Under the pieces are notes generated by a model. The model made no database searches, was not told where the DNA came from, and was given only the letters and a program-made list of their open reading frames with translations. Positions 1 through 64,000 of a stretch of 64,000 bases of DNA are shown piece after piece. The translations under genes and the position numbers were made by a program. Within the stretch, counting starts at the first letter, position 1. Each line of letters starts with the position of its first letter. Source of the DNA: Microbacterium forte (GTDB lineage Bacteria > Actinomycetota > Actinomycetes > Actinomycetales > Microbacteriaceae); NCBI RefSeq assembly GCF_031885415.1, contig NZ_CP116871.1, forward strand, positions 3,348,001 through 3,412,000, written 5' to 3'.

Positions 1-1
1 G

Positions 2-973
2 TGGTTCGGCACCGAGGTGATCCGGCTCGACGGCCATCACGGGATGCTCCAGCTGTCGAACTTCGGGGCGATGAGATCCGACGATCCCGACGCGTTCGAA
101 GCCGCGCTCCTTCGTCGGTCCATCGGCATGACCATGCTCTACAGCACACTCGAGACAGCTCACACCGTGAGCTACGACGGCGCCACCCTCGAAGACGAGG
201 ACATCATCATCATCGGAATGGTGAGCCAGGGTGGACAGCGCCTACACACGGCCGCGGGAGTGCAGTCCATGGTCGTCGGGAGAATGGGATTCATGTCGAG
301 CCTGGGGCCATCGGCCGTCGAGCAGCTCGGTGTGACCGACACGACAGGAGTCGTCGTGCCCGCCGCTGCTGTCGCGGGCTATCGGCATGTCCTGGCCCGC
401 GGAGCCGACATCTTTCCGGATACCCCGCTCACCCGCGCGGCCGGTGCGTCTCTGGCGCGGATGCTGTTCGAGTGGGCCCAGGATCCTGACCAGGGTGTGG
501 GCGCGCTCGCCGGCACCGAGGCCGCACTGCTCGCGATGGTGCGGGGCTTGTTCCGGCAATTCCCCGGTGACGGCGAGATGGACAGGGCCAGCGAACTCCG
601 CGCCGAGGCCGGAAGGATCATCGAGCGACGCCATCGCGACGCGTCGTTCGGCATCGAGGATCTCGCGGTCGAACTCCACGTGAGTCGACGCCAGCTGTTC
701 CGGCTGTATGCGGGAACCGACGAGAGTCTTGCGGCGCGCCTGCTGCGACGACGACTGATCACTGCACGAGAGGAGCTGCTGTCCGTTCCCCCGCAAGACC
801 TCTCCGCGGTCGCCGAGCGATCGGGCTTCTCCGATGCGGCAGCCTTGCGCGCGCAGTTCTCGCGCCACGTCGGGCACAGTCCCAGTGCCTTCCGTCTCGC
901 TGCGCGCAGTCGACCAGCGCGTCTGGCAGAGGCGATGCTCCTCAGCGATGAGCAGCAGGGGCCGTCCGTCTGA
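2..973 (+). CDS. AraC-family transcriptional regulator (5' end outside window)
   Basis: The frame is open from base 2, so the true start lies upstream of the window and the N terminus is missing. The last ~110 residues form an AraC-type double helix-turn-helix: the first helix pair lies around 'IEDLAVELHVSRRQLFRLY' and the second around 'VAERSGFSDAAALRAQFSR', ending in the family's 'GHSPSAFR' tail. The preceding ~200 residues have the length and character of an AraC N-terminal ligand-sensing region, but I cannot name a ligand. It is followed by about 490 bases without a gene and converges on the next gene. Target genes are not evident from this window. The family assignment is firm; the role is unknown. 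Confidence 0.85.
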   Translation, partial: WFGTEVIRLDGHHGMLQLSNFGAMRSDDPDAFEAALLRRSIGMTMLYSTLETAHTVSYDGATLEDEDIIIIGMVSQGGQRLHTAAGVQSMVVGRMGFMSSLGPSAVEQLGVTDTTGVVVPAAAVAGYRHVLARGADIFPDTPLTRAAGASLARMLFEWAQDPDQGVGALAGTEAALLAMVRGLFRQFPGDGEMDRASELRAEAGRIIERRHRDASFGIEDLAVELHVSRRQLFRLYAGTDESLAARLLRRRLITAREELLSVPPQDLSAVAERSGFSDAAALRAQFSRHVGHSPSAFRLAARSRPARLAEAMLLSDEQQGPSV

Positions 974-1466
974 TCCATCGCCACCATGTCGGTCCGCTCG
1001 TGGCCGCAATGAGTCGATCCGCGGTCTTCTTCCGCATGTCAATGCCTGCACCGGGCGGGGCGCAGGCGAAGAACGCTCTGAACCGGCGCGCGGGAGACGT
1101 GGTGTGCACGGTGCGCGAAGTGACGCCCGACCGCGAATCCGGCGCCATCGGGCGCACTGAGTGCCGAAGTTCGTGCTCCCGGTGACAGGTCGATCGCGAG
1201 CGCTTCTGGTTCGGCCGGCCGCGTGCATAACCTGAACCTGCCCGTGTCCCCAGGCGGGCCATGACGGCAGGTGAGGGAGAAGCCGCGGCTTCCGACACGC
1301 CCGTCGTCACGGCTTCCGGACGAGGCGGGATCGCCCGTCCGGAAGCTCGGGGGAAGGCGCGAGAGCGTCGGGCACGACGGATCGTCGGCGCGCAGCGCCG
1401 GCGGACGTGCGGGTGCCTCGGTCGGGGGGACCGAGGCGCCCGCGAACCCGGCTGCGGAGGATGCTG
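974..1466. other. intergenic stretch, no gene seen
   Basis: This 493-base region lies between two convergent genes. The open frames crossing it are short, rich in Arg/Gly/Ala and look like by-products of GC-rich sequence. The only clear structure is the hairpin at 1312-1346, listed separately. Confidence 0.5.
1312..1346. terminator. hairpin, probable bidirectional terminator
   Basis: Perfect 10-bp outer arms, gcttccggac (1312-1321) and gtccggaagc (1337-1346), enclose a second ggcg/cgcc stem. It sits between the AraC gene and the convergent gene ending at 1467. There is no T tract, as is common for actinobacterial terminators, so function is inferred from position. Confidence 0.5.
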
Positions 1467-1901
1467 TCAGGCGCCGAACGACGAGGGCAGTGCGCAGTAG
1501 TCGGCGAAGCGTCGGGTCGGCTGATCGGGGTCTGAGACATCGACGATCGCAGTGGCGATCGAGTGCGGCGTCTCGTCGCCGGCGAGCTGCCACACGATGA
1601 AGTTCCAGAGTCCGCGCGCTGTCGTGCTGAGCAACTCGGGCGGACCCGAGACGATGAGAACGGTGCCGCTGTCGGGTGCGGCGCGGAACGGAGCGATGAT
1701 GTCGGCGCGCAGAGCCTGCTCGTCGCCGTCTGCGCTGTGCTTCCGCTCGACCTGCTGACCCGCGGACGTCAGGGCGGAGGCGAGGTCGTCCGCTGCGCGG
1801 CGTGAGCGCTCGGCATCCGCTCCGGCGACGACGACCAGCCGTCGCCCGCGAGGATACAGGTGCAGGAACTCGGAGGAGATGTCGGACCAGACGTCGCTCA
1901 T
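1467..1901 (-). CDS. hypothetical protein (144 aa)
   Basis: A 144-residue soluble protein starting MSDVWSDISSEFLHLYP and containing a hydrophobic strand 'RRLVVVAGADAERSRRAADD'. This resembles the opening strand of kinase-like P-loop folds such as uridine kinase, but there is no GxxxxGK[ST] motif, so I do not assign kinase activity. A second strand, 'GTVLIVSGPPELL', follows. It reads away from the AraC gene and lies downstream of the glyoxylate-shunt genes on the same strand, separated from aceB by a strong hairpin, so it is probably transcribed independently. I do not recognise the family. Confidence 0.65.
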   Translation of the reverse strand: MSDVWSDISSEFLHLYPRGRRLVVVAGADAERSRRAADDLASALTSAGQQVERKHSADGDEQALRADIIAPFRAAPDSGTVLIVSGPPELLSTTARGLWNFIVWQLAGDETPHSIATAIVDVSDPDQPTRRFADYCALPSSFGA

Positions 1902-1973
1902 GATCTCAGGCTACGCCCGTTCTCGAGGGGCGGACCCGACCCTTCGGCGAACGTCCGGCGTCGCGTGACAGAG

Positions 1974-2006
1974 CCCCTCGGATGCCGAACTGCGGCATCC
2001 GAGGGG
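1974..2006 (-). terminator. terminator hairpin downstream of aceB
   Basis: Perfect 14-bp stem cccctcggatgccg / cggcatccgagggg with the 5-nt loop aactg (1988-1992), 16 bases past the aceB stop codon. No T tract follows on the minus strand. Confidence 0.65.
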
Positions 2007-2021
2007 CCCTTGTGCAGAGGG

Positions 2022-3692
2022 TCAGGCCTCCTCGACGAGGAAGCGGCTGTAGGCGCCGAGCGTCAGGAACGCCGGGAACTCCTCGTGCAGCGCGACATCG
2101 CGGAACACGGATGCCGCGTCGTCGAAGCGGTCGTCGTCGCGTCGTTCGACCTCGTCGAGCACCTCGCCGATCAAGCCCTCGATGTACTCGGCGGTGATCG
2201 GCGTGCCGTCCTCCGTGGTGCGGTCCTGATGGATCCACTGCCACACCTGCGAGCGACTGATCTCGGCGGTCGCGGCATCCTCCATCAGGTTGTCGATGGC
2301 CACCGCGCCGAGGCCCCGCAACCACGCCTCGAGGTACCGGATCGCCACAGACACGTTGTCACGCACGCCCTGAGCCGTGATCGGGCGACCGATGTGCAGG
2401 TCGAGCAGCTGCGACGCGGTCACGGTGACCTCGGGAAGCTGACGGTCGACCTGGTTCGGGCGATCGCCGAGAACGGCGTCGAATTCGGCCTGCGCGGTCG
2501 GGATCAGGTCGGGGTGCGCCACCCATGTGCCGTCGAAGCCGTCGCCGGCCTCGCGCTTCTTGTCGGCCGAGACCTTCTCGATCGCCCGTGCCGTCACCTC
2601 AGGGTCGCGCCGGTTCGGGATGAAGGCGCTCATGCCGCCGATCGCGTAGGCGCCCCGCTTGTGGCAGGTCTGCACGAGAAGCTCGGTGTACGCCCGCATG
2701 AAGGGAACGGTCATCGTCACCTCGCTGCGGTCGGGAAGCACGAAGCGCGCGCCCCGGCCGCGGTAGTTCTTGATGATCGAGAAGATGTAGTCCCAGCGTC
2801 CGGCGTTGAGGCCGGCGCAGTGATCACGCAGCTCGAAGAGGATCTCGTCCATCTCGAACGCCGCGGGGAGGGTCTCGATGAGCACCGTCGCGCGGATCGT
2901 GCCGTGCGGGATGCCGATGTACTCCTCGCTGAAAGTGAACACGTCGTCCCACAGCTTCGCCTCTTCGCTCGACTCGAGCTTGGCGATGTAGAAGTACGGT
3001 CCGCGGCCGTTTGCGATCAGTTCCCGAGCGTTGTGCAGGAAGTACAGTCCGAAGTCGACGAGCGAACCGGATGCCGCAGTGCGGCGCCCCGCGCGATCGG
3101 TGAACTGCAGGTGCTTCTCGGGCAGGTGCCAGCCGCGAGGGCGCATCACGATCGTCGGCGTGCGTTCGGCGGTGACGCGGTACTCCTTGCCCGGCCCTGC
3201 GTCGCTCGCAGGTCCGGTGAAGGAGAGCTCGCCGCGGATCGCGTCGCGCAGCGAGAGCTGACCCTCGATGACGTTCTTCCACGTGGGGCTCGTGGCGTCC
3301 TCCTGGTCGGCGAGCCACACCCGCGCTCCGGAGTTCAGCGCGTTGATCGTCATCTTCGGATCCGTCGGTCCGGTGATCTCGACCCGACGGTCTTCGAGTC
3401 CGGGGCCGGGGCCGGCGACACGCCAGTCGGCATCCTGACGGATGTGCGCGGTGTCGTCGCGGAAGCGCGGGTCGTGCCCGTTGCCGATCTCGAACCGGCG
3501 GCGCATGCGGTCGGCGAGCCGGTCGTGACGGCGAGCGGCGAAGCGGTGGTGCAGTTCGGTGAGGAACGCGATCGCCTCGGGGGTGAGGATCTCGTCGTAG
3601 CGCTCACGCAGCGGGCCGGTGACGCTGATGGCCGGGCCCTGCTGTGTCGTCTGGATCGGCGCGGTGGTCGGGGGAGCGGTGGGAGTGGTCAT
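2022..3692 (-). CDS. aceB: malate synthase A
   Basis: Condenses glyoxylate with acetyl-CoA to malate, the second step of the glyoxylate shunt, in the cytoplasm. The 556-residue length and overall sequence fit the malate synthase A family, with recognisable stretches 'PTWKNVIEGQLSLRDAIRG', 'HLPEKHLQFTDRAGR', 'GPYFYIAKLESSEEAKLWDD' and 'GIPHGTIRATVLIETLPAAF', the last carrying the Arg-rich active-site strand. The ATG start at 3690-3692 is preceded by a good AAAGGA ribosome binding site. The gene lies 22 bases downstream of aceA, so the two are probably one transcription unit. Shared control with aceA by the divergent RamB-type regulator is likely, since RamB controls both genes in Corynebacterium glutamicum. 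Confidence 0.96.
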   Translation of the reverse strand: MTTPTAPPTTAPIQTTQQGPAISVTGPLRERYDEILTPEAIAFLTELHHRFAARRHDRLADRMRRRFEIGNGHDPRFRDDTAHIRQDADWRVAGPGPGLEDRRVEITGPTDPKMTINALNSGARVWLADQEDATSPTWKNVIEGQLSLRDAIRGELSFTGPASDAGPGKEYRVTAERTPTIVMRPRGWHLPEKHLQFTDRAGRRTAASGSLVDFGLYFLHNARELIANGRGPYFYIAKLESSEEAKLWDDVFTFSEEYIGIPHGTIRATVLIETLPAAFEMDEILFELRDHCAGLNAGRWDYIFSIIKNYRGRGARFVLPDRSEVTMTVPFMRAYTELLVQTCHKRGAYAIGGMSAFIPNRRDPEVTARAIEKVSADKKREAGDGFDGTWVAHPDLIPTAQAEFDAVLGDRPNQVDRQLPEVTVTASQLLDLHIGRPITAQGVRDNVSVAIRYLEAWLRGLGAVAIDNLMEDAATAEISRSQVWQWIHQDRTTEDGTPITAEYIEGLIGEVLDEVERRDDDRFDDAASVFRDVALHEEFPAFLTLGAYSRFLVEEA

Positions 3693-3714
3693 GATCTGAG
3701 TCCTTTGGAAAGGC

Positions 3715-5040
3715 TTAGTGGAACTGCGCGGCTTCGGTGGAGCCGGCGAGGGCGAGGGTCGCGCTGTCGGGGTTGAGCGCGGTCGAGATGACGTCGAAGT
3801 AGCCGGTGCCCGCCTCGCGCTGGTGCTTGGTGGCGGTGTAGCCGTTCGCCTCTGCGGCGAACTCGGCCTCCTGCAGCTCGACGTACGCGCTCATGGCGCG
3901 ATCGGCGTAGCCGCGGGCGAGGTCGAACATCGAGTGGTTCAGGGCGTGGAAGCCGGCGAGCGTGATGAACTGGAACTTGTAGCCCAGGTCGGCCAGCTCC
4001 TGCTGGAACGTCGCGATCTCGGCGTCCGACAGGTGGCGCTTCCAGTTGAAGCTGGGGGAGCAGTTGTAGGCGAGCATCTTGCCGGGGAACTGCTCGTGGA
4101 TCGCCGCGGCGAACGCACGCGCCAGCTCGATGTCGGGCTCGCCCGTCTCTACCCACAGCAGGTCGGCGTACGGCGCGAATGCCAGGCCGCGACTGATGAC
4201 CGACTCGATGCCGGGGCGGATGCGGTAGAAGCCCTCGGTCGTGCGCTCGCCGGTGGTGAACTGCTGGTCGCGCTCATCGACGTCGCTCGTCAGCAGATCG
4301 GCTGCGAGAGCATCCGTCCTGGCGATGATGACCGTCGGGACCCCCGACACGTCGGCCGCGAGACGTGCCGCGTTCAGCGTGCGGATGTGCTGCTGAGTGG
4401 GCACGAGCACCTTGCCGCCCAGGTGGCCGCACTTCTTCTCGCTCGCCAGCTGGTCCTCCCAGTGGATCGCCGCGGCGCCCGCCTGGATCAGCGATTGCGC
4501 GAGCTCGTAGGCGTTGAGCGGCCCGCCGAACCCGGCCTCGGCATCGGCGACGATCGGGGCGAGCCAGTCCTGGGTGATCTCTCCCTCGGCGTGCTCGAGC
4601 TGGTCCTGACGGATCAGCGCGTTGTTGATGCGACGCACGACCGCCGGTACCGAGTTCGCCGGGTAGAGCGACTGGTCGGGGTAGGTCTGGCCGGCGAGGT
4701 TGCCGTCGGCGGCGACCTGCCACCCCGAGAGGTAGATGGCCTTGAGGCCCGCCCGCACCTGCTGCACCGCCTGGCCGCCGGTGTAGGCGCCGAGCGCCCG
4801 CACGTAGTCCTCGGTGTGCAGCAGGTTCCACAGGTTCTCGGCCCCGCGGTGGGCGAGGGTCGCGTCTTCGCGCACCGAGCCGCGGATGCGGATGACGTCT
4901 TCGGCCGAGTAGGTGCGCTGGACGCCGTCCCAACGGGGATCCGTCTCCCAGATCTCCCGGAGCTCGGCGGCCGTCTGAACCTGGTCGCCGGCGCGCAGAC
5001 CGGCGGGGCGAGGTGCGGGGTTCTGAGCGGTGTTCGTCAT
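3715..5040 (-). CDS. aceA: isocitrate lyase
   Basis: Cleaves isocitrate to glyoxylate and succinate, the first committed step of the glyoxylate shunt used on acetate, fatty acids and other two-carbon sources. The 441-residue protein contains the signature '[15 protein letters not shown]' with the catalytic Cys of KKCGH, and the Mg-binding region '[15 protein letters not shown]'. The ATG at 5038-5040 has a perfect GGAGGA ribosome binding site 8 bases upstream. It is first of the aceA-aceB pair and is transcribed divergently from ramB, whose start lies 136 bases away. The palindrome in that gap (5149-5169) is a candidate operator for both directions. Confidence 0.97.
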
Positions 5041-5148
5041 GGTGTCTCCTCCGTTGGATGCCCGGACCGTGAAGCCGGGTGGCGTGTTTCCACTGTGCGT
5101 GAAGATCTACCCTGAAACCGGCCACTCGGCTTGTGAAGATCGCGCGAA

Positions 5149-5169
5149 ATTCTGTTTCTGTGACAGAAT
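5149..5169. promoter_or_regulatory. palindromic operator between aceA and ramB
   Basis: Arms attctgt (5149-5155) and acagaat (5163-5169) are perfect reverse complements with a 7-nt spacer. The spacer itself begins ttctgt, so ttctgt-g-acagaa (5156-5168) is a second, tighter palindrome sharing the right arm. It ends 7 bases before the ramB ATG. If ramB mRNA is leaderless, cagaat (5164-5169) is in the -10 position. It is a good candidate for the RamB binding site. Confidence 0.55.
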
Positions 5170-5176
5170 CGGCCGC

Positions 5177-6628
5177 ATGAGCACTTCAGCGGTCGAAGAA
5201 GACGCCGACTCCCTCACGATCGGTCGACGCATCCGTCAGCTGCGCACCGCGCGGGGAATGACCCTCGACGACCTCGCGGCGGCCGTCGATCGAGCACCGA
5301 GCCAGATGTCGATGATCGAGACCGGCAAGCGCGAACCGAAGCTCACCCAGCTTCAAGCGATCGCGCGCGCTCTCGGTGTCACGATCGATGCGCTGCTCGA
5401 GGGTGAGCCACTCGACGAGCGCAGCGCGATCGAGATCGCCCTCGAGCGCGCCATGAAAGGCCAGACGTTCCAGGCGCTCGGGATCGAGCCTTTCCGCATC
5501 GCCAAGAGCATGCCGACGGATGCGCTGAAGGCGCTGCTCGCGCTGCACGGCGAGATCGACCGGCTCAGGGACGAGCGGGCCGCGACCCCGGAGGAGGCCA
5601 GGCGAGCGAACGTCGAGCTGCGTCACCTCATGCGCAGGCAGGACAACCATTTCGTCGACCTCGAGAGCAAGGCCGCCGAGATACTCGCGGCGGTCGGGCA
5701 CCCGGGTGGACCGCTCACGCAGCGCACCGCATCCGAGATCGCCGCCTATCTCGGATTCACCCTGCACTACGCGCCCGATCTGCCGCAGACCACGCGCAGT
5801 GTCGCCGACCTCGCGAACGGGCGGCTCTATCTGTCGAGCAGTGTGCCGGCCAAGGGCGATGCGAGAACGGCTGTGCTGCAGGCGCTGTCCAGCCGCATCC
5901 TCGGGCATGCCGAACCGCGCAGCTATGCCGAGTTCCTGCGCCAGCGCGTCGAGACGAACTATCTCACCGGGGCGCTGCTGGTTCCCGAGGCCCACGTGGT
6001 GCCCGCCTTGAAGGATGCGAAGTCCCGCAGGGCCATTTCGATCGAAGACCTCCGAGACGCCTACTCGGTGTCGTACGAGACGGCGGCGCATCGGTTCACG
6101 AACCTCGCGACCCGCCACCTCGACATCCCGGTGCACTTCCTCAAGGTGCACGAGTCGGGGACGATCACGAAGGCATACGAGAACGACGACGTGAACTTCC
6201 CGACGGACAGGCTCGGTTCGATCGAGGGACAGATGTGCTGTCGCCGATGGACGAGCCGTGTCGTGTTCGACGAGGACGACCGCTTCAACCCGTATTACCA
6301 GTACACCGACACGGGCAACGGCACCTACTGGTGCACCGCCCGTGTCGAGGCGTCGAGCGAGGGGCTGCACTCGGTCAGCGTGGGCGTGCGCTTCGACGAC
6401 ACGAAGTGGTTCGTCGGCCGGGACACCCCGCATCGGGGGGTCTCGAAGCACTCGGTCGAGGTCTGCTGCCGCCGCGCGCCGGCCGACCTCGAGGGGCGGT
6501 GGCGCGAGAACTCCTGGCCGAACGTCAAGACTCCTCGCACCCTGCTCGCCACGCTGCCGACCGGTGCCTTCCCCGGGGTCGACACGACGGACGTCTACGA
6601 GTTCCTCGAGGCGCACGCACCGCGCTGA
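5177..6628 (+). CDS. ramB: RamB-type XRE regulator of acetate/glyoxylate metabolism
   Basis: A 483-residue regulator with an N-terminal XRE helix-turn-helix (about residues 13-70, 'IRQLRTARGMTLDDLAAAVD' then 'APSQMSMIETGKREPKLTQ'). A long C-terminal region follows, of the IrrE-like/short-chain-fatty-acyl-regulator type, with a Cys cluster at 'GQMCCRRW' and 'VEVCCRR'. The usual HExxH metalloprotease motif of IrrE proteins is degenerate here. RamB of Corynebacterium glutamicum (about 474 aa) represses aceA, aceB and other acetate genes. Divergence from aceA and the palindrome in the shared gap support the same role. I chose the ATG at 5177 because the HTH begins shortly after it. A frame open further upstream would run through the aceA leader. 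There is no clear ribosome binding site, so a leaderless mRNA is likely. Confidence 0.88.
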   Translation: MSTSAVEEDADSLTIGRRIRQLRTARGMTLDDLAAAVDRAPSQMSMIETGKREPKLTQLQAIARALGVTIDALLEGEPLDERSAIEIALERAMKGQTFQALGIEPFRIAKSMPTDALKALLALHGEIDRLRDERAATPEEARRANVELRHLMRRQDNHFVDLESKAAEILAAVGHPGGPLTQRTASEIAAYLGFTLHYAPDLPQTTRSVADLANGRLYLSSSVPAKGDARTAVLQALSSRILGHAEPRSYAEFLRQRVETNYLTGALLVPEAHVVPALKDAKSRRAISIEDLRDAYSVSYETAAHRFTNLATRHLDIPVHFLKVHESGTITKAYENDDVNFPTDRLGSIEGQMCCRRWTSRVVFDEDDRFNPYYQYTDTGNGTYWCTARVEASSEGLHSVSVGVRFDDTKWFVGRDTPHRGVSKHSVEVCCRRAPADLEGRWRENSWPNVKTPRTLLATLPTGAFPGVDTTDVYEFLEAHAPR

Positions 6629-6634
6629 CGTGCC

Positions 6635-6769
6635 TCAGCCGAGAGTCGCGGGCTTCTTCGGCACCAGGGATACGGCCACCGCCGCGACGATCGCCACGAG
6701 TGCGAAGGCGACGAAGTTCCACTCGACGCCGATCAGCATCGTGACCGGCGCGCCTGCTGTATGTGGATC
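6635..6769 (-). pseudogene. remnant of an MFS transporter C terminus
   Basis: Reading the minus strand into the TGA at 6635-6637 gives a hydrophobic segment 'VEWNFVAFALVAIVAAVAVS' followed by 'LVPKKPATLG' and stop. This is the look of a final membrane helix plus short basic tail of a major facilitator superfamily transporter. Upstream of about 6770 the frame stays open but enters the end of the next minus-strand gene and no longer looks like a transporter. Only ~45 codons survive. This is my reading of a relic; chance hydrophobicity in GC-rich DNA is possible. Confidence 0.5.
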
Positions 6770-7430
6770 ACACCGCGTTCCAGCGCAGGCGAGGAGTGCT
6801 CGCGAACTCCGTCAGGACGACGCCCGCGTCGGCGACGGGGAACATCGTGATCAGCAGCGGAGTGGTCTCGGAGGCGGCGGCGACCGCGTAGACCAGAGCC
6901 GCGGGTCCCTGCTCGCGGGTGACCCCGACGCGGGTGTGTCGCTCGTCGACGGTCGCTGTGCGCGACGATGATGCGCTGTGGAGGATCTCGGATGCGGCGG
7001 TGCCTGCCCTGTCGAGCAGTGTGGCGTCTTCGCGCCAGGGCAGGAACGCGTCGGGTGTGAGAGCGCACGCCTCGGCGAGAGCGGCTGTCACCCAGCGGTC
7101 GCGCTTGAGCCCGTATGGCGTCTCGACGAGTGACAGCAGATACCCGTAGCAGTGCAGGAGGCCGGCGTTGCCGACGGGCCACTGCGCCCTCACGCCCGCT
7201 CGGCGGTGCAACTCGTCGAACAATGCCCGAGAGATCACGGGCGCGCCGATGTTCTCGTCGATCACGGTCGACCGACCCCAGGCGTCGAAGCGTCCGTGCT
7301 CGCGGTCGTCCTCGAGTGAGGCGACGAGCCACGGGAGACTGTCGACGGCTGCACGTGCGGCCGTCGCCGAGTCGGACTGCGCCCGGGTTGCAGCGGTCGT
7401 GAGGTCGTCGATTCCGGACACGGCGTTCAC
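6768..7430 (-). CDS. hypothetical protein (220 aa)
   Basis: A soluble 220-residue protein with no signal peptide or membrane helix. The N-terminal half has a plausible folded core ('FDAWGRSTVIDENIGAPVIS', 'PVGNAGLLHCYGYLLSLVET', 'YGLKRDRWVTAALAEACALT'). The C-terminal half contains 'RVGVTREQGPAALVYAVAAA' and ends LRWNAV. I do not recognise the family. The gene is divergent from the HAD hydrolase, and its ATG lies only 26 bases from the PHO-box-like repeat (7456-7477), so it could share phosphate control, but nothing in the protein shows this. Its stop codon abuts the MFS remnant, suggesting rearrangement on that side. Confidence 0.7.
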   Translation of the reverse strand: MNAVSGIDDLTTAATRAQSDSATAARAAVDSLPWLVASLEDDREHGRFDAWGRSTVIDENIGAPVISRALFDELHRRAGVRAQWPVGNAGLLHCYGYLLSLVETPYGLKRDRWVTAALAEACALTPDAFLPWREDATLLDRAGTAASEILHSASSSRTATVDERHTRVGVTREQGPAALVYAVAAASETTPLLITMFPVADAGVVLTEFASTPRLRWNAV

Positions 7431-7455
7431 GCTACAAGATCCCGATGGACGGAGT

Positions 7456-7477
7456 GTTCACACGGCGTTCACATGAT
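7456..7477 (+). promoter_or_regulatory. PHO box (PhoP binding direct repeat)
   Basis: Two copies of GTTCACA begin exactly 11 bases apart (7456 and 7467), the arrangement of Streptomyces PHO boxes, whose units are 11 nt with a conserved GTTCA core. A weaker GTCCACA begins at 7489, again in 11-base register. It lies about 80 bases upstream of the HAD-phnDCEE operon. The repeat is seen directly; PhoP binding is inferred from the Streptomyces consensus. Confidence 0.7.
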
Positions 7478-7556
7478 CGGGACTTTCTGTCCACAATCAC
7501 TGAGCATGCTGGACGGAGCGTCCGCGAGATCAGAGTGCGGATGCGGAAAGAACACC

Positions 7557-8201
7557 GTGAACTCCATTCTCCTCTTCGACTTCGACGGCACGATCGCCCT
7601 CGGGGACGGGCCCGTGCTGGCGTACGCCACGCAGGTGGCTGCCGCTCTCGATGACCACCACGGCTTCGTCGACGGCATCCGCGAGACGCTCTCCGCTGCT
7701 GACGGTGAGGCCCTCGACGGCTACGACGCAGTGCGGCGGGCTGCGGCTGCTCGAGGTGCGGATGCCCGGATGCTCAGCGCCGCGTATCTCGCGAGCCGCG
7801 CAGAACTCGCCACCGCAGCGGCTCCGATCACCGCACCCGACGGCCTCGCAGCCTTCCTCGCCGCTGCTGCGGCTGACGCGGAGCTCGTCCTCGTCACCAA
7901 CGCACCGGCGATCCGCATCGACCAGGCGCTGGACGCGCTCGGCCTCGCCGGGCTCTTCGACCGCATCGTCACGAGTGCGGGCAAGCCGGCCGGTCTCGAT
8001 GCGTTCCTGGCTGACCTGCCCGCTGATGCGCGGGTGCTGAGCATCGGAGACATCTGGCACAACGACCTCGCCCCCGCCCACGCCCGTGGCCACGAGACCG
8101 CGCTGATCGGCGGATTCGCCGACCCGCACGCGACCCCCACCTATCGCGCTGCCGATTTCGCGACGCTGATCCCTCAGCTCACCGCATGGCTGCGTTCCTG
8201 A
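7557..8201 (+). CDS. HAD-superfamily hydrolase
   Basis: A 214-residue haloacid-dehalogenase-type phosphatase with all four motifs: motif I 'LLFDFDGTIALGD' (nucleophile Asp and DxDGT), motif II 'LVLVTNAP', a motif III Lys in 'AGKPAG', and motif IV 'SIGDIWHNDLAPA'. The insert between motifs I and II is helical, typical of subclass I caps. Substrate is unknown. Since it heads an operon for a phosphonate-type transporter under a PHO-box-like site, dephosphorylation of an imported organophosphorus compound is a reasonable guess. I chose the GTG at 7557, preceded by ggaaag, because motif I must lie near the N terminus; the frame is open 28 codons further upstream from an ATG at 7473 with no good binding site. 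Confidence 0.85.
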   Translation: MNSILLFDFDGTIALGDGPVLAYATQVAAALDDHHGFVDGIRETLSAADGEALDGYDAVRRAAAARGADARMLSAAYLASRAELATAAAPITAPDGLAAFLAAAAADAELVLVTNAPAIRIDQALDALGLAGLFDRIVTSAGKPAGLDAFLADLPADARVLSIGDIWHNDLAPAHARGHETALIGGFADPHATPTYRAADFATLIPQLTAWLRS

Positions 8202-8253
8202 ACCCGCACCACTCCACCCTCCCTCACACCCACCACCCCATCGAAGGATGACA

Positions 8254-9243
8254 ATGCGTACCTCCCCCTTCCGCCGGACCGCCGCGGGGCTCGTCGCCGC
8301 GGGCGCCCTGCTCGCCGTCGTGCTCACCGGCTGCTCGACCGACACCGCCGCGCCCGACGAGTCCGCCGCCCCCGCTGCCGACCCAGAATCGCTCGTGCTC
8401 GCGCTCGTCCCCTCGCAGGACCAGGACGGCCTCGTCGACACCGCAGCTCCGCTCACCGACTACCTCACCGAGGAGCTCGGCATCGAGGTCACGGGTGTGG
8501 TCTCCAAGGACTACCAGGCCGCGGTCGAGGCGATGGGAGCAGGTCAGGCGCAGATCGGGTTCCTCCCGTCGCTGCAGCTGTGGCAGGCCAACGACATGTA
8601 CGACGCATCGGTCGTGCTGCAGACCGAGCGCAACGGCAACATCACCTACCCCGCGCAGTTCATGACGAACAACCCGGACAAGTACTGCGACGACGAGCCG
8701 GTCGAGCGCGACGGGATGCTGTTCTGCAACGGCGCCGACGCCATGTCGGGTCCTGCCGGTCTCGACAGCATCGACAAGGTCGAGGGCGCGAAGGTCGCGT
8801 TGCTCGGACCCGGCTCGCCGGCCGGCTACATCTACCCGGTCCTCGCGCTGCAGGAGGCGGGACTCGACACCGACACCGACATCCAGCAGATCCCCGTGAC
8901 AGCGAACGACGCGTCCGTGCTGGCGGTCTACAACGGCGACGCCGAGGTCGGCTTCAGCTTCTGGGATGCCCGCACGATCGTGCAGAAGGACACCCCCGAT
9001 GTGGGTCAGAAGGTCGTCGTCTTCGCCCTGACCGAGGAGATCCCGAATGACGGCGTCGCGCTGTCGTCCGACCTGTCGCCCGAGCTGCAGGACCGCATCT
9101 CCACGGCTCTCGAAGACTTCTCGAACACCGAGGAGGGCTCCGAGATCCTCACGAGCATCTACTCGATCACGAAGCTCGCGCCCGCCGATCCCGAGTCGCT
9201 CGACGTCGTCGCCCGCGCCGCCCAGGCCCTGGGGCTCCAGTAA
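8254..9243 (+). CDS. phnD: phosphonate/phosphite-type ABC transporter substrate-binding lipoprotein
   Basis: A 329-residue PhnD-family binding protein. The N terminus is a lipoprotein signal with a basic start, a hydrophobic core and lipobox LTGC, so it is anchored outside the membrane by the lipidated Cys. An acidic, Ala-rich linker follows, then the PhnD fold: '[20 protein letters not shown]', '[15 protein letters not shown]', '[15 protein letters not shown]', '[14 protein letters not shown]'. I chose the ATG at 8254 over 8248 because GAAGG at 8243-8247 is then at normal spacing. A perfect 16-bp hairpin lies just past its stop codon. The family binds phosphonates, phosphite or similar oxyanions; the exact ligand cannot be read from sequence. 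Confidence 0.9.
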
Positions 9244-9244
9244 A

Positions 9245-10069
9245 TTGTCCGATCAGATCCAGCACGTGGACGCCGCAGCCCAGGCTGCGGCGTCCACGCC
9301 GTGGTCCATCCGTCTCGATGGCGTCACGGTGCGATACCCGAACGGGACGGTCGGTCTCGACCGTGTCTCGCTCGACATCGACGCCGGAGAGATGGTCGCG
9401 GTCGTGGGCCTCTCAGGGTCGGGCAAGTCCACTCTCATCCGCACGATCAACGGCCTCGTGCCGGTGACGAGCGGAACGCTGGACGTCGGCGAGCACCGCG
9501 TCAGCGGAGCCTCGCCCCGCACTCTTCGACGCCTGCGCGGCGACATCGGCATGGTGTTCCAGGGGTTCAACCTCGCAGGCCGGGCGAGCGTCCTGCAGAA
9601 CGTGCTCGTCGGGCGTCTCGCCCACACGCCCCTGTGGCGCACCCTGCTCGGCGCCTACCCCGACGCCGACCGGCGACTGGCCTATCAGGCGCTCGACCGT
9701 GTCGGCATCCTGCCGAAGATCCACTCGCGCGCATCCGACCTCTCGGGTGGGCAACAGCAGCGCGTCGCCATCGCACGCGCACTGGCGCAGGAGCCGCGCA
9801 TCGTCCTGGCCGACGAGCCGGTCGCGAGCCTCGACCCGCCGACCGCGCACGGTGTCATGAACGACCTCCGCCGCATCAATCGGGACCTCGGCATCACCGT
9901 ACTGGTCAACCTGCACCTGCTCGACCTCGCCCGCGAATACGGAGCGCGGATGATCGGCATGCGCGCGGGGAGGATCGTCTACGACGGTCCGGCAGCGAGC
10001 GCGACGGATGCCGACTTCGAGAGCATCTACGGTCGATCCCTCACCGCTGACGATCGGCTCGACACATGA
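9245..10069 (+). CDS. phnC: phosphonate-type ABC transporter ATP-binding protein
   Basis: The ATPase of the importer, with Walker A 'GLSGSGKST', signature '[15 protein letters not shown]', Walker B '[13 protein letters not shown]' and an H-loop His in 'VNLHLLDLA'. I place the start at the TTG one base after the phnD stop. No ATG occurs before Walker A, and the first conserved strand '[13 protein letters not shown]' starts about 20 codons later. The first residues ([12 protein letters not shown]) are encoded by the perfect hairpin 9265-9298, so this N-terminal stretch may be an RNA element with incidental coding. A GTG at 9266 is the alternative start. The downstream permease overlaps by ATGA. 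Confidence 0.92.
9265..9298 (+). terminator. perfect 16-bp hairpin at phnD/phnC junction (attenuator?)
   Basis: Arms cgtggacgccgcagcc (9265-9280) and ggctgcggcgtccacg (9283-9298) are perfect reverse complements. It starts 22 bases past the phnD stop. No T tract. It probably reduces read-through, or protects the phnD mRNA 3' end, so that binding protein exceeds the membrane components. Confidence 0.6.
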
Positions 10070-10875
10070 CCGAGGCGACACCGGCACCGCTCGAGATACC
10101 TCGGCGGCCGTCCGGCGCGTGGCGTGGGCCCGTGATCCTGCTGGCCATCGTCGCCATCACCGTGGTCATGTGCCTGCCCGGCATCGGCATCGGGGTCGAC
10201 CTCTCGGCGATCGCGCGCAACTGGCAGAACGGCGCCGACAAGATCATCAAGCTGCTGATGCCCGACTGGAGCTTCTTCCCGCGCACGCTCCCGCCGCTCA
10301 TCGAGACGCTGCAGATGGCCGTCATCGCGACGGCGATCGGCGCGGTGATCTCGCTGCCGCTGAGCTTCTGGGCGGCTCGCGCCACCAACCCGAACGCTCC
10401 GGCGCGCATCATCGTGCGCGGCATCCTGAACGTCATCCGCAGCGTCCCCGACCTGCTCTACGCGGCGATCCTCGTCGCGATGGTGGGTGTCGGCGCGCTC
10501 CCCGGCATCCTCGCGCTGCTGCTGTTCAATATCGGAATCATCGTCAAGCTCGTGTCGGAGGCGATCGACACCAACGACCGGGGTCCGCTCGAGGCGGGCC
10601 GCGCGGTCGGAGCCACTCAGACGAAGATCAACCGCACGCTCGCGCTCCCGGACGCCTGGCCGGCGTTCGCGAACCAGACCCTCTACGTCTTCGAGCTCAA
10701 CGTCCGCGCCTCGACGGTGCTCGGTCTGGTCGGCGCCGGCGGCATGGGCCTGCTCATCGACGCCGTCCGCACGTTCTACCGCTACGACCAGCTCTCGCTC
10801 ATCATCCTGGAGATCCTCATCGTCGTCATCGTGATCGACCTCGTCTCCGACGCCATCCGACGGAGGCTCGTATGA
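10066..10875 (+). CDS. phnE: phosphonate-type ABC transporter permease 1
   Basis: A 269-residue inner-membrane permease of the PhnE family with about six membrane segments. The ABC-coupling EAA loop is visible as '[20 protein letters not shown]' and the C-terminal family motif as '[20 protein letters not shown]'. It overlaps phnC and the second permease by ATGA each, indicating translational coupling. With its paralogue it likely forms a heterodimeric channel for the substrate delivered by PhnD. Confidence 0.92.
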
Positions 10876-11705
10876 CCACCGTGCTCACTCCGCCTCCTGC
10901 CATCACCGTCATCCCCGACAGGCCGCGACGCCCGTGGCTCATTGCCTCGTGGATCATCGTCACCGCCATCGTCGTGCTGGCTTTCTGGTCGATCGACATC
11001 AACTGGGCACGTCTCGCCGACCTGCCTGCGGAGATCGTCCGCTACACGTTCCTGATGTTCGGCAGCCCGAACTGGGAGCAGCTGCCCGAGGCGCTCTGGC
11101 AGACCTGGCGCAGCATCGAGATGGCGTGGGTCGGTACGATCCTCGGCATCCTGCTCGCGACCCCCATCAGCCTGCTCGCCGCGCGCGGATTCGGCCCCGC
11201 CTCGCTGCGCGCGCTGCTGCGCGGCCTGTTCTCGCTCATCCGGGCCGTTCCCGAGATCATCATCGCGATCGTGATCCTGTCGGTCACCGGGCTCACGCCG
11301 TTCACGGGTGCGCTCGCGCTGGCGATCAACGGCATCGGCACACTCGGCAAGTGGGGATACGAAGCGGTAGAGGCCGTGCCGTCCGGGCCGATCGAGGCCG
11401 CACGCGCGGCAGGTGGCGGTACCCTGCAGGTGCTGCGTTGGGGTGTCTGGCCGCAGGTCGAGCCCGCGTTCTGGTCGTTCTGGCTGTATCGCTTCGAGAT
11501 CAACGTGCGCTCGTCGGCCGTGCTCGGTCTGATCGGCGTCGGCGGAATCGGTGACATGCTCACCTCCTATACCCAGTACCGTGAGTGGTCGACGGTGGGC
11601 GTCCTGCTCATCGTGGTCGTCGCTGTCACGATGCTGATCGATGCCGTGTCCGGCGCGATCCGCCGCCGGATCATGGAGGGAGCCCGCGCCCGTGTTCTCT
11701 CCTAG
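10872..11705 (+). CDS. phnE: phosphonate-type ABC transporter permease 2
   Basis: A 277-residue PhnE-family permease, paralogous to the preceding gene. It has the same EAA loop region ('AVEAVPSGPIEAARAAGGGT') and C-terminal 'EINVRSSAVLGLIGVGGIG'. The ATG at 10872 overlaps the stop of permease 1. Its end overlaps the GTG start of the RpiR regulator by 14 bases, so the regulator belongs to the same operon. Two tandem phnE genes are common in organisms where the channel is a heterodimer. Confidence 0.92.
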   Translation: MTTVLTPPPAITVIPDRPRRPWLIASWIIVTAIVVLAFWSIDINWARLADLPAEIVRYTFLMFGSPNWEQLPEALWQTWRSIEMAWVGTILGILLATPISLLAARGFGPASLRALLRGLFSLIRAVPEIIIAIVILSVTGLTPFTGALALAINGIGTLGKWGYEAVEAVPSGPIEAARAAGGGTLQVLRWGVWPQVEPAFWSFWLYRFEINVRSSAVLGLIGVGGIGDMLTSYTQYREWSTVGVLLIVVVAVTMLIDAVSGAIRRRIMEGARARVLS

Positions 11706-12558
11706 CGCCCCACCCACCGCTCGAATCGCCGCGGTGCTCAACACCCTGCAGCCCGCCGAACGCCGCGTCGCCGAGCTGATCGTCGAGTCGGCGGAGGCGG
11801 TGGTCGAATGGACCGCCCAGGAGCTCGCCGACCGAGCGGGTGTCGGCCGCGCCACGGTCGTGCGCGCGTGCCAGAGCTTCGGCTACCGCGGATACCCGCA
11901 GCTGCGCGTCGCGCTCGCCTCCGAACTCGGCAGCGGGCCGGGGGAGGCGGGCATCGACCACGGACCGGGCGCGCTCGGGCGGATGCGGGGCGAGATCGAT
12001 CGCGTCGCGGCATCCCTTCCGGCCCTCGCGAGCCTGCTCGACGCGGATGCCGTGAGCGAGGCCGTCCGGCTCGCAGCGTCCGCTCGCCGGCTGCTCGTGC
12101 TCGCGAACGGTCTGTCCTCGCCCATCGCGAACGACCTCGCCATGCGGCTGACCGCGTCGGGTCGTGCGGCGGAGTTCATCGCGGATGCCATCGCGCAGCA
12201 GATCGCCGCACGTCATCTCACACCCGACGACGTCTGCCTCATCGTCAGCGGATCGGGCGCGAACGAGGCGAGCCTGCGCGTCGCGACCGCGGCAGCCCGG
12301 GGCGGTGCGACGGTGATCGCCCTCACCTCCTTCGCCTCATCGGCGCTGACCGAGGCCGCGACGCTGTCGCTCGTGATCGCCCCGACCGGGGTGAGCTTCC
12401 GCGACGAGCTCGAGCACACCTCGCGCGTCGCATATCTGGTGTTCGCCGAGGTGTTCGCCGCGGCCGTCACGGCGGAGCGGGGCGCGGATGCCGTGCAGGC
12501 GCGGGCTCATGCGCTCGAGGTCGTCTCCGACAACCTCGGCGAGGGCGCGGGGGAGTAG
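11692..12558 (+). CDS. MurR/RpiR-family transcriptional regulator (SIS domain)
   Basis: A 288-residue regulator with an N-terminal RpiR helix-turn-helix ('EWTAQELADRAGVGRATVVR' region, about residues 35-75). A C-terminal SIS domain begins near 'ASARRLLVLANGLSSPIAND', with the SIS core 'VCLIVSGSGANEASL'. SIS domains usually sense phosphosugars. I chose the GTG at 11692 because GGAGGG lies at the right distance upstream and it aligns with the start of the family. Being the last gene of the phosphonate-type operon, it is likely a local regulator, suggesting the imported molecule or its product is a phosphorylated sugar or amino-sugar-like compound. That link is inference. Confidence 0.85.
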   Translation: MFSPSAPPTARIAAVLNTLQPAERRVAELIVESAEAVVEWTAQELADRAGVGRATVVRACQSFGYRGYPQLRVALASELGSGPGEAGIDHGPGALGRMRGEIDRVAASLPALASLLDADAVSEAVRLAASARRLLVLANGLSSPIANDLAMRLTASGRAAEFIADAIAQQIAARHLTPDDVCLIVSGSGANEASLRVATAAARGGATVIALTSFASSALTEAATLSLVIAPTGVSFRDELEHTSRVAYLVFAEVFAAAVTAERGADAVQARAHALEVVSDNLGEGAGE

Positions 12559-12572
12559 CGACGCCGAAGGCG

Positions 12573-14081
12573 TCAGTCCCGAGCGGTCTGCAGCAGCGCC
12601 CACAGCTCTGCGCGGGCGGGGAACGACGACAGATCGCTGCCGAGCAGGGCGCCGGCCTGCGTGATCCGCGACCGCAGCGTGTGACGGTGCACCCCGAGAG
12701 CAGCGGCCGCCGGATCGGCCTTCGCATCGTGCTCGAGCCAGGTTCGCAGAGAGCGTTCCAGGTCGCCGCCGGATCGCGCATCGTGGTCGCGCAGGGGAGC
12801 GAGGCGCGACTCGGCGACCAGGCGAGCCTCGTCGGTCGCGAGCGCGCTGAGGATGCTGGATCCTGCCGCATCGGCGAAGTGGAAGACCCCTGTGCCGGAC
12901 TGCTGGCGCAGGGCCGCGAGCGCCTGAGCGTGGGCACGCGAGAACGCGTCGTACGACTCCGAGCCCGATGCGCCGACGCGGATGCCGAAACGTGCGGCGA
13001 CCTCGTCGAGCAGTGCGTCGTCGGCCATCGACACGCAGAGCACGACGCCCTCCGACGACTCGGCGAGGAAACTGGCGGTGCCGTGCTCGGCGCGGCGGCG
13101 GTCCCACCAGTCGGCGAACGGTCCGGTCGGAGCGTCCGCGGCGATCGCCACCACGACGGGCGCCGACGGCATGCCGCCGAGCACCTTCCGTGCAAGGGAC
13201 GGGTCGTCATCGAGCAGAGAGCTCAGCAGCTGCGAGTTCAGCCGACGCTTGCTGCGGGCGAGCTGGTCGCTCTGCTCGAGGGCGAGCCCGGCCATCGCGA
13301 TCACCGAGGTCACGACCGTGCGCGCCTCGGCGTCGAGCGCATCGACGGCCAGCGCGATCACTCCCCGCAGGTGTCCGCCGCGGCCGACCGTGAAGAGCGT
13401 GAACGTCTCATCGTCGATCGTCAGCGACTGCCCTGCTTCGAGTCCGCGGGTGAGGATCTCGGTGGCGCGTTCGCCGAGCTCGGTCAGGCGGCCCGCAGAC
13501 ACGGCTGACCGGGGGTGCGACAGCTGCAGAGCACCGGCCGCGTCGTACATGCCGACCCAGACGCCGAGGCGACGGCCGAGTTCGGCGACGGTCGCGTCGA
13601 GTCCCCGCGGGCGGAGAGCCGCCAGTGCGAGCGCGCGCTGGGTGTCTAGCGCCCATGATCTGCGGGCATATGCCTGAGCGGCTATGGCCTCGGAGTGTGC
13701 GCGGGCGACCGCGATGAACGGCGTGCGGTAGGGCACCTCGAAGAGGGGGATCCCGCGGCGTGCGCACTCGAGGATCAGCTCCTCGGGGATCCCTGCGCGG
13801 TGCACGTCCGTGCCGAATCCGAGGCCGAGCACCCCGCGATCCGCGAGCCGCCCCACGTAGACATCGACGTCGGTGCCGGCGTCGAACTGGGTGCCTGTGG
13901 TCAGCAGAGCGAGATCCTCGGCGAGGAACGGCGTCGGGTCGGCGAGGTCGGAGCTGTGCACCCAGCGCAGTGGACGATCGAGGGCGCCGGCCGGAAGCTC
14001 TTCTTCGGCCGAGATCAGGCCGAGTCCGAGGTCACGACGTCGGAAAAGGGCGCGCAGGGTGGGCTGCTCGGTGTCATCCAT
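12573..14081 (-). CDS. PucR-family transcriptional regulator of the putrescine/GABA cluster
   Basis: A 502-residue regulator with an N-terminal PucR ligand domain ('TLRALFRRRDLGLGLISAEE', 'RPLRWVHSSDLADPTPFL'), a central variable region, and a C-terminal PucR helix-turn-helix, 'KADPAAAALGVHRHTLRSRI'. The ATG at 14079-14081 has AGGAGCG as ribosome binding site; the frame stays open upstream but runs into the gabT promoter region. It is divergent from gabT, 117 bases apart, with a small palindrome at 14134-14146 between them. PucR-family proteins commonly activate adjacent amine or purine catabolic genes, so this is the likely controller of the gabT-to-aldehyde-dehydrogenase set. Confidence 0.88.
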   Translation of the reverse strand: MDDTEQPTLRALFRRRDLGLGLISAEEELPAGALDRPLRWVHSSDLADPTPFLAEDLALLTTGTQFDAGTDVDVYVGRLADRGVLGLGFGTDVHRAGIPEELILECARRGIPLFEVPYRTPFIAVARAHSEAIAAQAYARRSWALDTQRALALAALRPRGLDATVAELGRRLGVWVGMYDAAGALQLSHPRSAVSAGRLTELGERATEILTRGLEAGQSLTIDDETFTLFTVGRGGHLRGVIALAVDALDAEARTVVTSVIAMAGLALEQSDQLARSKRRLNSQLLSSLLDDDPSLARKVLGGMPSAPVVVAIAADAPTGPFADWWDRRRAEHGTASFLAESSEGVVLCVSMADDALLDEVAARFGIRVGASGSESYDAFSRAHAQALAALRQQSGTGVFHFADAAGSSILSALATDEARLVAESRLAPLRDHDARSGGDLERSLRTWLEHDAKADPAAAALGVHRHTLRSRITQAGALLGSDLSSFPARAELWALLQTARD

Positions 14082-14133
14082 GCGACGCTCCTCTCTCGTC
14101 TCCGCGGTCAGCGCGTTATACGGTCGGGCGATG

Positions 14134-14146
14134 ATCTCTTCGAGAT
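14134..14146. promoter_or_regulatory. palindrome in pucR-gabT gap
   Basis: atctc-ttc-gagat is a perfect 5-bp inverted repeat, flanked by direct copies of cgggcga (14125-14131 and 14155-14161). It is a candidate regulator site; the short arms make chance occurrence possible. Confidence 0.35.
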
Positions 14147-14198
14147 TGTACAGCCGGGCGAATGCGCCCACGGCGGATCCGGTCGTACGCTCACGAAC

Positions 14199-15566
14199 AT
14201 GGCTCTCCTCGACACCGCAGCTGTTGCAGTCCCCCTCGGCGGACCCGACCTCCCCCAGGAGCGTCGCCTCGTGACCGAACTCCCCGGCCCCCGATCGGCC
14301 GAGATCCTCGCCCGCAAGGCGGATGCCGTCGCCGCAGGCGTCGGGCACACCGTTCCCGTCGCCGCCGTCGCGGCCGGCGGGGGAGTGGTCGTCGACGCCG
14401 ACGGCAACTCGCTGATCGACCTCGGCTCGGGCATCGCCGTGACGACCGTCGGCAATGCCCACCCCAAGATCGCCGCAGCGGTGGCCGCCCAGGCCGCGCA
14501 GTTCACGCACACCTGCTTCATGATCTCGCCGTACGAGTCGTACATCGAGGTGGCCGAGGCGCTGAACCGTCTCACCCCCGGTGACTTCGCCAAGAAGACC
14601 GCCCTGTTCAACTCGGGTGCCGAGGCTGTCGAGAACGCGATCAAGATCGCCCGCAAGCACACCGGTCGCCAGGCGGTCGTCGCCTTCGACCACGGCTACC
14701 ACGGCCGCACCAACCTGACGATGGCGCTGACCGCCAAGTCGATGCCCTACAAGAGCGGCTTCGGCCCGTTCGCCCCCGAGGTCTACCGCGCACCGATGTC
14801 GTACCCGTTCCGCGACGGGCTCGAGGGCGGCGAGGCTGCGGCCCGCGTCATCCTGCAGCTCGAGAAGCAGATCGGCGCAGACAACCTAGCCGCCGTGATC
14901 ATCGAGCCCATCCAGGGCGAGGGCGGCTTCATCGTGCCGGCCGACGGATTCCTGCCGGCGATCGCCGACTGGTGCCGCGCCAACGGCGTCGTCTTCATCG
15001 CCGACGAGGTGCAGACCGGCTTCGCCCGCACCGGCCACATGTTCGCGAGCGAGATCTTCGGCATCGAGCCCGACCTCATCACGACCGCGAAGGGCATCGC
15101 CGGCGGTCTGCCGCTCGCCGCCGTCACCGGGCGCTCCGAGATCATGGACGCCTCGCACGCGGGCGGCCTCGGCGGCACCTACGGCGGCAACCCGATCGCC
15201 TGCGCCGCAGCGCTCGCCGCGATCGACGTCTTCGAGAACGACGGCGTGATCGAGCGCGCCCGTGAGATCGGCGAGATCCTCGTGCAGCGTCTCGGCTCCA
15301 TGCAGGAGAAGGATGCCCGCATCGGTGACATCCGCGGTCATGGCGCGATGATCGCGGCCGAGTTCGTCGACCCCGAGACCAAGGCGCCTGACGCCGCTCT
15401 GACCTCCGCGGTCGCCAAGGCGTGCGTCGCCCAGGGGGTCATCGTCCTCACCTGCGGCACGTACGGCAACGTCATCCGCTTCCTGCCGCCGCTGTCGATC
15501 GGCGACGACCTGCTCAACGAGGGCCTCGACGTCGTCGCGGCCGCACTCGCCGCGAACGCGGCCTGA
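14199..15566 (+). CDS. gabT: 4-aminobutyrate (GABA) aminotransferase
   Basis: A 455-residue class III PLP aminotransferase transferring the amino group of GABA to 2-oxoglutarate, giving succinate semialdehyde and glutamate. Visible features: 'NSGAEAVENAIKIARKHTGR', 'DHGYHGRTNLTMALTAKSMP', the Asp-containing 'VVFIADEVQTGFARTG', and the PLP Lys in 'ITTAKGIAGGLPLAAVTG'. The ATG at 14199 begins MALLDTAAVAVPLGG. The frame is open far upstream but that part is antisense to pucR. It leads the catabolic run; puo follows after 111 bases that hold an 11-bp inverted repeat. Confidence 0.93.
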   Translation: MALLDTAAVAVPLGGPDLPQERRLVTELPGPRSAEILARKADAVAAGVGHTVPVAAVAAGGGVVVDADGNSLIDLGSGIAVTTVGNAHPKIAAAVAAQAAQFTHTCFMISPYESYIEVAEALNRLTPGDFAKKTALFNSGAEAVENAIKIARKHTGRQAVVAFDHGYHGRTNLTMALTAKSMPYKSGFGPFAPEVYRAPMSYPFRDGLEGGEAAARVILQLEKQIGADNLAAVIIEPIQGEGGFIVPADGFLPAIADWCRANGVVFIADEVQTGFARTGHMFASEIFGIEPDLITTAKGIAGGLPLAAVTGRSEIMDASHAGGLGGTYGGNPIACAAALAAIDVFENDGVIERAREIGEILVQRLGSMQEKDARIGDIRGHGAMIAAEFVDPETKAPDAALTSAVAKACVAQGVIVLTCGTYGNVIRFLPPLSIGDDLLNEGLDVVAAALAANAA

Positions 15567-15607
15567 CAGACCAGCGGTCGCGCTCAGTCGTGACCGCCAC
15601 CACACGT

Positions 15608-15648
15608 CCGGCCGCGACGAGGATCGGGGGATTTCGAGTCGCGGCCGG
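15608..15648 (+). promoter_or_regulatory. inverted repeat between gabT and puo
   Basis: Arms ccggccgcgac (15608-15618) and gtcgcggccgg (15638-15648) are perfect reverse complements around a 19-nt loop. It could be a partial terminator or mRNA stabiliser; it precedes the AAGGAG ribosome binding site of puo by about 15 bases. Confidence 0.4.
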
Positions 15649-15677
15649 CACACACATTTCCAATGAAGGAGAAGCAG

Positions 15678-17063
15678 ATGGCTGAGATCACTCGTGACGT
15701 GCTGATCGTCGGAGCCGGAGCCGCAGGGCTCACGGCCGCGAACGACCTGCGCAAGGCAGGCCTGTCGGTCGCCGTCCTCGAGGCGCGTGACCGCGTCGGC
15801 GGCCGTCTGTGGACCGACGTCATCGACGGCGCCATGCTCGAGATCGGCGGCCAGTGGGTCTCGCCCGATCAGGATGCCCTGAAGGACACGATCGAGGAGC
15901 TGGGGCTCGAGACCTACAGCCGCTATCGCGAGGGCGACAGTGTGTACGTCGGCCCCGACGGACAGACGCACCGCTTCACGGGCGAGATGTTCCCGGTGTC
16001 CGCCGAGACCGAGGCCGTCATCGCCGAGATCACCGAGCGTCTCGACGCCATGGTCGCCGAGATCGACCCCGACCGCCCCTGGGAGCACGCGAAGGCGAAA
16101 GAGTGGGACTCGGTCACGTGGGATGCCTGGCTGCGCGCGCAGACCGACGACGACGAAGCAGTGCGCAACCTGGCATTCGCCACCGGATCCGCGATGCTCA
16201 CGAAGCCCACGCACTCGTTCTCGCTGCTGCAGTCGCTGCTGATGGCGGCATCCGCCGGTTCGTACTCGAACCTCGTCGACGCCGACTTCATCCTCGACAA
16301 GCGCGTCGTCGGCGGCCTGCAGAAGGTGCCGCTGCTGCTCGCCGAGCGCCTCGGGGACGACGTGCTGCTGAACCAGCCGGTGCGGTCGCTCGAATGGAGT
16401 GCCGACGGCGTTACCGCGACGACCGATGACACCACGGTGCGCGCGCGCTTCGCGATCCTCGCGCACGCCCCGATCCTCTACAGCCGCATCGCCTTCGTGC
16501 CGCCGCTGCCGCGTCGCCAGCACCAGATGCACCAGCACATCTCGATGGGCTTCGTGATCAAGGTGCACGCCGTCTACGACCGCCCGTTCTGGCGCGAACA
16601 GGGCCTCAGCGGCACCGCGTTCAGCCCCTACGAGCTCGCGCACGAGGCGTACGACAACACCAACCACGGCGACGAGCGGGGCACCCTGGTCGGCTTCGTG
16701 AGCGACCAGAACGCCGACGACCTGTTCACGCTGTCGGCAGAGGAGCGCAGAGAGCGGATCCTCGAGTCCCTCTCGCACTACTACGGCGACGAGGCGAAGA
16801 ACCCGGTCGTGTACTACGAGAGCGACTGGGGCACGGAGGAGTGGACCCGCGGCGCGTACGCGGCGAGCTTCGACATGGGCGGACTGCACCGCTACGGCGC
16901 CGACCTGCGTTCGGCCGTCGGACCCATCCACTTCGCCTGCAGTGACATGGCGGGCGCCGGATACCAGCACGTCGACGGCGCGATCCGCATGGGGCACCTC
17001 GTCGCGTCGACCATCGTCGAAGCCGCGCGTGCCGCGGGCGACACCGCCGAGGTCGACGGATGA
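15678..17063 (+). CDS. puo: flavin amine oxidase, probable putrescine oxidase
   Basis: A 461-residue FAD amine oxidase. The N terminus has the dinucleotide-binding motif 'VLIVGAGAAGLTAANDL', then 'LEARDRVGGRLWTD' and 'EIGGQWV'. The C terminus has the FAD-contact segment 'GAGYQHVDGAIRMGHLV'. Putrescine oxidase converts putrescine to 4-aminobutanal plus H2O2 and ammonia. The overall sequence resembles actinobacterial putrescine oxidases (Rhodococcus, Kocuria). Glu323, in 'YELAHEAYDNT', falls where I recall the Rhodococcus enzyme has its substrate-recognising Glu. Neighbours gabT, an APC permease and aldehyde dehydrogenases fit a putrescine-to-succinate route. The ATG has AAGGAGAAG directly upstream. 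Another small diamine or monoamine substrate is possible. Confidence 0.85.
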   Translation: MAEITRDVLIVGAGAAGLTAANDLRKAGLSVAVLEARDRVGGRLWTDVIDGAMLEIGGQWVSPDQDALKDTIEELGLETYSRYREGDSVYVGPDGQTHRFTGEMFPVSAETEAVIAEITERLDAMVAEIDPDRPWEHAKAKEWDSVTWDAWLRAQTDDDEAVRNLAFATGSAMLTKPTHSFSLLQSLLMAASAGSYSNLVDADFILDKRVVGGLQKVPLLLAERLGDDVLLNQPVRSLEWSADGVTATTDDTTVRARFAILAHAPILYSRIAFVPPLPRRQHQMHQHISMGFVIKVHAVYDRPFWREQGLSGTAFSPYELAHEAYDNTNHGDERGTLVGFVSDQNADDLFTLSAEERRERILESLSHYYGDEAKNPVVYYESDWGTEEWTRGAYAASFDMGGLHRYGADLRSAVGPIHFACSDMAGAGYQHVDGAIRMGHLVASTIVEAARAAGDTAEVDG

Positions 17064-17944
17064 CCGGCGCGATCGTCGTCGGCTACACGGCGACGGATGC
17101 GGGAGCGGATGCCGCAGCGCTCGGCGCACGGCTCGCGCGCAGCCTCGGCGCGGTTCTGCACCTGGTGATCGTGCTTCCCTCTGAGGGCACCCGCAACGCG
17201 GCGGTTCCGCCCGAGCGGGCATACGAAGAGCACATCCGCCGGCAGGCGAAGGAGTGGCTCGAGGATGCCGTCGTCCGGCTGCCGCAGGAGCTCACCCGCA
17301 CGGGTCATGTGCGCTTCGCCGAGTCGTTCGCGGAAGGGCTCATCGCCGCCGGCGAGGAGTTCGATGCGCGGCTGATCGTCATCGGCACCGCCGGCGGCAG
17401 CATCTTCGGACGCCACCGTCTCGGCAGCGTCGCCTCTGAGCTGCTGCACTCGTCGACCATCCCCGTCGCGCTCGCCCCGGCCGGCACGGCAGAGCAGGAC
17501 GACCACGTGCTCCCGCGGGTGACGGCGGCGGTCGGCAACCGCGCCGGCGCAGACAATCTCCTCGACGAGGCCGCTGCGATCGCGACCGAGTCGCGCGTCG
17601 GTCTGCGTCTGGTCTCCCTCGTGCCGTTCGACGTGCCCCCCGGTCTCGACACCGGGGCGATCCGCGTGGTCGGCGACGAGCACGCGAACGAGGTTCTCGA
17701 GATCGCCAAGGGTCTGCTGCCCGAAGAGCTCAAGGCCGAGGTCGAAGAAGCCCCCGGCGACACGGTCGAAGACGCCGTCGCTCATCTGTCGTGGCTGCCC
17801 GGCGAGGTCGTCCTCGTCGGTTCCAGCCGCCTGGCGCAGCCGCGCCGCCTGTTCCTGGGCTCGACCGCAGCGAAGATGCTGCACGAACTGCCCGTGCCCA
17901 TGATCGTCGTCCCGCGCACGCGCGCCGAAGCAGGAGTCCGCTGA
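17060..17944 (+). CDS. tandem universal stress protein (two UspA domains)
   Basis: A 294-residue protein with two UspA domains. Domain 1 (about 1-140) begins 'TGAIVVGYTATDAGADAAAL' and has the ATP-binding motif 'GTAGGSIFGRHRLGSVASEL'. Domain 2 (about 150-285) ends with 'GSSRLAQPRRLFLGSTAAKM' then 'LPVPMIVVPR'. Both G-x2-G-x9-G-[ST] motifs look intact enough for nucleotide binding. It overlaps puo by ATGA and the permease by one base (TGATG), so it is coupled to amine uptake and oxidation. A Usp between an oxidase and its permease may sense energy state or regulate transport; that is inference. Confidence 0.88.
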   Translation: MTGAIVVGYTATDAGADAAALGARLARSLGAVLHLVIVLPSEGTRNAAVPPERAYEEHIRRQAKEWLEDAVVRLPQELTRTGHVRFAESFAEGLIAAGEEFDARLIVIGTAGGSIFGRHRLGSVASELLHSSTIPVALAPAGTAEQDDHVLPRVTAAVGNRAGADNLLDEAAAIATESRVGLRLVSLVPFDVPPGLDTGAIRVVGDEHANEVLEIAKGLLPEELKAEVEEAPGDTVEDAVAHLSWLPGEVVLVGSSRLAQPRRLFLGSTAAKMLHELPVPMIVVPRTRAEAGVR

Positions 17945-19488
17945 TGAGCAGCTCGAACCGGGCGACGGAGCCCGCATCCGGTGTGACGACCGGCATCTCG
18001 CAGAAGGGCCTGCGCGCGGGGGCCGTCGGAGTCCTCGGAGCCGTCGTGATCGGCGTCTCCACGATCGCCCCGGCCTACACGCTCACCGCGTCGCTCGGCC
18101 CGACCGTCGCTGTCGTCGGCACGCAGGTTCCGGCGATCATCCTCGTCGGCTTCATCCCGATGCTCCTGACCGCGTTCGGCTATCGCGAGCTCAACCGCAT
18201 GATGCCGGACTCGGGCACCTCGTTCACCTGGGGAGTGCGAGCCTTCGGCCCGTGGATCGGCTGGATGACGGGGTGGGGCCTGATCGCCGCCACCGTGATC
18301 GTGCTGTCGAACCTCGCCGGCATCGCCGTCGAGTTCCTCTTCCTGCTGATCGCACAGCTCAGCGGCAACCCCGAGATCGCCGACCTGGCCTTCAACCCGA
18401 TCATCAACGTCGTCGTGTGCCTGCTCTTCATGCTCGGCGCGACGCTCGTGTCGTACCGCGACATGCAGACGACGCAGAAGTTCCAGTACATCCTCGTCGG
18501 CTTCCAGGTGCTGGTGCTCGTGATCTTCGCCACCGTCGCGATCGTCAAGGCCGTCTCCGGCGATGCCCCCGAGCCCACGGCGTTCTCCTGGTCGTGGTTC
18601 AACCCGTTCGAGGTGCCGTCGTTCAGCGCCTTCGCCGCCGGCCTCTCCCTGTCGATCTTCATCTTCTGGGGCTGGGACGTCGTCCTCACCATGAACGAGG
18701 AGACGAAGGATCCCGAGAAGACTCCCGGTCGTGCGGCGATGGTCACCGTCGTCGTCGTGGTCAGCCTCTACCTGCTGCTCGCGATCGGTCTCATCATGTT
18801 CGCCGGTGTCGGCACGGGCGACTACGGGCTCGCGAACGAGGACATCTCGGCGAACGTGTTCTTCGCGCTGTCAGACCCGATCCTGGGCCCGCTCGCGTTC
18901 CTCGTCTCGCTCGCGGTGCTGTCGAGCTCGGCGGCGTCGCTGCAGTCGACCGCCGTCGGGCCCGCCCGCACGCTGCTGGCGATGGGGCACTACGGCGCCC
19001 TGCCGAAGAAGTTCGCACGGGTCAGCCCGCGCTTCTTCACGCCCGGCTATTCGACGATCGTCTCGGCCGTCGTCGCCTCGGTCTTCTACGCCGTGATGCG
19101 ACTGGTGAGCGAGAACGTGCTCACCGACACGATCCTGTCGCTCGGCATGATGATCTGCTTCTACTACGGCCTCACCGCGTTCGCGTGCGTCTGGTACTTC
19201 CGCAAGCAGTGGTTCGACTCGGCCAGGAGCTTCTTCTTCACGTTCCTGTTCCCGCTCGTCGGCGGCGCGATCCTCGCCGTGCTGTTCGTGACGACGCTCA
19301 TCGACTCGATGGACCCCGCGTACGGCAGCGGATCGAGCATCGGCGGGGTCGGGCTCGTGTTCGTCCTCGGCGTCGGCATCATCGCGATCGGCATCGTCAT
19401 CATGATCTGGCAGTCGATCAAGCGCCCGGCGTTCTTCCGCGGCGAGACGCTCAGCATGGATGCTCCCGCGAGCATCCGCAGACGCTGA
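17944..19488 (+). CDS. APC-superfamily amino acid/polyamine permease
   Basis: A 514-residue integral membrane transporter with about 12 hydrophobic segments. The first helix has the APC signature 'GVSTIAPAYTLTASLGPTV'. Other typical parts are 'YRELNRMMPDSGTSFTWG', 'FWGWDVVLTMNEETKDPEK' and 'SSSAASLQSTAVGPARTLLA'. Position directly after the putrescine oxidase and Usp makes putrescine (or a related amine) the likely substrate, but the sequence alone does not settle it. The start ATG overlaps the Usp stop. The tail is short and hydrophilic. Confidence 0.9.
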   Translation: MSSSNRATEPASGVTTGISQKGLRAGAVGVLGAVVIGVSTIAPAYTLTASLGPTVAVVGTQVPAIILVGFIPMLLTAFGYRELNRMMPDSGTSFTWGVRAFGPWIGWMTGWGLIAATVIVLSNLAGIAVEFLFLLIAQLSGNPEIADLAFNPIINVVVCLLFMLGATLVSYRDMQTTQKFQYILVGFQVLVLVIFATVAIVKAVSGDAPEPTAFSWSWFNPFEVPSFSAFAAGLSLSIFIFWGWDVVLTMNEETKDPEKTPGRAAMVTVVVVVSLYLLLAIGLIMFAGVGTGDYGLANEDISANVFFALSDPILGPLAFLVSLAVLSSSAASLQSTAVGPARTLLAMGHYGALPKKFARVSPRFFTPGYSTIVSAVVASVFYAVMRLVSENVLTDTILSLGMMICFYYGLTAFACVWYFRKQWFDSARSFFFTFLFPLVGGAILAVLFVTTLIDSMDPAYGSGSSIGGVGLVFVLGVGIIAIGIVIMIWQSIKRPAFFRGETLSMDAPASIRRR

Positions 19489-19536
19489 CCGCATCCGCGG
19501 CATCCGCATTCCTTCCTCCCCACAGAAAGAGATTCC

Positions 19537-21003
19537 ATGAGCACTCAGACTGAGCAGGCGCTGCTCGACAGCATCCCCACCGGCCTCTTCATCGGGGGAG
19601 AGTGGATCGACGGCGAGACCGGCGGCACGTTCGACGTGATCGACCCGGCGACCGGAGCGGTGATCCGCACGATCGCGGATGCGACCCCCGGCGACGGCAT
19701 CCGTGCGCTGGATGCGGCCGTCGCCGCGCAGGATTCGTGGGCGGCGACCGCACCGCGCACCCGCAGCGAGATCCTGCGCCGTGCGTTCGACCTCGTGCAG
19801 GAGCACAAGGAGGACCTCGCGCTGCTGATGACGCTCGAGATGGGCAAGCCGCTCGCCGAGGCACGAGGAGAGGTCGGCTACGGCGGCGAGTTCCTTCGGT
19901 GGTTCAGCGAGGAGGCGGTGCGCATCAGCGGCCGCTACGGCATCAACCCCGAGGGCACCGGCCACATGGTCGTCTCGCAGCGTCCCGTGGGCCCCTCGTT
20001 CTTCGTGACGCCGTGGAACTTCCCCTTCGCGATGGCGACGCGCAAGATCGCCCCTGCCCTCGCCGCCGGCTGCACCGTGGTCATCAAGCCTCCGGCACTC
20101 ACGCCGCTGACGACGATGTTCTTCACCTCGCTGCTCGAGAAGGCGGGCCTCCCCGCCGGTGTCGTCAACGTGGTGCAGACGTCGAAGTCGTCGGCGCTGT
20201 CGGCCCCGATCATCGCGGACCCGCGTCTGCGCAAGCTGTCGTTCACGGGTTCGACCGAGGTGGGCCGCAAGCTCATCGCCCAGGCCGCCGAGGGCGTGCT
20301 GCGCGTGTCGATGGAGCTCGGCGGCAACGCCCCGTTCGTCGTCTTCGACGATGCCGACCTCGACAAGGCGGTCGACGGCGCGCTTGCCGCGAAGTTCCGC
20401 AACATCGGCCAGGCCTGCACCGCCGCCAACCGCTTCATCGTGCACCAGGACGTCGCCGACGAGTTCGCCCGCAAGGTCACCGAGCGCGTGAAGGCGATGA
20501 AGATCGGCCGCGGCACGGAAGAGGGCGTGGCCATCGGACCGCTCATCGACGAAGACGCCGTCGCGAAGGCCGGCGAGCTCGTCGATGACGCCGTCGAGCG
20601 CGGAGCAACGCTGCTCGCCGGAGGCAAGGCGCTCGAGGGCACCGGCACCTTCTACGAGCCGACCGTGCTCACCGACGTGGTCGCAGGTTCCGCGATCCTT
20701 CGGGAGGAGATCTTCGGCCCGGTGCTCGCGATCGCGACCTTCGAGACGGAGGACGACGCCGTGCGCCTCGCGAACGACACCGAGTACGGGCTCGTCTCGT
20801 ACGTGTTCACCGAGAACCTGCAGCGCGGGCAGCGGATGATCGACAAGCTCGAGACCGGCATGATGGGTCTGAACGTCGGTGTCGTGTCGAATGCAGCTGC
20901 CCCCTTCGGCGGCGTCAAGCAGTCGGGCGTCGGCCGCGAGGGCGGTCTCGAGGGCATCCACGAGTACCTGTCGACCAAGTACACCCTGATCCCGATCTCC
21001 TGA
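19537..21003 (+). CDS. gabD: NAD(P)-dependent aldehyde dehydrogenase (succinate-semialdehyde / aminobutyraldehyde)
   Basis: A 488-residue aldehyde dehydrogenase with the Rossmann-side motif 'FFVTPWNFPFAMATRKIAPA', the general-base Glu in 'SMELGGNAPFVVFDDAD', the nucleophile Cys in 'NIGQACTAANRF', and the C-terminal 'PFGGVKQSGVGREGG'. Sequence is closest in feel to succinate-semialdehyde dehydrogenases (GabD). In this cluster two aldehydes need oxidation, 4-aminobutanal from putrescine and succinate semialdehyde from GABA, and two dehydrogenase genes are present. Which enzyme does which step cannot be decided here. The ATG follows an AGAAAGAGA ribosome binding site. Confidence 0.85.
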   Translation: MSTQTEQALLDSIPTGLFIGGEWIDGETGGTFDVIDPATGAVIRTIADATPGDGIRALDAAVAAQDSWAATAPRTRSEILRRAFDLVQEHKEDLALLMTLEMGKPLAEARGEVGYGGEFLRWFSEEAVRISGRYGINPEGTGHMVVSQRPVGPSFFVTPWNFPFAMATRKIAPALAAGCTVVIKPPALTPLTTMFFTSLLEKAGLPAGVVNVVQTSKSSALSAPIIADPRLRKLSFTGSTEVGRKLIAQAAEGVLRVSMELGGNAPFVVFDDADLDKAVDGALAAKFRNIGQACTAANRFIVHQDVADEFARKVTERVKAMKIGRGTEEGVAIGPLIDEDAVAKAGELVDDAVERGATLLAGGKALEGTGTFYEPTVLTDVVAGSAILREEIFGPVLAIATFETEDDAVRLANDTEYGLVSYVFTENLQRGQRMIDKLETGMMGLNVGVVSNAAAPFGGVKQSGVGREGGLEGIHEYLSTKYTLIPIS

Positions 21004-21008
21004 TCCTT

Positions 21009-21053
21009 CCGGTCGTCGGGCGGGCGGAGCTCCGCTCCTCGCTCGACGACCGG
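21009..21053 (+). terminator. hairpin between the two aldehyde dehydrogenase genes
   Basis: Perfect arms ccggtcgtcg (21009-21018) and cgacgaccgg (21044-21053) enclose a region with an inner ggag/ctcc pairing. It lies in the 73-base gap and has no T tract, so it may only partly reduce read-through. Confidence 0.5.
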
Positions 21054-21076
21054 GAACCGAACGAGAGGAAAAGAAC

Positions 21077-22441
21077 ATGACCGATTACGCCGTCATCAAC
21101 CCCGCCACCGGAGAGACGCTGGCGTCCTTCGACACGTTCACGGATGCGCAGATCGAGGAGGCGGTCGCGGCCGCCGACGCCGCGCACCGCGACTGGTCGC
21201 GTTCCTCGACCGTGGCTGAGCGCGCAGCGCTGCTCCGTCGTGCAGCCGAGCTGCACCGCGAGCGTCGCGAGCAGCTCGCCGACGTGTTCGTGCGCGAGAT
21301 GGGCAAGCCGCGCGAGGCGGCACTCGGAGAGGTCGACTTCGCCGCCGACATCGCCGAGTACTACGCAGACCAGGCCGAGGCGATCATGGCCGACCAGCCG
21401 ATCGCCATCCTCGGAGAGGGCTCGGCGATCGTCCGCAAGTCGTCGCTCGGACCGCTCGTCGGGATCATGCCGTGGAACTTCCCGGCGTACCAGATCGTCC
21501 GCTTCGCGGCGCCGAACCTGATCGTCGGCAACACGATCCTGCTGAAGCCCGCGCCGCAGTGCCCCGAGTCGTCGACCGCGATCGAGGCGATCTACCACGA
21601 CGCCGGATTCCCGAAGGGCGCCTACCAGAACGTGCTCGCGACGAACGAGCAGATCGCCGACATGATCGCCGACCCGCGCGTGGCCGGCGTCTCGCTCACG
21701 GGCTCGGAGCGCGCAGGCGCCGCGGTCGCCGAGATCGCCGGGCGCAACCTCAAGAAGGTCGCGCTCGAGCTGGGCGGCTCAGACCCCTTCATCGTGCTGT
21801 CGACCGACGACCTCGACGCCACGGTGCAGGCCGGCGTCGACGCGCGTCTCGACAACAACGGACAGGCGTGCAACGGCGCCAAGCGCTTCATCATCGTCGA
21901 CGGCCTGTACGACGAGTTCGTCGAGAAGTTCACCGCCGCGATGGCGGCCGTGCAGCCCTCGGACCCGACACTCGACGACACCGTGCTCGGGCCCGTCTCA
22001 TCTGAGACGGCGGCCGAGAACCTGCAGAAGCAGATCGACCAGGCCGTCGAGCAGGGCGCGACGCTGCTGACCGGCGGAACTCGCGACGGAGCGTTCTTCG
22101 CGCCGACCGTGCTGGCCGATGTGACGCCCGAGATGAACGTCTACCGCGAGGAGCTCTTCGGCCCCGCCGCGGTCGTCTACCGGGTCGCCGACGAGGACGC
22201 CGCCGTCGCTCTCGCGAACGACACGACCTTCGGTCTCGGGTCTTACGTCTTCACCACCGACGCCGAACAGGCCGAGCGCGTCGCCGACAACATCGAGGCG
22301 GGCATGGTCTACGTCAACCTCGTGCTGGCCGACAGCCCCGAGCTGCCGTTCGGCGGCATCAAGCGCAGCGGCACCTCGCGCGAGCTCGGCCACCTCGCGG
22401 CCGACGAGTTCGTCAACAAGAAGCTCATCCGCATCGGCTGA
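21077..22441 (+). CDS. aldehyde dehydrogenase, probable succinate-semialdehyde dehydrogenase
   Basis: A 454-residue aldehyde dehydrogenase of the shorter GabD-like type. It has 'GIMPWNFPAYQIVRFAAPNL', the Glu motif 'ALELGGSDPFIVLS', the catalytic Cys in 'NNGQACNGAKRFI', and the end 'LPFGGIKRSGTSRELG'. It shares the cluster's orientation and has an AGAGGAAAAG ribosome binding site. Together with the upstream paralogue it would complete putrescine to 4-aminobutanal to GABA to succinate semialdehyde to succinate. A strong hairpin follows, so it is the last gene of the cluster. Confidence 0.85.
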   Translation: MTDYAVINPATGETLASFDTFTDAQIEEAVAAADAAHRDWSRSSTVAERAALLRRAAELHRERREQLADVFVREMGKPREAALGEVDFAADIAEYYADQAEAIMADQPIAILGEGSAIVRKSSLGPLVGIMPWNFPAYQIVRFAAPNLIVGNTILLKPAPQCPESSTAIEAIYHDAGFPKGAYQNVLATNEQIADMIADPRVAGVSLTGSERAGAAVAEIAGRNLKKVALELGGSDPFIVLSTDDLDATVQAGVDARLDNNGQACNGAKRFIIVDGLYDEFVEKFTAAMAAVQPSDPTLDDTVLGPVSSETAAENLQKQIDQAVEQGATLLTGGTRDGAFFAPTVLADVTPEMNVYREELFGPAAVVYRVADEDAAVALANDTTFGLGSYVFTTDAEQAERVADNIEAGMVYVNLVLADSPELPFGGIKRSGTSRELGHLAADEFVNKKLIRIG

Positions 22442-22453
22442 GCGACGCTCGCC

Positions 22454-22493
22454 GCACGAAGGGGCGGATGCTGCGGCATCCGCCCCTTCGTGC
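22454..22493. terminator. terminator hairpin after the putrescine/GABA cluster
   Basis: Perfect 18-bp arms gcacgaaggggcggatgc (22454-22471) and gcatccgccccttcgtgc (22476-22493) with the 4-nt loop tgcg, 13 bases past the stop codon. Confidence 0.75.
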
Positions 22494-22573
22494 GCACGGT
22501 GGCCGGTGCCTGACGCGCCCGGGGTCCGACGGATGCCGGAGCCCGCATGCGCACCCGGGCGTAGGTTGGAAGC

Positions 22574-24298
22574 ATGGCAACCGTCGCAGCGAACATCGTC
22601 AAGACCCTCCGCGCCAACGGGATCGACCGTGTCTACGGCCTTCCGGGTGATTCCCTCAACGGCTTCACCGACGCCCTCCGAAAGGACGGCGGCATCCGCT
22701 GGGTGCACGTGCGGCACGAGGAGTCGGCGGCCTTCGCGGCGGCGGCGGATGCGGCGCTCACGGGCGAGCTCGCCGTCGTCGCCGGCTCGTGCGGACCGGG
22801 CAACCTGCACCTGATCAACGGCCTCTACGACGCCAACCGCTCACGAGTCCCCGTGCTCGCGATCGCGGCGCACATCCCCACGACCGAGATCGGCACGGGG
22901 TACTTCCAGGAGACCCACCCGCAGGAGCTCTTCCGCGAGTGCAGCGTCTACGTCGAGTACGTCGCAGACCCCAAGCAGATGCCGCGCCTTCTCGAGATCG
23001 CGATGCGCGCGGCGATCGAGCAGCGCGGAGTCGCGGTGCTCGTGATCCCCGGCGACGTCGCCCTGGCCGAGATCGCCGACGACCGAGCCGTGGTCATCGA
23101 GCGATCCCACCCCGTGATCGTGCCGAGCGGCGACGAACTCGCCAGGGCGGCGACACTGCTCAATGCCTCGAAGAAGACCACGATCCTCGCCGGAGCCGGT
23201 GTCGAGGGCGCCCACGACGAGGTCATCGCACTCGCCGATCGGCTCGGCGCGCCGATCGTGCATGCGCTCCGAGGCAAGGAGTTCATCGAGTACGACAACC
23301 CGTTCGACGTCGGAATGACGGGCCTTCTCGGCTTCGCCTCCGGCTATCGGGCGATGGAGGCGGCTGACACGCTGCTCGTGCTGGGCAGCGACTTCCCGTA
23401 CGAGCAGTTCTATCCCGAGCACGCGACGACCATCCAGGTCGACATCCGCGGCTCACAGCTCGGCAAGCGGCATCCGCTCGATCTCGGTCTGGTCGGTGAT
23501 GTCCGCGCCACCGCTGAGGCACTGCTGCCGAGGCTGGCGGAGAAGAGCGACCGCGATCACCTCGATGACTCGACCGCGCACTATCGCAAGACCAGGGCGA
23601 AGCTCGACGACCTCGCGACACCGACGAAGGCCGGTCGGCCGATCCACCCGCAATACCTCGCGCGACTGCTCGATGAGCAGGCGGCAGATGACGCGGTGTT
23701 CACTGCAGATGTGGGCTCGCCGACCGTCTGGGCCGCCCGCTACCTGTCGATGACCGAGAATCGACGGCTGATCGGCTCGTTCACGCACGGATCGATGGCC
23801 AATGCCCTGCTGCACGGCATCGGCGCGCAGGTCTCGCATCCCGATCGACAGGTCATCGCACTCGCCGGCGACGGCGGACTCGCGATGATGCTGGGCGAAC
23901 TGCTCACCCTCACGCAGAACAAGCTGCCCGTGAAGACGATCGTGGTGAACAACTCGTCGTTGAACTTCGTCGAGCTCGAGATGAAGGCCGCCGGTTTCGT
24001 GAACTACGGCACTGCGCTCGACAACCCGAGCTTCGCGGCGATCGCCGAGGCCATGGGAATCTTCGCCCGCCGCGTCGAGAACAGCGAGGATCTGCCGGAT
24101 GCCGTCCGCGAGGTGCTCGCACACGACGGCCCCGCGCTGCTCGATGTCGTCACCGAGCGGCAGGAGCTGTCGATGCCGCCGGCGATCGAGGCCGCGCAGG
24201 TCAAGGGCTTCGCGCTGTACGCGATCCGCACGGTCATGTCGGGCAAGGGAGACGAACTGCTCGACCTCGCGCGCGCGAACTGGCGTCAGTTCCTCTGA
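22574..24298 (+). CDS. poxB: pyruvate oxidase / pyruvate:quinone dehydrogenase (ThDP, FAD)
   Basis: A 574-residue thiamin-diphosphate enzyme of the PoxB type, decarboxylating pyruvate to acetate and CO2 with electron transfer to quinone (or O2). N-terminal ThDP-binding Glu lies in 'VRHEESAAFAAAADAALTG', followed by 'SCGPGNLHLINGLYDA'. The C-terminal ThDP motif is 'ALAGDGGLAMMLGELLTL', continuing to 'IVVNNSSLNFVELEMKAAGF'. Start ATG at 22574 follows TTGGAAG. It stands alone between two hairpins, so it is probably monocistronic. Acetate made here could feed the glyoxylate shunt encoded 17 kb upstream; no direct link is visible. Confidence 0.93.
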   Translation: MATVAANIVKTLRANGIDRVYGLPGDSLNGFTDALRKDGGIRWVHVRHEESAAFAAAADAALTGELAVVAGSCGPGNLHLINGLYDANRSRVPVLAIAAHIPTTEIGTGYFQETHPQELFRECSVYVEYVADPKQMPRLLEIAMRAAIEQRGVAVLVIPGDVALAEIADDRAVVIERSHPVIVPSGDELARAATLLNASKKTTILAGAGVEGAHDEVIALADRLGAPIVHALRGKEFIEYDNPFDVGMTGLLGFASGYRAMEAADTLLVLGSDFPYEQFYPEHATTIQVDIRGSQLGKRHPLDLGLVGDVRATAEALLPRLAEKSDRDHLDDSTAHYRKTRAKLDDLATPTKAGRPIHPQYLARLLDEQAADDAVFTADVGSPTVWAARYLSMTENRRLIGSFTHGSMANALLHGIGAQVSHPDRQVIALAGDGGLAMMLGELLTLTQNKLPVKTIVVNNSSLNFVELEMKAAGFVNYGTALDNPSFAAIAEAMGIFARRVENSEDLPDAVREVLAHDGPALLDVVTERQELSMPPAIEAAQVKGFALYAIRTVMSGKGDELLDLARANWRQFL

Positions 24299-24330
24299 GC
24301 TTCGGGCGCTCGGGAGGACAACGCCTCTTG

Positions 24331-24361
24331 GGGAGGAGGAATCGGCCCGATTCCTCCTCCC
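24331..24361. terminator. terminator hairpin between poxB and the TPR gene
   Basis: Perfect 14-bp arms gggaggaggaatcg (24331-24344) and cgattcctcctccc (24348-24361), loop gcc. Another ctcctccc lies about 10 bases further right and could form an alternative pairing. It separates two convergent genes and probably works both ways. Confidence 0.7.
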
Positions 24362-24454
24362 GAGGGGAAGATCTCCTCCCGACGAGCAGGCAGCCGCGGT
24401 GAGGTGCTGCCACGGTGTCGAAACCGCGGCGAAGCGAAGGCTCCGAACCCGCGC

Positions 24455-27253
24455 CTAGCTCTCGATGAGCGCGCGCACCTCGGCTGCCTCGACCTGGCGA
24501 CCGAGCGACTCGAGCACGTTGCCGAGCTCGAGCGCCGACACCTGACGCAGCGGCGCATGCTCCACCGCGTGCTCGAGCGCGCTGCGGTAGACCGGCACGG
24601 CGTCAGCCGCGCGGTCGTCGCCAGCGAGCAGGCGGGCGGCGAACAGCTCGGAGCCGCCCGCCGACCCCGCATCCCCGATCGCCGCGAATCCGTCGGCTGC
24701 CGTGAGAGCAGCGGCAACAGCCTCGTCGATCCGCCCGAACTGAGCGAGCACCCGACCTCGCGAATCGGTCACGTCGGCGAGCAGCCACCCCGCCTCGTGC
24801 TCCTGAGCCAGCGCTGCGACCTCGTCGAACAGGGCGAAGGCGCGGTCGTCCTGCTTCGCGCCGTAGGCCTGCCCGAGGTTGTGCAGCACGTCGGCGAGGG
24901 CGCCGACCGCCTCGGGGGCCTTGCGCACGATCTCGGATGCCGCTTCGAGCGACTCGATCGCGTCGTCGTGCTCGTCGAATCGGGCGAGGATCTTCGCACG
25001 TTCGGTCAACGCCATGGCCTGATCGGCGTGTTCCTCCGCCTCACCGAAGAGATCGGCCGCATACCCGAAAGCGCCGACCGCCTGACCGAACTCGCCGGCC
25101 GAACCCAGGGAGCGGGCGAGGAGCGATGCCGTCATCGCCCGAGAAGCGGCAGGCACCTCGGCCTGCTCCTCACGCTCGAGCACCTGACCGAACAGCTCGG
25201 CGGCCACCTCGGCGTCACCCGCGGCGAGCATCGCCCGCGCGAGGCGGAAGTCCGCCCCCGCCTGGTCGCCGCCCTCCTGGGCGACGAGACGCGAGGTGAC
25301 GCGGTAGCGGGCGACCGCCTTCTCGGGGTCGCCGGCGTCCTCCCAGAGCGCCCCGGCGAGCAGGTGCGCCGTTGCCAGTGCTGTGGTCGCGCCGAGCCCG
25401 GCGAGCAGCCGGGACGCCTCATCGGCATCCGCCGCGCCTCGCGCGTAGTCTTCGCTGCCTCCGCGCACCCTGGCACGCGTCTGCAGGGCCTGGGCGCGGT
25501 GACCGACGCTGAGATCGTCCTGGGCCAGGAAGCGATCGAGCAGAGCGGATGCCGCCTCGATGTCGCCCTTCTGCAGCACCGCCGCGATGGCCACGAGAGT
25601 CGTCGTGTTCGAGAGGCGCACATCGTCCGCGTCGGCGAACGCCCGGGCGGCGATCTCCGCCATGTCGAGCGCCGCATCCGGTTCGTCGGCCTGCATGTGC
25701 AGCGAGGCCCGGCTGATCGCGACATCTCCCCGCGACCAGGCCGGGAGGGACTCGGCGTTCGCGAGCTCGTCCTCGAGCGCCGCTGCGGCATCGGCGGTGT
25801 TCAGCCCGAAGGTCGCCAGACCCACGCGCTGCTCGAGATCGGCCTGTGCATCGAGGCCGGCGGCGCGCAGTGCATCGATCCGTGCCGGCAACAGGTCGGC
25901 GGCCTCGTCGGCGCGATCGAGCGCGATGAGGATGCCGAGGCGCATCGACATGAGCTGAGCGACCTTCGAGGGGTCCTCGACCGCCAGGGCATGCGGCAGA
26001 GCCTGCAGCGTCTCGTGCTCCGCCCCGAACTGGGCGAGATCCATGACCCGGTCGAACCAGGCGTCCGGATCGCCGGGCGTGGCCGAGTCCGGCGTGGTGG
26101 CGAAGGCGTCCGACCTGATCGGCACGTCGTAGTGCTCGTCTGCGAGAGCGCGCATGCGGGCGAGGCTGCGTGCGTGGCCCTCGGTGCCGTCGCGGCGATC
26201 GAACTGGGAGCCGATGCGCTCGGCAGCGCCCCATGCGGCGGCGGCGAGTTCGGCTGCGCCCCACGCCCCATCGTGCTCGCCGAAGAACGCGATGAGCGAG
26301 GGGGAGTCGGCACCGCGCACCGGGGCGTCGCCGTGGCCTGCTGCGGTGACGCGGTCGAGGGCGAAGGCGAATGCGGCCAGCGCCGCGAAGTGCGCGTCGA
26401 CGTTGAGGCCGTCGTGCGCGAGCCACGCGATATGGCGCTCGACCTGGGCGAGCGCCCTGGCCTCGTTGCCGGTGAGGGCGGAGAACACGATGTTGTTCGC
26501 GACGATGCGCAGGTTGTCGGGGTTGTCCTTCGCCAGACGGTAGCTGCGCAGATGCGCGCTCTTCGCCTCGTCGAGGCGTCCAGCGCGCAGGTAGGGCACG
26601 AGCACGCGCGACAGCGCATGCTCCGGCTCTTCGCCGCATGAGAATCCGCCCTCGAGCATCTCCTCGACGAGCCGGATGGCCTCGGCGTCTCGATCGGTCT
26701 CTGCGAAGAACCCGGCGAACTGGCTGCGCCCGCACGCGTCGCAGTGGCTATGGTCGTCGCGGGGCGTGGCTTCCAGCTGCACGCGCAGCGCTTCGGCGTC
26801 GTCGATGCGCCCGGCGTCCCAGGCGTCCTCGAATCGGGCCGTGAGCACCCCGCTCATGCCGAGCCCGGCTGTGCGGTAGTGCGTCTCCATGTCGTCGAGC
26901 ACCGCCGCGATCTGCTCGACGGAGAAGGCGGGAGACGAACGCAGGGACGAGGCCATCCACTTGAACTGCCACATCAGATCGGCCCCGCCGTACTCGAGAT
27001 CGGCGGGGAACCGCTGCGGGTCGGCGTCGTGCCTGGCGAGGCACCACGCGAAGGAGTTCAGCATCACGTCGGTCGCGCCGTTCATGTTCGCCGACGCGGT
27101 CTGCCGCATCCGTGCCTCGTACTCGAGCCGCTCGTCGCCGAGCTCGACGGCGAGTGCGACGGCATCCGCCACCAGCGCCTGCTCCGCCGGGCCCCACGGA
27201 GTGCGGTCGATCTCCTCGATGAGCTGCGTGAAGCGCTTCTTCGGACGTGTCAT
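24455..27253 (-). CDS. large TPR-repeat protein partnered with HSP90-family protein
   Basis: A 932-residue, mostly helical protein with no signal peptide. It carries repeated ~34-40 residue helical hairpins of TPR character throughout the second half, for example 'AVARYRVTSRLVAQEGGDQA', 'QAVGAFGYAADLFGEAEEHA', 'DAIESLEAASEIVRKAPEAV' and 'AFALFDEVAALAQEHEAGW'. A likely metal-binding spot sits at residues 168-174 (HSHCDAC). TPR arrays bind peptides or partner proteins. The gene starts 37 bases after the stop of an HSP90-family gene, so the two are co-transcribed and the product is a likely client adaptor or co-chaperone. This function is inference by analogy with eukaryotic Hsp90-TPR co-chaperones; no enzymatic domain is visible. 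Confidence 0.82.
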   Translation of the reverse strand: MTRPKKRFTQLIEEIDRTPWGPAEQALVADAVALAVELGDERLEYEARMRQTASANMNGATDVMLNSFAWCLARHDADPQRFPADLEYGGADLMWQFKWMASSLRSSPAFSVEQIAAVLDDMETHYRTAGLGMSGVLTARFEDAWDAGRIDDAEALRVQLEATPRDDHSHCDACGRSQFAGFFAETDRDAEAIRLVEEMLEGGFSCGEEPEHALSRVLVPYLRAGRLDEAKSAHLRSYRLAKDNPDNLRIVANNIVFSALTGNEARALAQVERHIAWLAHDGLNVDAHFAALAAFAFALDRVTAAGHGDAPVRGADSPSLIAFFGEHDGAWGAAELAAAAWGAAERIGSQFDRRDGTEGHARSLARMRALADEHYDVPIRSDAFATTPDSATPGDPDAWFDRVMDLAQFGAEHETLQALPHALAVEDPSKVAQLMSMRLGILIALDRADEAADLLPARIDALRAAGLDAQADLEQRVGLATFGLNTADAAAALEDELANAESLPAWSRGDVAISRASLHMQADEPDAALDMAEIAARAFADADDVRLSNTTTLVAIAAVLQKGDIEAASALLDRFLAQDDLSVGHRAQALQTRARVRGGSEDYARGAADADEASRLLAGLGATTALATAHLLAGALWEDAGDPEKAVARYRVTSRLVAQEGGDQAGADFRLARAMLAAGDAEVAAELFGQVLEREEQAEVPAASRAMTASLLARSLGSAGEFGQAVGAFGYAADLFGEAEEHADQAMALTERAKILARFDEHDDAIESLEAASEIVRKAPEAVGALADVLHNLGQAYGAKQDDRAFALFDEVAALAQEHEAGWLLADVTDSRGRVLAQFGRIDEAVAAALTAADGFAAIGDAGSAGGSELFAARLLAGDDRAADAVPVYRSALEHAVEHAPLRQVSALELGNVLESLGRQVEAAEVRALIES

Positions 27254-27290
27254 GGGAATCCTTCGGACGGAGCGGATGGCAGAGCTGCGG

Positions 27291-29114
27291 TCAGACGGCG
27301 TCGCCGAAGGGGATCGAGTCCTCTTCGATGCCGGCCGACAGCGACACGAGGTCGGAGAGCGCCGTCGTCATGAGTGCACGATCGGCGTCGGAGAGCGGAT
27401 GGTGACCGGCCAGCAGAGCCTGGATGTAGAGCAGCTGCACGGTGCGGGCGAACACCGCGTCGTCCTGCACGCGCACGAGCGCCCGCACGACGCGGTTCGA
27501 CCAGTTCAGGCAGAGGCGCGCGCTCAGATCGTCGTCGCGGGAGGCCGAGACGGTCGAGTTGATGCGGTCGAGCACGCCGCCCCACAGCGATCCGGTGATG
27601 CCTTTCGTGCGACCGCGGTCGGTCCGGCGCAGCACCTCCGGATCGGCGACGTAGAGCGCTGCGAGCTCCGGCTGGTCGATCGAACGCACCGTGACGGAGC
27701 ATCCGGATGCCGTCAGCACGCGGCCCGCTCGTTCCTCCAGCGCCATCGCGGCATCGCGGTCGTCGAGGGGCGGCGGGTCGAGGCGGTCGAGCTCACCCGC
27801 GACGTCGACGAGCTCGATCGTGACATGGGGGTAGAGGTCCGGCAGCATTCGCACGAGGTCTGCGTCGTACAGGTAGCCGCCGTTGACCAGGACCTCGGAG
27901 CCGGGCGAGATGCCGGCGACCTGGCGGAACTCGTCGACCGTCTGCGCGTAGCGCACGTGCGGGTACCGCTCGACGAGATCGCCGATGCGCATCGTGCCGT
28001 GCGTCGTCTCGAGGGTGAGCCACCGGGTGATGAACGTCGCCAGCTCGTCGTCGTGGCGCACGAGAGACTTCAGACCGACCTCGTGGATCGCCACGAACTG
28101 GGCCAGTCTGTGCGGCTCGCGCAGCCCCAGCTCGAGCACCCAGCGGCGGATGCCGGCGCCCAGCTGCTCGCGGACGCGCTCGAGCGCCGCGTCGTCGACG
28201 AGTGACTCGCGGCTCGCCGTCGGGGCGAGGCCGGTCGAATCGACGACCGCCCGCACGAAGAAGGCCCATTCGGGCAGCACGTCGTCGACCCGCTCGCCGA
28301 GCAGCATCCTGCCGAGGTACATGCGAGTCGCCTGGCGGGCACCCGGTGGGGGAGCGTAGGGGAGCACGAAAGCGAGCCCTCGAGTGCCCGTGGCGGGTTC
28401 GCTGAGCTCGATCGCGTCGAGCGGAGTGGCACCCAGCAGGTCGCGTCCGTACTGCACCGCGCCGTCGATGTCGTCGACGGCGTCGAGGAAGGGCGCGCGT
28501 CTCGTGATGTCGATGTCGCCGTTCGAGGACTCGAGCGTCACCCGCACGGGCAGGAACTCGGCGAAGGCGGTGGCCAGTTCGCGCACGGCTGCGGGGCGCA
28601 GCAGCTCGTCGGCGTCGAATCGGGGCTTCAGGTGCACGCTCGTGCCGACGGGCAGGTCGTCGTCGATCTCCACGACGCGGAAGGTGCCGTCGGCGCTGCC
28701 CGTCCACTCGACGGCCGAACCGCCCCGTGCGCTGCGCGAGCGGATCACGATCGAATCGGCGACCATGAAGCAGCTGAGCAGGCCGATGCCGAACTGACCC
28801 AGATAGTCGCTGCGAGGGAGATCGAAGATGTCGCGCTTCGAGCTGCGTCCGACCGTGGCGAGCAGATCGCCCACCTCGGCGGCGTTCAGGCCCACTCCGT
28901 CGTCTCGCAGCACGAACTCGCCGGAGTCGTCCGTCAGCGCGGTGATGCGGATGCTCCCGCCTCCGCCGTCGACCTCGCGTCGTGCCGTGATGGCGTCGCG
29001 GGCGTTCTGCAGCAGCTCGCGCAGATACACGCGCGGGCTCGAGTAGATGTGGCGGCTCAGGAGGTCGACGACACCGCGCAGGTCCACCTGGAACTGCTGC
29101 ACGTCAGCGCTCAC
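27291..29114 (-). CDS. HSP90-family (HtpG-like) chaperone ATPase
   Basis: A 607-residue GHKL ATPase. The nucleotide site is complete: N-box 'YLRELLQNARDAI' (residues 30-42), 'LRDDGVGLN' (69-77), 'GQFGIGLLSCF' (106-116), and a GTSV turn near residue 157. The middle domain has the HSP90-like 'RMYLGRMLLGERVDDVLPEW' and catalytic-arginine-type region 'LAPTASRESLVDD'. The C-terminal part differs from canonical HtpG, so this is the divergent 'HSP90 family protein' of actinobacteria rather than a true HtpG orthologue. It is followed by the TPR gene, an arrangement implying a dedicated chaperone pair. Start ATG has a GGAGGG ribosome binding site. Confidence 0.88.
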   Translation of the reverse strand: MSADVQQFQVDLRGVVDLLSRHIYSSPRVYLRELLQNARDAITARREVDGGGGSIRITALTDDSGEFVLRDDGVGLNAAEVGDLLATVGRSSKRDIFDLPRSDYLGQFGIGLLSCFMVADSIVIRSRSARGGSAVEWTGSADGTFRVVEIDDDLPVGTSVHLKPRFDADELLRPAAVRELATAFAEFLPVRVTLESSNGDIDITRRAPFLDAVDDIDGAVQYGRDLLGATPLDAIELSEPATGTRGLAFVLPYAPPPGARQATRMYLGRMLLGERVDDVLPEWAFFVRAVVDSTGLAPTASRESLVDDAALERVREQLGAGIRRWVLELGLREPHRLAQFVAIHEVGLKSLVRHDDELATFITRWLTLETTHGTMRIGDLVERYPHVRYAQTVDEFRQVAGISPGSEVLVNGGYLYDADLVRMLPDLYPHVTIELVDVAGELDRLDPPPLDDRDAAMALEERAGRVLTASGCSVTVRSIDQPELAALYVADPEVLRRTDRGRTKGITGSLWGGVLDRINSTVSASRDDDLSARLCLNWSNRVVRALVRVQDDAVFARTVQLLYIQALLAGHHPLSDADRALMTTALSDLVSLSAGIEEDSIPFGDAV

Positions 29115-29305
29115 TGCGCCCCCTCCCGTTTCATCCGCTCGCCGAGCCTAACAACAACGACGAGAGCGGGCCCGGTTCGGCACCGACCGGCGGATGCCGT
29201 ATGCTTGACCAGCAGTTGTTGTCTGCATTCTTTCGCCGTGCCCGGTCCTTCCGGTCCGACAGCGGTGGCAGGATGGAGACGACACCCCGAGACCTCCCGG
29301 TCTCT

Positions 29306-29378
<73 letters not shown>

Positions 29379-29417
29379 CGCGTCAGCACACGCTGACACA
29401 CGAAAGGTACATTCAGG

Positions 29418-29690
29418 ATGGATCAGGACGAACCGCGCGGCGAGGTCGTCGCGGCCGGCGCCACCCGCGAGAAGAAGCGTGGCATCGCGGGCTTCTTCGC
29501 AGGGATCGCCCTGTTCTTCCGTCAGGTCATCGCAGAGCTGCGCAAGGTCGTCACGCCGACCCGCAAAGAGCTGGTCAAGTTCACCGCAGTGGTGCTCGTC
29601 TTCGTTCTCATCGTCATGGGCATCGTCTACGGACTGGACACCCTGTTCGCCTGGGTGACGCACATCGTCTTCGGGGTCCCGGGCGCCTGA
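29418..29690 (+). CDS. secE: preprotein translocase subunit SecE
   Basis: A 90-residue SecE with one C-terminal membrane helix ('FTAVVLVFVLIVMGIVYGLD') preceded by the conserved amphipathic segment 'FFRQVIAELRKVVTPTRKEL'. It stabilises SecY in the translocon. It lies in the canonical tRNA-Trp, secE, nusG, rplK, rplA order, 39 bases after the tRNA. ATG at 29418 follows a GAAAGG binding site. Confidence 0.97.
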   Translation: MDQDEPRGEVVAAGATREKKRGIAGFFAGIALFFRQVIAELRKVVTPTRKELVKFTAVVLVFVLIVMGIVYGLDTLFAWVTHIVFGVPGA

Positions 29691-29731
29691 CGCCCTCGCG
29701 GCCCTGGCCGCAGTGATTGGAAAGAAACAAC

Positions 29732-30784
29732 GTGTCTGAACGATATTCCGACGACGCCGACTGGGCGACGGCTGCCGAGCAGTCCAGCGAAGAGGACGAG
29801 GCCCAGGAGGGCAACGTGCTCGCTGCGGAGGAGCAGTCGGTCACCTCGGCCGAACATGTCGCCCTCCACATCGAGGACGTCGACGGAGACGACGACGCCG
29901 ACGTGCAGGACGACGACACCGACATCGACATCAACGACCCGGAGGCGGACGCTATCGTGAACGACGCTCTCAACCTGGACGAAGCGGCTGAGTCTGAGGC
30001 TGCAGCCGAGGTCCTCAACGACTCTGTGGCGGAAGAGACCGCCGAGCTCAAGGCTGCTGAGGCCGACGAGGTCACCCCGTACGACGGACCCGACGTCAAC
30101 GGCGACGATGACATCGTGGCCGGGGCCGACGACGCCGAGTCCGACGAGGACGACGCCGAGGAAGACCCGTACGAGGCCTTCCGCATGGACCTCCGGATGC
30201 TTCCGGGCAAGTGGTACGTCATCCACTCGTACGCCGGATTCGAGCGCAAGGTCAAGGCCAACATCGAGCAGCGCAAGTCGACGCTCGAGGTCGAGGACGA
30301 GATCTACCAGATCGAGGTCCCGATGGAAGACGTGGTCGAGATCAAGAACGGCCAGCGCAAGATGGTCACCCGCGTGCGCATCCCGGGCTACGTGCTCGTG
30401 CGCATGGAGCTCACGGAAGACACCTGGTCGGTCGTGCGCCACACTCCCGGAGTCACCGGCTTCGTGGGCAACGCCCACAACCCGACCCCGCTGCGCTTCG
30501 AAGAGGCCTTCAACATGCTGAAGTCGCTCGTCGAGGTCAAGGACGTCCCGACGGCCAAGAACATCGCGTCGAAGGGCGGCCTCGCGGTCGCTCGTCCGCT
30601 TCCCGCCGAGGTCGACTTCGAGGTCGGCGAGACCATCACGATCAAGGAGGGCTCGTTCGCGGGTCTTCCCGGTTCGATCAGCGAGATCAAGCCCGAGAGC
30701 GGCAAGCTCACCGTGCTCGTGTCGCTCTTCGAGCGCGAGACCCCGGTCGAGCTGTCGTTCGACCAGGTCACGAAGATGATCTGA
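29732..30784 (+). CDS. nusG: transcription termination/antitermination factor NusG
   Basis: A 350-residue NusG. The N-terminal ~150 residues are an acidic Asp/Glu-rich extension typical of actinobacterial NusG. The NGN domain follows ('[20 protein letters not shown]', '[15 protein letters not shown]', '[17 protein letters not shown]') and then the C-terminal KOW domain ('[20 protein letters not shown]'). It modulates RNA polymerase pausing, Rho and ribosome coupling. I chose GTG at 29732, preceded by GGAAAG; a TTG at 29717 is possible but overlaps that binding site. A terminator-like hairpin follows. Confidence 0.95.
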
Positions 30785-30797
30785 CATACGCCTCAGA

Positions 30798-30828
30798 GAA
30801 CGGCCGTCCCATTCCGGGGCGGCCGTTC
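30798..30828 (+). terminator. terminator hairpin after nusG
   Basis: Arms gaacggccgtccc (30798-30810) and ggggcggccgttc (30816-30828) pair over 13 positions with one G-U, loop attcc. It starts 14 bases past the nusG stop and is followed by only a short T run. A possible -10 element (tagact, 30858-30863) for rplKA lies just downstream. Confidence 0.6.
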
Positions 30829-30973
30829 CTGCGTAGGAGGCATGCCTCCGGATCAGGTAGACTTGTGTGGTTTGCGTGCCGCTTCGGCGTGCGCGCGGAC
30901 GACCGCAGCCCGGAGATGCCGGGTTCGCGGGAGAGCGGATGCACCCGCATCCGTTCGATGAAAGGAAGAGGAT

Positions 30974-31405
30974 ATGGCACCGAAGAAGAAGGTGACCGGC
31001 CTGATCAAGCTTCAGATCAACGCCGGTGCAGCCAACCCGGCGCCGCCGATCGGCCCCGCGCTCGGTCAGCATGGCGTCAACATCATGGAGTTCTGCAAGG
31101 CGTACAACGCCGCGACCGAGTCGCAGCGCGGCAACGTCATCCCCGTCGAGATCACCGTCTACGAGGACCGCAGCTTCACGTTCATCCTGAAGACCCCGCC
31201 GGCCGCGGAGCTCATCAAGAAGGCCGCCGGTGTGGCCAAGGGCTCGTCGACGCCTCACACGGTCAAGGTCGCGAAGATCACCAAGGACCAGGTTCGTCAG
31301 ATCGCCGAGACCAAGCAGGCCGACCTGAACGCTAACGACATCGAGGCTGCCTCGAAGATCATCGCCGGCACCGCCCGTTCCATGGGCATCACGGTCGAGG
31401 GCTGA
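30974..31405 (+). CDS. rplK: 50S ribosomal protein L11
   Basis: A 143-residue L11 with the expected N-terminal '[20 protein letters not shown]', '[20 protein letters not shown]' and C-terminal rRNA-binding '[20 protein letters not shown]' end. Binds the 23S GTPase-associated region. Co-transcribed with rplA, 11 bases downstream. The ATG has a GAAAGGAAGAGG binding site. The 190-base region upstream of it carries the nusG terminator and probably the rplKA promoter. Confidence 0.98.
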
Positions 31406-31416
31406 GGAGAATAATC

Positions 31417-32106
31417 ATGGCTACGAAGTCCAAGGCTTACAAGGCTGCCGCCGAGAAGATCGAGGCAGACCGTTTCTACACTCCGAGCGAGGCAGTCGCC
31501 CTCGCGAAGGAGACCGGCTCGTCGAAGTTCGACTCGACCGTCGAGGTCGCGCTCAAGCTCGCAGTCGACCCCCGCAAGGCAGACCAGATGGTGCGTGGCA
31601 CCGTCATCCTGCCCCACGGCACCGGCAAGACCGCCCGCGTCATCGTCTTCGCCACCGGCCCCGCGGCCGAGGCAGCGATCGCCGCAGGTGCAGATGAGGT
31701 CGGCGGCGCCGAGCTCATCGAGAAGGTCGCCGCAGGCTGGACCGCGTTCGACGCGGCCGTCTCGACCCCGGAGCTCATGGGCCAGGTCGGTCGTCTCGGA
31801 AAGGTCCTGGGTCCGCGTGGACTCATGCCGAACCCGAAGACCGGCACGGTGACCCCCAACACGGCCAAGGCCGTCGAGGAGATCAAGGGCGGAAAGATCG
31901 AGTTCCGCGTCGACAAGCACGCCAACGTGCACTTCGTCGTGGGCAAGTCGTCGTTCTCGGCTGAGCAGCTCGACGAGAACATCGGCGCAGCGCTCGAGGA
32001 GATCGTCCGCCTCAAGCCGTCGAGCTCGAAGGGCCGTTACATCCAGAAGGGTGCGGTGTCGACCACGTTCGGCCCCGGCATCCCGCTGGACGTCAACGCC
32101 ATCTGA
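31417..32106 (+). CDS. rplA: 50S ribosomal protein L1
   Basis: A 229-residue L1 with the family signature '[20 protein letters not shown]' and '[20 protein letters not shown]'. It binds 23S rRNA in the L1 stalk and in many bacteria represses its own operon by binding the mRNA. It is the last gene of this ribosomal run and is followed by a textbook terminator. L10/L7-L12 genes are not adjacent here but about 11.6 kb away. Confidence 0.98.
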
Positions 32107-32118
32107 GTGTGATTCCGG

Positions 32119-32147
32119 AAAGGCCCCCGCATTCTGCGGGGGCCTTT
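32119..32147 (+). terminator. rplA terminator
   Basis: Perfect 13-bp stem aaaggcccccgca / tgcgggggccttt with loop ttc, 13 bases past the rplA stop, ending in a short T run. Confidence 0.85.
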
Positions 32148-32264
32148 CTGCATCCAGAACGACATCGAGCGTCATCGGATGTTGGGGTGCGGGTCGGATG
32201 CCGCGTACTGTGAATGAGTTCCGCGCCACAGCAATCGCGCCTCATCGCACCCCAGGAGGGTCAC

Positions 32265-33077
32265 ATGTCCCGTCGCCTCATCGCCGTCACCGCACTGGTC
32301 GTCACCGCAGCAGCACTCACCGCCTGCAGCGGAAGCACGACCCCCGCTGAGAGCAGCTCGAGCGAGGCCGGCTCGGACTTCGGTCTCGTCAACGACGGCG
32401 TGCTCACGGTCGCCACCGAAGGGACCTACCGTCCGTTCAGCTTCCACGGCGACGGCGGCACGGGTGACCTCACCGGCTTCGACGTCGAGATCATCCAGGC
32501 TGTCGCCGACAAGCTCGACCTCGAGATCGAGTTCCAGGAGACCCAGTGGGACGCGATCTTCGCGGGCCTCGACGCCGGACGCTTCGACCTCATCGCGAAC
32601 CAGGTCAGCATCAACGAGGAGCGGCAGGAGAAGTACCTGTTCAGCACTCCGTACACCGTCTCGCCCGGCGTCATCGTGGTCGCCGATGACGACGACTCGA
32701 TCTCCTCGTTCGACGACCTCGAAGGCAAGACCACCGCGCAGTCCCTCACCAGCAACTGGTATGAGCTGGCCACCGAGTCCGGTGCCACGGTCGAGGGCGT
32801 CGAGGGCTGGGCGCAGGCCGTCGAGCTGCTCCGCCAGGGCCGTGTCGACGCCACCATCAACGACAAGCTGACCTTCCTCGACTACGAGACCACCAACAGC
32901 CCGTCCGGTCTGAAGATCGCCGCCGAGACCGAGGAGGCGGGCGAGCAGGCGTTCGTGTTCACCAAGGACAAGACCGACCTCGTCGAGGCCGTCGACGGCG
33001 CGCTCGAAGAGCTGCGGGCAGACGGCACCCTGGCCGAGATCAGCGACAAGTACTTCGGCGAAGACGTGACGCAGTAG
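32265..33077 (+). CDS. polar amino acid (cystine-type) ABC transporter substrate-binding lipoprotein
   Basis: A 270-residue family-3 solute-binding protein. N-terminal lipoprotein signal with lipobox LTAC, then the mature domain 'VNDGVLTVATEGTYRPFSF', 'LTGFDVEIIQAVADKLDLE', 'DLIANQVSINEERQEKYLF'. This pattern, especially NQVxIxxERxxKYxFSxPY, resembles cystine-binding proteins (TcyJ/FliY type), so L-cystine is the best guess; other polar amino acids are possible. I chose the ATG at 32265 because AGGAGGG precedes it and it gives a normal signal peptide. It is first of a three-gene importer operon. Confidence 0.9.
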   Translation: MSRRLIAVTALVVTAAALTACSGSTTPAESSSSEAGSDFGLVNDGVLTVATEGTYRPFSFHGDGGTGDLTGFDVEIIQAVADKLDLEIEFQETQWDAIFAGLDAGRFDLIANQVSINEERQEKYLFSTPYTVSPGVIVVADDDDSISSFDDLEGKTTAQSLTSNWYELATESGATVEGVEGWAQAVELLRQGRVDATINDKLTFLDYETTNSPSGLKIAAETEEAGEQAFVFTKDKTDLVEAVDGALEELRADGTLAEISDKYFGEDVTQ

Positions 33078-33080
33078 CCG

Positions 33081-33746
33081 ATGGAGAATCCCTGGCAGCT
33101 GTTCTTCGATTCACTCGGGCCGATAGCCCTGGCGGGAGTGACGGTGACGGTGCCGCTCGCGCTCGTGTCGTTCGCGCTGGGGCTCGTGCTCGCGATCGGC
33201 GTCGCCCTGATGAGGATCTCGGTCAATCCGCTGCTGTCGGGGATCGCCAGGTTCTACATCTCGGTGATCCGAGGCACGCCGATGATCGTCCAGTTGTTCG
33301 TGATCTTCTACGGGCTCGGGTCGATCGGACTCAAGATCGACCCGTGGCCCAGTGCGATCATCGCGCTGTCGCTCAACGTCGGCGGCTACGGGGCAGAGGT
33401 CGTGCGCGCTGCCATCCTGTCCGTCCCGAAGGGGCAGTGGGAGGCGGCGTACACGGTCGGCATGAATCGCACGCGCACGCTCACCCGCGTCATCCTTCCG
33501 CAGGCCGCACGGGTCTCGGTGCCGCCCCTGTCGAACACGTTCATCTCGCTCGTCAAGGACACCTCGCTCGCCTCGCTGATCCTTGTGACCGAGCTCTTCA
33601 AGGTCGCGCAGCAGATCGCATCGGCGACTCTGGAGTTCATGGTGCTGTATCTCGCGGCCGCCCTGGTCTACTGGGTGCTGTGCCTCGTGCTGTCGTTCGG
33701 TCAGAGCGCACTCGAGAGGAGACTGGATCGCAATGTCGCTCGCTGA
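33081..33746 (+). CDS. polar amino acid (cystine-type) ABC transporter permease
   Basis: A 221-residue HisM-family permease with about five membrane segments. It has the family start '[20 protein letters not shown]', the '[20 protein letters not shown]' segment and the EAA loop '[20 protein letters not shown]'. It starts 3 bases after the binding-protein stop and overlaps the ATPase gene by 14 bases, so the three are translated together. Confidence 0.93.
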
Positions 33747-34557
33747 TGCTGCACGCACGCCCCACACGTCCACCGCAGACGCTCTTCTCACGGTGCGCGG
33801 CCTGCACAAACGCTTCGGCGACAACGAGGTGCTCCGCGGCATCGATCTGACGCTGCACCGCGGCGAGGTCGTCGTGCTGATCGGCCCGAGCGGGTCGGGC
33901 AAGACGACCGTCCTGCGCGCACTCAACGGCCTCGAGACGCCCGATGCAGGCACGATCGTCGTCGCAGGCGGGCCCGACATCGACTTCGCCCCTGAGACGC
34001 CGGTGTCGAAGCGCACGCGGGCACAGAAGCGACTCGCGCTGCGTGATCGTTCGGCGATGGTCTTCCAGCACCACAACCTCTTCCCGCACCTCTCGGTGCT
34101 CGAGAACGTGATCGAGGGGCCGTGGCGCGTGCAGGGGCGCCCCAAGGCCGAGGTCGTCGCAGAAGCACAGGTGCTCCTCGCCAGGGTCGGGCTCGCCGAT
34201 AAGGCGGACGCCCGCCCGCACGAGCTCTCCGGTGGGCAGCAGCAGCGTGTCGGCATCGTTCGCGCTCTCGCGCTGCGCCCCGACCTCCTGCTCTTCGACG
34301 AGCCGACCAGCGCGCTCGATCCCGAACTCGTGGGGGAGGTGCTGCTGGTGATCAAAGAGCTCGCCGATGAGGGCTGGAGCATGGTGGTCGTCACGCACGA
34401 GCTGAGCTTCGCGCGCGAGGCGGCTGACCATGTCCTGTTCATGGATGCGGGCGTCGTCGTGGAAGAGGGCGCCCCGGGCGACATCTTCGGCGCCCCGCAG
34501 CACGAGCGCACGAAGAGATTCCTCACCCGCATCATGAGGCCCCTCGACGGCGAGTGA
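33733..34557 (+). CDS. polar amino acid (cystine-type) ABC transporter ATP-binding protein
   Basis: A 274-residue ATPase with Walker A 'GPSGSGKTT', Q-loop '[11 protein letters not shown]', signature '[15 protein letters not shown]', Walker B '[15 protein letters not shown]' and H-loop '[19 protein letters not shown]'. The family is GlnQ/TcyN-like. It is the final gene of the importer operon and converges on lysE, with a small hairpin between them. Confidence 0.95.
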
Positions 34558-34571
34558 CCGCAGACCGTGCC

Positions 34572-34604
34572 GAGACGCCGGGGTCGATGGCCTCGAGGCG
34601 TCTC
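34572..34604. terminator. hairpin between convergent ABC and lysE genes
   Basis: Arms gagacgcc (34572-34579) and ggcgtctc (34597-34604), with an inner tcga/tcga pair. It overlaps the lysE stop codon and has no T tract. Confidence 0.45.
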
Positions 34605-35265
34605 AGGCGCCGAGCACCGGCAGCACCAGGCTGACAGCCAACGTGATCATGACGATCGCGATGAGGGCGTCGAGGATGCGCCATGAGCGTTCGGTGCGCA
34701 GCCAGCGACCGAGGTACCGGGCGCCGAACCCCAGCGCGGTGAACCACAGGATGCTGGCCATGATCGCTCCGGCCGCGAACAGCCAGCGATCCTCGCCGTG
34801 GGTGGCCGCGATCGATCCGAGCATCAGCACGGTGTCGAGATAGACATGGGGATTCAGCCAGGTCAGCGCCAGCGCCGTCGCGACCACCGGAGCGAGCGCA
34901 GTGCGCGTCGCGGTCGCCGTGGCAGGGCCGCTCGATCGGCCAGTCGCTCTTTCACCGACTGCAGGGTCGACCCGCAGCTGCTCGCCGCCCCGCCACGCTC
35001 GACGAGCCGCGAGGATCCCGTAGACCAGCAGGAACAGGGCACCCGCCCAGCGAGCGACGACGATGAGCCAGGGAGCCGCTGAGATGACGAATCCGAGTCC
35101 GGCGACGCCCGCGGCGATCAGCAGGGCGTCCGAGACGGCGCAGATGATGACGACGGGCAGCACGTGCTCACGGCGAATGCCCTGACGAAGGACGAAGACG
35201 TTCTGAGCGCCGATGGCGACGATCAGGGACAGGCCGAGGCCGAGGCCGGAGAACACGGGGAGCAT
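34603..35265 (-). CDS. lysE: LysE/ArgO-family basic amino acid exporter
   Basis: A 220-residue membrane protein with about six hydrophobic segments and the LysE-family N terminus 'GLGLGLSLIVAIGAQNVFVL RQ', followed by a variable hydrophilic loop and 'TWLNPHVYLDTVLMLGSIA', which is diagnostic for the LysE/ArgO exporters. It exports excess lysine or arginine. It is divergent from a LysR-type regulator of the LysG/ArgP type, the classic arrangement in Corynebacterium. The ATG is at 35263-35265. Confidence 0.93.
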   Translation of the reverse strand: MLPVFSGLGLGLSLIVAIGAQNVFVLRQGIRREHVLPVVIICAVSDALLIAAGVAGLGFVISAAPWLIVVARWAGALFLLVYGILAARRAWRGGEQLRVDPAVGERATGRSSGPATATATRTALAPVVATALALTWLNPHVYLDTVLMLGSIAATHGEDRWLFAAGAIMASILWFTALGFGARYLGRWLRTERSWRILDALIAIVMITLAVSLVLPVLGA

Positions 35266-35319
35266 GATCCCACGCTAGGTCCGAGTCGACATCAACACCA
35301 GTTCGTATTCCTTGTCTAC

Positions 35320-35336
35320 CATTAGCATCGCTAATG
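35320..35336. promoter_or_regulatory. palindrome in lysE-lysG gap (LysR-type site)
   Basis: cattag-catcg-ctaatg is a perfect inverted repeat of the T-N11-A LysR kind. Its last base is the G of the chosen GTG start of lysG, so binding there would cover the regulator's own start region; this fits autoregulation plus activation of lysE. Confidence 0.6.
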
Positions 35337-36211
35337 TGAAGATCGACCCCGAACTTGCCGTCACCCTTGCCGCGGTCGCTGACGAAGGAACATTCGACGC
35401 GGCATCCCGCGCGCTGGGGGTGACCCCCTCTGCGGTGAGCCAGCGGCTGAAGAGCCTCGAAGAGCAGCTCGGACGCGTGCTCGTGGTGCGCGCCAAGCCG
35501 GCGCGCCTCACAGAGGCTGGTGAGTCGGTCGTTCGACTGGCGCGGCAGATCGCCCTGCTCGAACACGACGCCCTCACCGCGCTCGGTCTCGACGATGTGA
35601 ACGCGCCGCGCACCCGCATCCCTCTCGCCGTCAATGCGGACTCGATGGCGACGTGGTTCCTCAGCCCGCTGGCGAGACTCTCTGCGACGCACGAGCTCGA
35701 TTTCGACCTGCATCGCGACGACCAGAACTTCACGGCCCGTCTGCTCGAGTCGGGCACCGTCATGGGGGCGGTCACCAGTGAGGCGGAACCCGTGGCCGGA
35801 TGCTCCGTCTCGCCGCTCGGCGTGCTGGAGTACCACGCGATGGCCGCGCCCGCGTTCGCCCGGCGCTGGTTCGGCGACGGCGTCACGGCCGAGGCTCTCG
35901 CCGCCGCGCCCTTCGTCGACTTCGATCGACGCGACACGCTCCAGCATGAGTGGCTGAGCGCCATGGGCGTCGCTCAGCACGGGGTCCCCAGGCACTACGT
36001 GCCGGCGTCGCATGATTACGCGCTCGCCGTCCGGCTGGGACTCGGCTGGGGGATGGTGCCGCTGCTGCAGGGCGATCATGAGCTGGTGCGGCTCGGGGGA
36101 CCACCGCTGCGCGTCAGCCTCTACTGGCAGCAGTGGAATCTGCGGTCTCGGCTGCTCGACACCATCGCCGCCGAGGTCGCGGACGAGGCTCGGCGGGTGC
36201 TGTCGCGCTGA
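35336..36211 (+). CDS. lysG: LysR-type regulator, LysG/ArgP family
   Basis: A 291-residue LysR-type regulator with an N-terminal winged HTH ('DEGTFDAASRALGVTPSAVS' then 'QRLKSLEEQLGRVLVVRAKP') and a C-terminal ligand-binding domain. In the LysG/ArgP group it senses intracellular lysine/arginine and activates the divergent exporter gene. I prefer the GTG at 35336, which begins 'KIDPELAVTLAAVADEG' as family members do. A TTG at 35312 in the same frame would place the palindrome inside the coding region. No good ribosome binding site is present, so a leaderless mRNA is possible. Confidence 0.9.
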   Translation: MKIDPELAVTLAAVADEGTFDAASRALGVTPSAVSQRLKSLEEQLGRVLVVRAKPARLTEAGESVVRLARQIALLEHDALTALGLDDVNAPRTRIPLAVNADSMATWFLSPLARLSATHELDFDLHRDDQNFTARLLESGTVMGAVTSEAEPVAGCSVSPLGVLEYHAMAAPAFARRWFGDGVTAEALAAAPFVDFDRRDTLQHEWLSAMGVAQHGVPRHYVPASHDYALAVRLGLGWGMVPLLQGDHELVRLGGPPLRVSLYWQQWNLRSRLLDTIAAEVADEARRVLSR

Positions 36212-36447
36212 CGGCAGGATCCGTCGAGGGTGAGTTCGGGCACGACAACCAGCCGATCGGTTCTCGATCATCACAGACATTCAGTCATGAAATACCGATG
36301 TGGACGCCTGATCGTGATCACAGACCCCTTGAAATAAGACATTCCTTGGACAAAGCTGACGGGAACGACATGAACACTCGGATGCGGGCCGCAGAAGGGC
36401 GGCCATCCCCAGCATCTGCGGTTCATGAATTCCTGAGGGGGAATGTC
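36212..36447 (+). promoter_or_regulatory. leader region upstream of the SipW/TasA-like operon
   Basis: A 236-base stretch with lower GC than its surroundings and no gene. tcacagac occurs at 36273-36280 and again at 36318-36325, preceded by gatca-type sequence both times, a possible regulator repeat. ttgaaa (36329-36334) is a possible -35 but I see no matching -10. GAGGGGG at 36435-36441 is the ribosome binding site of the next gene. Confidence 0.35.
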
Positions 36448-37071
36448 ATGGCTGAGAAGGATACGCAACGCAAAGTTCTGGCAGTTCTGGCCGGTGGGCT
36501 GGTGCTCGGCGTAGGGATCGGGGTGACGCTCGCGGCCTGGAACGATTCGGAGTTCGCGACCGGCACGTTCACCGCAGGCTCGTTCAACCTCGAGGGCTCG
36601 ACGACGAGTGCCACGACCGGATATGCCAACCACAACGTCGACCTGGGGCAGACGGCCGCAGCGCTCGTCTTCGAGCTGCCGGCTGTCGCATCGTCGATGT
36701 CGCCGGGCGACGTCGTCTACGCGCCGTTCTGGGTGCGGCTCGACAGCACCACCACGAACAGCGCCACGCTCGTCCCGTCGGGGATCACCGCGGGAACGGG
36801 CGGAAACGAGGCGAACCTCTCGTACACGGTCACAGCGATCGACGCGGGTGATGCGTGTGATGCCACCGCAGCAGGGACGGTCGTCGCGTCGGGAACGACA
36901 CTCAGCGCTCAGACCGGAGCCACCTCGGTTCCGCTGACCGAGGGCACCCCGGCAGGGACCGCGGGAACGCCCGTTCAGCTGTGCTTCGCGGTGACAGCCG
37001 GTGCCGGTCTCACGCAGGGTGCGACCGCGACCGCGACATGGGAGTTCACGGCCACCTCGACTGCGGACTGA
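36448..37071 (+). CDS. SipW-dependent (TasA/camelysin-like) exported protein 1
   Basis: A 207-residue protein with a SipW-type signal: basic start, hydrophobic core 'VLAVLAGGLVLGVGIGVTL', then 'AAWNDSEFATGTFTAGSFNL'. That 'xWNDSExxxGxFTAGxF' stretch is the hallmark of TasA/camelysin-family proteins processed by SipW signal peptidases. The mature part is rich in Thr, Gly and beta-branched residues with two widely spaced Cys ('AGDACDAT' and 'PVQLCFAVTA') that could form a disulphide. It likely forms surface fibres or an extracellular matrix component. ATG 36448 has a strong binding site; an ATG at 36370 in frame lacks one. Followed by a paralogue after 2 bases. Confidence 0.82.
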   Translation: MAEKDTQRKVLAVLAGGLVLGVGIGVTLAAWNDSEFATGTFTAGSFNLEGSTTSATTGYANHNVDLGQTAAALVFELPAVASSMSPGDVVYAPFWVRLDSTTTNSATLVPSGITAGTGGNEANLSYTVTAIDAGDACDATAAGTVVASGTTLSAQTGATSVPLTEGTPAGTAGTPVQLCFAVTAGAGLTQGATATATWEFTATSTAD

Positions 37072-37073
37072 TC

Positions 37074-37691
37074 ATGGCTGTCACCCGCAGAGGCGTGCGG
37101 GAGGCGAAGCGGCTGCTCTCCCGTCGGATTCGAGCCGTTCTCGCGGGCGGCCTGGTGTTCGGCGTCGGCGCGACCATGACCCTCGCCGCCTGGAACGATT
37201 CCGAGCACGGCAACGCGACATTCACCGCGGGGCGGTTCGACATCGTGGGTGCGACCGACGGCACGACGTTCTCGAGCCACCCCGTCGGCACTCCGGCAGC
37301 GCTGTCGTTCAGCGCACCGTTCTCGGCCATGGCTCCGGGAAACACCGTGTACTCGCTGTTCAGCGTGCGCACCGCGAACCCATCCGTCGCGGGCACGCTG
37401 CAGCTGAGCGTGACCTCGACGGCGGGAACCGGTCTCGGCACCTACCTGCGTTACGGCGTGCGGGCGATCGCCGGGACGACGTGCAACGGCACGACCTATA
37501 CGGCCGGCACCGCGGTCGTTCCCGACAACTCGCTGATGTCGGTCGTCGGCACCGGAACCCAGGCGGTCTCGGCGAACGGCGGGACGACGGTGAACTACTG
37601 CTTCGCGGTGACGTTGCCCGCTGCGACCGACAACGGAGCTCAGGGACTGACGGCGATCCAGACATGGCAGGTCGTCGGCACCTCCAGCTGA
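37074..37691 (+). CDS. SipW-dependent (TasA/camelysin-like) exported protein 2
   Basis: A 205-residue paralogue of the preceding protein with the same organisation: Arg-rich start, hydrophobic core 'AVLAGGLVFGVGATMTL', then 'AAWNDSEHGNATFTAGRFDI', and a Thr/Gly-rich mature part. Two Cys occur at matching places ('AGTTCNGTTY' and 'TVNYCFAVTL'), supporting a conserved disulphide. Two divergent copies side by side suggest a major and a minor subunit of one fibre. It starts 2 bases after the first copy's stop codon. Confidence 0.82.
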   Translation: MAVTRRGVREAKRLLSRRIRAVLAGGLVFGVGATMTLAAWNDSEHGNATFTAGRFDIVGATDGTTFSSHPVGTPAALSFSAPFSAMAPGNTVYSLFSVRTANPSVAGTLQLSVTSTAGTGLGTYLRYGVRAIAGTTCNGTTYTAGTAVVPDNSLMSVVGTGTQAVSANGGTTVNYCFAVTLPAATDNGAQGLTAIQTWQVVGTSS

Positions 37692-37730
37692 TGCGCGGGC
37701 AGAGCTACGGATGATGTCTGAGGAGGAACG

Positions 37731-38363
37731 ATGAGCGCACCCACGAGGCGGAGCCTGCGTGAGCAGACGGCGACCGTCGACGCGTCGCCCTCCGCGCCCG
37801 CAGCGTCGGCATCCGTTCCGAGGCGTTCGACCCGTCGAGGTCTCGGGCGCGTGCTCGCCGACGCCCTTCTCTGGCTCTCGGCGATCGCCGGCGTCGCCTG
37901 CATGGTGCTGGTCGTCGTGGCCCTCACGGCGAACATCACCCTCATCATGTTCCGCACCGGATCCATGGCGCCGACGATTCCGGCAGGCTCCGTCGCGGTC
38001 GTCCAGAGCGTCGCCGCCTCGCAGGTGCAGGTCGGCGACGTCGTCACCGTCGATAGGGCGGGCGACCTGCCTGTCACTCACCGGATCACGTCGATCACTC
38101 CGGGGTCGAACGAGGATGAGCGTGTGATCACGATGCGAGGAGACGCGAACGCAGCCGACGATCCGTACCCGTACACCGTGCAGACGGTGCGAGTCGTGCT
38201 GTTCTCCGTTCCGGGAATCGCCACCGTGATCGTCGCGATGGGCAACCCCTACGTGCTCGGCGGCCTCACCCTCGGCGCGACGGCCCTGGTCGTCTGGGCG
38301 TTCTGGCCGCGCTCGTCGAAGGATCGTCGCGTGCGGACCCACACGGCGGGGGCCGGCCGATGA
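37731..38363 (+). CDS. sipW: SipW-type (ER-type) signal peptidase I
   Basis: A 210-residue membrane signal peptidase. After a cytoplasmic Arg/Ala/Ser-rich tail comes a membrane helix ('IAGVACMVLVVVALTANITL') and the catalytic serine motif 'FRTGSMAPTIPAGS' (Ser78). The general base is His117 in 'LPVTHRITSI' rather than Lys, and 'RGDANAADDPYP' follows; this Ser-His-Asp arrangement marks the ER-type SipW group rather than the usual bacterial Lep. A second membrane helix is near the C terminus. Its neighbours carry SipW-type signals, so they are the expected substrates. AGGAGGAACG precedes the ATG. Confidence 0.9.
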   Translation: MSAPTRRSLREQTATVDASPSAPAASASVPRRSTRRGLGRVLADALLWLSAIAGVACMVLVVVALTANITLIMFRTGSMAPTIPAGSVAVVQSVAASQVQVGDVVTVDRAGDLPVTHRITSITPGSNEDERVITMRGDANAADDPYPYTVQTVRVVLFSVPGIATVIVAMGNPYVLGGLTLGATALVVWAFWPRSSKDRRVRTHTAGAGR

Positions 38364-38998
38364 ACCGGCGGGCCGCATGCGCGACGAGCGCCTCGGCGGT
38401 CGTTCTCGGAGCGCTTCTCGCGGGCCCTGCGTGGGCGTCGCCGTCCACGCAGGTGGTGCAGGGAGATGTTCTGCGGTTGGTCTCGGTCGCCGACTGGGAC
38501 GCTGCTTCGAGCCTGTTGCCAGGACAGCCAGTGCACTGGGACGTGACGGTGAGTGCGGAGGCGCCCGACCCGGGAGTCGTGGCGGTGGGCGTGAGCGCGT
38601 CGGGAGATGCGTCGCTCATCGTGGATGCCTACCGGTGCGAGCTGGTGTGGGACGAGACCGGCTGTGCCGGCGGCGTGGAAGAGCTGACAACCGGCTGGCC
38701 GATTCCCCGAGACGGCGCGGAGGTGGACCTCCTCGAGATGCCGGACACGGAGGTCGCGCACCTGAGGCTCGTCATCTCTCTGGCCGGCGACGACGCCGGA
38801 AGCACGCAGGTGCGGGTGCATGCGCGCGGCGCCGGGGAGTCGGCCGTGATCGGCCCGGACGGGGGACTCGCGACGACCGGCCTCTCACCGCTCGCGCCCT
38901 GGACGATCGGCGCGGCCATCGCCGTGGGCGCCGTCGGAACGTTGCTGTTCGTGGCGGGCCGCCGCCGTGTCCTCGTCGAGAGGGAGGACGGGGCATGA
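38360..38998 (+). CDS. exported protein with LAxTG-type sortase anchor
   Basis: A 212-residue protein with an N-terminal signal peptide (hydrophobic core ending 'LAGPAWASPS') and a C-terminal sorting signal: LATTG at residues 170-174, a hydrophobic helix ('WTIGAAIAVGAVGTLLFVAG') and the basic tail RRRVLVERE. LAxTG is the motif used by class E sortases of high-GC Gram-positives. The extracellular part contains a Cys pair ('AYRCELVWDETGCAGG'). It overlaps sipW and the next gene by ATGA. It may anchor the fibre proteins to the cell wall. No sortase gene is in the window. Confidence 0.78.
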   Translation: MNRRAACATSASAVVLGALLAGPAWASPSTQVVQGDVLRLVSVADWDAASSLLPGQPVHWDVTVSAEAPDPGVVAVGVSASGDASLIVDAYRCELVWDETGCAGGVEELTTGWPIPRDGAEVDLLEMPDTEVAHLRLVISLAGDDAGSTQVRVHARGAGESAVIGPDGGLATTGLSPLAPWTIGAAIAVGAVGTLLFVAGRRRVLVEREDGA

Positions 38999-39519
38999 CC
39001 GGCCGACGTGGGCGGCGCGTCCTCGCCGGCGTCGCGGGGGCAGCTCTTCTGCTGGGCATCGGCATGGCACCGTCGGCTCAGATGACCGAGGCGGCTTTCA
39101 CCGACAGCGACTACGCCCGGACGACCATCACCGCACTGCGTCTCGCTCCACCTCAGATCACCGGCTTCTCCTCGTGCATCCGGCCGCCCGTGCTGGGCGG
39201 TTCGTTCATGAAGATCGTCTTCCAGTGGCCGAACGCTGCGGCACCGTACTCGACCATGACATCGGCGAACGTGCAGTGGCGCGTCGGCACGACGGTGATC
39301 GCCCCCGTGGTCACGGGGCCGGATGCCCAGGGCAGGTACACGGCGGACATCACGACAGGATTGCTCTCGGGGCTGCTCGGGTCTTTGCTGGGCGCGGACG
39401 TCATCCTCGAGATGCGGACGACGTATTCGGGGTGGACCTCTCCCGGAGTCACCACAGCCACCTACAACGCTCCGCTGATCGCGGGCGCGCCGACCTGCAC
39501 TCCCGCCAACGGCGTCTAG
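38995..39519 (+). CDS. small exported protein of the SipW operon
   Basis: A 174-residue secreted protein. After an Arg-rich start and hydrophobic core comes 'SAQMTEAAFTDSDYARTTIT', again resembling the SipW/TasA 'xFTDSD' processing region, so it is probably a further SipW substrate. The mature part has two Cys ('FSSCIRPPV' near the front, 'GAPTCTPANG' at the end) and a Gly/Leu-rich stretch 'GLLSGLLGSLLGADVILEM'. Its function is unknown. Start ATG overlaps the LAxTG gene; its stop overlaps the convergent YqaJ gene by 4 bases, leaving no space for a terminator. Confidence 0.75.
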   Translation: MTGRRGRRVLAGVAGAALLLGIGMAPSAQMTEAAFTDSDYARTTITALRLAPPQITGFSSCIRPPVLGGSFMKIVFQWPNAAAPYSTMTSANVQWRVGTTVIAPVVTGPDAQGRYTADITTGLLSGLLGSLLGADVILEMRTTYSGWTSPGVTTATYNAPLIAGAPTCTPANGV

Positions 39520-40208
39520 TCGGCGAGAGCGAGCGCGCGGAAGGCGTCGCGCTCGCGAAGGTGCTCGCGGCGACTGGCGGCGGCCGCTGCCGCAGCATCC
39601 GCTATCCGGGTGGGCACCTGCATGCCGGTGGTTCGTCGGTACAGCTCGTCGATGAGGTCGGTGGCGAGGCCGACGAGCTTCGCGATCTCGCGGTCGTCGC
39701 GATCGATCCAGACGCAGCGGGGCTCATCGTGGATCGGAGCGAAGTCGACGTGCTCCTCCCAGACGAAGAGAGTGCGCTCGGCGCCGAGCACGTGCTGCTG
39801 CCACCAGATCTGGCGGAGGTAGGTGCGGGGGATGCCGCGGAACGCCTTGTTCGTGGTCTTGATCTCGGCGAGCTTCACGCGGCCGTCCGCGTCGACGGCG
39901 ATGCCGTCGGGGGTCGCCAGGTGCCGGTGCTCGACCTCGGCGCGGAACAGGGCGGACGACGGCAGGATGCCGTGGGTCGCCGCCACCCAGGCGGCGATCT
40001 CGGGCTCGCGGCGTCTCCCGTGATCGGTATAGGCGTTGCCTCCGAAGCGGGGGCCACCGCCGAGCTTCGAGTCGGCCGCGCGCGCGATCGACCTCTCGCT
40101 CGTGAGTCCGGCGACGTCCGTGGCGGTGATCCCGCGCGAGCGTGCCCTCATCCAGGCCACGCGGTCGCGGGAGTCCGCGACGATGCGAGCTTGGAGTTCG
40201 GGGGTCAC
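39516..40208 (-). CDS. YqaJ-family (PD-(D/E)XK) nuclease domain protein
   Basis: A 230-residue protein with the YqaJ/lambda-exonuclease-type core: 'RFGGNAYTDHGRRREPEIAA' with the conserved Glu, then 'ATPDGIAVDADGRVKLAEIK', giving the D...ExK metal-binding pattern, and 'YLRQIWWQQHVLGAERTLFV' with the family Gln. Such nucleases act in recombination and are common on phages, but here it stands alone with no phage genes nearby. Start is GTG at 40206-40208 with a weak binding site. It overlaps the end of the SipW operon tail to tail. Confidence 0.82.
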   Translation of the reverse strand: MTPELQARIVADSRDRVAWMRARSRGITATDVAGLTSERSIARAADSKLGGGPRFGGNAYTDHGRRREPEIAAWVAATHGILPSSALFRAEVEHRHLATPDGIAVDADGRVKLAEIKTTNKAFRGIPRTYLRQIWWQQHVLGAERTLFVWEEHVDFAPIHDEPRCVWIDRDDREIAKLVGLATDLIDELYRRTTGMQVPTRIADAAAAAAASRREHLRERDAFRALALAD

Positions 40209-40296
40209 CTATCGAGGGTAACCCCGGTCGCCGACTCTCCCTCCCGCACACGCCGCTCCGTGGCATCCCCCGGGCTCTCTCCGCGTCGGAAAGGGG

Positions 40297-41661
40297 TCAG
40301 CCGAGCTCAGGCCACCCCTGGGGGCCGAAGGATCCGGCGACGTAGTCGTCGAGCGGCACATCGCCCTGCCGCCACGCCTCGAGGATCGGGGCCACGATGC
40401 GCCAGGACTGTTCGGCGGCGTCGCCGCGCACTGCCAGCATCGGGTCGCCGTCCAAGACGCCGGACAGGACCTCGGCATACGCCTTGAGCGCACCCTCTCC
40501 GAGCTCGGCCGACAACGTGGCCCGCTCCAGCTCGAACGGGTCCTCGGACGCATTGAGGTTCAGCTCGAGGGACATCCGGTCCGGTCCCAGCGAGAACCGC
40601 AGCACCGCGCCGTCCGACGTGCCCGTGAGTCCCCGTGGCAGGTGGCGGACCGGACGGAAGCGCACGACGATCTCCCTTGCAGGCGTGCCGAGGGCTTTGC
40701 CGGAGCGGAGCCGGAACGGGATCCCCGCCCATCGGGCGTTCCGCACCTCGAACGTCGCCTCGGCGAGCGTCTCGGTCTGGCGGTCGGGGTCGACCCCCGG
40801 CTCGTCGACGTACGACGGCTTCGCCGCGCCGTCGATCTCTCCTGCGGTGTATCGGGCTCGACGCGACGACCCCGCGGGGTCGTCGCCCCACACCGCGGTC
40901 GCACGCAGCACCGCAGAGGTCGCGGCCCGGAAGTCGATCTCATCGAGAGTCGCCGGCTCCTCCATCGCGAGCACGGCGAGCACCTGCAGCAGGTGGCTCT
41001 GGATCATGTCGACCAGTGCGCCCGCTTTGTCGTAGTAGCCCGCGCGTCCCTCCAGCGCCAGCGACTCGTCGTAGACGATGTCGACCGACTCGATGCTCTC
41101 GGCAGACCAGAGCGGCTCGAGGATGCGGTTCGCGAACCGCGCCCCGAGGAGGTTGAGCGTGGTCGAGCGGCCGAGGAAGTGGTCGACCCGAAACACCTGG
41201 CTCTCGGGCACGAGGTCGGTCAACGTCCGGTTCAGCTCTTCGGCGCTCGCCTCGTCCGTGCCGAAGGGCTTCTCCATGACGAGCATCGCGCCCGCCGGCA
41301 GCATGTCGGGGGTGAGAGTCGCGACAGATGCCGCGGCCACGGCGGGCGGCACGGCGAAGTAGAGCGCGACCTGCCCGGTGCAGTCCTTCAATAGTGCGCG
41401 GAGGTCGTCCGGATGTGTGATGTCGGTCCGCGTGTACGTCACGTCCACGCGGGACGCGGCGTCCTCGGCATCCATCGACGCGAACGACGCGCGGACGACG
41501 GACTCGAGATCCGCGTCGGTCCACTCCTCGCGGTCGGCGCCGACGATGCGCACCGCGCGGGAGGGCTCCCGCGTCAGCAGCTGTCCCAGCGCGGGGAGGA
41601 GGAGCCGGGCGGTGAGGTCGCCACCGGCCCCGAGGATCACCAGCGTCGTCGCATCGGTCAT
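40297..41661 (-). CDS. zwf: glucose-6-phosphate dehydrogenase family protein (divergent)
   Basis: A 454-residue protein of the G6PDH family, which oxidises glucose 6-phosphate to 6-phosphogluconolactone with NAD(P). Nucleotide-binding N terminus 'LVILGAGGDLTARLLLPAL', 'MLVMEKPFGTDEASAEELN', and the active-site segment 'FRVDHFLGRSTTLNLL' (His161). Canonical enzymes read RIDHYLGK and GDLAKRK. Here the two substrate-binding Lys positions are Arg165 and Leu20 (Leuconostoc K182 and K21 equivalents, by my alignment). It is therefore divergent and may be an atypical or specialised paralogue. No tal, opcA or pgl genes flank it. The ATG is at 41659-41661. It is divergent from the GH15 gene with a 51-base gap. 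Confidence 0.82.
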   Translation of the reverse strand: MTDATTLVILGAGGDLTARLLLPALGQLLTREPSRAVRIVGADREEWTDADLESVVRASFASMDAEDAASRVDVTYTRTDITHPDDLRALLKDCTGQVALYFAVPPAVAAASVATLTPDMLPAGAMLVMEKPFGTDEASAEELNRTLTDLVPESQVFRVDHFLGRSTTLNLLGARFANRILEPLWSAESIESVDIVYDESLALEGRAGYYDKAGALVDMIQSHLLQVLAVLAMEEPATLDEIDFRAATSAVLRATAVWGDDPAGSSRRARYTAGEIDGAAKPSYVDEPGVDPDRQTETLAEATFEVRNARWAGIPFRLRSGKALGTPAREIVVRFRPVRHLPRGLTGTSDGAVLRFSLGPDRMSLELNLNASEDPFELERATLSAELGEGALKAYAEVLSGVLDGDPMLAVRGDAAEQSWRIVAPILEAWRQGDVPLDDYVAGSFGPQGWPELG

Positions 41662-41712
41662 GGTCTCACCGTATCCCGTCCACTCGACGGACGGTCGTGC
41701 CAGAATCGGTCG

Positions 41713-43506
41713 ATGCCCGCTCCCATCGAGGACTACGCCCTGCTCAGCGACTGCCGCACCGGCGTGCTCGTCTCGAAGGAGGGCAGTATCGACTGGCTCT
41801 GCCTTCCTCGCTTCGACGCGCCGTCGTTGTTCGGAGCCCTGCTCGGAGAGGCGAGCAACGGATGCTGGAGCCTGCGGCCGCTCGATGCCGCCGCGACCTC
41901 GCAGCGCCACTACGTGTCGGACACGTTCATCCTGGTCACCCGATGGGAGACGGCCGGCGGCATCGCAGAGGTGCAGGAGTTCATGCCGCTGCACTCCTCG
42001 CGCAGCGATGTCGTTCGCAGGATCGTCGGCATCGCGGGCCACGTCGAATTCGTCACCGAGCTGCGCCTGCACTTCGACTACTCCCGCAGGCTCCCGTGGG
42101 TGCGGCAGGTGGGCACGAGTGACGAGCCGGCGCTGCGCGCGACGGCCGGACCGGAAGCCGTGACCGTGCGCGGCGTGCGGCTCGTCGCGGAGGACCACCG
42201 GCACCGTGCGACGTTCACGGTCGCCGCGGAGGAGGTCCGTGACCTGACGCTCAGCTGGTTCCCCTCGCACGAGCACGCGCCGGCGGCACTCGACATCGAC
42301 GACGCGATCGCCGCCACGCGATCCTGGTGGCAGGGGTGGGCGAGCGGGATCCAGCACGACGGCGCGTACCGCGGCGAGGTCGTGCGGTCTCTGCTGGTGC
42401 TGAGGGCACTGACGAACAAGGACACCGGTGGCATCGTGGCTGCGGCCACGACATCGCTTCCCGAAGACTTCGGCGGCTCGCGCAACTGGGACTACCGCTT
42501 CGTCTGGTTGCGGGACGCCGCCCTGACGCTCGAAGCCCTCATCGCTCACGGGTTCCTCACCGAGGCGCACCATTGGCGGCGGTGGCTGCTCCGAGCCGTG
42601 GCCGGTGAGCCGAACGAGGTGCAGATCATGTACGGGATCGCGGGAGAGCGCGACCTCATCGAACGAGAGCTCACGAGTCTGCCCGGCTATGGAGGTGCGG
42701 CCCCGGTGCGGATCGGCAACGGCGCGGTCGACCAGTACCAGGGCGACGTGATCGGCGAGGTGCTCGTCGCTCTGGAGGCGGCCCGGATCGCCGGCCTCGA
42801 GGAAGGGGACTTCTCCTGGCCCCTCCAGCGGGCGCTCATCGAGCAGGTGATCGCCTCGATCCAGCGTCCCGACAACGGCATCTGGGAGATCCGGGGCGAG
42901 CCGCAGTGGTTCACGCATTCGAGGGTCATGATGTGGGCGGCGCTTGACCGCGGCGTCCGGGCCGTGCAGGAGCATGGCCTCCCGGGCGACGCCGATCGAT
43001 GGGCGGGCGTCCGTGACGGACTGCGGCGCGAGATCGACGAGCACGGAGTCGACGCGGACCACGGGTACTTCGTTCAGCACTACGGCTCGATCGAGGTGGA
43101 TGCGTCGCTGCTCGTGCTGCCTCAGGTGGGGTTCTGCGACCCTGACGATCCGCGGATGCTGCGAACGGTGGAGCAGATCGAGCGCACCCTGCTCACCGAC
43201 GGATTCCTCCGCCGCTACCGCACGGAGTCGGGTGTGGACGGGCTCGACGGCGATGAGCATCCCTTCATCGCGTGCAGCTTCTGGCTGGTCGAGCAGTATA
43301 CGACGAGTGGCCGTGTCGACGAGGCGCGCGATCTGATGGAGCGGTTGATGGGGATGACGAACGACCTCGGACTGCTGTCGGAGGAGTACGACGTCGCGAA
43401 CGCGCGGCAGGCCGGCAACACCCCGCAGGCGCTCTCGCACCTGAGTCTCATCCGCGCCGCCGACGCGCTCGCGGGCCACGGAGGTCGCGCCGCGCACCGT
43501 CGGTGA
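41713..43506 (+). CDS. GH15-family glycoside hydrolase (trehalase/glucoamylase type)
   Basis: A 597-residue cytoplasmic protein of the GH15 glucoamylase-like family. N-terminal beta domain begins '[20 protein letters not shown]' and '[19 protein letters not shown]'. The (alpha/alpha)6 catalytic domain contains '[20 protein letters not shown]' and the catalytic-Glu region '[20 protein letters not shown]', with a second '[20 protein letters not shown]' segment. No signal peptide, so the substrate is intracellular. Mycobacterial enzymes of this architecture are trehalases, so trehalose or another alpha-glucoside is likely. Released glucose could feed the adjacent divergent G6PDH-like enzyme after phosphorylation; this link is only positional. 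Confidence 0.88.
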
Positions 43507-43517
43507 TCCCGACCGAT

Positions 43518-43546
43518 TTGGGGCCGGGGATGCCGTGGGGTACAGT
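43518..43546 (+). promoter_or_regulatory. probable rplJ promoter
   Basis: ttgggg (43518-43523) and tacagt (43541-43546) are spaced 17 bases apart, a sigma-70-like arrangement, about 195 bases upstream of rplJ and just before the L10 leader. Confidence 0.5.
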
Positions 43547-43739
43547 TGTCGTAACCGAAGACCGCTGGTCATCGTCGTGTGCGCAAGCGCATGAGGATCG
43601 AAGCTCTGCTCAGCAGGGGCCCGCGCAGGACACGAACTTCTCAAAGCTCCGTGCGCTTGCGCCGGAGCTTTTCTGTTGCCAGCGGTCGGAACCGGCGCCT
43701 CACCTCCGTGGGGCGCCTCGTACACACCAAGGAGTGACC
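43547..43739 (+). ncRNA. L10 (rplJL) leader with attenuator-like hairpin
   Basis: The ~190-base untranslated region before rplJ is GC-rich and structured, as in known L10 leaders where free L10-L7/L12 complex binds and represses. A 9-bp stem aaagctccg (43643-43651) / cggagcttt (43663-43671), with an inner gcgc/gcgc pairing, is followed by ttttctgtt. That is an intrinsic-terminator shape, so premature termination is a plausible control step. Location is exactly that of the L10_leader element; a covariance search would confirm it. Confidence 0.65.
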
Positions 43740-44228
43740 ATGGCGCAGAAGGACGCATCGGTTGCCGAGCTCACGAAGTCATTCGAGAACTCGACTGCCG
43801 TTCTGCTGACCGAGTACCGCGGTCTGACGGTTGCCCAGCTCAAGGAGCTGCGCAACAGCATCCGTCAGGACGCTGAGTACGCCGTGGTGAAGAACACGCT
43901 GACCAAGATCGCCGCCAACAAGGCTGGCATCACCGCGCTGGACGACGACCTCAAGGGTCCGTCGGCCGTCGCGTTCGTGCACGGTGACTTCGTCGCCACT
44001 GCCAAGGCTCTTCGTGACTTCGCCAAGGCCAACCCGCTTCTCGTGATCAAGTCGGGCATCTTCGAGGGCAACGCCCTCACCGCCGACGAGGTCAACAAGT
44101 ACGCCGCGCTCGAGAGCCGTGAGGTTCTGCTGGCGAAGGCTGCGGGCATGATGAAGGCCACGATGGGCAAGGCTGCCGCCACCATCGATGCTCTTCGCGA
44201 AAAGCTGGAGACCGCTGAGGCCGCGTGA
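43740..44228 (+). CDS. rplJ: 50S ribosomal protein L10
   Basis: A 162-residue L10 with the typical start '[20 protein letters not shown]', '[19 protein letters not shown]' and '[18 protein letters not shown]'. L10 is the base of the L7/L12 stalk and autoregulates through its leader. ATG at 43740 after AAGGAGTGACC. rplL follows after 48 bases. The pair is separated from rplKA by 11.6 kb and is not followed by rpoB. Confidence 0.98.
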
Positions 44229-44276
44229 GCGACCTGCGATCTCGTTCAACAAACCCATCTATCTAGGAGATACATC

Positions 44277-44654
44277 ATGGCTAAGCTCACCACTGAGGAG
44301 CTGCTCGAGCAGTTCGCAGGCCTGACCCTCGTCGAGCTCAACGACTTCGTCAAGGCGTTCGAGGAGAAGTTCGAGGTCACCGCTGCTGCCCCCGTCGCCG
44401 TTGCAGGCGCAGGCGGCGGCGCTGCTGAAGAGGTTGAGGAGAAGGACTCCTTCGACGTCATCCTCGAGGCTGCCGGCGACAAGAAGATCCAGGTCATCAA
44501 GACCGTCCGCGAGCTCACCTCGCTCGGCCTCGGCGAGGCCAAGGCTGTCGTCGACGGTGCTCCCAAGGCCGTGCTCGAGGGCGCGAACAAGGAAGCCGCC
44601 GAGAAGGCAAAGGCTGCTCTCGAAGAGGCAGGCGCCACGGTTACCCTCAAGTAA
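44277..44654 (+). CDS. rplL: 50S ribosomal protein L7/L12
   Basis: A 125-residue L7/L12: N-terminal dimerisation helix '[20 protein letters not shown]', an Ala/Gly-rich hinge and the C-terminal factor-binding domain '[20 protein letters not shown]', '[20 protein letters not shown]'. It recruits translational GTPases. AGGAGA precedes the ATG. A strong terminator follows 54 bases after the stop. Confidence 0.98.
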
Positions 44655-44707
44655 TCCGTTCCAGGTCGCGGCGCGTGCGCCTCGACCTGGATGCGTCTGA
44701 ACGCTTC

Positions 44708-44739
44708 ACGAAAGCCCCGGGTCCGCCCGGGGCTTTCGT
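44708..44739. terminator. rplL terminator
   Basis: Perfect 14-bp stem acgaaagccccggg (44708-44721) / cccggggctttcgt (44726-44739), loop tccg. It separates rplL from the convergent LacI gene and can serve both. Confidence 0.8.
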
Positions 44740-44781
44740 GCGTCCGGGGCCGGTGAGAGGCCTCGCGAGCGAGGTCGCGGG

Positions 44782-45786
44782 TCAGCGTCGACCCGCGGTG
44801 GAACTGCGAACGACCAGGGCGGATGCTGTCACAGTGCGCTCTCGTGGCGAGTCCGGCTGGTCTATCTGCTGCCGCAGCAGCCGCACCGCCTCGTGCCCCT
44901 GCTCCCGTGGCGACTGCTTGATGGTGGTGAGCGCGAACATCTCGGCGTGCTCGTGGTCATCGACCCCGACGATGCTGAGTTCGGTGGGGACGGCGATCCC
45001 CAGGCGCCGGGCCGCGATCATCGCTCCGATCGCCGCCTCATCGCACACGCCGACGATCGCGGTGGGTCGCCCTCGGCGATCACCGAGCAGCTCGACGGCG
45101 GCGGCGTAGCCGCCGGGCATCGTCGGGCGCGCATCCGCGATCCTGGCGATCGCTTCGAGGCCCGCTGCAGCGAGTGCCTCGAGGTATCCCTCGACACGCT
45201 GGGCGTCGCCGAAGCTGAGGTCGTCCGGATCCGTGGAACCACCGACGAATGCGATGTCGGTGTGGCCGAGTTCGATGAGGTGCTCGGTGGCGATGCGAGC
45301 GGCGGCGACGTCATCGATGGACACCGCGCTCGACCCTTCGCTGTAGGGGCCGACACTGACGAGCGGCCGCTCTGAGCGATGCAGCCGCTCGAGCTCCTGC
45401 GCGCTGGGTTGGATGCCGACGGCGATGATCCCGTCGAACCGCCGGCCGGGCAGCACCGTGTCGAAGAGGCGCTCGCGGGTCTCGCTGCCTTCGCGGATGC
45501 CGTAGAGGGCGAGCTCGTAGTCGAGAGCGAACAGCGACTCCTGGATCCCGGCCAGCAGCTCGGAGAAGTACCAGCGGTCGACAGGAGGCATGATGACGCC
45601 GACGGTCTGCGTCCGCCCCGTGGCGAGGCTCGTCGCGGAGGAGTGGGCGACGTAGGCGAGTTCATCGGCGGCATCGGCGACCCTCTGACGGGTGCCGTCG
45701 GAGACGTATCCGCGTCCGCTGAGCGCTCGGCTCGCCGTCGCCTTCGACACGCCTGCGCGCGCCGCGACGTCCGCGATCGTGCTCAT
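44782..45786 (-). CDS. LacI-family transcriptional regulator of the adjacent sugar ABC operon
   Basis: A 334-residue LacI-family regulator with N-terminal HTH 'STIADVAARAGVSKATASRA LS', hinge 'AYVAHSSATSLATGRTQTVG' and a periplasmic-binding-protein-like sensor domain ('IIAVGIQPSAQELERLH', 'SIDDVAAARIATEHLIELGH', 'LSIVGVDDHEHAEMFALTTI'). Start is the ATG at 45784-45786 with CGAGGAGGACC upstream; the frame extends further but without support. It is divergent from the binding-protein gene, with 281 bases between holding several perfect palindromes of LacI-operator type. It most likely represses the sugar importer until the sugar is present. Confidence 0.92.
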   Translation of the reverse strand: MSTIADVAARAGVSKATASRALSGRGYVSDGTRQRVADAADELAYVAHSSATSLATGRTQTVGVIMPPVDRWYFSELLAGIQESLFALDYELALYGIREGSETRERLFDTVLPGRRFDGIIAVGIQPSAQELERLHRSERPLVSVGPYSEGSSAVSIDDVAAARIATEHLIELGHTDIAFVGGSTDPDDLSFGDAQRVEGYLEALAAAGLEAIARIADARPTMPGGYAAAVELLGDRRGRPTAIVGVCDEAAIGAMIAARRLGIAVPTELSIVGVDDHEHAEMFALTTIKQSPREQGHEAVRLLRQQIDQPDSPRERTVTASALVVRSSTAGRR

Positions 45787-45865
45787 CGGTCCTCCTCGAC
45801 CATGCCTTTCGACGCGAGTCCCCGCCTCCACGCCGATGAAAGCGTAACCGTTCAGCGGCGGGAAA

Positions 45866-45877
45866 GGAACCGGTTCC
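45866..45877. promoter_or_regulatory. palindrome GGAACCGGTTCC (candidate operator)
   Basis: A perfect 12-bp palindrome, repeated with one change as GGAATCGGTTCC at 45990-46001. Both lie in the gap between the LacI gene and the ABC operon, one near each gene. Confidence 0.55.
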
Positions 45878-45889
45878 ATACGAATTGCT

Positions 45890-45903
45890 CGGGAGCGCTC
45901 CCA
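45890..45903. promoter_or_regulatory. palindrome CGGGAGCGCTCCCA (CebR-like operator)
   Basis: Thirteen of 14 bases match TGGGAGCGCTCCCA, the Streptomyces CebR (LacI family) operator. A LacI-family regulator gene lies directly beside it. Binding by this regulator is inferred. Confidence 0.7.
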
Positions 45904-45930
45904 CGTCCGAGCATCGGACATCACGAAAGG

Positions 45931-45958
45931 TTGCGAGCTTGTGATCCTGGCTTATTGT
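45931..45958 (+). promoter_or_regulatory. possible promoter of the sugar ABC operon
   Basis: ttgcga (45931-45936) and tattgt (45953-45958), spacing 16. It lies between the CebR-like palindrome and a second operator candidate (45990-46007), a layout consistent with repression. Confidence 0.4.
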
Positions 45959-45989
45959 GTCGCGGCGTGAGACCCCGGTAGGTTGTCCT

Positions 45990-46007
45990 GGAATCGGTTC
46001 CCGATTC
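45990..46007. promoter_or_regulatory. second operator candidate with inverted repeat
   Basis: GGAATCGGTTCC (45990-46001) is a near copy of the palindrome at 45866. It overlaps a perfect 7-bp inverted repeat gaatcgg-ttc-ccgattc (45991-46007), roughly 60 bases before the binding-protein ATG. Confidence 0.5.
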
Positions 46008-46067
46008 TGCGCCGAGGGGCGGCGCAGGATGACGTGGGAACCGTGAAACTCGAAGAGGAGAATTCAC

Positions 46068-47387
46068 ATGGGTCTGTCACAGCGTTCCCGGCGTTACGCG
46101 CCAATCGCACTGCTGGGAGTCGCGGGCATCGCGCTCGCCGGCTGTGGTGCTCCCGGCGGCACGGACGGCGGGGGAGAAGGCGGTGGTGGCGGCGATAACT
46201 CCGTCACGATCTACGGCACGATCGTCGAGGGAGAAGCGGAACTCCTCGCGGAGTCCTGGGCGGACTTCGAAGAAGAGAACGACATCGAGATCAAGTACGA
46301 GGGCAGCCAGGACTTCGAGACTCAGCTCGGAACGCGCGCACAGGGCGGCAACCCGCCCGACATCGCGATCTTCCCGCAGCCCGGACTCTTCGCGGACTAC
46401 GCCGCCCGCGACTTCCTGAAGCCAGCACCCGAAGCGGTCGAGGCGAACGCGAAGGAGTACTGGACGCAGGGGTGGGTCGACTTCGGCACCTACGAGGACG
46501 AGTTCTACGGCGCACCGCTCATGGCGAGCGTCAAGGGCTGGGTCTGGTACTCGCCCAAGAAGTTCGCCGAATGGGGTGTCGAGGAGCCGACGAGTTGGGA
46601 AGAGCTGCTCACGCTCACTCAGAAGATCCAGGAGACGAGTGGCAAGGCTCCGTGGTGCGCCGGCTTCGAGTCGGGCGTCGCGACGGGTTGGCCCGGAACA
46701 GACTGGATCGAGGACCTCGTGCTCCGCAACGCCGGAGCAGATGTCTACGACCAGTGGGTCAAGAACGAGATCCCGTTCACCGACCTGCAGATCAAGGAGG
46801 CGTTCGACGCGACGGGTGAACTCCTGCTCAACCCGGCCTACGTCAACGGCGGCTTCGGTGACGTGCGCTCGATCAACTCGACCGCATTCGGTGATGTCGC
46901 CCCGGCAGTCGCCAGCGGCGAGTGCGCGCTGACCCACCAGGCGTCCTTCCTCTCGGGCTTCTTCCCCGAGGGCACGGACATCTCCGAGGAGGGCGACGTC
47001 TGGGCCTTCCTGCTTCCGAGCCAGAGCGAGGACGAGACGTTCATCACCGGTGGTGGCGAGATCGTCGGCGCGTTCAGCGACGACGAGGCGACGCAGAAGG
47101 TGCTGGAGTACCTCTCGAGCCCCGAGTGGGCGGACAGCCGTCTCGCACTCGGCGGCGTGACCTCTGCGAACAAGGGCGTCGACATCGAAGCCGTCGAGAA
47201 CCCGATCCTGCAGGAGTCGATCAAGCTGCTGCAGGACGACTCGGTGACGTTCCGCTTCGACGGATCCGACCAGATGCCCGGAGCCGTCGGCTCCGGAACC
47301 TTCTGGAAGGGCATGGTTGCCTGGATCAACGGGACCTCGACTGACGAGGTGCTGACCCAGATCGAGACCGGTTGGCCCTCCAGCTGA
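46068..47387 (+). CDS. sugar (alpha-glucoside-type) ABC transporter substrate-binding lipoprotein
   Basis: A 439-residue family-1 extracellular sugar-binding protein. Lipoprotein signal with lipobox 'IALAGCGAP', a Gly-rich linker, then 'NSVTIYGTIVEGEAELLAES', 'GTRAQGGNPPDIAIFPQPGL', 'WAKxPKKF-type' Trp-rich sugar-contact segments ('GWVWYSPKKFAEWGV', 'GWPGTDWIEDLVLRNAG') and 'LTHQASFLSGFFPEGTDISE'. It resembles AglE-type alpha-glucoside binding proteins; another disaccharide is possible, especially given the CebR-like operator. GAAGAGGAG precedes the ATG. A hairpin follows before the permease genes. No glycosidase or ATPase gene is in the operon; the ATPase is probably a shared MsiK-like protein encoded elsewhere. 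Confidence 0.9.
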   Translation: MGLSQRSRRYAPIALLGVAGIALAGCGAPGGTDGGGEGGGGGDNSVTIYGTIVEGEAELLAESWADFEEENDIEIKYEGSQDFETQLGTRAQGGNPPDIAIFPQPGLFADYAARDFLKPAPEAVEANAKEYWTQGWVDFGTYEDEFYGAPLMASVKGWVWYSPKKFAEWGVEEPTSWEELLTLTQKIQETSGKAPWCAGFESGVATGWPGTDWIEDLVLRNAGADVYDQWVKNEIPFTDLQIKEAFDATGELLLNPAYVNGGFGDVRSINSTAFGDVAPAVASGECALTHQASFLSGFFPEGTDISEEGDVWAFLLPSQSEDETFITGGGEIVGAFSDDEATQKVLEYLSSPEWADSRLALGGVTSANKGVDIEAVENPILQESIKLLQDDSVTFRFDGSDQMPGAVGSGTFWKGMVAWINGTSTDEVLTQIETGWPSS

Positions 47388-47396
47388 TCGGATGAG

Positions 47397-47422
47397 GTGG
47401 GCCGCCCCGATGGGCGGCCCAC
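47397..47422 (+). terminator. hairpin between binding-protein and permease genes
   Basis: Perfect 11-bp arms gtgggccgccc (47397-47407) and gggcggcccac (47412-47422), loop cgat, starting 10 bases past the stop. No T tract. Likely an intra-operon attenuator or 3'-end protector, parallel to the one at 9265-9298. Confidence 0.6.
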
Positions 47423-47492
47423 CCTCTCTCGCACTCGGACCACGCATGGGCGCGCCGTCCGCTGATCAGCTCCGTCTCATGAAGGGGAATCC

Positions 47493-48632
47493 ATGAACGC
47501 GACTGTGTTCTTCCAATGGATCGGGTCTCTGCCCCCGATCGTCCAAGCTCTCGCCGTCGTCCTCGCCTTCGCGGTGGTCGTCGTCGTCATCTTGCTGCTC
47601 GTCGACATCGCGCCGCGAAAGGGCGCGCTCTACACCGGCATTCGCCTCGCGATGTGCCTCCTCATCCCGTTCGCGGTGATGTGGTTCTTCAACTCGTACT
47701 ACTGGGCGATGGGAGTGGCAGTCGCCGTGGGAGCGCTGTTCTTCTTCCTCGACTACCGATCCCGCGACGGAGCGGGATACCTGATCCAGCTCGTCGCCTT
47801 CATGGCGCCGGCGATGCTGCTGCTGGTGGCAGGACTAATCCTTCCGTCGATCCAGACCGTCTACGCGTCATTCTGGAACTCGACCGGCAGCGACTTCGTC
47901 GGCTTCTCGAACTACCTCTGGATCTTCACGCAGTCCGACGGCGTCACCTCGGTGGTGAACACGATCGTCTGGGTGCTGCTGGTTCCGACGCTCTCGACGA
48001 TGGTCGGTCTGGCCTACGCGGTCTTCATCGACAAGACCCGCGGCGAGAAGATCTACAAGCTGCTGGTCTTCATGCCGATGGCGATCTCGTTCGTCGGCGC
48101 GAGCATCATCTGGCGTTTCGTGTATGCCTATCGCGGTCCGGAGTTCGAGCAGATCGGTCTGCTCAACCAGATCCTGGTCTGGTTCGGCGGAGAGCCGCAG
48201 CAGTTCCTGCTGAACGGTCCGTGGAACAACCTGGCGCTGATCGTCGTGCTGATCTGGGTGCAGACCGGGTTCGCGATGGTCGTCCTCTCGGCATCCATCA
48301 AGGGCGTGCCCACCGAGCTTCTCGAAGCGGCCGAGCTTGACGGCGCGAACGCCTGGGAGCGATTCCGCTCGGTGACGATCCCGTCGATCCGACCGGCGCT
48401 GATCGTCGTGCTGACCACGATCTCGATCGCCTCGCTGAAGGTGTTCGACATCGTGCGAACCATGACCGGTGGCAACTACGGCACATCCGTGCTCGCGAAC
48501 GAGATGTACACGCAGTTCTCCAAGTTCGAGGCGGGTCGCAGCGCTGCGCTCTCCGTCATCCTGTTCATCCTGGTGCTCCCGATCGTCATCTACAACGCGC
48601 GCCAGATCAAGAAGCAGCGGGAGATCCGATGA
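47493..48632 (+). CDS. sugar ABC transporter permease 1 (AglF/MalF type)
   Basis: A 379-residue permease with extra N-terminal hydrophobic segments ('LAVVLAFAVVVVVILLLV', 'MWFFNSYYWAMGVAVAVG') before the common MalF-type core. The core shows 'MVGLAYAVFIDKTRGEKIYK', 'FMPMAISFVGASIIWRFVYA' and the EAA loop 'LEAAELDGANAWERFRSVTI'. It overlaps the second permease by ATGA. GGGGAA precedes the ATG. Confidence 0.92.
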   Translation: MNATVFFQWIGSLPPIVQALAVVLAFAVVVVVILLLVDIAPRKGALYTGIRLAMCLLIPFAVMWFFNSYYWAMGVAVAVGALFFFLDYRSRDGAGYLIQLVAFMAPAMLLLVAGLILPSIQTVYASFWNSTGSDFVGFSNYLWIFTQSDGVTSVVNTIVWVLLVPTLSTMVGLAYAVFIDKTRGEKIYKLLVFMPMAISFVGASIIWRFVYAYRGPEFEQIGLLNQILVWFGGEPQQFLLNGPWNNLALIVVLIWVQTGFAMVVLSASIKGVPTELLEAAELDGANAWERFRSVTIPSIRPALIVVLTTISIASLKVFDIVRTMTGGNYGTSVLANEMYTQFSKFEAGRSAALSVILFILVLPIVIYNARQIKKQREIR

Positions 48633-49588
48633 CCGACACCGTGAACTCAGACACCGGCCAGAGCACCAGGGCGATCACGACCGCCGGACGCTTCGAAGCG
48701 TCGGCAGGCCGTGCACGCAAGCGGCTCAGCCGCCCGTGGGCGACGGTCGCATCGATCGTCATCGCCGTGGTGTGGACCATCCCGACGCTCGGACTGTTCA
48801 TCTCGTCGTTCCGTGAGAGGGATGCGATCGAGACCACCGGGTGGTGGACGTTCTTCACCAATCCACAGTTCACCATCGACAACTACGTGGCGGTGCTGCA
48901 GTCGGGCACCACGCAGCTGACGATCCTGGAGTCCTTCTTCAACTCGATCGTGATCACGATCCCGGCCACGCTCATCCCGCTGATGATCGCGGCGATGGCG
49001 GCGTACGCGTTCTCGTGGATCGACTTCAAGGGACGCAACGCGCTGTTCATCTTCGTGTTCGCACTGCAGATCGTGCCGATCCAGATGGCGCTGGTGCCGC
49101 TGCTGTCATCGTTCTCGCGGGGGATCAACCTGTTCGGCGTGCAGGTGACGCAGGGACTCGACGCCTCCGGCGGCTATGCGCAGGTGTGGATCGCCCACAC
49201 CATGTTCGCGCTGCCGCTGGCGATCTACCTGCTGCACAACTTCATGTCGGAGATCCCCGGCGAGATCATCGAAGCCGCGCGCGTCGACGGTGCATCCCGC
49301 GGCCAGATCTTCTTCAGGATCGTGCTGCCGCTGACGATGCCGGCGATCGCGTCGGTGGCGATCTTCCAGTTCCTGTGGGTATGGAACGACCTGCTCGTCG
49401 CCCTGGTGTTCGCCGACGGCGCCGCCTCGCCGATCACCAAGGTGCTCGCCGAGATCACCGGCCGCGGTGAGGGCTGGTACCTCCTGACTGCAGGTGCGTT
49501 CGTGTCGATCATCGTCCCGCTGATCGTGTTCTTCTCGCTCCAGCGGTACTTCGTGCGAGGACTCCTGGCGGGTTCCACGAAGGGCTGA
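48629..49588 (+). CDS. sugar ABC transporter permease 2 (AglG/MalG type)
   Basis: A 319-residue MalG-type permease. Six membrane segments, 'FNSIVITIPATLIPLMIAAM', 'ALQIVPIQMALVPLL', and the EAA loop 'IIEAARVDGASRGQIFFRIV' followed by 'LPLTMPAIASVAIFQFLWVW'. It is the last gene of the importer operon and is followed by a terminator-like hairpin. Confidence 0.93.
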   Translation: MTDTVNSDTGQSTRAITTAGRFEASAGRARKRLSRPWATVASIVIAVVWTIPTLGLFISSFRERDAIETTGWWTFFTNPQFTIDNYVAVLQSGTTQLTILESFFNSIVITIPATLIPLMIAAMAAYAFSWIDFKGRNALFIFVFALQIVPIQMALVPLLSSFSRGINLFGVQVTQGLDASGGYAQVWIAHTMFALPLAIYLLHNFMSEIPGEIIEAARVDGASRGQIFFRIVLPLTMPAIASVAIFQFLWVWNDLLVALVFADGAASPITKVLAEITGRGEGWYLLTAGAFVSIIVPLIVFFSLQRYFVRGLLAGSTKG

Positions 49589-49615
49589 TCGGCTCCGTAC
49601 GACAGGTCGAGCACA

Positions 49616-49658
49616 CGATGCCGCGATCGGGCGCAACACAGCCCCGGTCGCGGCATCG
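49616..49658 (+). terminator. terminator hairpin after the sugar ABC operon
   Basis: Arms cgatgccgcga (49616-49626) and tcgcggcatcg (49648-49658) are perfect reverse complements with a 21-nt loop that can pair further (cggg with cccg). Confidence 0.6.
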
Positions 49659-49677
49659 TCGCACGTACGCTGTGAAC

Positions 49678-51054
49678 ATGAAGTACGCAGACTCCATCGT
49701 CGACCTCGTCGGCGACACGCCCCTCGTGAAGCTCCAGCACGTCACCGAGGGCGTCGCGTGCACCGTGCTGGTGAAGCTGGAGTACCTCAACCCCGGCGGT
49801 TCCGCGAAGGATCGCATCGCCTCGAGGATCATCGATGCCGCCGAGGCCTCGGGCGACCTGAAGCCGGGCGGCACCATCGTGGAGCCCACGAGCGGGAACA
49901 CCGGCGTCGGCCTCGCACTGGTCGCCCAGCAGCGCGGATACAAGTGCGTCTTCGTGCTGCCCGACAAGGTCGGGGAGGACAAGATCGACGTGCTGCGGGC
50001 ATACGGTGCCGAGGTGGTCGTGACGCCGACCTCGGTCGCGGCAGAGAGCCCGGAGTCGTACTACAGCGTCAGCGATCGGCTCGCCCGCGAGATCCCCGGG
50101 GCGTTCAAGCCGAACCAGTACGAGAATCCGAACGGACCCCGCAGCCACTACGAGACCACCGGTCCCGAGATCTGGCGCGACACCGACGGACTGATCACGC
50201 ACTTCGTCGCCGGCGTCGGCACCGGGGGCACGATCACGGGCACCGGTCGCTATCTGCGTGAGGTGTCGGAAGATCGCGTGCGCATCGTGGGAGTCGACCC
50301 GGTGGGCAGCGTCTACAGCGGTGGCACGGGACGCCCGTATCTGGTCGAGGGGGTCGGCGAGGACATCTGGCCCGGCGCCTACGATCCGAGGGTTCCGCAT
50401 GAGATCGTCGCGGTCGACGACGCGGAGTCGTTCGCGATGACCCGGCGACTCGCTCGTGAAGAGGGAATCCTCGTCGGCGGCTCCAGCGGCATGGCCGTGG
50501 TCGGCGCGCTGCGGGTCGCTCGCGACCTGCCGGCGGATGCTGTGATGGTGGTGCTGCTGCCGGACGGCGGACGCGGCTACCTCAGCAAGATCTTCAACGA
50601 CGGCTGGATGCGCTCCTACGGCTTCAGCGAGGTCGAGGAGGGCGAGACGGTGGCCGACGTGCTGGCCGCCCGCACCGCCCGGCTGGGGGAGGGGATCCCC
50701 GATCTGGTGCACGCGCACCCGACCGACACCGTGCTCGAGGCCATCGGCATGATGACCGAATACGACGTCTCGCAGCTGGTGGTGCTGAGCGCGGAGCCGC
50801 CCGTGATGATGGGCGAGGTCATCGGCACGGTCGACGAGAAGGGTCTGCTCGACCTGCTGTTCCGCGGCGACGCCAAACCGGCGGATGCCGTGGGAGCACA
50901 CGTGGGGGAGCGGCTGCCGCTTCTCGGCATCCATGCCCCTCTCGCGCAGGCGAGGGCCGCTCTGGCCGACGCCGACGCGCTGCTCGTCACGCTCGACGGC
51001 AAGCCGCACACCGTGCTCACCCGGCAGGATCTGCTCTCGTACCTCTCGCGCTGA
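49678..51054 (+). CDS. cbs: cystathionine beta-synthase
   Basis: A 458-residue PLP enzyme condensing serine and homocysteine to cystathionine. The catalytic domain (1-~320) has the PLP Lys in 'NPGGSAKDRIASRI', 'EPTSGNTGVGLALVAQQRGY', and the PLP phosphate loop 'AGVGTGGTITGTGRYL'. The C-terminal ~130 residues form a pair of CBS domains (Bateman module), which can bind adenosyl ligands. It is followed by a cystathionine gamma-synthase/lyase gene, making a transsulfuration unit. ATG at 49678; a GTG two codons upstream is an alternative. No clear ribosome binding site, possibly leaderless. Confidence 0.93.
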   Translation: MKYADSIVDLVGDTPLVKLQHVTEGVACTVLVKLEYLNPGGSAKDRIASRIIDAAEASGDLKPGGTIVEPTSGNTGVGLALVAQQRGYKCVFVLPDKVGEDKIDVLRAYGAEVVVTPTSVAAESPESYYSVSDRLAREIPGAFKPNQYENPNGPRSHYETTGPEIWRDTDGLITHFVAGVGTGGTITGTGRYLREVSEDRVRIVGVDPVGSVYSGGTGRPYLVEGVGEDIWPGAYDPRVPHEIVAVDDAESFAMTRRLAREEGILVGGSSGMAVVGALRVARDLPADAVMVVLLPDGGRGYLSKIFNDGWMRSYGFSEVEEGETVADVLAARTARLGEGIPDLVHAHPTDTVLEAIGMMTEYDVSQLVVLSAEPPVMMGEVIGTVDEKGLLDLLFRGDAKPADAVGAHVGERLPLLGIHAPLAQARAALADADALLVTLDGKPHTVLTRQDLLSYLSR

Positions 51055-51109
51055 CGCCCGGCGTAACAGGGCCAGCCGACCTCCCCGGGGCGGACGTAGG
51101 CTGAGGAGC

Positions 51110-52261
51110 ATGTCAGAGCATGCCTTCGCCACCCGAGCCATCCACGCCGGTCAGGCACCCGACCCGACCACGGGGTCGATCATCCCGCCGATCTATCAGG
51201 CGTCCACCCATGTGCAGGACGGCATCGGCGGGTTCCGCGACGGCTACGAGTACAACCGCGCAGGCAACCCGACGCGCTCCTCGCTCGAGACGCAGCTCGC
51301 GGCGCTCGAGGGCGGCGCGAACGCCCTGTCGTTCGCCTCGGGGCTCGCAGCAGAGGACGCGCTGCTGCGCGGCATCCTGAAGCCCGGCGACCATGTCGTG
51401 CTCGGCAACGACGTCTACGGCGGCACCTACCGCCTGTTCGCCCGCGTACTCGCACCGTGGGGGATCGAGTTCTCGACGGTCGAACTGTCCGACGTCGACG
51501 CGGTGCGCGCGGCGATCCGCCCCGAGACGAAGATCGTCTGGGTCGAGACACCCAGCAACCCGCTGCTGAAGATCGTCGACATCGCGCTCGTCGCCGAGAT
51601 CGCGCACGCCGCCGGTGCCATCGCGGTCGTCGACAACACCTTCGCCTCTCCGGCACTGCAGCAGCCGCTCTCGCTCGGCGCCGACCTCGTCGTGCACTCC
51701 ACGACGAAGTATCTCGGCGGACACTCCGACGTCCTCGGCGGCGCGGTGGTGTTCGGAGACGACCGCTTCTTCGAGCAGGTCAAGTTCCAGCAGTTCGCCG
51801 TGGGCGCGGTCTCTGCCCCGCTCGACGCCTGGCTCACGACCCGCGGCATCAAGACGCTCGCGGTGCGGGTGCGCCAGCACTCCGAGAACGCACAGGCCAT
51901 CGCCGAGTGGGCCACGGCGCGCCCCGAGTTCGCGACCGTGTACTACCCGGGGCTCGCCTCGCACCCGGGGCACGACATCGCCGCAGGGCAGATGAGCGGC
52001 TTCGGCGGGATGCTGTCGCTCGGACTGTCGGCGGGTGCGGATGCCGCCAAGGCGTTCGCCGAGTCGACCGAGCTCTTCCAGCTCGCCGAGTCCCTCGGCG
52101 GCGTCGAGTCGCTGATCGGCTATCCGCCGGACATGACCCACGCCTCGGTGAGAGGAACCGCGCTCGCCGTGCCCGAGAACGTGGTGCGCCTGTCGGTGGG
52201 CATCGAGGGCGTCGACGACCTCATCGCCGATCTCGAGCAGGGACTCGCGCGCCTCCGCTGA
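51110..52261 (+). CDS. metB: cystathionine gamma-synthase / gamma-lyase
   Basis: A 383-residue Cys/Met-metabolism PLP enzyme. 'FATRAIHAGQAPDPTTGSI', 'YNRAGNPTRSSLETQLAALE', PLP Lys in 'VVHSTTKYLGGHSDVLGG' and C-terminal 'VRLSVGIEGVDDLIADLEQ'. In actinobacteria such proteins are called MetB but can work as gamma-synthase (toward methionine) or gamma-lyase (toward cysteine). Beside cystathionine beta-synthase, the cysteine-forming direction is likely. ATG with TGAGGAG binding site, 55 bases after cbs. Confidence 0.9.
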   Translation: MSEHAFATRAIHAGQAPDPTTGSIIPPIYQASTHVQDGIGGFRDGYEYNRAGNPTRSSLETQLAALEGGANALSFASGLAAEDALLRGILKPGDHVVLGNDVYGGTYRLFARVLAPWGIEFSTVELSDVDAVRAAIRPETKIVWVETPSNPLLKIVDIALVAEIAHAAGAIAVVDNTFASPALQQPLSLGADLVVHSTTKYLGGHSDVLGGAVVFGDDRFFEQVKFQQFAVGAVSAPLDAWLTTRGIKTLAVRVRQHSENAQAIAEWATARPEFATVYYPGLASHPGHDIAAGQMSGFGGMLSLGLSAGADAAKAFAESTELFQLAESLGGVESLIGYPPDMTHASVRGTALAVPENVVRLSVGIEGVDDLIADLEQGLARLR

Positions 52262-52576
52262 TCGCAGGTCGTCGGTCGGCGGTCGGCGGTCGGAGGTCTG
52301 TCCGCCGGGTCCGCCGTCCGCCGAGGTCGGCGGTCGCGGGGCGCGGATCACCATACGGGCGCTGGCTCAGAAGACGAATGCATGCGGAGACCGCGCGTTT
52401 CGGCATCCATCCGTCCTCGCGGCATGCGGGTGTGCGCCAGCGGGCTGTAACATGGACTCTTCGCCCGATTCGAATCGATTCGACAGCGTTCGCCGATTCG
52501 GTGGCCCTTGCGACGCGAACACATCCCTCGAGCGCCCCCTCCTCGAACACGCCCCTAGAACTCCGGAAGGACCGTC
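52262..52576. other. intergenic region with GC repeats and palindromes
   Basis: After metB, cggtcgg is repeated in tandem at a 7-base period near 52274-52294, followed by the roughly complementary tccgccg repeats near 52301-52321; together they can fold and may terminate metB. Further right, cgattcgaatcg (52466-52477) and gaatcgattc (52472-52481) are two overlapping perfect palindromes, about 100 bases before the exporter gene. No gene is seen. Confidence 0.5.
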
Positions 52577-53941
52577 GTGCCCGACGCTCCACGCACTGAT
52601 TCCATCTCGACGACCCCCGCGCCCGAGCGGACGGCGACGGGCAGCATCCGCATCCCGTCGGCGACGGGGGCGATCCGCACCCTCGGGTCGAACCCCGCCA
52701 CGGCCCCGATCATGCTGCACCCCGGCGACTCGATCTCGAACGGCCGCCGCGCACTGTACATCGTGCTGCTCGGTGCTCTCACCGCGCTCGGACCCTTCAC
52801 GATCGACCTGTACCTGCCTGCCTTCCCGGTGCTCGAGCAGGACTTCGAGACCACGGCCGCCGCCATCCAGTTGACCCTGACCGGCACGATGATCGGGTTC
52901 GCACTGGGCCAGCTCGTGGTGGGCCCGCTCAGCGACAAGGTGGGTCGGCGCATTCCGCTGATCATCGTGACCGCGCTTCATGTGCTGGCCAGCGTCGCCG
53001 CCGCATACGCCCCGACCCTTCCGCTGCTCAGCGGCGCCCGCGTGCTCATGGGAGTGGGAGCCGCCGCAGGTGGCGTCGTCGCGATGGCGATCGTGCGCGA
53101 TCTGTTCGGCGGTCGTCGTCTGGTCGTGATGCTGTCGCGCCTCGCTCTGGTCTCGGGCGTCGCGCCCGTGATCGCCCCGCTGATCGGGTCGTGGCTGCTC
53201 ACGTTCATGCCGTGGCGGGGCATCTTCGTCGTGCTCGCCCTCTACGGCGTGGTGATGCTGGTGTCGACCGTGGTGTTCGTGCCCGAGACGCTGCCGATCG
53301 CGCGTCGCCAGGAGAAGGGCGGCGCGACCGTCCTGCAGCGCTACCGCTCGGTGTTCTCCGACCGTGTCTTCATCGGCGTGCTGATCATCGGCGGCATGAC
53401 CTTCTCCGGCCTGTTCTCCTATCTGTCGGCATCGCCGTTCCTGTTCCAGCAGACCCACGGGCTGGATGCGCAGCAGTACGGCCTGCTGTTCGCGGTCAAT
53501 TCGCTCGGCGTCGTCGCCGGCGTCCAGACCGCCTCGCGACTCGCCGCACGATTCGGCCCGCAATGGGTGATGGCGTACTCCACAGCCGTGCTGCTGCTCG
53601 CCGGTATCGCCATCATCGTGACCGACCAGCTCGGGCTCGGCCTCTGGGGCACGGTCATCCCACTGTTCGTCTTCATGACGGCCTGCGGCTTCACCTTCCC
53701 GAACGTGCAGGTGCTCGCGCTCGACCGCCACGGCAAGGCGGCAGGCACTGCGGCGTCGGTCATCGGTGCCACGAACTTCGGCGTCGCGGGACTCGTCTCG
53801 CCGGTCGTCGGATGGATCTCGCACGGCACCGGAATCACCGCCACGAGCATGGCATCGGTCATGGTCGGATGCGCCGCGATCGGCATCCTTTCGCTGTGGC
53901 TGATCGTGCGACCGCGGACTGTCGGCATGCTGGCTCCCTGA
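52577..53941 (+). CDS. Bcr/CflA-family multidrug MFS exporter
   Basis: A 454-residue, 12-helix transporter. After a ~55-residue hydrophilic N-terminal extension the family motifs appear: 'LTALGPFTIDLYLPAFPVLE' in helix 1, motif A 'GQLVVGPLSDKVGRRIPLI', and helix 4-5 'LMGVGAAAGGVVAMAIVRDL'. Proton-driven drug efflux (bicyclomycin, sulfonamides in E. coli) is the family role. GTG at 52577 has GGAAGGACC upstream. The two overlapping palindromes in the preceding gap may be regulator sites, but no regulator gene is adjacent. Confidence 0.92.
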   Translation: MPDAPRTDSISTTPAPERTATGSIRIPSATGAIRTLGSNPATAPIMLHPGDSISNGRRALYIVLLGALTALGPFTIDLYLPAFPVLEQDFETTAAAIQLTLTGTMIGFALGQLVVGPLSDKVGRRIPLIIVTALHVLASVAAAYAPTLPLLSGARVLMGVGAAAGGVVAMAIVRDLFGGRRLVVMLSRLALVSGVAPVIAPLIGSWLLTFMPWRGIFVVLALYGVVMLVSTVVFVPETLPIARRQEKGGATVLQRYRSVFSDRVFIGVLIIGGMTFSGLFSYLSASPFLFQQTHGLDAQQYGLLFAVNSLGVVAGVQTASRLAARFGPQWVMAYSTAVLLLAGIAIIVTDQLGLGLWGTVIPLFVFMTACGFTFPNVQVLALDRHGKAAGTAASVIGATNFGVAGLVSPVVGWISHGTGITATSMASVMVGCAAIGILSLWLIVRPRTVGMLAP

Positions 53942-53971
53942 TTTTCAGCTTCCGACCGGCAGAATGGTTCG

Positions 53972-54607
53972 ATGAGATCACGAACGCTGCTGTGGTGGGG
54001 AACAGGGATGCTCGTCGCGGCGACGCTCCTCGGAGCGGCGATAGTGTTCGGGTACACCGAGCCGCCAGGGTTCGACACCTGGTGGAATGACACGATCAGC
54101 GCGTCGCGCTCCGACTGGATGCTGTCGTTCGCATTGCTGCTCGATCACATCGGCGGCGGCTGGGTCGCGATCCTCCTCGTGCCCCTGCTGGTGATCATCG
54201 CGCTCCTGATCGCGCGCCGATGGCAGGCGGCCGTGTTCGCCGCCGTGGCGTTCCTCGTGAGCGCCGGTGCGGTGCAGCTGCTCAAGCACCTGTTCGGCCG
54301 GGCGCGTCCGGAGGACATGATCGTGGCGAGCGACTTCGGTTCATTCCCTTCAGGGCATGCGGCGAACGCAGCGACGATCGCGATGGTGCTGTGGCTCGTG
54401 TTCCCGCGGGTGTGGACCGCGATTCTCGGCATAGCGTGGGTCGTCGCGATGGCGGTCTCGCGCACCCTGCTATCGGTGCACTGGGCCACCGACACGCTCG
54501 GCGGCGCACTGGTCGGGGCCGGCGTCGTGCTGGTGCTCGGAGCGTGGCTGCTGCCGTGGGTGACGGGGTCGCGGCGAGACGATCCGGCGGTCACCTCGGT
54601 AGGCTGA
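53972..54607 (+). CDS. PAP2-family membrane phosphatase
   Basis: A 211-residue integral membrane phosphatase with about six helices and all three PAP2 motifs: 'KHLFGRARPE', 'FPSGHAAN' and 'SRTLLSVHWATDTLGG'. It dephosphorylates lipid pyrophosphates or phosphatidic acids on the outer face; undecaprenyl pyrophosphate recycling is possible. The ATG lies 30 bases after the exporter gene, so it may be co-transcribed. Substrate not determined. Confidence 0.9.
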   Translation: MRSRTLLWWGTGMLVAATLLGAAIVFGYTEPPGFDTWWNDTISASRSDWMLSFALLLDHIGGGWVAILLVPLLVIIALLIARRWQAAVFAAVAFLVSAGAVQLLKHLFGRARPEDMIVASDFGSFPSGHAANAATIAMVLWLVFPRVWTAILGIAWVVAMAVSRTLLSVHWATDTLGGALVGAGVVLVLGAWLLPWVTGSRRDDPAVTSVG

Positions 54608-54636
54608 CAGCCCACCCCACTCATCGAGGAGCAGCA

Positions 54637-55236
54637 GTGTCCCGCATCCGTCCGTATCGACCGTCCGACCGCGATGCCCTCTACGAGGTGTGCGTGAGGA
54701 CAGCGGATGCCGGGGCGGACGCGACCGGCCTGTTCTCCGATGACTCGCTCTGGGGCGACCTGTTCGCGGTGCCCTATGCGGAGAGGCACCCCGACCTCGC
54801 CTGGGTCGTCGAGACCGACGACGAGCGGGTGATCGGCTACATCGTGGCGACCGACGACACGGACGCCTTCGCGACCTGGTTCCGCGACGAGTGGTGGCCG
54901 ACGCGGCAGGACCGGTATCCGCAGCCCGTCGAGCCGACGACCCGCGAAGAGCGGATGATCGAGCACGGCTACGCGCAAGCGCCCGGACGCAACGGCAATG
55001 CCGCGGAGTACCCCGCCCACCTGCACATCGACCTGCTGCCCGAGACGCAGGGGCAGGGACTGGGACGACAGCTCATCGAGACGCTGTTCGCCGAGTTGAC
55101 CCGCCGCGGAGTGCGCGGGCTGCACCTGGGTATGGACCCGAACAACACCGGTGCCGCCGCCTTCTACGAGCGCCTCGGCCTGACGCCCCTGCCTGCAGAG
55201 CCGGGCGGACAGAGCTTCGGAGTGCGCTTCGTCTGA
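54637..55236 (+). CDS. GNAT-family N-acetyltransferase
   Basis: A 199-residue acetyltransferase. Starts 'SRIRPYRPSDRDALYEVCVR'; the acetyl-CoA loop is 'LLPETQGQGLGRQLIETLF' and the C-terminal motif B 'GLHLGMDPNNTGAAAFYERL'. An insertion ('WFRDEWWPTRQDRYPQP') precedes the core, as in the GNAT group sometimes likened to O-GlcNAcase C-terminal domains. Substrate unknown. GTG at 54637 with CGAGGAGC binding site, 29 bases after the phosphatase gene. Confidence 0.88.
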   Translation: MSRIRPYRPSDRDALYEVCVRTADAGADATGLFSDDSLWGDLFAVPYAERHPDLAWVVETDDERVIGYIVATDDTDAFATWFRDEWWPTRQDRYPQPVEPTTREERMIEHGYAQAPGRNGNAAEYPAHLHIDLLPETQGQGLGRQLIETLFAELTRRGVRGLHLGMDPNNTGAAAFYERLGLTPLPAEPGGQSFGVRFV

Positions 55237-55386
55237 TCTGCAGATGGGCGGACGCGTGCTGTGCGCGCTTCCGCCCGAGGGGACGAACTCCGCCTGACGG
55301 GGTGTGGATCTCGGGGTGGATGCCGGTGACGGCGGGACTCCGGTGCTCGCTGCGCTCGCTCCTCCCCGAATCCCCGGTGCTCGATG

Positions 55387-55430
55387 AAAGCACGAAGGGC
55401 CCCCGCTGGCGCGGGGACCCTTCGTGCTTT
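55387..55430. terminator. terminator hairpin between GNAT gene and tRNA-Ser
   Basis: aaagcacgaagggc-ccccgc / gcgggg-acccttcgtgcttt with a single C-A mismatch and the 4-nt loop tggc. T-rich ends on both strands make it a bidirectional terminator serving tRNA-Ser and the GNAT gene. Confidence 0.8.
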
Positions 55431-55434
55431 TCGG

Positions 55435-55519
55435 CGGTGACGGCGGGATTCGAACCCGCGGTTGCTTGCACAACACACGCTTTCCAAGCGTGCTCCTTCG
55501 GCCGCTCGGACACGTCACC
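55435..55519 (-). tRNA. tRNA-Ser (GGA)
   Basis: An 85-nt class II tRNA on the minus strand: acceptor ggtgacg/cgtcacc with discriminator g, anticodon loop cttggaaag giving anticodon GGA, a long variable arm and T arm 'gcgggttcgaatcccgc'. A -10-like tagact (minus strand, 55541-55536) lies 17 bases upstream. CCA is not encoded. The first 14 bases of its 3' end recur at 55324-55337. Confidence 0.95.
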
Positions 55520-55742
55520 AGGGAACAACCTGAACAGTCTATCCGATCGCGCGGACAGCCCCGACCAGGCGTCTCGGATGCCGGTGCTGCCGCCATCGCG
55601 CGGGATTCCGTTGAACCGATATGCGATGTGTCTTCGTCTTGCGCTCGCACCGACGCCCTTCTTAGCCTCGGGAGTGGACGCAATGTCGTCATATGAAATC
55701 ACTCCTGCGTCGATCGGGCGCTACTGTCCCGGAAGGTACTAG

Positions 55743-56621
55743 ATGACGACTGTCGAAACCACGGCCGCGCCCGGCTCGGCTCTGCGCGTGGCACTGCGCA
55801 CTGCTCACTCCCGGTCGCTCGCAGACCTCGGACTCAATGCGATCGGTCGCGCCCGCTTCGGGTGGCGCGATCGGTCGATCGGCTCGGTGGTCGAACGCGC
55901 GGGTGCGCGGTATTGGCTGCGCGTCGTCTGGTCTGCCAGAGATCGGGCGCGTGGTTCCTGGTGGACCGGCAATCGGGACGCCTCGCAGATCGACGGGGTT
56001 GCGAAGCCGCGCCTGCTCGAGGTGCGGGCGTGGGAGGAAGGGCCACTCGTGTATCGCGCCGAACTCATGACCCTGCTGCCCGGGCGAGCGTGCGCGACGG
56101 ACGCCGTGCTCGCAGGAGCGCCTGCGCTCGACGAGTCGTGGTGGGGAGAGCTGGAGCGCAACCTCGAAGCCCTGTCGGATGCGAGGACGGATCGGATGGT
56201 GCTCGACCCTGAGATCATGCGCCGGCGGATCAGCGTCTTCTTCGGCATCGAGATGGACATCGACTCGGATGATTGGGTGCCGAGCCACGGCGACCTGCAC
56301 TGGAACAACATCCACCGCGATCCGTTCGCGATCGCCGACTGGGAGGCGTGGGGCCTCGCGCCGCGCGGTTACGACGCCGCGTTTCTGCTCGGTCACTCGC
56401 TGGCAGTGCCGCACGTCGCCGATCAGATCGCCCGACGCTTCCGGCGCGACCTGGAGTCGGAAGGCGGCATCGTGTCGCAGCTGTACGTGATGACGAAGCT
56501 GCTGACCCGTGCCGACGCAGGGGAGCACGAGCATCTCGTCCCCGCGCTTCATCGCCATGTGGGGCGCCTTCTCGGCACCAGGGTTCCCCCGGGCCGAAGG
56601 TCGTCGTCGAGCACCACCTGA
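55743..56621 (+). CDS. phosphotransferase (aminoglycoside phosphotransferase-like)
   Basis: A 292-residue kinase-like protein. The catalytic loop is 'VPSHGDLHWNNIHRDPFAIA' (HGDLxxxN) and the metal-binding motif 'DWEAWGLAPRGYDAAFLL'. The N-terminal lobe is weak ('ERAGARYWLRVVWSARD' could carry the ATP Lys/Arg). APH-like kinases phosphorylate small molecules, amino sugars or antibiotics. It stands between tRNA-Ser and the daptide genes; tcatatga occurs upstream of it (55689-55696) and also upstream of the RRE gene (56712-56719), so it might be co-regulated with the cluster, but a role in the pathway is not established. Start ATG with GGAAGG binding site. Confidence 0.75.
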   Translation: MTTVETTAAPGSALRVALRTAHSRSLADLGLNAIGRARFGWRDRSIGSVVERAGARYWLRVVWSARDRARGSWWTGNRDASQIDGVAKPRLLEVRAWEEGPLVYRAELMTLLPGRACATDAVLAGAPALDESWWGELERNLEALSDARTDRMVLDPEIMRRRISVFFGIEMDIDSDDWVPSHGDLHWNNIHRDPFAIADWEAWGLAPRGYDAAFLLGHSLAVPHVADQIARRFRRDLESEGGIVSQLYVMTKLLTRADAGEHEHLVPALHRHVGRLLGTRVPPGRRSSSSTT

Positions 56622-56764
56622 GGCCGCCTCCGCGGGCGGAAACCGAGCTCTGACTTCGCATTTCTCATCCTAAATGGAAAATATTGCAGCACATTTGATG
56701 GATATATAGCCTCATATGAGGACGCGCCGATGCCCGAAAGGCATCCCGACATTTCTGGGGAGAA
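56622..56764 (+). promoter_or_regulatory. AT-rich promoter region of the daptide cluster
   Basis: Unusually AT-rich for this genome around 56665-56710 (for example gatatatagc). It contains the perfect palindrome cctcatatgagg (56710-56721) and the small hairpin gatgcc-cgaaa-ggcatc (56729-56745). ttgcag (56684-56689) is a possible -35 with tatagc (56705-56710) at a short spacing of 15. GGGGAGAAATGC sits at the first gene's start. Confidence 0.5.
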
Positions 56765-57832
56765 ATGCACATCAGCACGAGTGAGGCATCGCGGAAGAGG
56801 CACGAACCGGAGCTCGTCGGGGCACGGGCGCTCCGTGAATGGATCACCGGTGAGCAGGAGCAGTACTCGCGGGTGTTCCTCGTCGAGAGCGGCGCCTCAG
56901 CGGAGACAGTCGCCGCGGTGGCCCGCGAAGACGACGCGGTTCTGCTGCACGCGCAGAGCGGCCCCTATGACGGACCGGCCGATGCCATTCGCTTCACGGG
57001 TGCGCTGAGTGAGGTCGGTGACGAGCTGTTCTTCGGCGAACGCGGCGTCGAGCTCCAGGACTACGTCGCTGCGGCGTTCGTGCAGATCATCGGACCCACA
57101 ACGGTGGGCTTCTTCGACGAGACCGGTTGGCAGTCGTTCCTCGACGACGCCGATCTCGCTCGTCGCACGGGAGTCTTCCCGTCGTCATTGATCGACCCGC
57201 GGGTGCTGCTCGCGAACCGCCGCGCGCTTGCGGCACCGGGCGAACTCGCGACTCCGAGCGCGATCAGGGTGGGCTCGGACGGTCGGATCAGCGTCGGTCT
57301 GCAGGGCGAGGTCATCGGCGAGGTCGACGAGCTGGCGACCGTGATCGAGTCCCGCTTGCCTCGGGCTGTGGCGCTAGGAGGCATGGTGCCCAGACAGGCA
57401 CTCATCGAGGGCCTGACCGGCCGCGGCTGGATCGGTCGCTATCTGCACGCGACGGACCTCATCAAGATGCTCCGCTTGGCGAACGGCGTCGAGAAGATCT
57501 CGGGATTCGGCTGGTCGTTCGTCGATGATGCCCGCGCCGACGCCGAACCGTCGGCCTCGGATCCGTTCCTGCTCGAGACCTCAGGCGGCTTCGTGCTCGC
57601 CGACGTGACGACGTTGCGTCGGCAGCTGCTGTCGCCGATGACAGCCAAGGTCGTCGATGCCACTCAGACCTCGAGCACACCTGAGATCGCGGTCGATCGA
57701 TTGGCTCGGGAGTGCGGCTTGTCCGAGTCTGACGCGAACGCCCTGTGCCGCGACGCTGCCACCGCACTCAACATCCATTTCGGCACACGGGCCCACGCGT
57801 CACGCCACACGGCTTCGGGCAGCGGGCGATGA
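56765..57832 (+). CDS. mpaB: daptide biosynthesis RiPP recognition protein
   Basis: A 355-residue protein that I assign to the MpaB family, the RRE-containing partner that binds the daptide leader and presents precursors to the modifying enzymes. There are no enzymatic motifs. The C-terminal part ('PEIAVDRLARECGLSESDAN ') looks like a small helical domain, and 'TGRGWIGRYLHATDLIKMLR' is a central helical segment. The assignment rests mainly on position: it is immediately followed, with ATGA overlap, by aminotransferase and dehydrogenase genes and then the precursors, the known daptide gene order. The ATG follows GGGGAGAA. Confidence 0.8.
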   Translation: MHISTSEASRKRHEPELVGARALREWITGEQEQYSRVFLVESGASAETVAAVAREDDAVLLHAQSGPYDGPADAIRFTGALSEVGDELFFGERGVELQDYVAAAFVQIIGPTTVGFFDETGWQSFLDDADLARRTGVFPSSLIDPRVLLANRRALAAPGELATPSAIRVGSDGRISVGLQGEVIGEVDELATVIESRLPRAVALGGMVPRQALIEGLTGRGWIGRYLHATDLIKMLRLANGVEKISGFGWSFVDDARADAEPSASDPFLLETSGGFVLADVTTLRRQLLSPMTAKVVDATQTSSTPEIAVDRLARECGLSESDANALCRDAATALNIHFGTRAHASRHTASGSGR

Positions 57833-59094
57833 GTGTTCCGCACGCGTTGTGGACGTCGATGCTCCCCGCAGACGCCACCTTCACGCAAGAACGGGTCGCT
57901 GTCAGGGCCGCCGGAAATCGCATCGAGTTCGCGGACGGATCCACACGCCTCAGCGCGACGAGCGGACTGTGGAACGTTCCTCTCGGTTTCGGAAATCGTG
58001 CGGTCGCTGACGCCGTCAGCAGAGCGACGCACGACGCCTCGTACCTGACCCTGTTCCGCGCACCGCATCGATACGCCGAGGTCGCGGCCGAAGCGCTGAT
58101 CGAACTCGCCGACCCCAGCCGGTACAGCCGTGTCATCTTCTGCACGTCGGGCGGGGCAGCGAACGACTCCGCGATGAAACTCGCACGGCAGTACTGGGCG
58201 CAGCAAGGAGCCGCGTCGCGTTCGCTGGTCGTGGGTCTGAAAGGCAGCTATCACGGCACGATGTACGGCAGCCACGCACTGAGCGGAGACGACCTCCTGC
58301 AATCCGTCTACTCCGTCGACCGGAGGTCGGTGCGGCATGTGTCTCACAGCGATGACGGAGAGGAGCTGGAGGCGCTGCTGAAGCGGGAAGGCTCCAGGGT
58401 CGCGTCAGTGGTCGTGGAGCCCGTCCTGGGCAGCGGCGCGCACCCGTTGTCCGACGCTTTCATATCCCGGATCCTCGACCTGCGAGAGGAATACGGCTTC
58501 CTGATCGTCGCGGACGAGGTCGCGACGGGCTTCGGACGCACCGGCACGATGTTCGCCACAGATGAGTGGGCTGCCGCGCCAGACGTGCTCGTTCTGTCGA
58601 AAGCGCTGACGAACGGCGCAACGGGCGCCGCTGCGCTGCTGGTGGGCGCTCGCGTGGCGTCCGAGTTCGTGCGCGGCGGCTGGACCTTCGTCCATGGCGA
58701 GACGCAGGCGGGGACGCCGGCGTGTGCGGCTGCCATCGTCGCGGTGATCGAAGAGCTGCGCCGTATCGACGTGGAGTCGACCACGCGAGCGCTGGCGGCA
58801 GACCTGTGGCACCTGGCGACTCGGCTGAAGTCCGACGGGGTCGTCGCTGAGGTGACAGGGCGGGGGTGCTTCGTGGGGCTGACCCTTCGCAACCAGGATG
58901 CGAGTCAGCTCACCGGCGCCGAAGTTCTCCGTGTCGTGGCCGCCATCGCGGAGAAGGGTGTGCTCGTGCAGCCCGGCCCCAGCGCCATCGAACTGATGCC
59001 GGCATACGGGTTCAGCGCGACTGAACTTCTCGAGATCGATTCGGCTGTGCGCGCCGGCGTCGCGCAGGTGCAGGAGCATCAGCGTGAGCTCTGA
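57829..59094 (+). CDS. mpaC: daptide-type RiPP biosynthesis aminotransferase
   Basis: A 421-residue class III PLP aminotransferase. 'FCTSGGAANDSAMKLARQYW', 'LKGSYHGTMYGSHALSGDD', Asp229 in 'FLIVADEVATGFGRTG' and PLP Lys258 in 'VLVLSKALTNGATG'. In the daptide pathway this enzyme transaminates the C-terminal ketone, made by oxidative decarboxylation of Thr, to a primary amine. It overlaps mpaB by ATGA and mpaD by 11 bases. Sequence alone would only say class III aminotransferase; the specific role follows from context. Confidence 0.88.
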   Translation: MSVPHALWTSMLPADATFTQERVAVRAAGNRIEFADGSTRLSATSGLWNVPLGFGNRAVADAVSRATHDASYLTLFRAPHRYAEVAAEALIELADPSRYSRVIFCTSGGAANDSAMKLARQYWAQQGAASRSLVVGLKGSYHGTMYGSHALSGDDLLQSVYSVDRRSVRHVSHSDDGEELEALLKREGSRVASVVVEPVLGSGAHPLSDAFISRILDLREEYGFLIVADEVATGFGRTGTMFATDEWAAAPDVLVLSKALTNGATGAAALLVGARVASEFVRGGWTFVHGETQAGTPACAAAIVAVIEELRRIDVESTTRALAADLWHLATRLKSDGVVAEVTGRGCFVGLTLRNQDASQLTGAEVLRVVAAIAEKGVLVQPGPSAIELMPAYGFSATELLEIDSAVRAGVAQVQEHQREL

Positions 59095-60226
59095 GTTCGC
59101 CGGTCGGGTTCCGACGCTCTGGCACGGGCGCGGCATCACGCGGCAGACGACCACGCGGCTCACCGCCGATCGCGAGACCCTCGTGATCGCGGATTCGTCG
59201 GTCGCAACACACGTCGTCGACCGTTCGGCCAGAACCATCGAGGTGGACGCTCACTCCATGACCGTCGCAGTTGTCGTCGGGATAGCGCAGGAGATCGCTC
59301 GTCGGCCCCCGAGCGTGATCGTGGCCGTCGGCGGCGGGAGCATTCTCGATGCCACCAAAATCGCATCGCTCTCGCTCGCCCCGGGGCGAACCTTCGACTT
59401 CGCCGTCGAACGCGCGTCGAGGTCGGCGTTGACATTCCTGCCGGATGCCCGGCCGGCCGTGGACGTCGTGGCGGTGCCCACGACGCTCGGTACCTCGTCG
59501 GAGACGAACAGCGTCGGCATCCTCAAGCACGAAAGAGGTTATCGGCTCATCGTCGGGCGCTCCCTGAGACCCCGACACGCCATCATCGATCCCTGCAATC
59601 TGATGACCCTCACGCCGGCCTCGGTCAGGGAGGGCGCACTCGAGGCGTTCCTCCGTCTCGCAGGCGCATCCACGAGCTCACGGCGAAGTGCCAGAGGGCG
59701 ACGCGACGCGGTCGTGATCGGAGGCGCCCTTCTCGAAACGGCCTCCGGCGAGGTGAATGCCGCCGCCTCACGCCTGCGTCTCGCCCGTCTGAGCGCGGCG
59801 ACTCAGCGCAGCGGGGCGCTGAGAGGGCAGGATCCCTACAGCGCCCGCCACTGGTATGTGGCCAACGAAGTCGCCTTCGCTCTGGAGGTTCGCAAGATGG
59901 TCGCCACGGTTGCGGTCATCGCGGCGGTCTGGCGTCGAGTGTGCTCGGGAGACCCGCGGTGGGGAGATCGCGAGAGCCTCGAAGAGTTCTGGACGGGTGT
60001 AGCCGGGCGGGTGGCACTGCCCCTCGACCCCCCAGCGGGTATCGCCGCGCTCATCGACCGCTGGGGGATCCCGACTCCGCCACGGCCCACCGCCCAGACG
60101 ATCCATCGCATTTCCGCCGCCGCGGAAACGGCGTGGGGAAACCGCTACCCGATGCTCGCGGGGCTCTTCGCGGACGACTTCTGCGATCTGCTCCGTGATT
60201 CCTACTGGAGCGAAGGAGGTGAATGA
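59084..60226 (+). CDS. mpaD: daptide-type RiPP biosynthesis dehydrogenase (iron-ADH family)
   Basis: A 380-residue protein of the iron-containing alcohol dehydrogenase fold. NAD-binding 'VAVGGGSILDATKIASL' (GGGS at 83-86) and 'AVPTTLGTSSETNSVGIL' (131-146) are intact. The usual metal-ligand block G-x-D-A-L-x-H-A-x-E is replaced around residues 182-191 by REGALEAFLR, so the standard Asp/His pair is missing. In the daptide pathway MpaD oxidises the C-terminal Thr, whose loss of CO2 leaves an aminoacetone-like ketone. GTG start at 59084 inside the end of mpaC. Precursor gene 1 starts one base after its stop. Confidence 0.85.
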   Translation: MSSEFAGRVPTLWHGRGITRQTTTRLTADRETLVIADSSVATHVVDRSARTIEVDAHSMTVAVVVGIAQEIARRPPSVIVAVGGGSILDATKIASLSLAPGRTFDFAVERASRSALTFLPDARPAVDVVAVPTTLGTSSETNSVGILKHERGYRLIVGRSLRPRHAIIDPCNLMTLTPASVREGALEAFLRLAGASTSSRRSARGRRDAVVIGGALLETASGEVNAAASRLRLARLSAATQRSGALRGQDPYSARHWYVANEVAFALEVRKMVATVAVIAAVWRRVCSGDPRWGDRESLEEFWTGVAGRVALPLDPPAGIAALIDRWGIPTPPRPTAQTIHRISAAAETAWGNRYPMLAGLFADDFCDLLRDSYWSEGGE

Positions 60227-60227
60227 G

Positions 60228-60362
60228 ATGAACGAAAGCGTGCACACGAGTGTCCAGTTCCAAGAGCTGGAGGGAATGGATGCCCCCAGTTGGGAGAGCT
60301 TCTATCAGGGCGCGATCAGTGCGCTGGTGCTGATCGGGATCGGCGCTGCCGCAGCGACGTGA
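60228..60362 (+). CDS. mpaA1: daptide precursor peptide 1
   Basis: A 44-residue peptide: acidic leader with 'VQFQELEGMDAPSWESFYQ' and hydrophobic core 'GAISALVLIGIGAAAAT', ending in Thr. The leader motif F-x-E-L-[ED]-x-x-[DE]-A-P is shared with the next two peptides. The C-terminal Thr is the residue converted to the dimethylated diamine in known daptides. GGAGGTGA lies just upstream. Cleavage point unknown; the conserved Trp region marks roughly where leader gives way to core. Confidence 0.88.
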   Translation: MNESVHTSVQFQELEGMDAPSWESFYQGAISALVLIGIGAAAAT

Positions 60363-60402
60363 TCCTGTCGAGCAGACAAGACGAAAGGGGAGGGAGGTGA
60401 GT

Positions 60403-60528
60403 ATGCACGCAGCAATGCCGACCCTCGAGTTCACCGAACTGGAGGCCATGGAGGCGCCGGATGACGCCCTTGATTGGACCCGCGGATTCGCCGTCGGCGT
60501 GATCATCGGAATCATCGCGCTGACATAG
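60403..60528 (+). CDS. mpaA2: daptide precursor peptide 2
   Basis: A 41-residue peptide with leader 'PTLEFTELEAMEAPDDALDW' and core 'TRGFAVGVIIGIIALT', ending in Thr. It carries an Arg at the core start, unlike the other two. AGGGAGGTGA precedes the ATG at 60403; a GTG at 60400 and an ATG at 60415 are alternative starts. Too short for usual gene callers. Confidence 0.88.
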   Translation: MHAAMPTLEFTELEAMEAPDDALDWTRGFAVGVIIGIIALT

Positions 60529-60564
60529 AAACCGCCTTCGCAAGGCATACCGAGGAGGTAGTAG

Positions 60565-60684
60565 ATGCAGACGGAGTCGCTCGAGTTCGTGGAGCTCGAC
60601 CACATCGATGCACCACTCGAATGGTGGGAGCACGCGAGCTACATCATCGCCATCATCGGCGGTGCGGCAGCGATCGCGACCTGA
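60565..60684 (+). CDS. mpaA3: daptide precursor peptide 3
   Basis: A 39-residue peptide with leader 'ESLEFVELDHIDAPLEWWE' and core 'HASYIIAIIGGAAAIAT', ending in Thr. GAGGAGGT lies upstream of the ATG. A terminator-like hairpin with T tract begins 5 bases past its stop. The three peptides share leader and C-terminal Thr but differ in core sequence, so the cluster should give three products. Confidence 0.88.
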   Translation: MQTESLEFVELDHIDAPLEWWEHASYIIAIIGGAAAIAT

Positions 60685-60689
60685 CCGAA

Positions 60690-60727
60690 GGGGTGCGGGT
60701 GGGTTCGACGCGCCCGCACCCCGTTTT
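60690..60727 (+). terminator. intrinsic-terminator-like hairpin after the precursor genes
   Basis: Arms ggggtgcggg (60690-60699) and cccgcacccc (60713-60722) pair perfectly, followed by gtttt (60723-60727). It lies between the precursor genes and the methyltransferase gene. Confidence 0.8.
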
Positions 60728-60750
60728 CCCCGCTGAGAGGTGATGCGTGA

Positions 60751-61578
60751 ATGTCCAGTTCTCTTACTGAAGCCGTAGTGGCGAGGCTCCGCACGGTCGG
60801 AGCGGTGCCCAAGGAGCAGGATCTGTATTCGGGTGCCGGCACTGATTTCTACGACCGGCTGGTCGGGTCCGACCGTGCGGAGATCAGAGAGATGCTCGCG
60901 CTCGCGAGAGGAACCGAAGGACCGATCCTCGATGTGGCGGCGGGGAGTGGGAGGTTGACCGTCCCGCTGGTCAGATCGGGCAAGCGGGTGACCGCGATCG
61001 ATCTTTCCGACGACATGCTCTCCCGTCTGCGTCGGACGCTGCCGGACCACGCGACGCTCGAGTGCGTCGTCGCGGACATGCGCGACTTCTCGCTGCCGCA
61101 GCAGTTCGGGCTCGTGATCATCGGAGCGACCTCCATCACGTTGCTCGATCGTGTGGGGAGGTCCCTCCTCTACGCCACTGTGCGACGCCACCTCACAGCT
61201 CACGGCGTCTTCGCCTTCACGGTTGCCGGAAACGCCTCCGCGGAGAGCTTCTCTGTGTCGACAGACTGCGAGATCGAGGTCCCCGGTCCTGACGGCGCGG
61301 AGACCTATGTGTTCTCTCAGCAGGTGGAAGAGGATGGCGCGGCGCGCATCGTCAACTGGGTTCGCGTCGCCGACCTGGTGGAGGGCGGCGACGTGACAGT
61401 TCTCACGAGCCGTCTGAGAGTGCTCGACCACGTGCTCCTCTCGCGAGAGCTCGTTCACGCGGGGTTCGCCGTTCCGGCCGTCTCTCCCGTTCGGACGCTC
61501 GGCGGAGAGGACATCGTTCTGCTCACCACGACATTCGCGGGACACTCGGGGGCGAGGGATGACGATGCCTCCCGGTAG
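60751..61578 (+). CDS. mpaM: daptide-type RiPP biosynthesis methyltransferase
   Basis: A 275-residue class I SAM-dependent methyltransferase. SAM motif I is 'PILDVAAGSGRLTVPL' (residues 58-73), followed by 'VTAIDLSDDMLSRLR' and the acidic loop 'CVVADMRDFSLPQQFGLVI'. In daptide biosynthesis it dimethylates the C-terminal primary amine. ATG at 60751 with GAGAGGTGA upstream. It overlaps mpaP by 20 bases. It is the first gene after the hairpin at 60690-60727. Confidence 0.87.
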   Translation: MSSSLTEAVVARLRTVGAVPKEQDLYSGAGTDFYDRLVGSDRAEIREMLALARGTEGPILDVAAGSGRLTVPLVRSGKRVTAIDLSDDMLSRLRRTLPDHATLECVVADMRDFSLPQQFGLVIIGATSITLLDRVGRSLLYATVRRHLTAHGVFAFTVAGNASAESFSVSTDCEIEVPGPDGAETYVFSQQVEEDGAARIVNWVRVADLVEGGDVTVLTSRLRVLDHVLLSRELVHAGFAVPAVSPVRTLGGEDIVLLTTTFAGHSGARDDDASR

Positions 61579-63262
61579 CCTCCCTCGACGCCGACAGTCT
61601 CACTCGGTGGAAGACGCGCTCAGTGCCGACGCGCGCCCTCGCCTCGCCTCCGGAGTCGACTTCGAACAGGCGGCCGAAGACGGGACGTGGATCGCGATGA
61701 TCCACGGTGTGCCGTCATCGAGGGTCTCTCGAGCGGTCGTCGACCTGATGCGAGCGATGAACGGCGAAACGGCGCTGCAGGATCTGCACCGGCGCTTCGC
61801 CCCTTCCGAGTCGTGGGAGAACTTTCTGCAACTGGCCCAGCGCTTCGACACCTGTGGGCTCCTCGAGGGCGGCGAGAAGCTCCCACCCGGCCGCCTGGTC
61901 TATCGGCCCCCATTCACTCTGCAGATCGCGACGCTCCGCGCACCCGCCATCTTCGGTCGTCTGGACCGACTGATCGTCCCGCTCCCACGCCGAGCGATGC
62001 AGGTGTCCGCTGCGGTGCTGATCTGTCTGGGACTTCTTGCCGCAGCCGCTCAGGCGGAGGAGCTGCGCGACGCCCTCACCTCGCCGGTGCCGCTCATCGC
62101 GCTGGTGTATCTCGTCGGAGCGCTCTCGCTCATGACGCTGCTCCACGAGAGCGCCCACGGACTCACGCTCACGAGGTTCGGAGGCAGACCGCGCCGGGCG
62201 GGCTTCATGCTCTTCTACCTGAGTCCCGCGTTCTTCGTGGACGTGACGGACGGATGGCGGCTCCCCGAACGCCGCCAGCGCGTCGCGATCGCGCTGGCAG
62301 GGCCTGCGGTGCACGCTGTCGTCGGCGCGACCGCGCTTCTCGCGGCGCTGATGCTCCGTCACCCCTTGATCCACCAGGCAGCGCTGCTCCTCGCCGTCTC
62401 CTGCGGCGCCATCGTTCTCCTGAATCTGATCCCCTTCGTGCGGTTCGACGGGTACCTCGCGCTCATGAGCGCTCTGGACGAGCCGAACCTCCGGGGTCGC
62501 GCGATCCTCGACGGCTCGAACTTCCTGACCGGTCTGCTGTTCGGAGCTCAGCGGATGACCAAGACCCTGAACACGTGGTGGAGTGTGCCGTTCGGTCTCG
62601 CGAGTCTCGTCACCCCGGTCGTGCTGGTGGTCTTCGCCGTCGCACGCATAGCTCGAGCGCTTGCCGGCGGTGGACCGGTCCTCGGCGTGCTCGTCGTCGC
62701 GCTCGAGGCCGTCGTCGCGCTCGCCGGCGTCGTGCTTCTCAGCAAGGCCCTTCGTCGTGTGCTGCGGTCGGGTGTCGCGCGGCTCCGTTTCTGTTTCGTC
62801 GTCACCGCACTGGTCGCGGGCATCGTGATCGCCGGGGCCGTGATTCCCGTCCCGGTGACCGCCACGTTCGGATTCGTCGCACACGGCGACCGTGTGATCC
62901 TTCTGCATGCCGGCGACACAGCAGCGGCAGCCGAGACAGACGTGCCTGAGGGTGCGCGTGTGGTCCTGATGAGCAACGGCATCCTCGCGAACGAGCAGGT
63001 CGGTAGAGGAACTGTCATGTCGCGGGAGCCGGAGCCGACGCGTGTGCCGCTCGAGGCGCTGTTCCCGATCACGGCGGACGGTGCGACGGTCGCCGCAGTG
63101 ATCATCGCCGGGGTGGACGTGATCGGAGAGAGCCGCTCCCTGCCTGCGACCGGGCAGGCGCGAGTCGAACTCGGTGTGAGAAGTCTGTGGCAGACGCTCT
63201 GGGTGACCGGTGTGGAGATGCCACTGTCATCTCTTCAGAGCGGAGAGGTGGGAAAGGAATGA
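61559..63262 (+). CDS. mpaP: daptide biosynthesis intramembrane metalloprotease (M50 type)
   Basis: A 567-residue membrane protein. The M50 zinc site is 'LLHESAHGLTLTRFGG' (HESAH at 196-200), and the third-ligand-type motif 'FVRFDGYLALM' is near residue 296. About seven to nine membrane helices span residues 150-450. The N-terminal ~110 residues are soluble and look like a small winged-helix/PqqD-like domain ('VSRAVVDLMRAMNGETALQD') that might bind leader. The C-terminal ~130 residues after the last helix are a beta-rich, probably extracellular domain. In the pathway it removes the leader during or before export. ATG at 61559; ATG 61565 is an alternative. Confidence 0.86.
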   Translation: MTMPPGSLPRRRQSHSVEDALSADARPRLASGVDFEQAAEDGTWIAMIHGVPSSRVSRAVVDLMRAMNGETALQDLHRRFAPSESWENFLQLAQRFDTCGLLEGGEKLPPGRLVYRPPFTLQIATLRAPAIFGRLDRLIVPLPRRAMQVSAAVLICLGLLAAAAQAEELRDALTSPVPLIALVYLVGALSLMTLLHESAHGLTLTRFGGRPRRAGFMLFYLSPAFFVDVTDGWRLPERRQRVAIALAGPAVHAVVGATALLAALMLRHPLIHQAALLLAVSCGAIVLLNLIPFVRFDGYLALMSALDEPNLRGRAILDGSNFLTGLLFGAQRMTKTLNTWWSVPFGLASLVTPVVLVVFAVARIARALAGGGPVLGVLVVALEAVVALAGVVLLSKALRRVLRSGVARLRFCFVVTALVAGIVIAGAVIPVPVTATFGFVAHGDRVILLHAGDTAAAAETDVPEGARVVLMSNGILANEQVGRGTVMSREPEPTRVPLEALFPITADGATVAAVIIAGVDVIGESRSLPATGQARVELGVRSLWQTLWVTGVEMPLSSLQSGEVGKE

Positions 63263-63264
63263 GC

Positions 63265-63981
63265 ATGAACGATCACGCGATCGAGGTTCGAGGACTCACG
63301 AAGAAGTACGGAGATCGGGCCGCAGTCGAAGAGCTGTCGTTCGCCGTGCCGTACGGGTCGATCGTGGGTCTTCTGGGGCCGAACGGCGCAGGCAAATCGA
63401 CGACGCTGCGAACGATCGTCGGCCTGCTGAGGCCGACGATGGGCGACAGCCTCATCGACGGCAGGCCGTTCTCGGAGCTCGACAACCCCGCGTCTCACGT
63501 CGGCGTCCACATGGACGGCTTCGGATTCGAGGGCGGCATCACGGCCAGGCGGCATCTGGAGATCTGCCGGCTCGCGGCCGGGGCGCCTCGTGGCCGAGTC
63601 GACGAGGTGCTCGAGGAGGTCGGTCTCGCGGCAGATGCCCGTCGCCGCGTGAAGACCTTCTCGACCGGGATGACCCAGCGACTCGGGCTGGCTGCTGCCC
63701 TCATCGGCTCGCCACGGACACTCATCCTGGACGAGCCGGCCAACGGGCTCGATCCCGACGGCATCCGCTGGCTCCGCAGATTCCTGCGCGGCTATTCGGA
63801 ACGCGGCGGCACCGTCCTGATCGCCAGCCACCAGCTCGCTGAGCTCGAGCAGGTCGTCGACGAGGTCGTCGTCATCAAGCGGCGCGCGCTCTTCGCCGGG
63901 AGGCTCGGCGACCTCGTGACGAGCGACGCCGACTCGCTCGAGAGCAAGTACTTCGATCTCGTTGAAGGAGCATCCGCATGA
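63265..63981 (+). CDS. mpaT1: daptide ABC exporter ATP-binding protein
   Basis: A 238-residue ABC ATPase with Walker A 'GLLGPNGAGKSTTL', a Q-loop variant ('SHVGVHMDGFGF' follows), signature 'FSTGMTQRLGLAAALI', Walker B 'TLILDEPANGLDPDGI' and H-loop 'VLIASHQLAELEQVVDEVVV'. This is the CcmA/BcrA-type ATPase used for peptide export and self-immunity. I prefer the ATG at 63265, which has GGGAAAGGA at normal spacing; ATG 63259 overlaps the mpaP stop. The next ORF overlaps by ATGA. Confidence 0.88.
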   Translation: MNDHAIEVRGLTKKYGDRAAVEELSFAVPYGSIVGLLGPNGAGKSTTLRTIVGLLRPTMGDSLIDGRPFSELDNPASHVGVHMDGFGFEGGITARRHLEICRLAAGAPRGRVDEVLEEVGLAADARRRVKTFSTGMTQRLGLAAALIGSPRTLILDEPANGLDPDGIRWLRRFLRGYSERGGTVLIASHQLAELEQVVDEVVVIKRRALFAGRLGDLVTSDADSLESKYFDLVEGASA

Positions 63982-64000
63982 AGGACACCGTCCGAAGCGA
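63978..64000 (+). CDS. start of the next gene, probable ABC permease (truncated by window end)
   Basis: ATG at 63978 overlaps the ATPase stop (ATGA) and has GAAGGAG upstream. Only seven codons (MKDTVRS) are inside the window. A membrane permease partner for the ATPase is expected here from daptide cluster organisation; the sequence present cannot show it. Confidence 0.5.

Follow-up and report, generated by a model that had tools for sequence, protein, structure and literature searches.

The window analysed here, a stretch of 64,000 nucleotides from the genome of Microbacterium forte (one contig, 3,753,259 bases), contains in its list of open reading frames a run of genes between positions 56765 and 63981, all on the + strand: dapB, dapD, dapC, three precursor genes, dapM, dapP and dapT1. 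The gene dapB (56765–57832) codes for an RRE protein, the putative partner of an oxidative decarboxylase. It is followed by dapD (57829–59094), coding for a class III PLP aminotransferase that putatively converts a ketone to an amine, and by dapC (59084–60226), the product of which is a putative oxidative decarboxylase of the C-terminal Thr and belongs to the Fe-ADH family. The precursor genes are dapA1 (60228–60362; leader ending in FQELEGMDAP, core SWESFYQGAISALVLIGIGAAAAT), dapA2 (60397–60528; leader ending in FTELEAMEAP, core DDALDWTRGFAVGVIIGIIALT) and dapA3 (60565–60684; leader ending in FVELDHIDAP, core LEWWEHASYIIAIIGGAAAIAT). Downstream of them lie dapM (60751–61578) for a putative SAM N,N-dimethyltransferase, dapP (61559–63262) for a putative intramembrane metalloprotease that would remove the leaders, and dapT1 (63259–63981) for the putative ATPase of an ABC exporter. 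All frames of the cluster are open and most neighbours overlap or almost touch. Although the listed dapD frame begins at 57745, its start is best put at 57829, since the ATG at this position overlaps the dapB stop codon as ATGA; the start of dapT1 was likewise placed, from the reading frames, at the dapP stop. The dapA2 gene starts at GTG 60397 or ATG 60403, and the sequence GGAGGTGA directly 5' of dapA1 resembles a ribosome-binding site. An earlier note on this DNA had claimed such a gene set in one direction, and every gene it named was present on the + strand. It had ended the cluster at 64000, which proved incorrect: the cluster runs past the window end with dapT2 and dapT3, found at 9978–10706 and 10703–11437 of L026, the window's own genome locus (window-equivalent from 63978 for dapT2 and to 65437 for dapT3).

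We scored the encoded proteins with NCBIfam models against the curated cut-offs (given below as bits/cut-off). DapB matched daptide_RRE (NF041823, 259.5/150), and a Pfam search up to E 0.1 returned no match for this protein. DapD matched daptide_amino (NF041821, 563.7/450) as well as Pfam PF00202, and it carries LSKALT and ADEV, which we take to be PLP motifs. DapC cleared daptide_DH (NF041822) by a modest margin (321.8/300) and also matched PF00465 (67.2 bits vs a cut-off of 31.3). DapM was recognised by daptide_MTase (NF041820, 257.9/175) and by PF13649 (methyltransferase 25), and shows an ILDVAAGSG motif. DapP, with HESAH and FDG motifs, passed daptide_HExxH (NF041824, 395.2/300), while its match to the M50 family PF02163 stayed under the gathering score (23 vs 27.2). 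The precursors, for which a Pfam search gave no match, were assigned one-to-one to the MpaA1, MpaA2 and MpaA3 models: A1 to daptide_Mpa1 (NF041805, 94.2/40), A2 to daptide_Mpa2 (NF041806, 97.2/40) and A3 to daptide_Mpa3 (NF041807, 88.6/40). Each of the three has an ELExMEAP-like leader, reading ELDHIDAP in A3, and a C-terminal Thr. NCBIfam scores of this size for B, C, D, M, P and the precursors are not produced by chance.

None of the daptide models recognised T1. Among the NCBIfam models it scored highest with galliderm_ABC, at 188.2 bits and thus below the cut-off of 309.75; by Pfam PF00005 (ABC_tran, 99.3/25 bits) it is an ABC ATPase. The position of T1 is kept in 23 of 23 Microbacterium loci. 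For T2 and T3 no Pfam family scored over its cut-off, and we read them as putative membrane subunits of the exporter from their fixed position after T1. A PADLOC search with DapB, DapP and T1 only gave no match for DapB and DapP and 12 generic ATPase-type matches for T1. With B, C, D, M, P and three precursors passing the daptide models, the proposed likeness to the daptide cluster of M. paraoxydans was borne out, and the locus is, judged by its sequence, almost certainly a complete and ordinary member of the published daptide (RiPP) cluster family.

The 23 Microbacterium loci used for comparison (L001–L023) were picked by similarity to the window DapD and are therefore near relatives; a Bacteroidales locus (L024), 23% identical to DapD alone, was excluded from every count. 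The order B-D-C-A1-A2-A3-M-P-T1-T2-T3 was observed in all 23. Directly after the cluster lies a UPF0176/rhodanese gene (L026, 11493–12383). The same neighbour was present in 23/23 loci, which suggests a fixed chromosomal site for the cluster. On the other side, 5' of dapB, the + strand codes for a 292-aa protein (55743–56621) with an HGDLHWNN stretch, presumably kinase-like, for which Pfam and NCBIfam searches gave no match. A relative of this protein was found upstream of dapB in three of the 23 loci (L007, L012 and L022), the upstream sequence of L008 being too short to judge.

We scanned both strands for precursors in 53 loci, namely L001–L023, the window's own locus and a further 29 (L027–L055), which overlap with the first set in that several come from the same genomes as L001–L023, so the sets cannot be counted as independent. 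In each of the 24 loci formed by L001–L023 and the window, the stretch scanned contained a single precursor of each type, A1, A2 and A3. Among L027–L055, three precursors were present in 27 of 29 loci, with two in L028 and one or two in L053. The trio of L051, L052, L054 and L055 is another, differently worded daptide trio, and the precursors of L028 and L053 have long cores of another kind (about 32–35 residues); there is thus more than one daptide lineage in the genus. Since precursor number and gene order are described as little conserved across the daptide class (PMC10036551, excerpted text), the fixed-trio pattern belongs to this Microbacterium lineage.

Conservation statistics were calculated for the 24 loci, with L027–L055 excluded. 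The mean pairwise identity of the core vs the adjoining 12–14 leader residues was 0.84 vs 0.73 for A1, 0.83 vs 0.83 for A2 and 0.92 vs 0.82 for A3. The corresponding pN/pS values were 0.21 vs 0.27, 0.21 vs 0.20 and 0.12 vs 0.23. Related sequences entered both statistics with no correction for the tree. Of all precursor parts the A3 core (window 60616–60681) is the best conserved, above its own leader, and 12 of the 24 loci have it in identical form. RiPP cores are usually variable, and the conservation of the A3 core is unlike the typical case. Its synonymous divergence is also low (pS 0.33), so part of this conservation may reflect codon constraint or exchange.

In the MpaA1 leader, replacement of either L(-7) or M(-4) by Ala is reported to abolish decarboxylation (PMC10036551, excerpted text). 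In the window, L(-7) and P(-1) are present in the leaders of all three precursors and M(-4) in those of A1 and A2, with I(-4) in A3; this Ile is found in the A3 leaders of 22/24 loci and is replaced by Leu in the remaining two. At position -1 the A2 leaders carry Leu in 15 of 24 loci, Pro in seven (the window's included) and Gln in two, and the A1 leader of one locus, L011, also ends in Leu. The published cut follows Pro, and cleavage at leaders ending in Leu or Gln may differ or may tolerate these residues.

The sequences analysed here show which genes are present, to which families they belong, in what order they lie and how far they are conserved; for the chemical steps, activity and products we draw on published homologues. 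We propose that the RRE of DapB would hold the leader motif of each precursor, and that DapB and DapC would turn the C-terminal Thr, by oxidation and decarboxylation, into an aminoacetone ketone. This ketone would be transaminated by DapD, and DapM would dimethylate the amine to (S)-N2,N2-dimethyl-1,2-propanediamine (Dmp). DapP would cleave after the conserved Pro, and the three hydrophobic peptides, exported by T1–T3, would likely act jointly on membranes. In the excerpted text of PMC12338566, the reconstituted pathway begins with an NAD+-dependent oxidative decarboxylation, for which DapB and DapC needed no added metal. DapD then transfers the epsilon-amine of lysine, which is the amine donor in the T. 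fusca system, and DapM carries out the N,N-dimethylation. With Dmp at their ends, the three window cores have predicted [M+H]+ values of 2379.31 (A1), 2299.32 (A2) and 2339.29 (A3).

DapC had been called an Fe-ADH-family dehydrogenase, and the family assignment holds by PF00465. In an alignment to PDB 6c75, Glu187 and Arg191 of DapC face an Asp and a His, which we take to be the Fe-ADH metal ligands. In a second alignment, of 121 sequences made up of the window DapC and the 120 listed of its 149 homologues, conservation of both DapC residues exceeded 95%; it contained no canonical Fe-ADH, and its reference row was a wrong reading frame. The second Fe-ADH match of the genome (31.9 bits) was tried as a metal-ligand reference and dropped, as it presumably resembles a dehydroquinate synthase. 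TfDapC is described as lacking the canonical Fe-ADH metal ligands (PMC12338566, excerpted text). It also works without added metal, so the 'Fe' in the description is just a family name.

Other daptide clusters have been published with extra tailoring, in which YcaO forms an imidazoline end (PMC12338566, excerpted text) or LanKC/LanJ introduce D-Ala. That such enzymes, encoded inside or outside the cluster, would act on the present peptides seems to us extremely improbable: a search of the whole genome for YcaO at E up to 0.001 returned no match, and no additional enzyme gene is apparent from dapB to dapT3. Plain Dmp ends are expected given the lack of a YcaO match. The cluster could also be intact but silent, or decaying, and leave no product. 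A scan of 56500–60800 for promoters, in which no sigma-70-like site was detected, would fit a silent cluster, but just 0.4 hits were expected by chance and the scan is blind to other promoter types; in the same interval one terminator-like site was found, on the opposite strand (1.3 expected). The frames are, however, all open and most of them overlap or nearly touch, and pN/pS of 0.12–0.27 for precursor leaders and cores over the 24 loci suggests purifying selection. We regard silence or decay as improbable and keep the reading of an ordinary daptide cluster, with which no observation conflicts.

For the products of such a cluster, the fixed trio of precursors, with cores conserved as much as or more than the leaders, suggests that the three peptides might come together in a single, defined membrane-active complex of several parts instead of being interchangeable. 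We put this forward tentatively, as a possibility that we consider rather doubtful. Daptides are small membrane-active peptides in which the acidic C-terminus is replaced by a positively charged amine, and some combinations of daptides 1–3 are reported to be more haemolytic (PMC10036551, excerpted text). The strictly kept precursor trio in the genus fits this published joint activity.

Daptide systems are thus already known, the type cluster comes from the same genus, and for one of the three peptides we predict identity with a described product. In a sample of 247 genomes of the genus, among them that of the window, 28 have a DapC above the NCBIfam cut-off and 37 have a match scoring 260 bits or more. 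A protein search with DapC (E up to 0.001; 7,996 candidates scored) listed the best 120 of 149 relatives, and many of the source-named relatives among the matches listed are already titled 'daptide-type RiPP biosynthesis dehydogenase'. The excerpted text of PMC12338566 gives 1,034 putative clusters for the class. The systems tfDap of Thermobifida fusca and saDap of Streptomyces azureus, the chemistry of which has been reconstituted in vitro, share the B, C, D and M set with the window but have YcaO and imidazoline ends (PMC12338566, excerpted text), whereas the window genome has no YcaO match.

The mpa cluster of M. paraoxydans DSM 15019 has the B, C, D, M and P set and three precursors in common with the window, and multi-component ABC transporters are described for the class (PMC10036551, excerpted text). 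Its daptides 1–3, formed by cleavage after the conserved Pro and conversion of Thr to Dmp with a 17 Da loss, have m/z 2363, 2232 and 2339 (PMC10036551, excerpted text). Three of the 53 loci scanned (L019, L029 and L037, with identical cores) matched all three published masses, and L031 and L032 matched two of the three. The cores of L019, from Microbacterium sp. LCT-H2, give 2363.31, 2232.27 and 2339.29, and its A1 leader ELDPMEAP matches the residues that were targets of the published mutations (E-8, L-7, D-6, P-5, M-4, E-3 and P-1; PMC10036551, excerpted text). From these masses and leader residues we infer that L019 is equivalent to the mpa cluster; two core strings sought in the main text of PMC10036551 did not occur there. 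The supposed relatedness to the Mpa enzymes was supported through L019, the best tblastn segments being 54% (B), 75% (D), 63% (C), 65% (M), 57% (P) and 83% (T1) identical.

The earlier note had suggested that the products may be new members of the class, and this stood in part. The window A3 core is identical to that of L019 and, through the mass match, is predicted to be published daptide 3, hence already described. Compared with L019, the A1 core has changes at 3 of 24 positions and the A2 core at 5 of 22. Microbacterium sp. APC 3901 (L022), the closest to the window among L001–L023, has the same gene order and three cores identical to those of the window, with best tblastn segments 86% (B), 91% (D), 84% (C), 88% (M), 82% (P) and 96% (T1) identical. 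Within the parts compared, L022 differs from the window by substitutions in leaders and proteins only. To the known systems the window thus adds one sequenced example and exact predicted masses for two peptides that are close variants of published ones.
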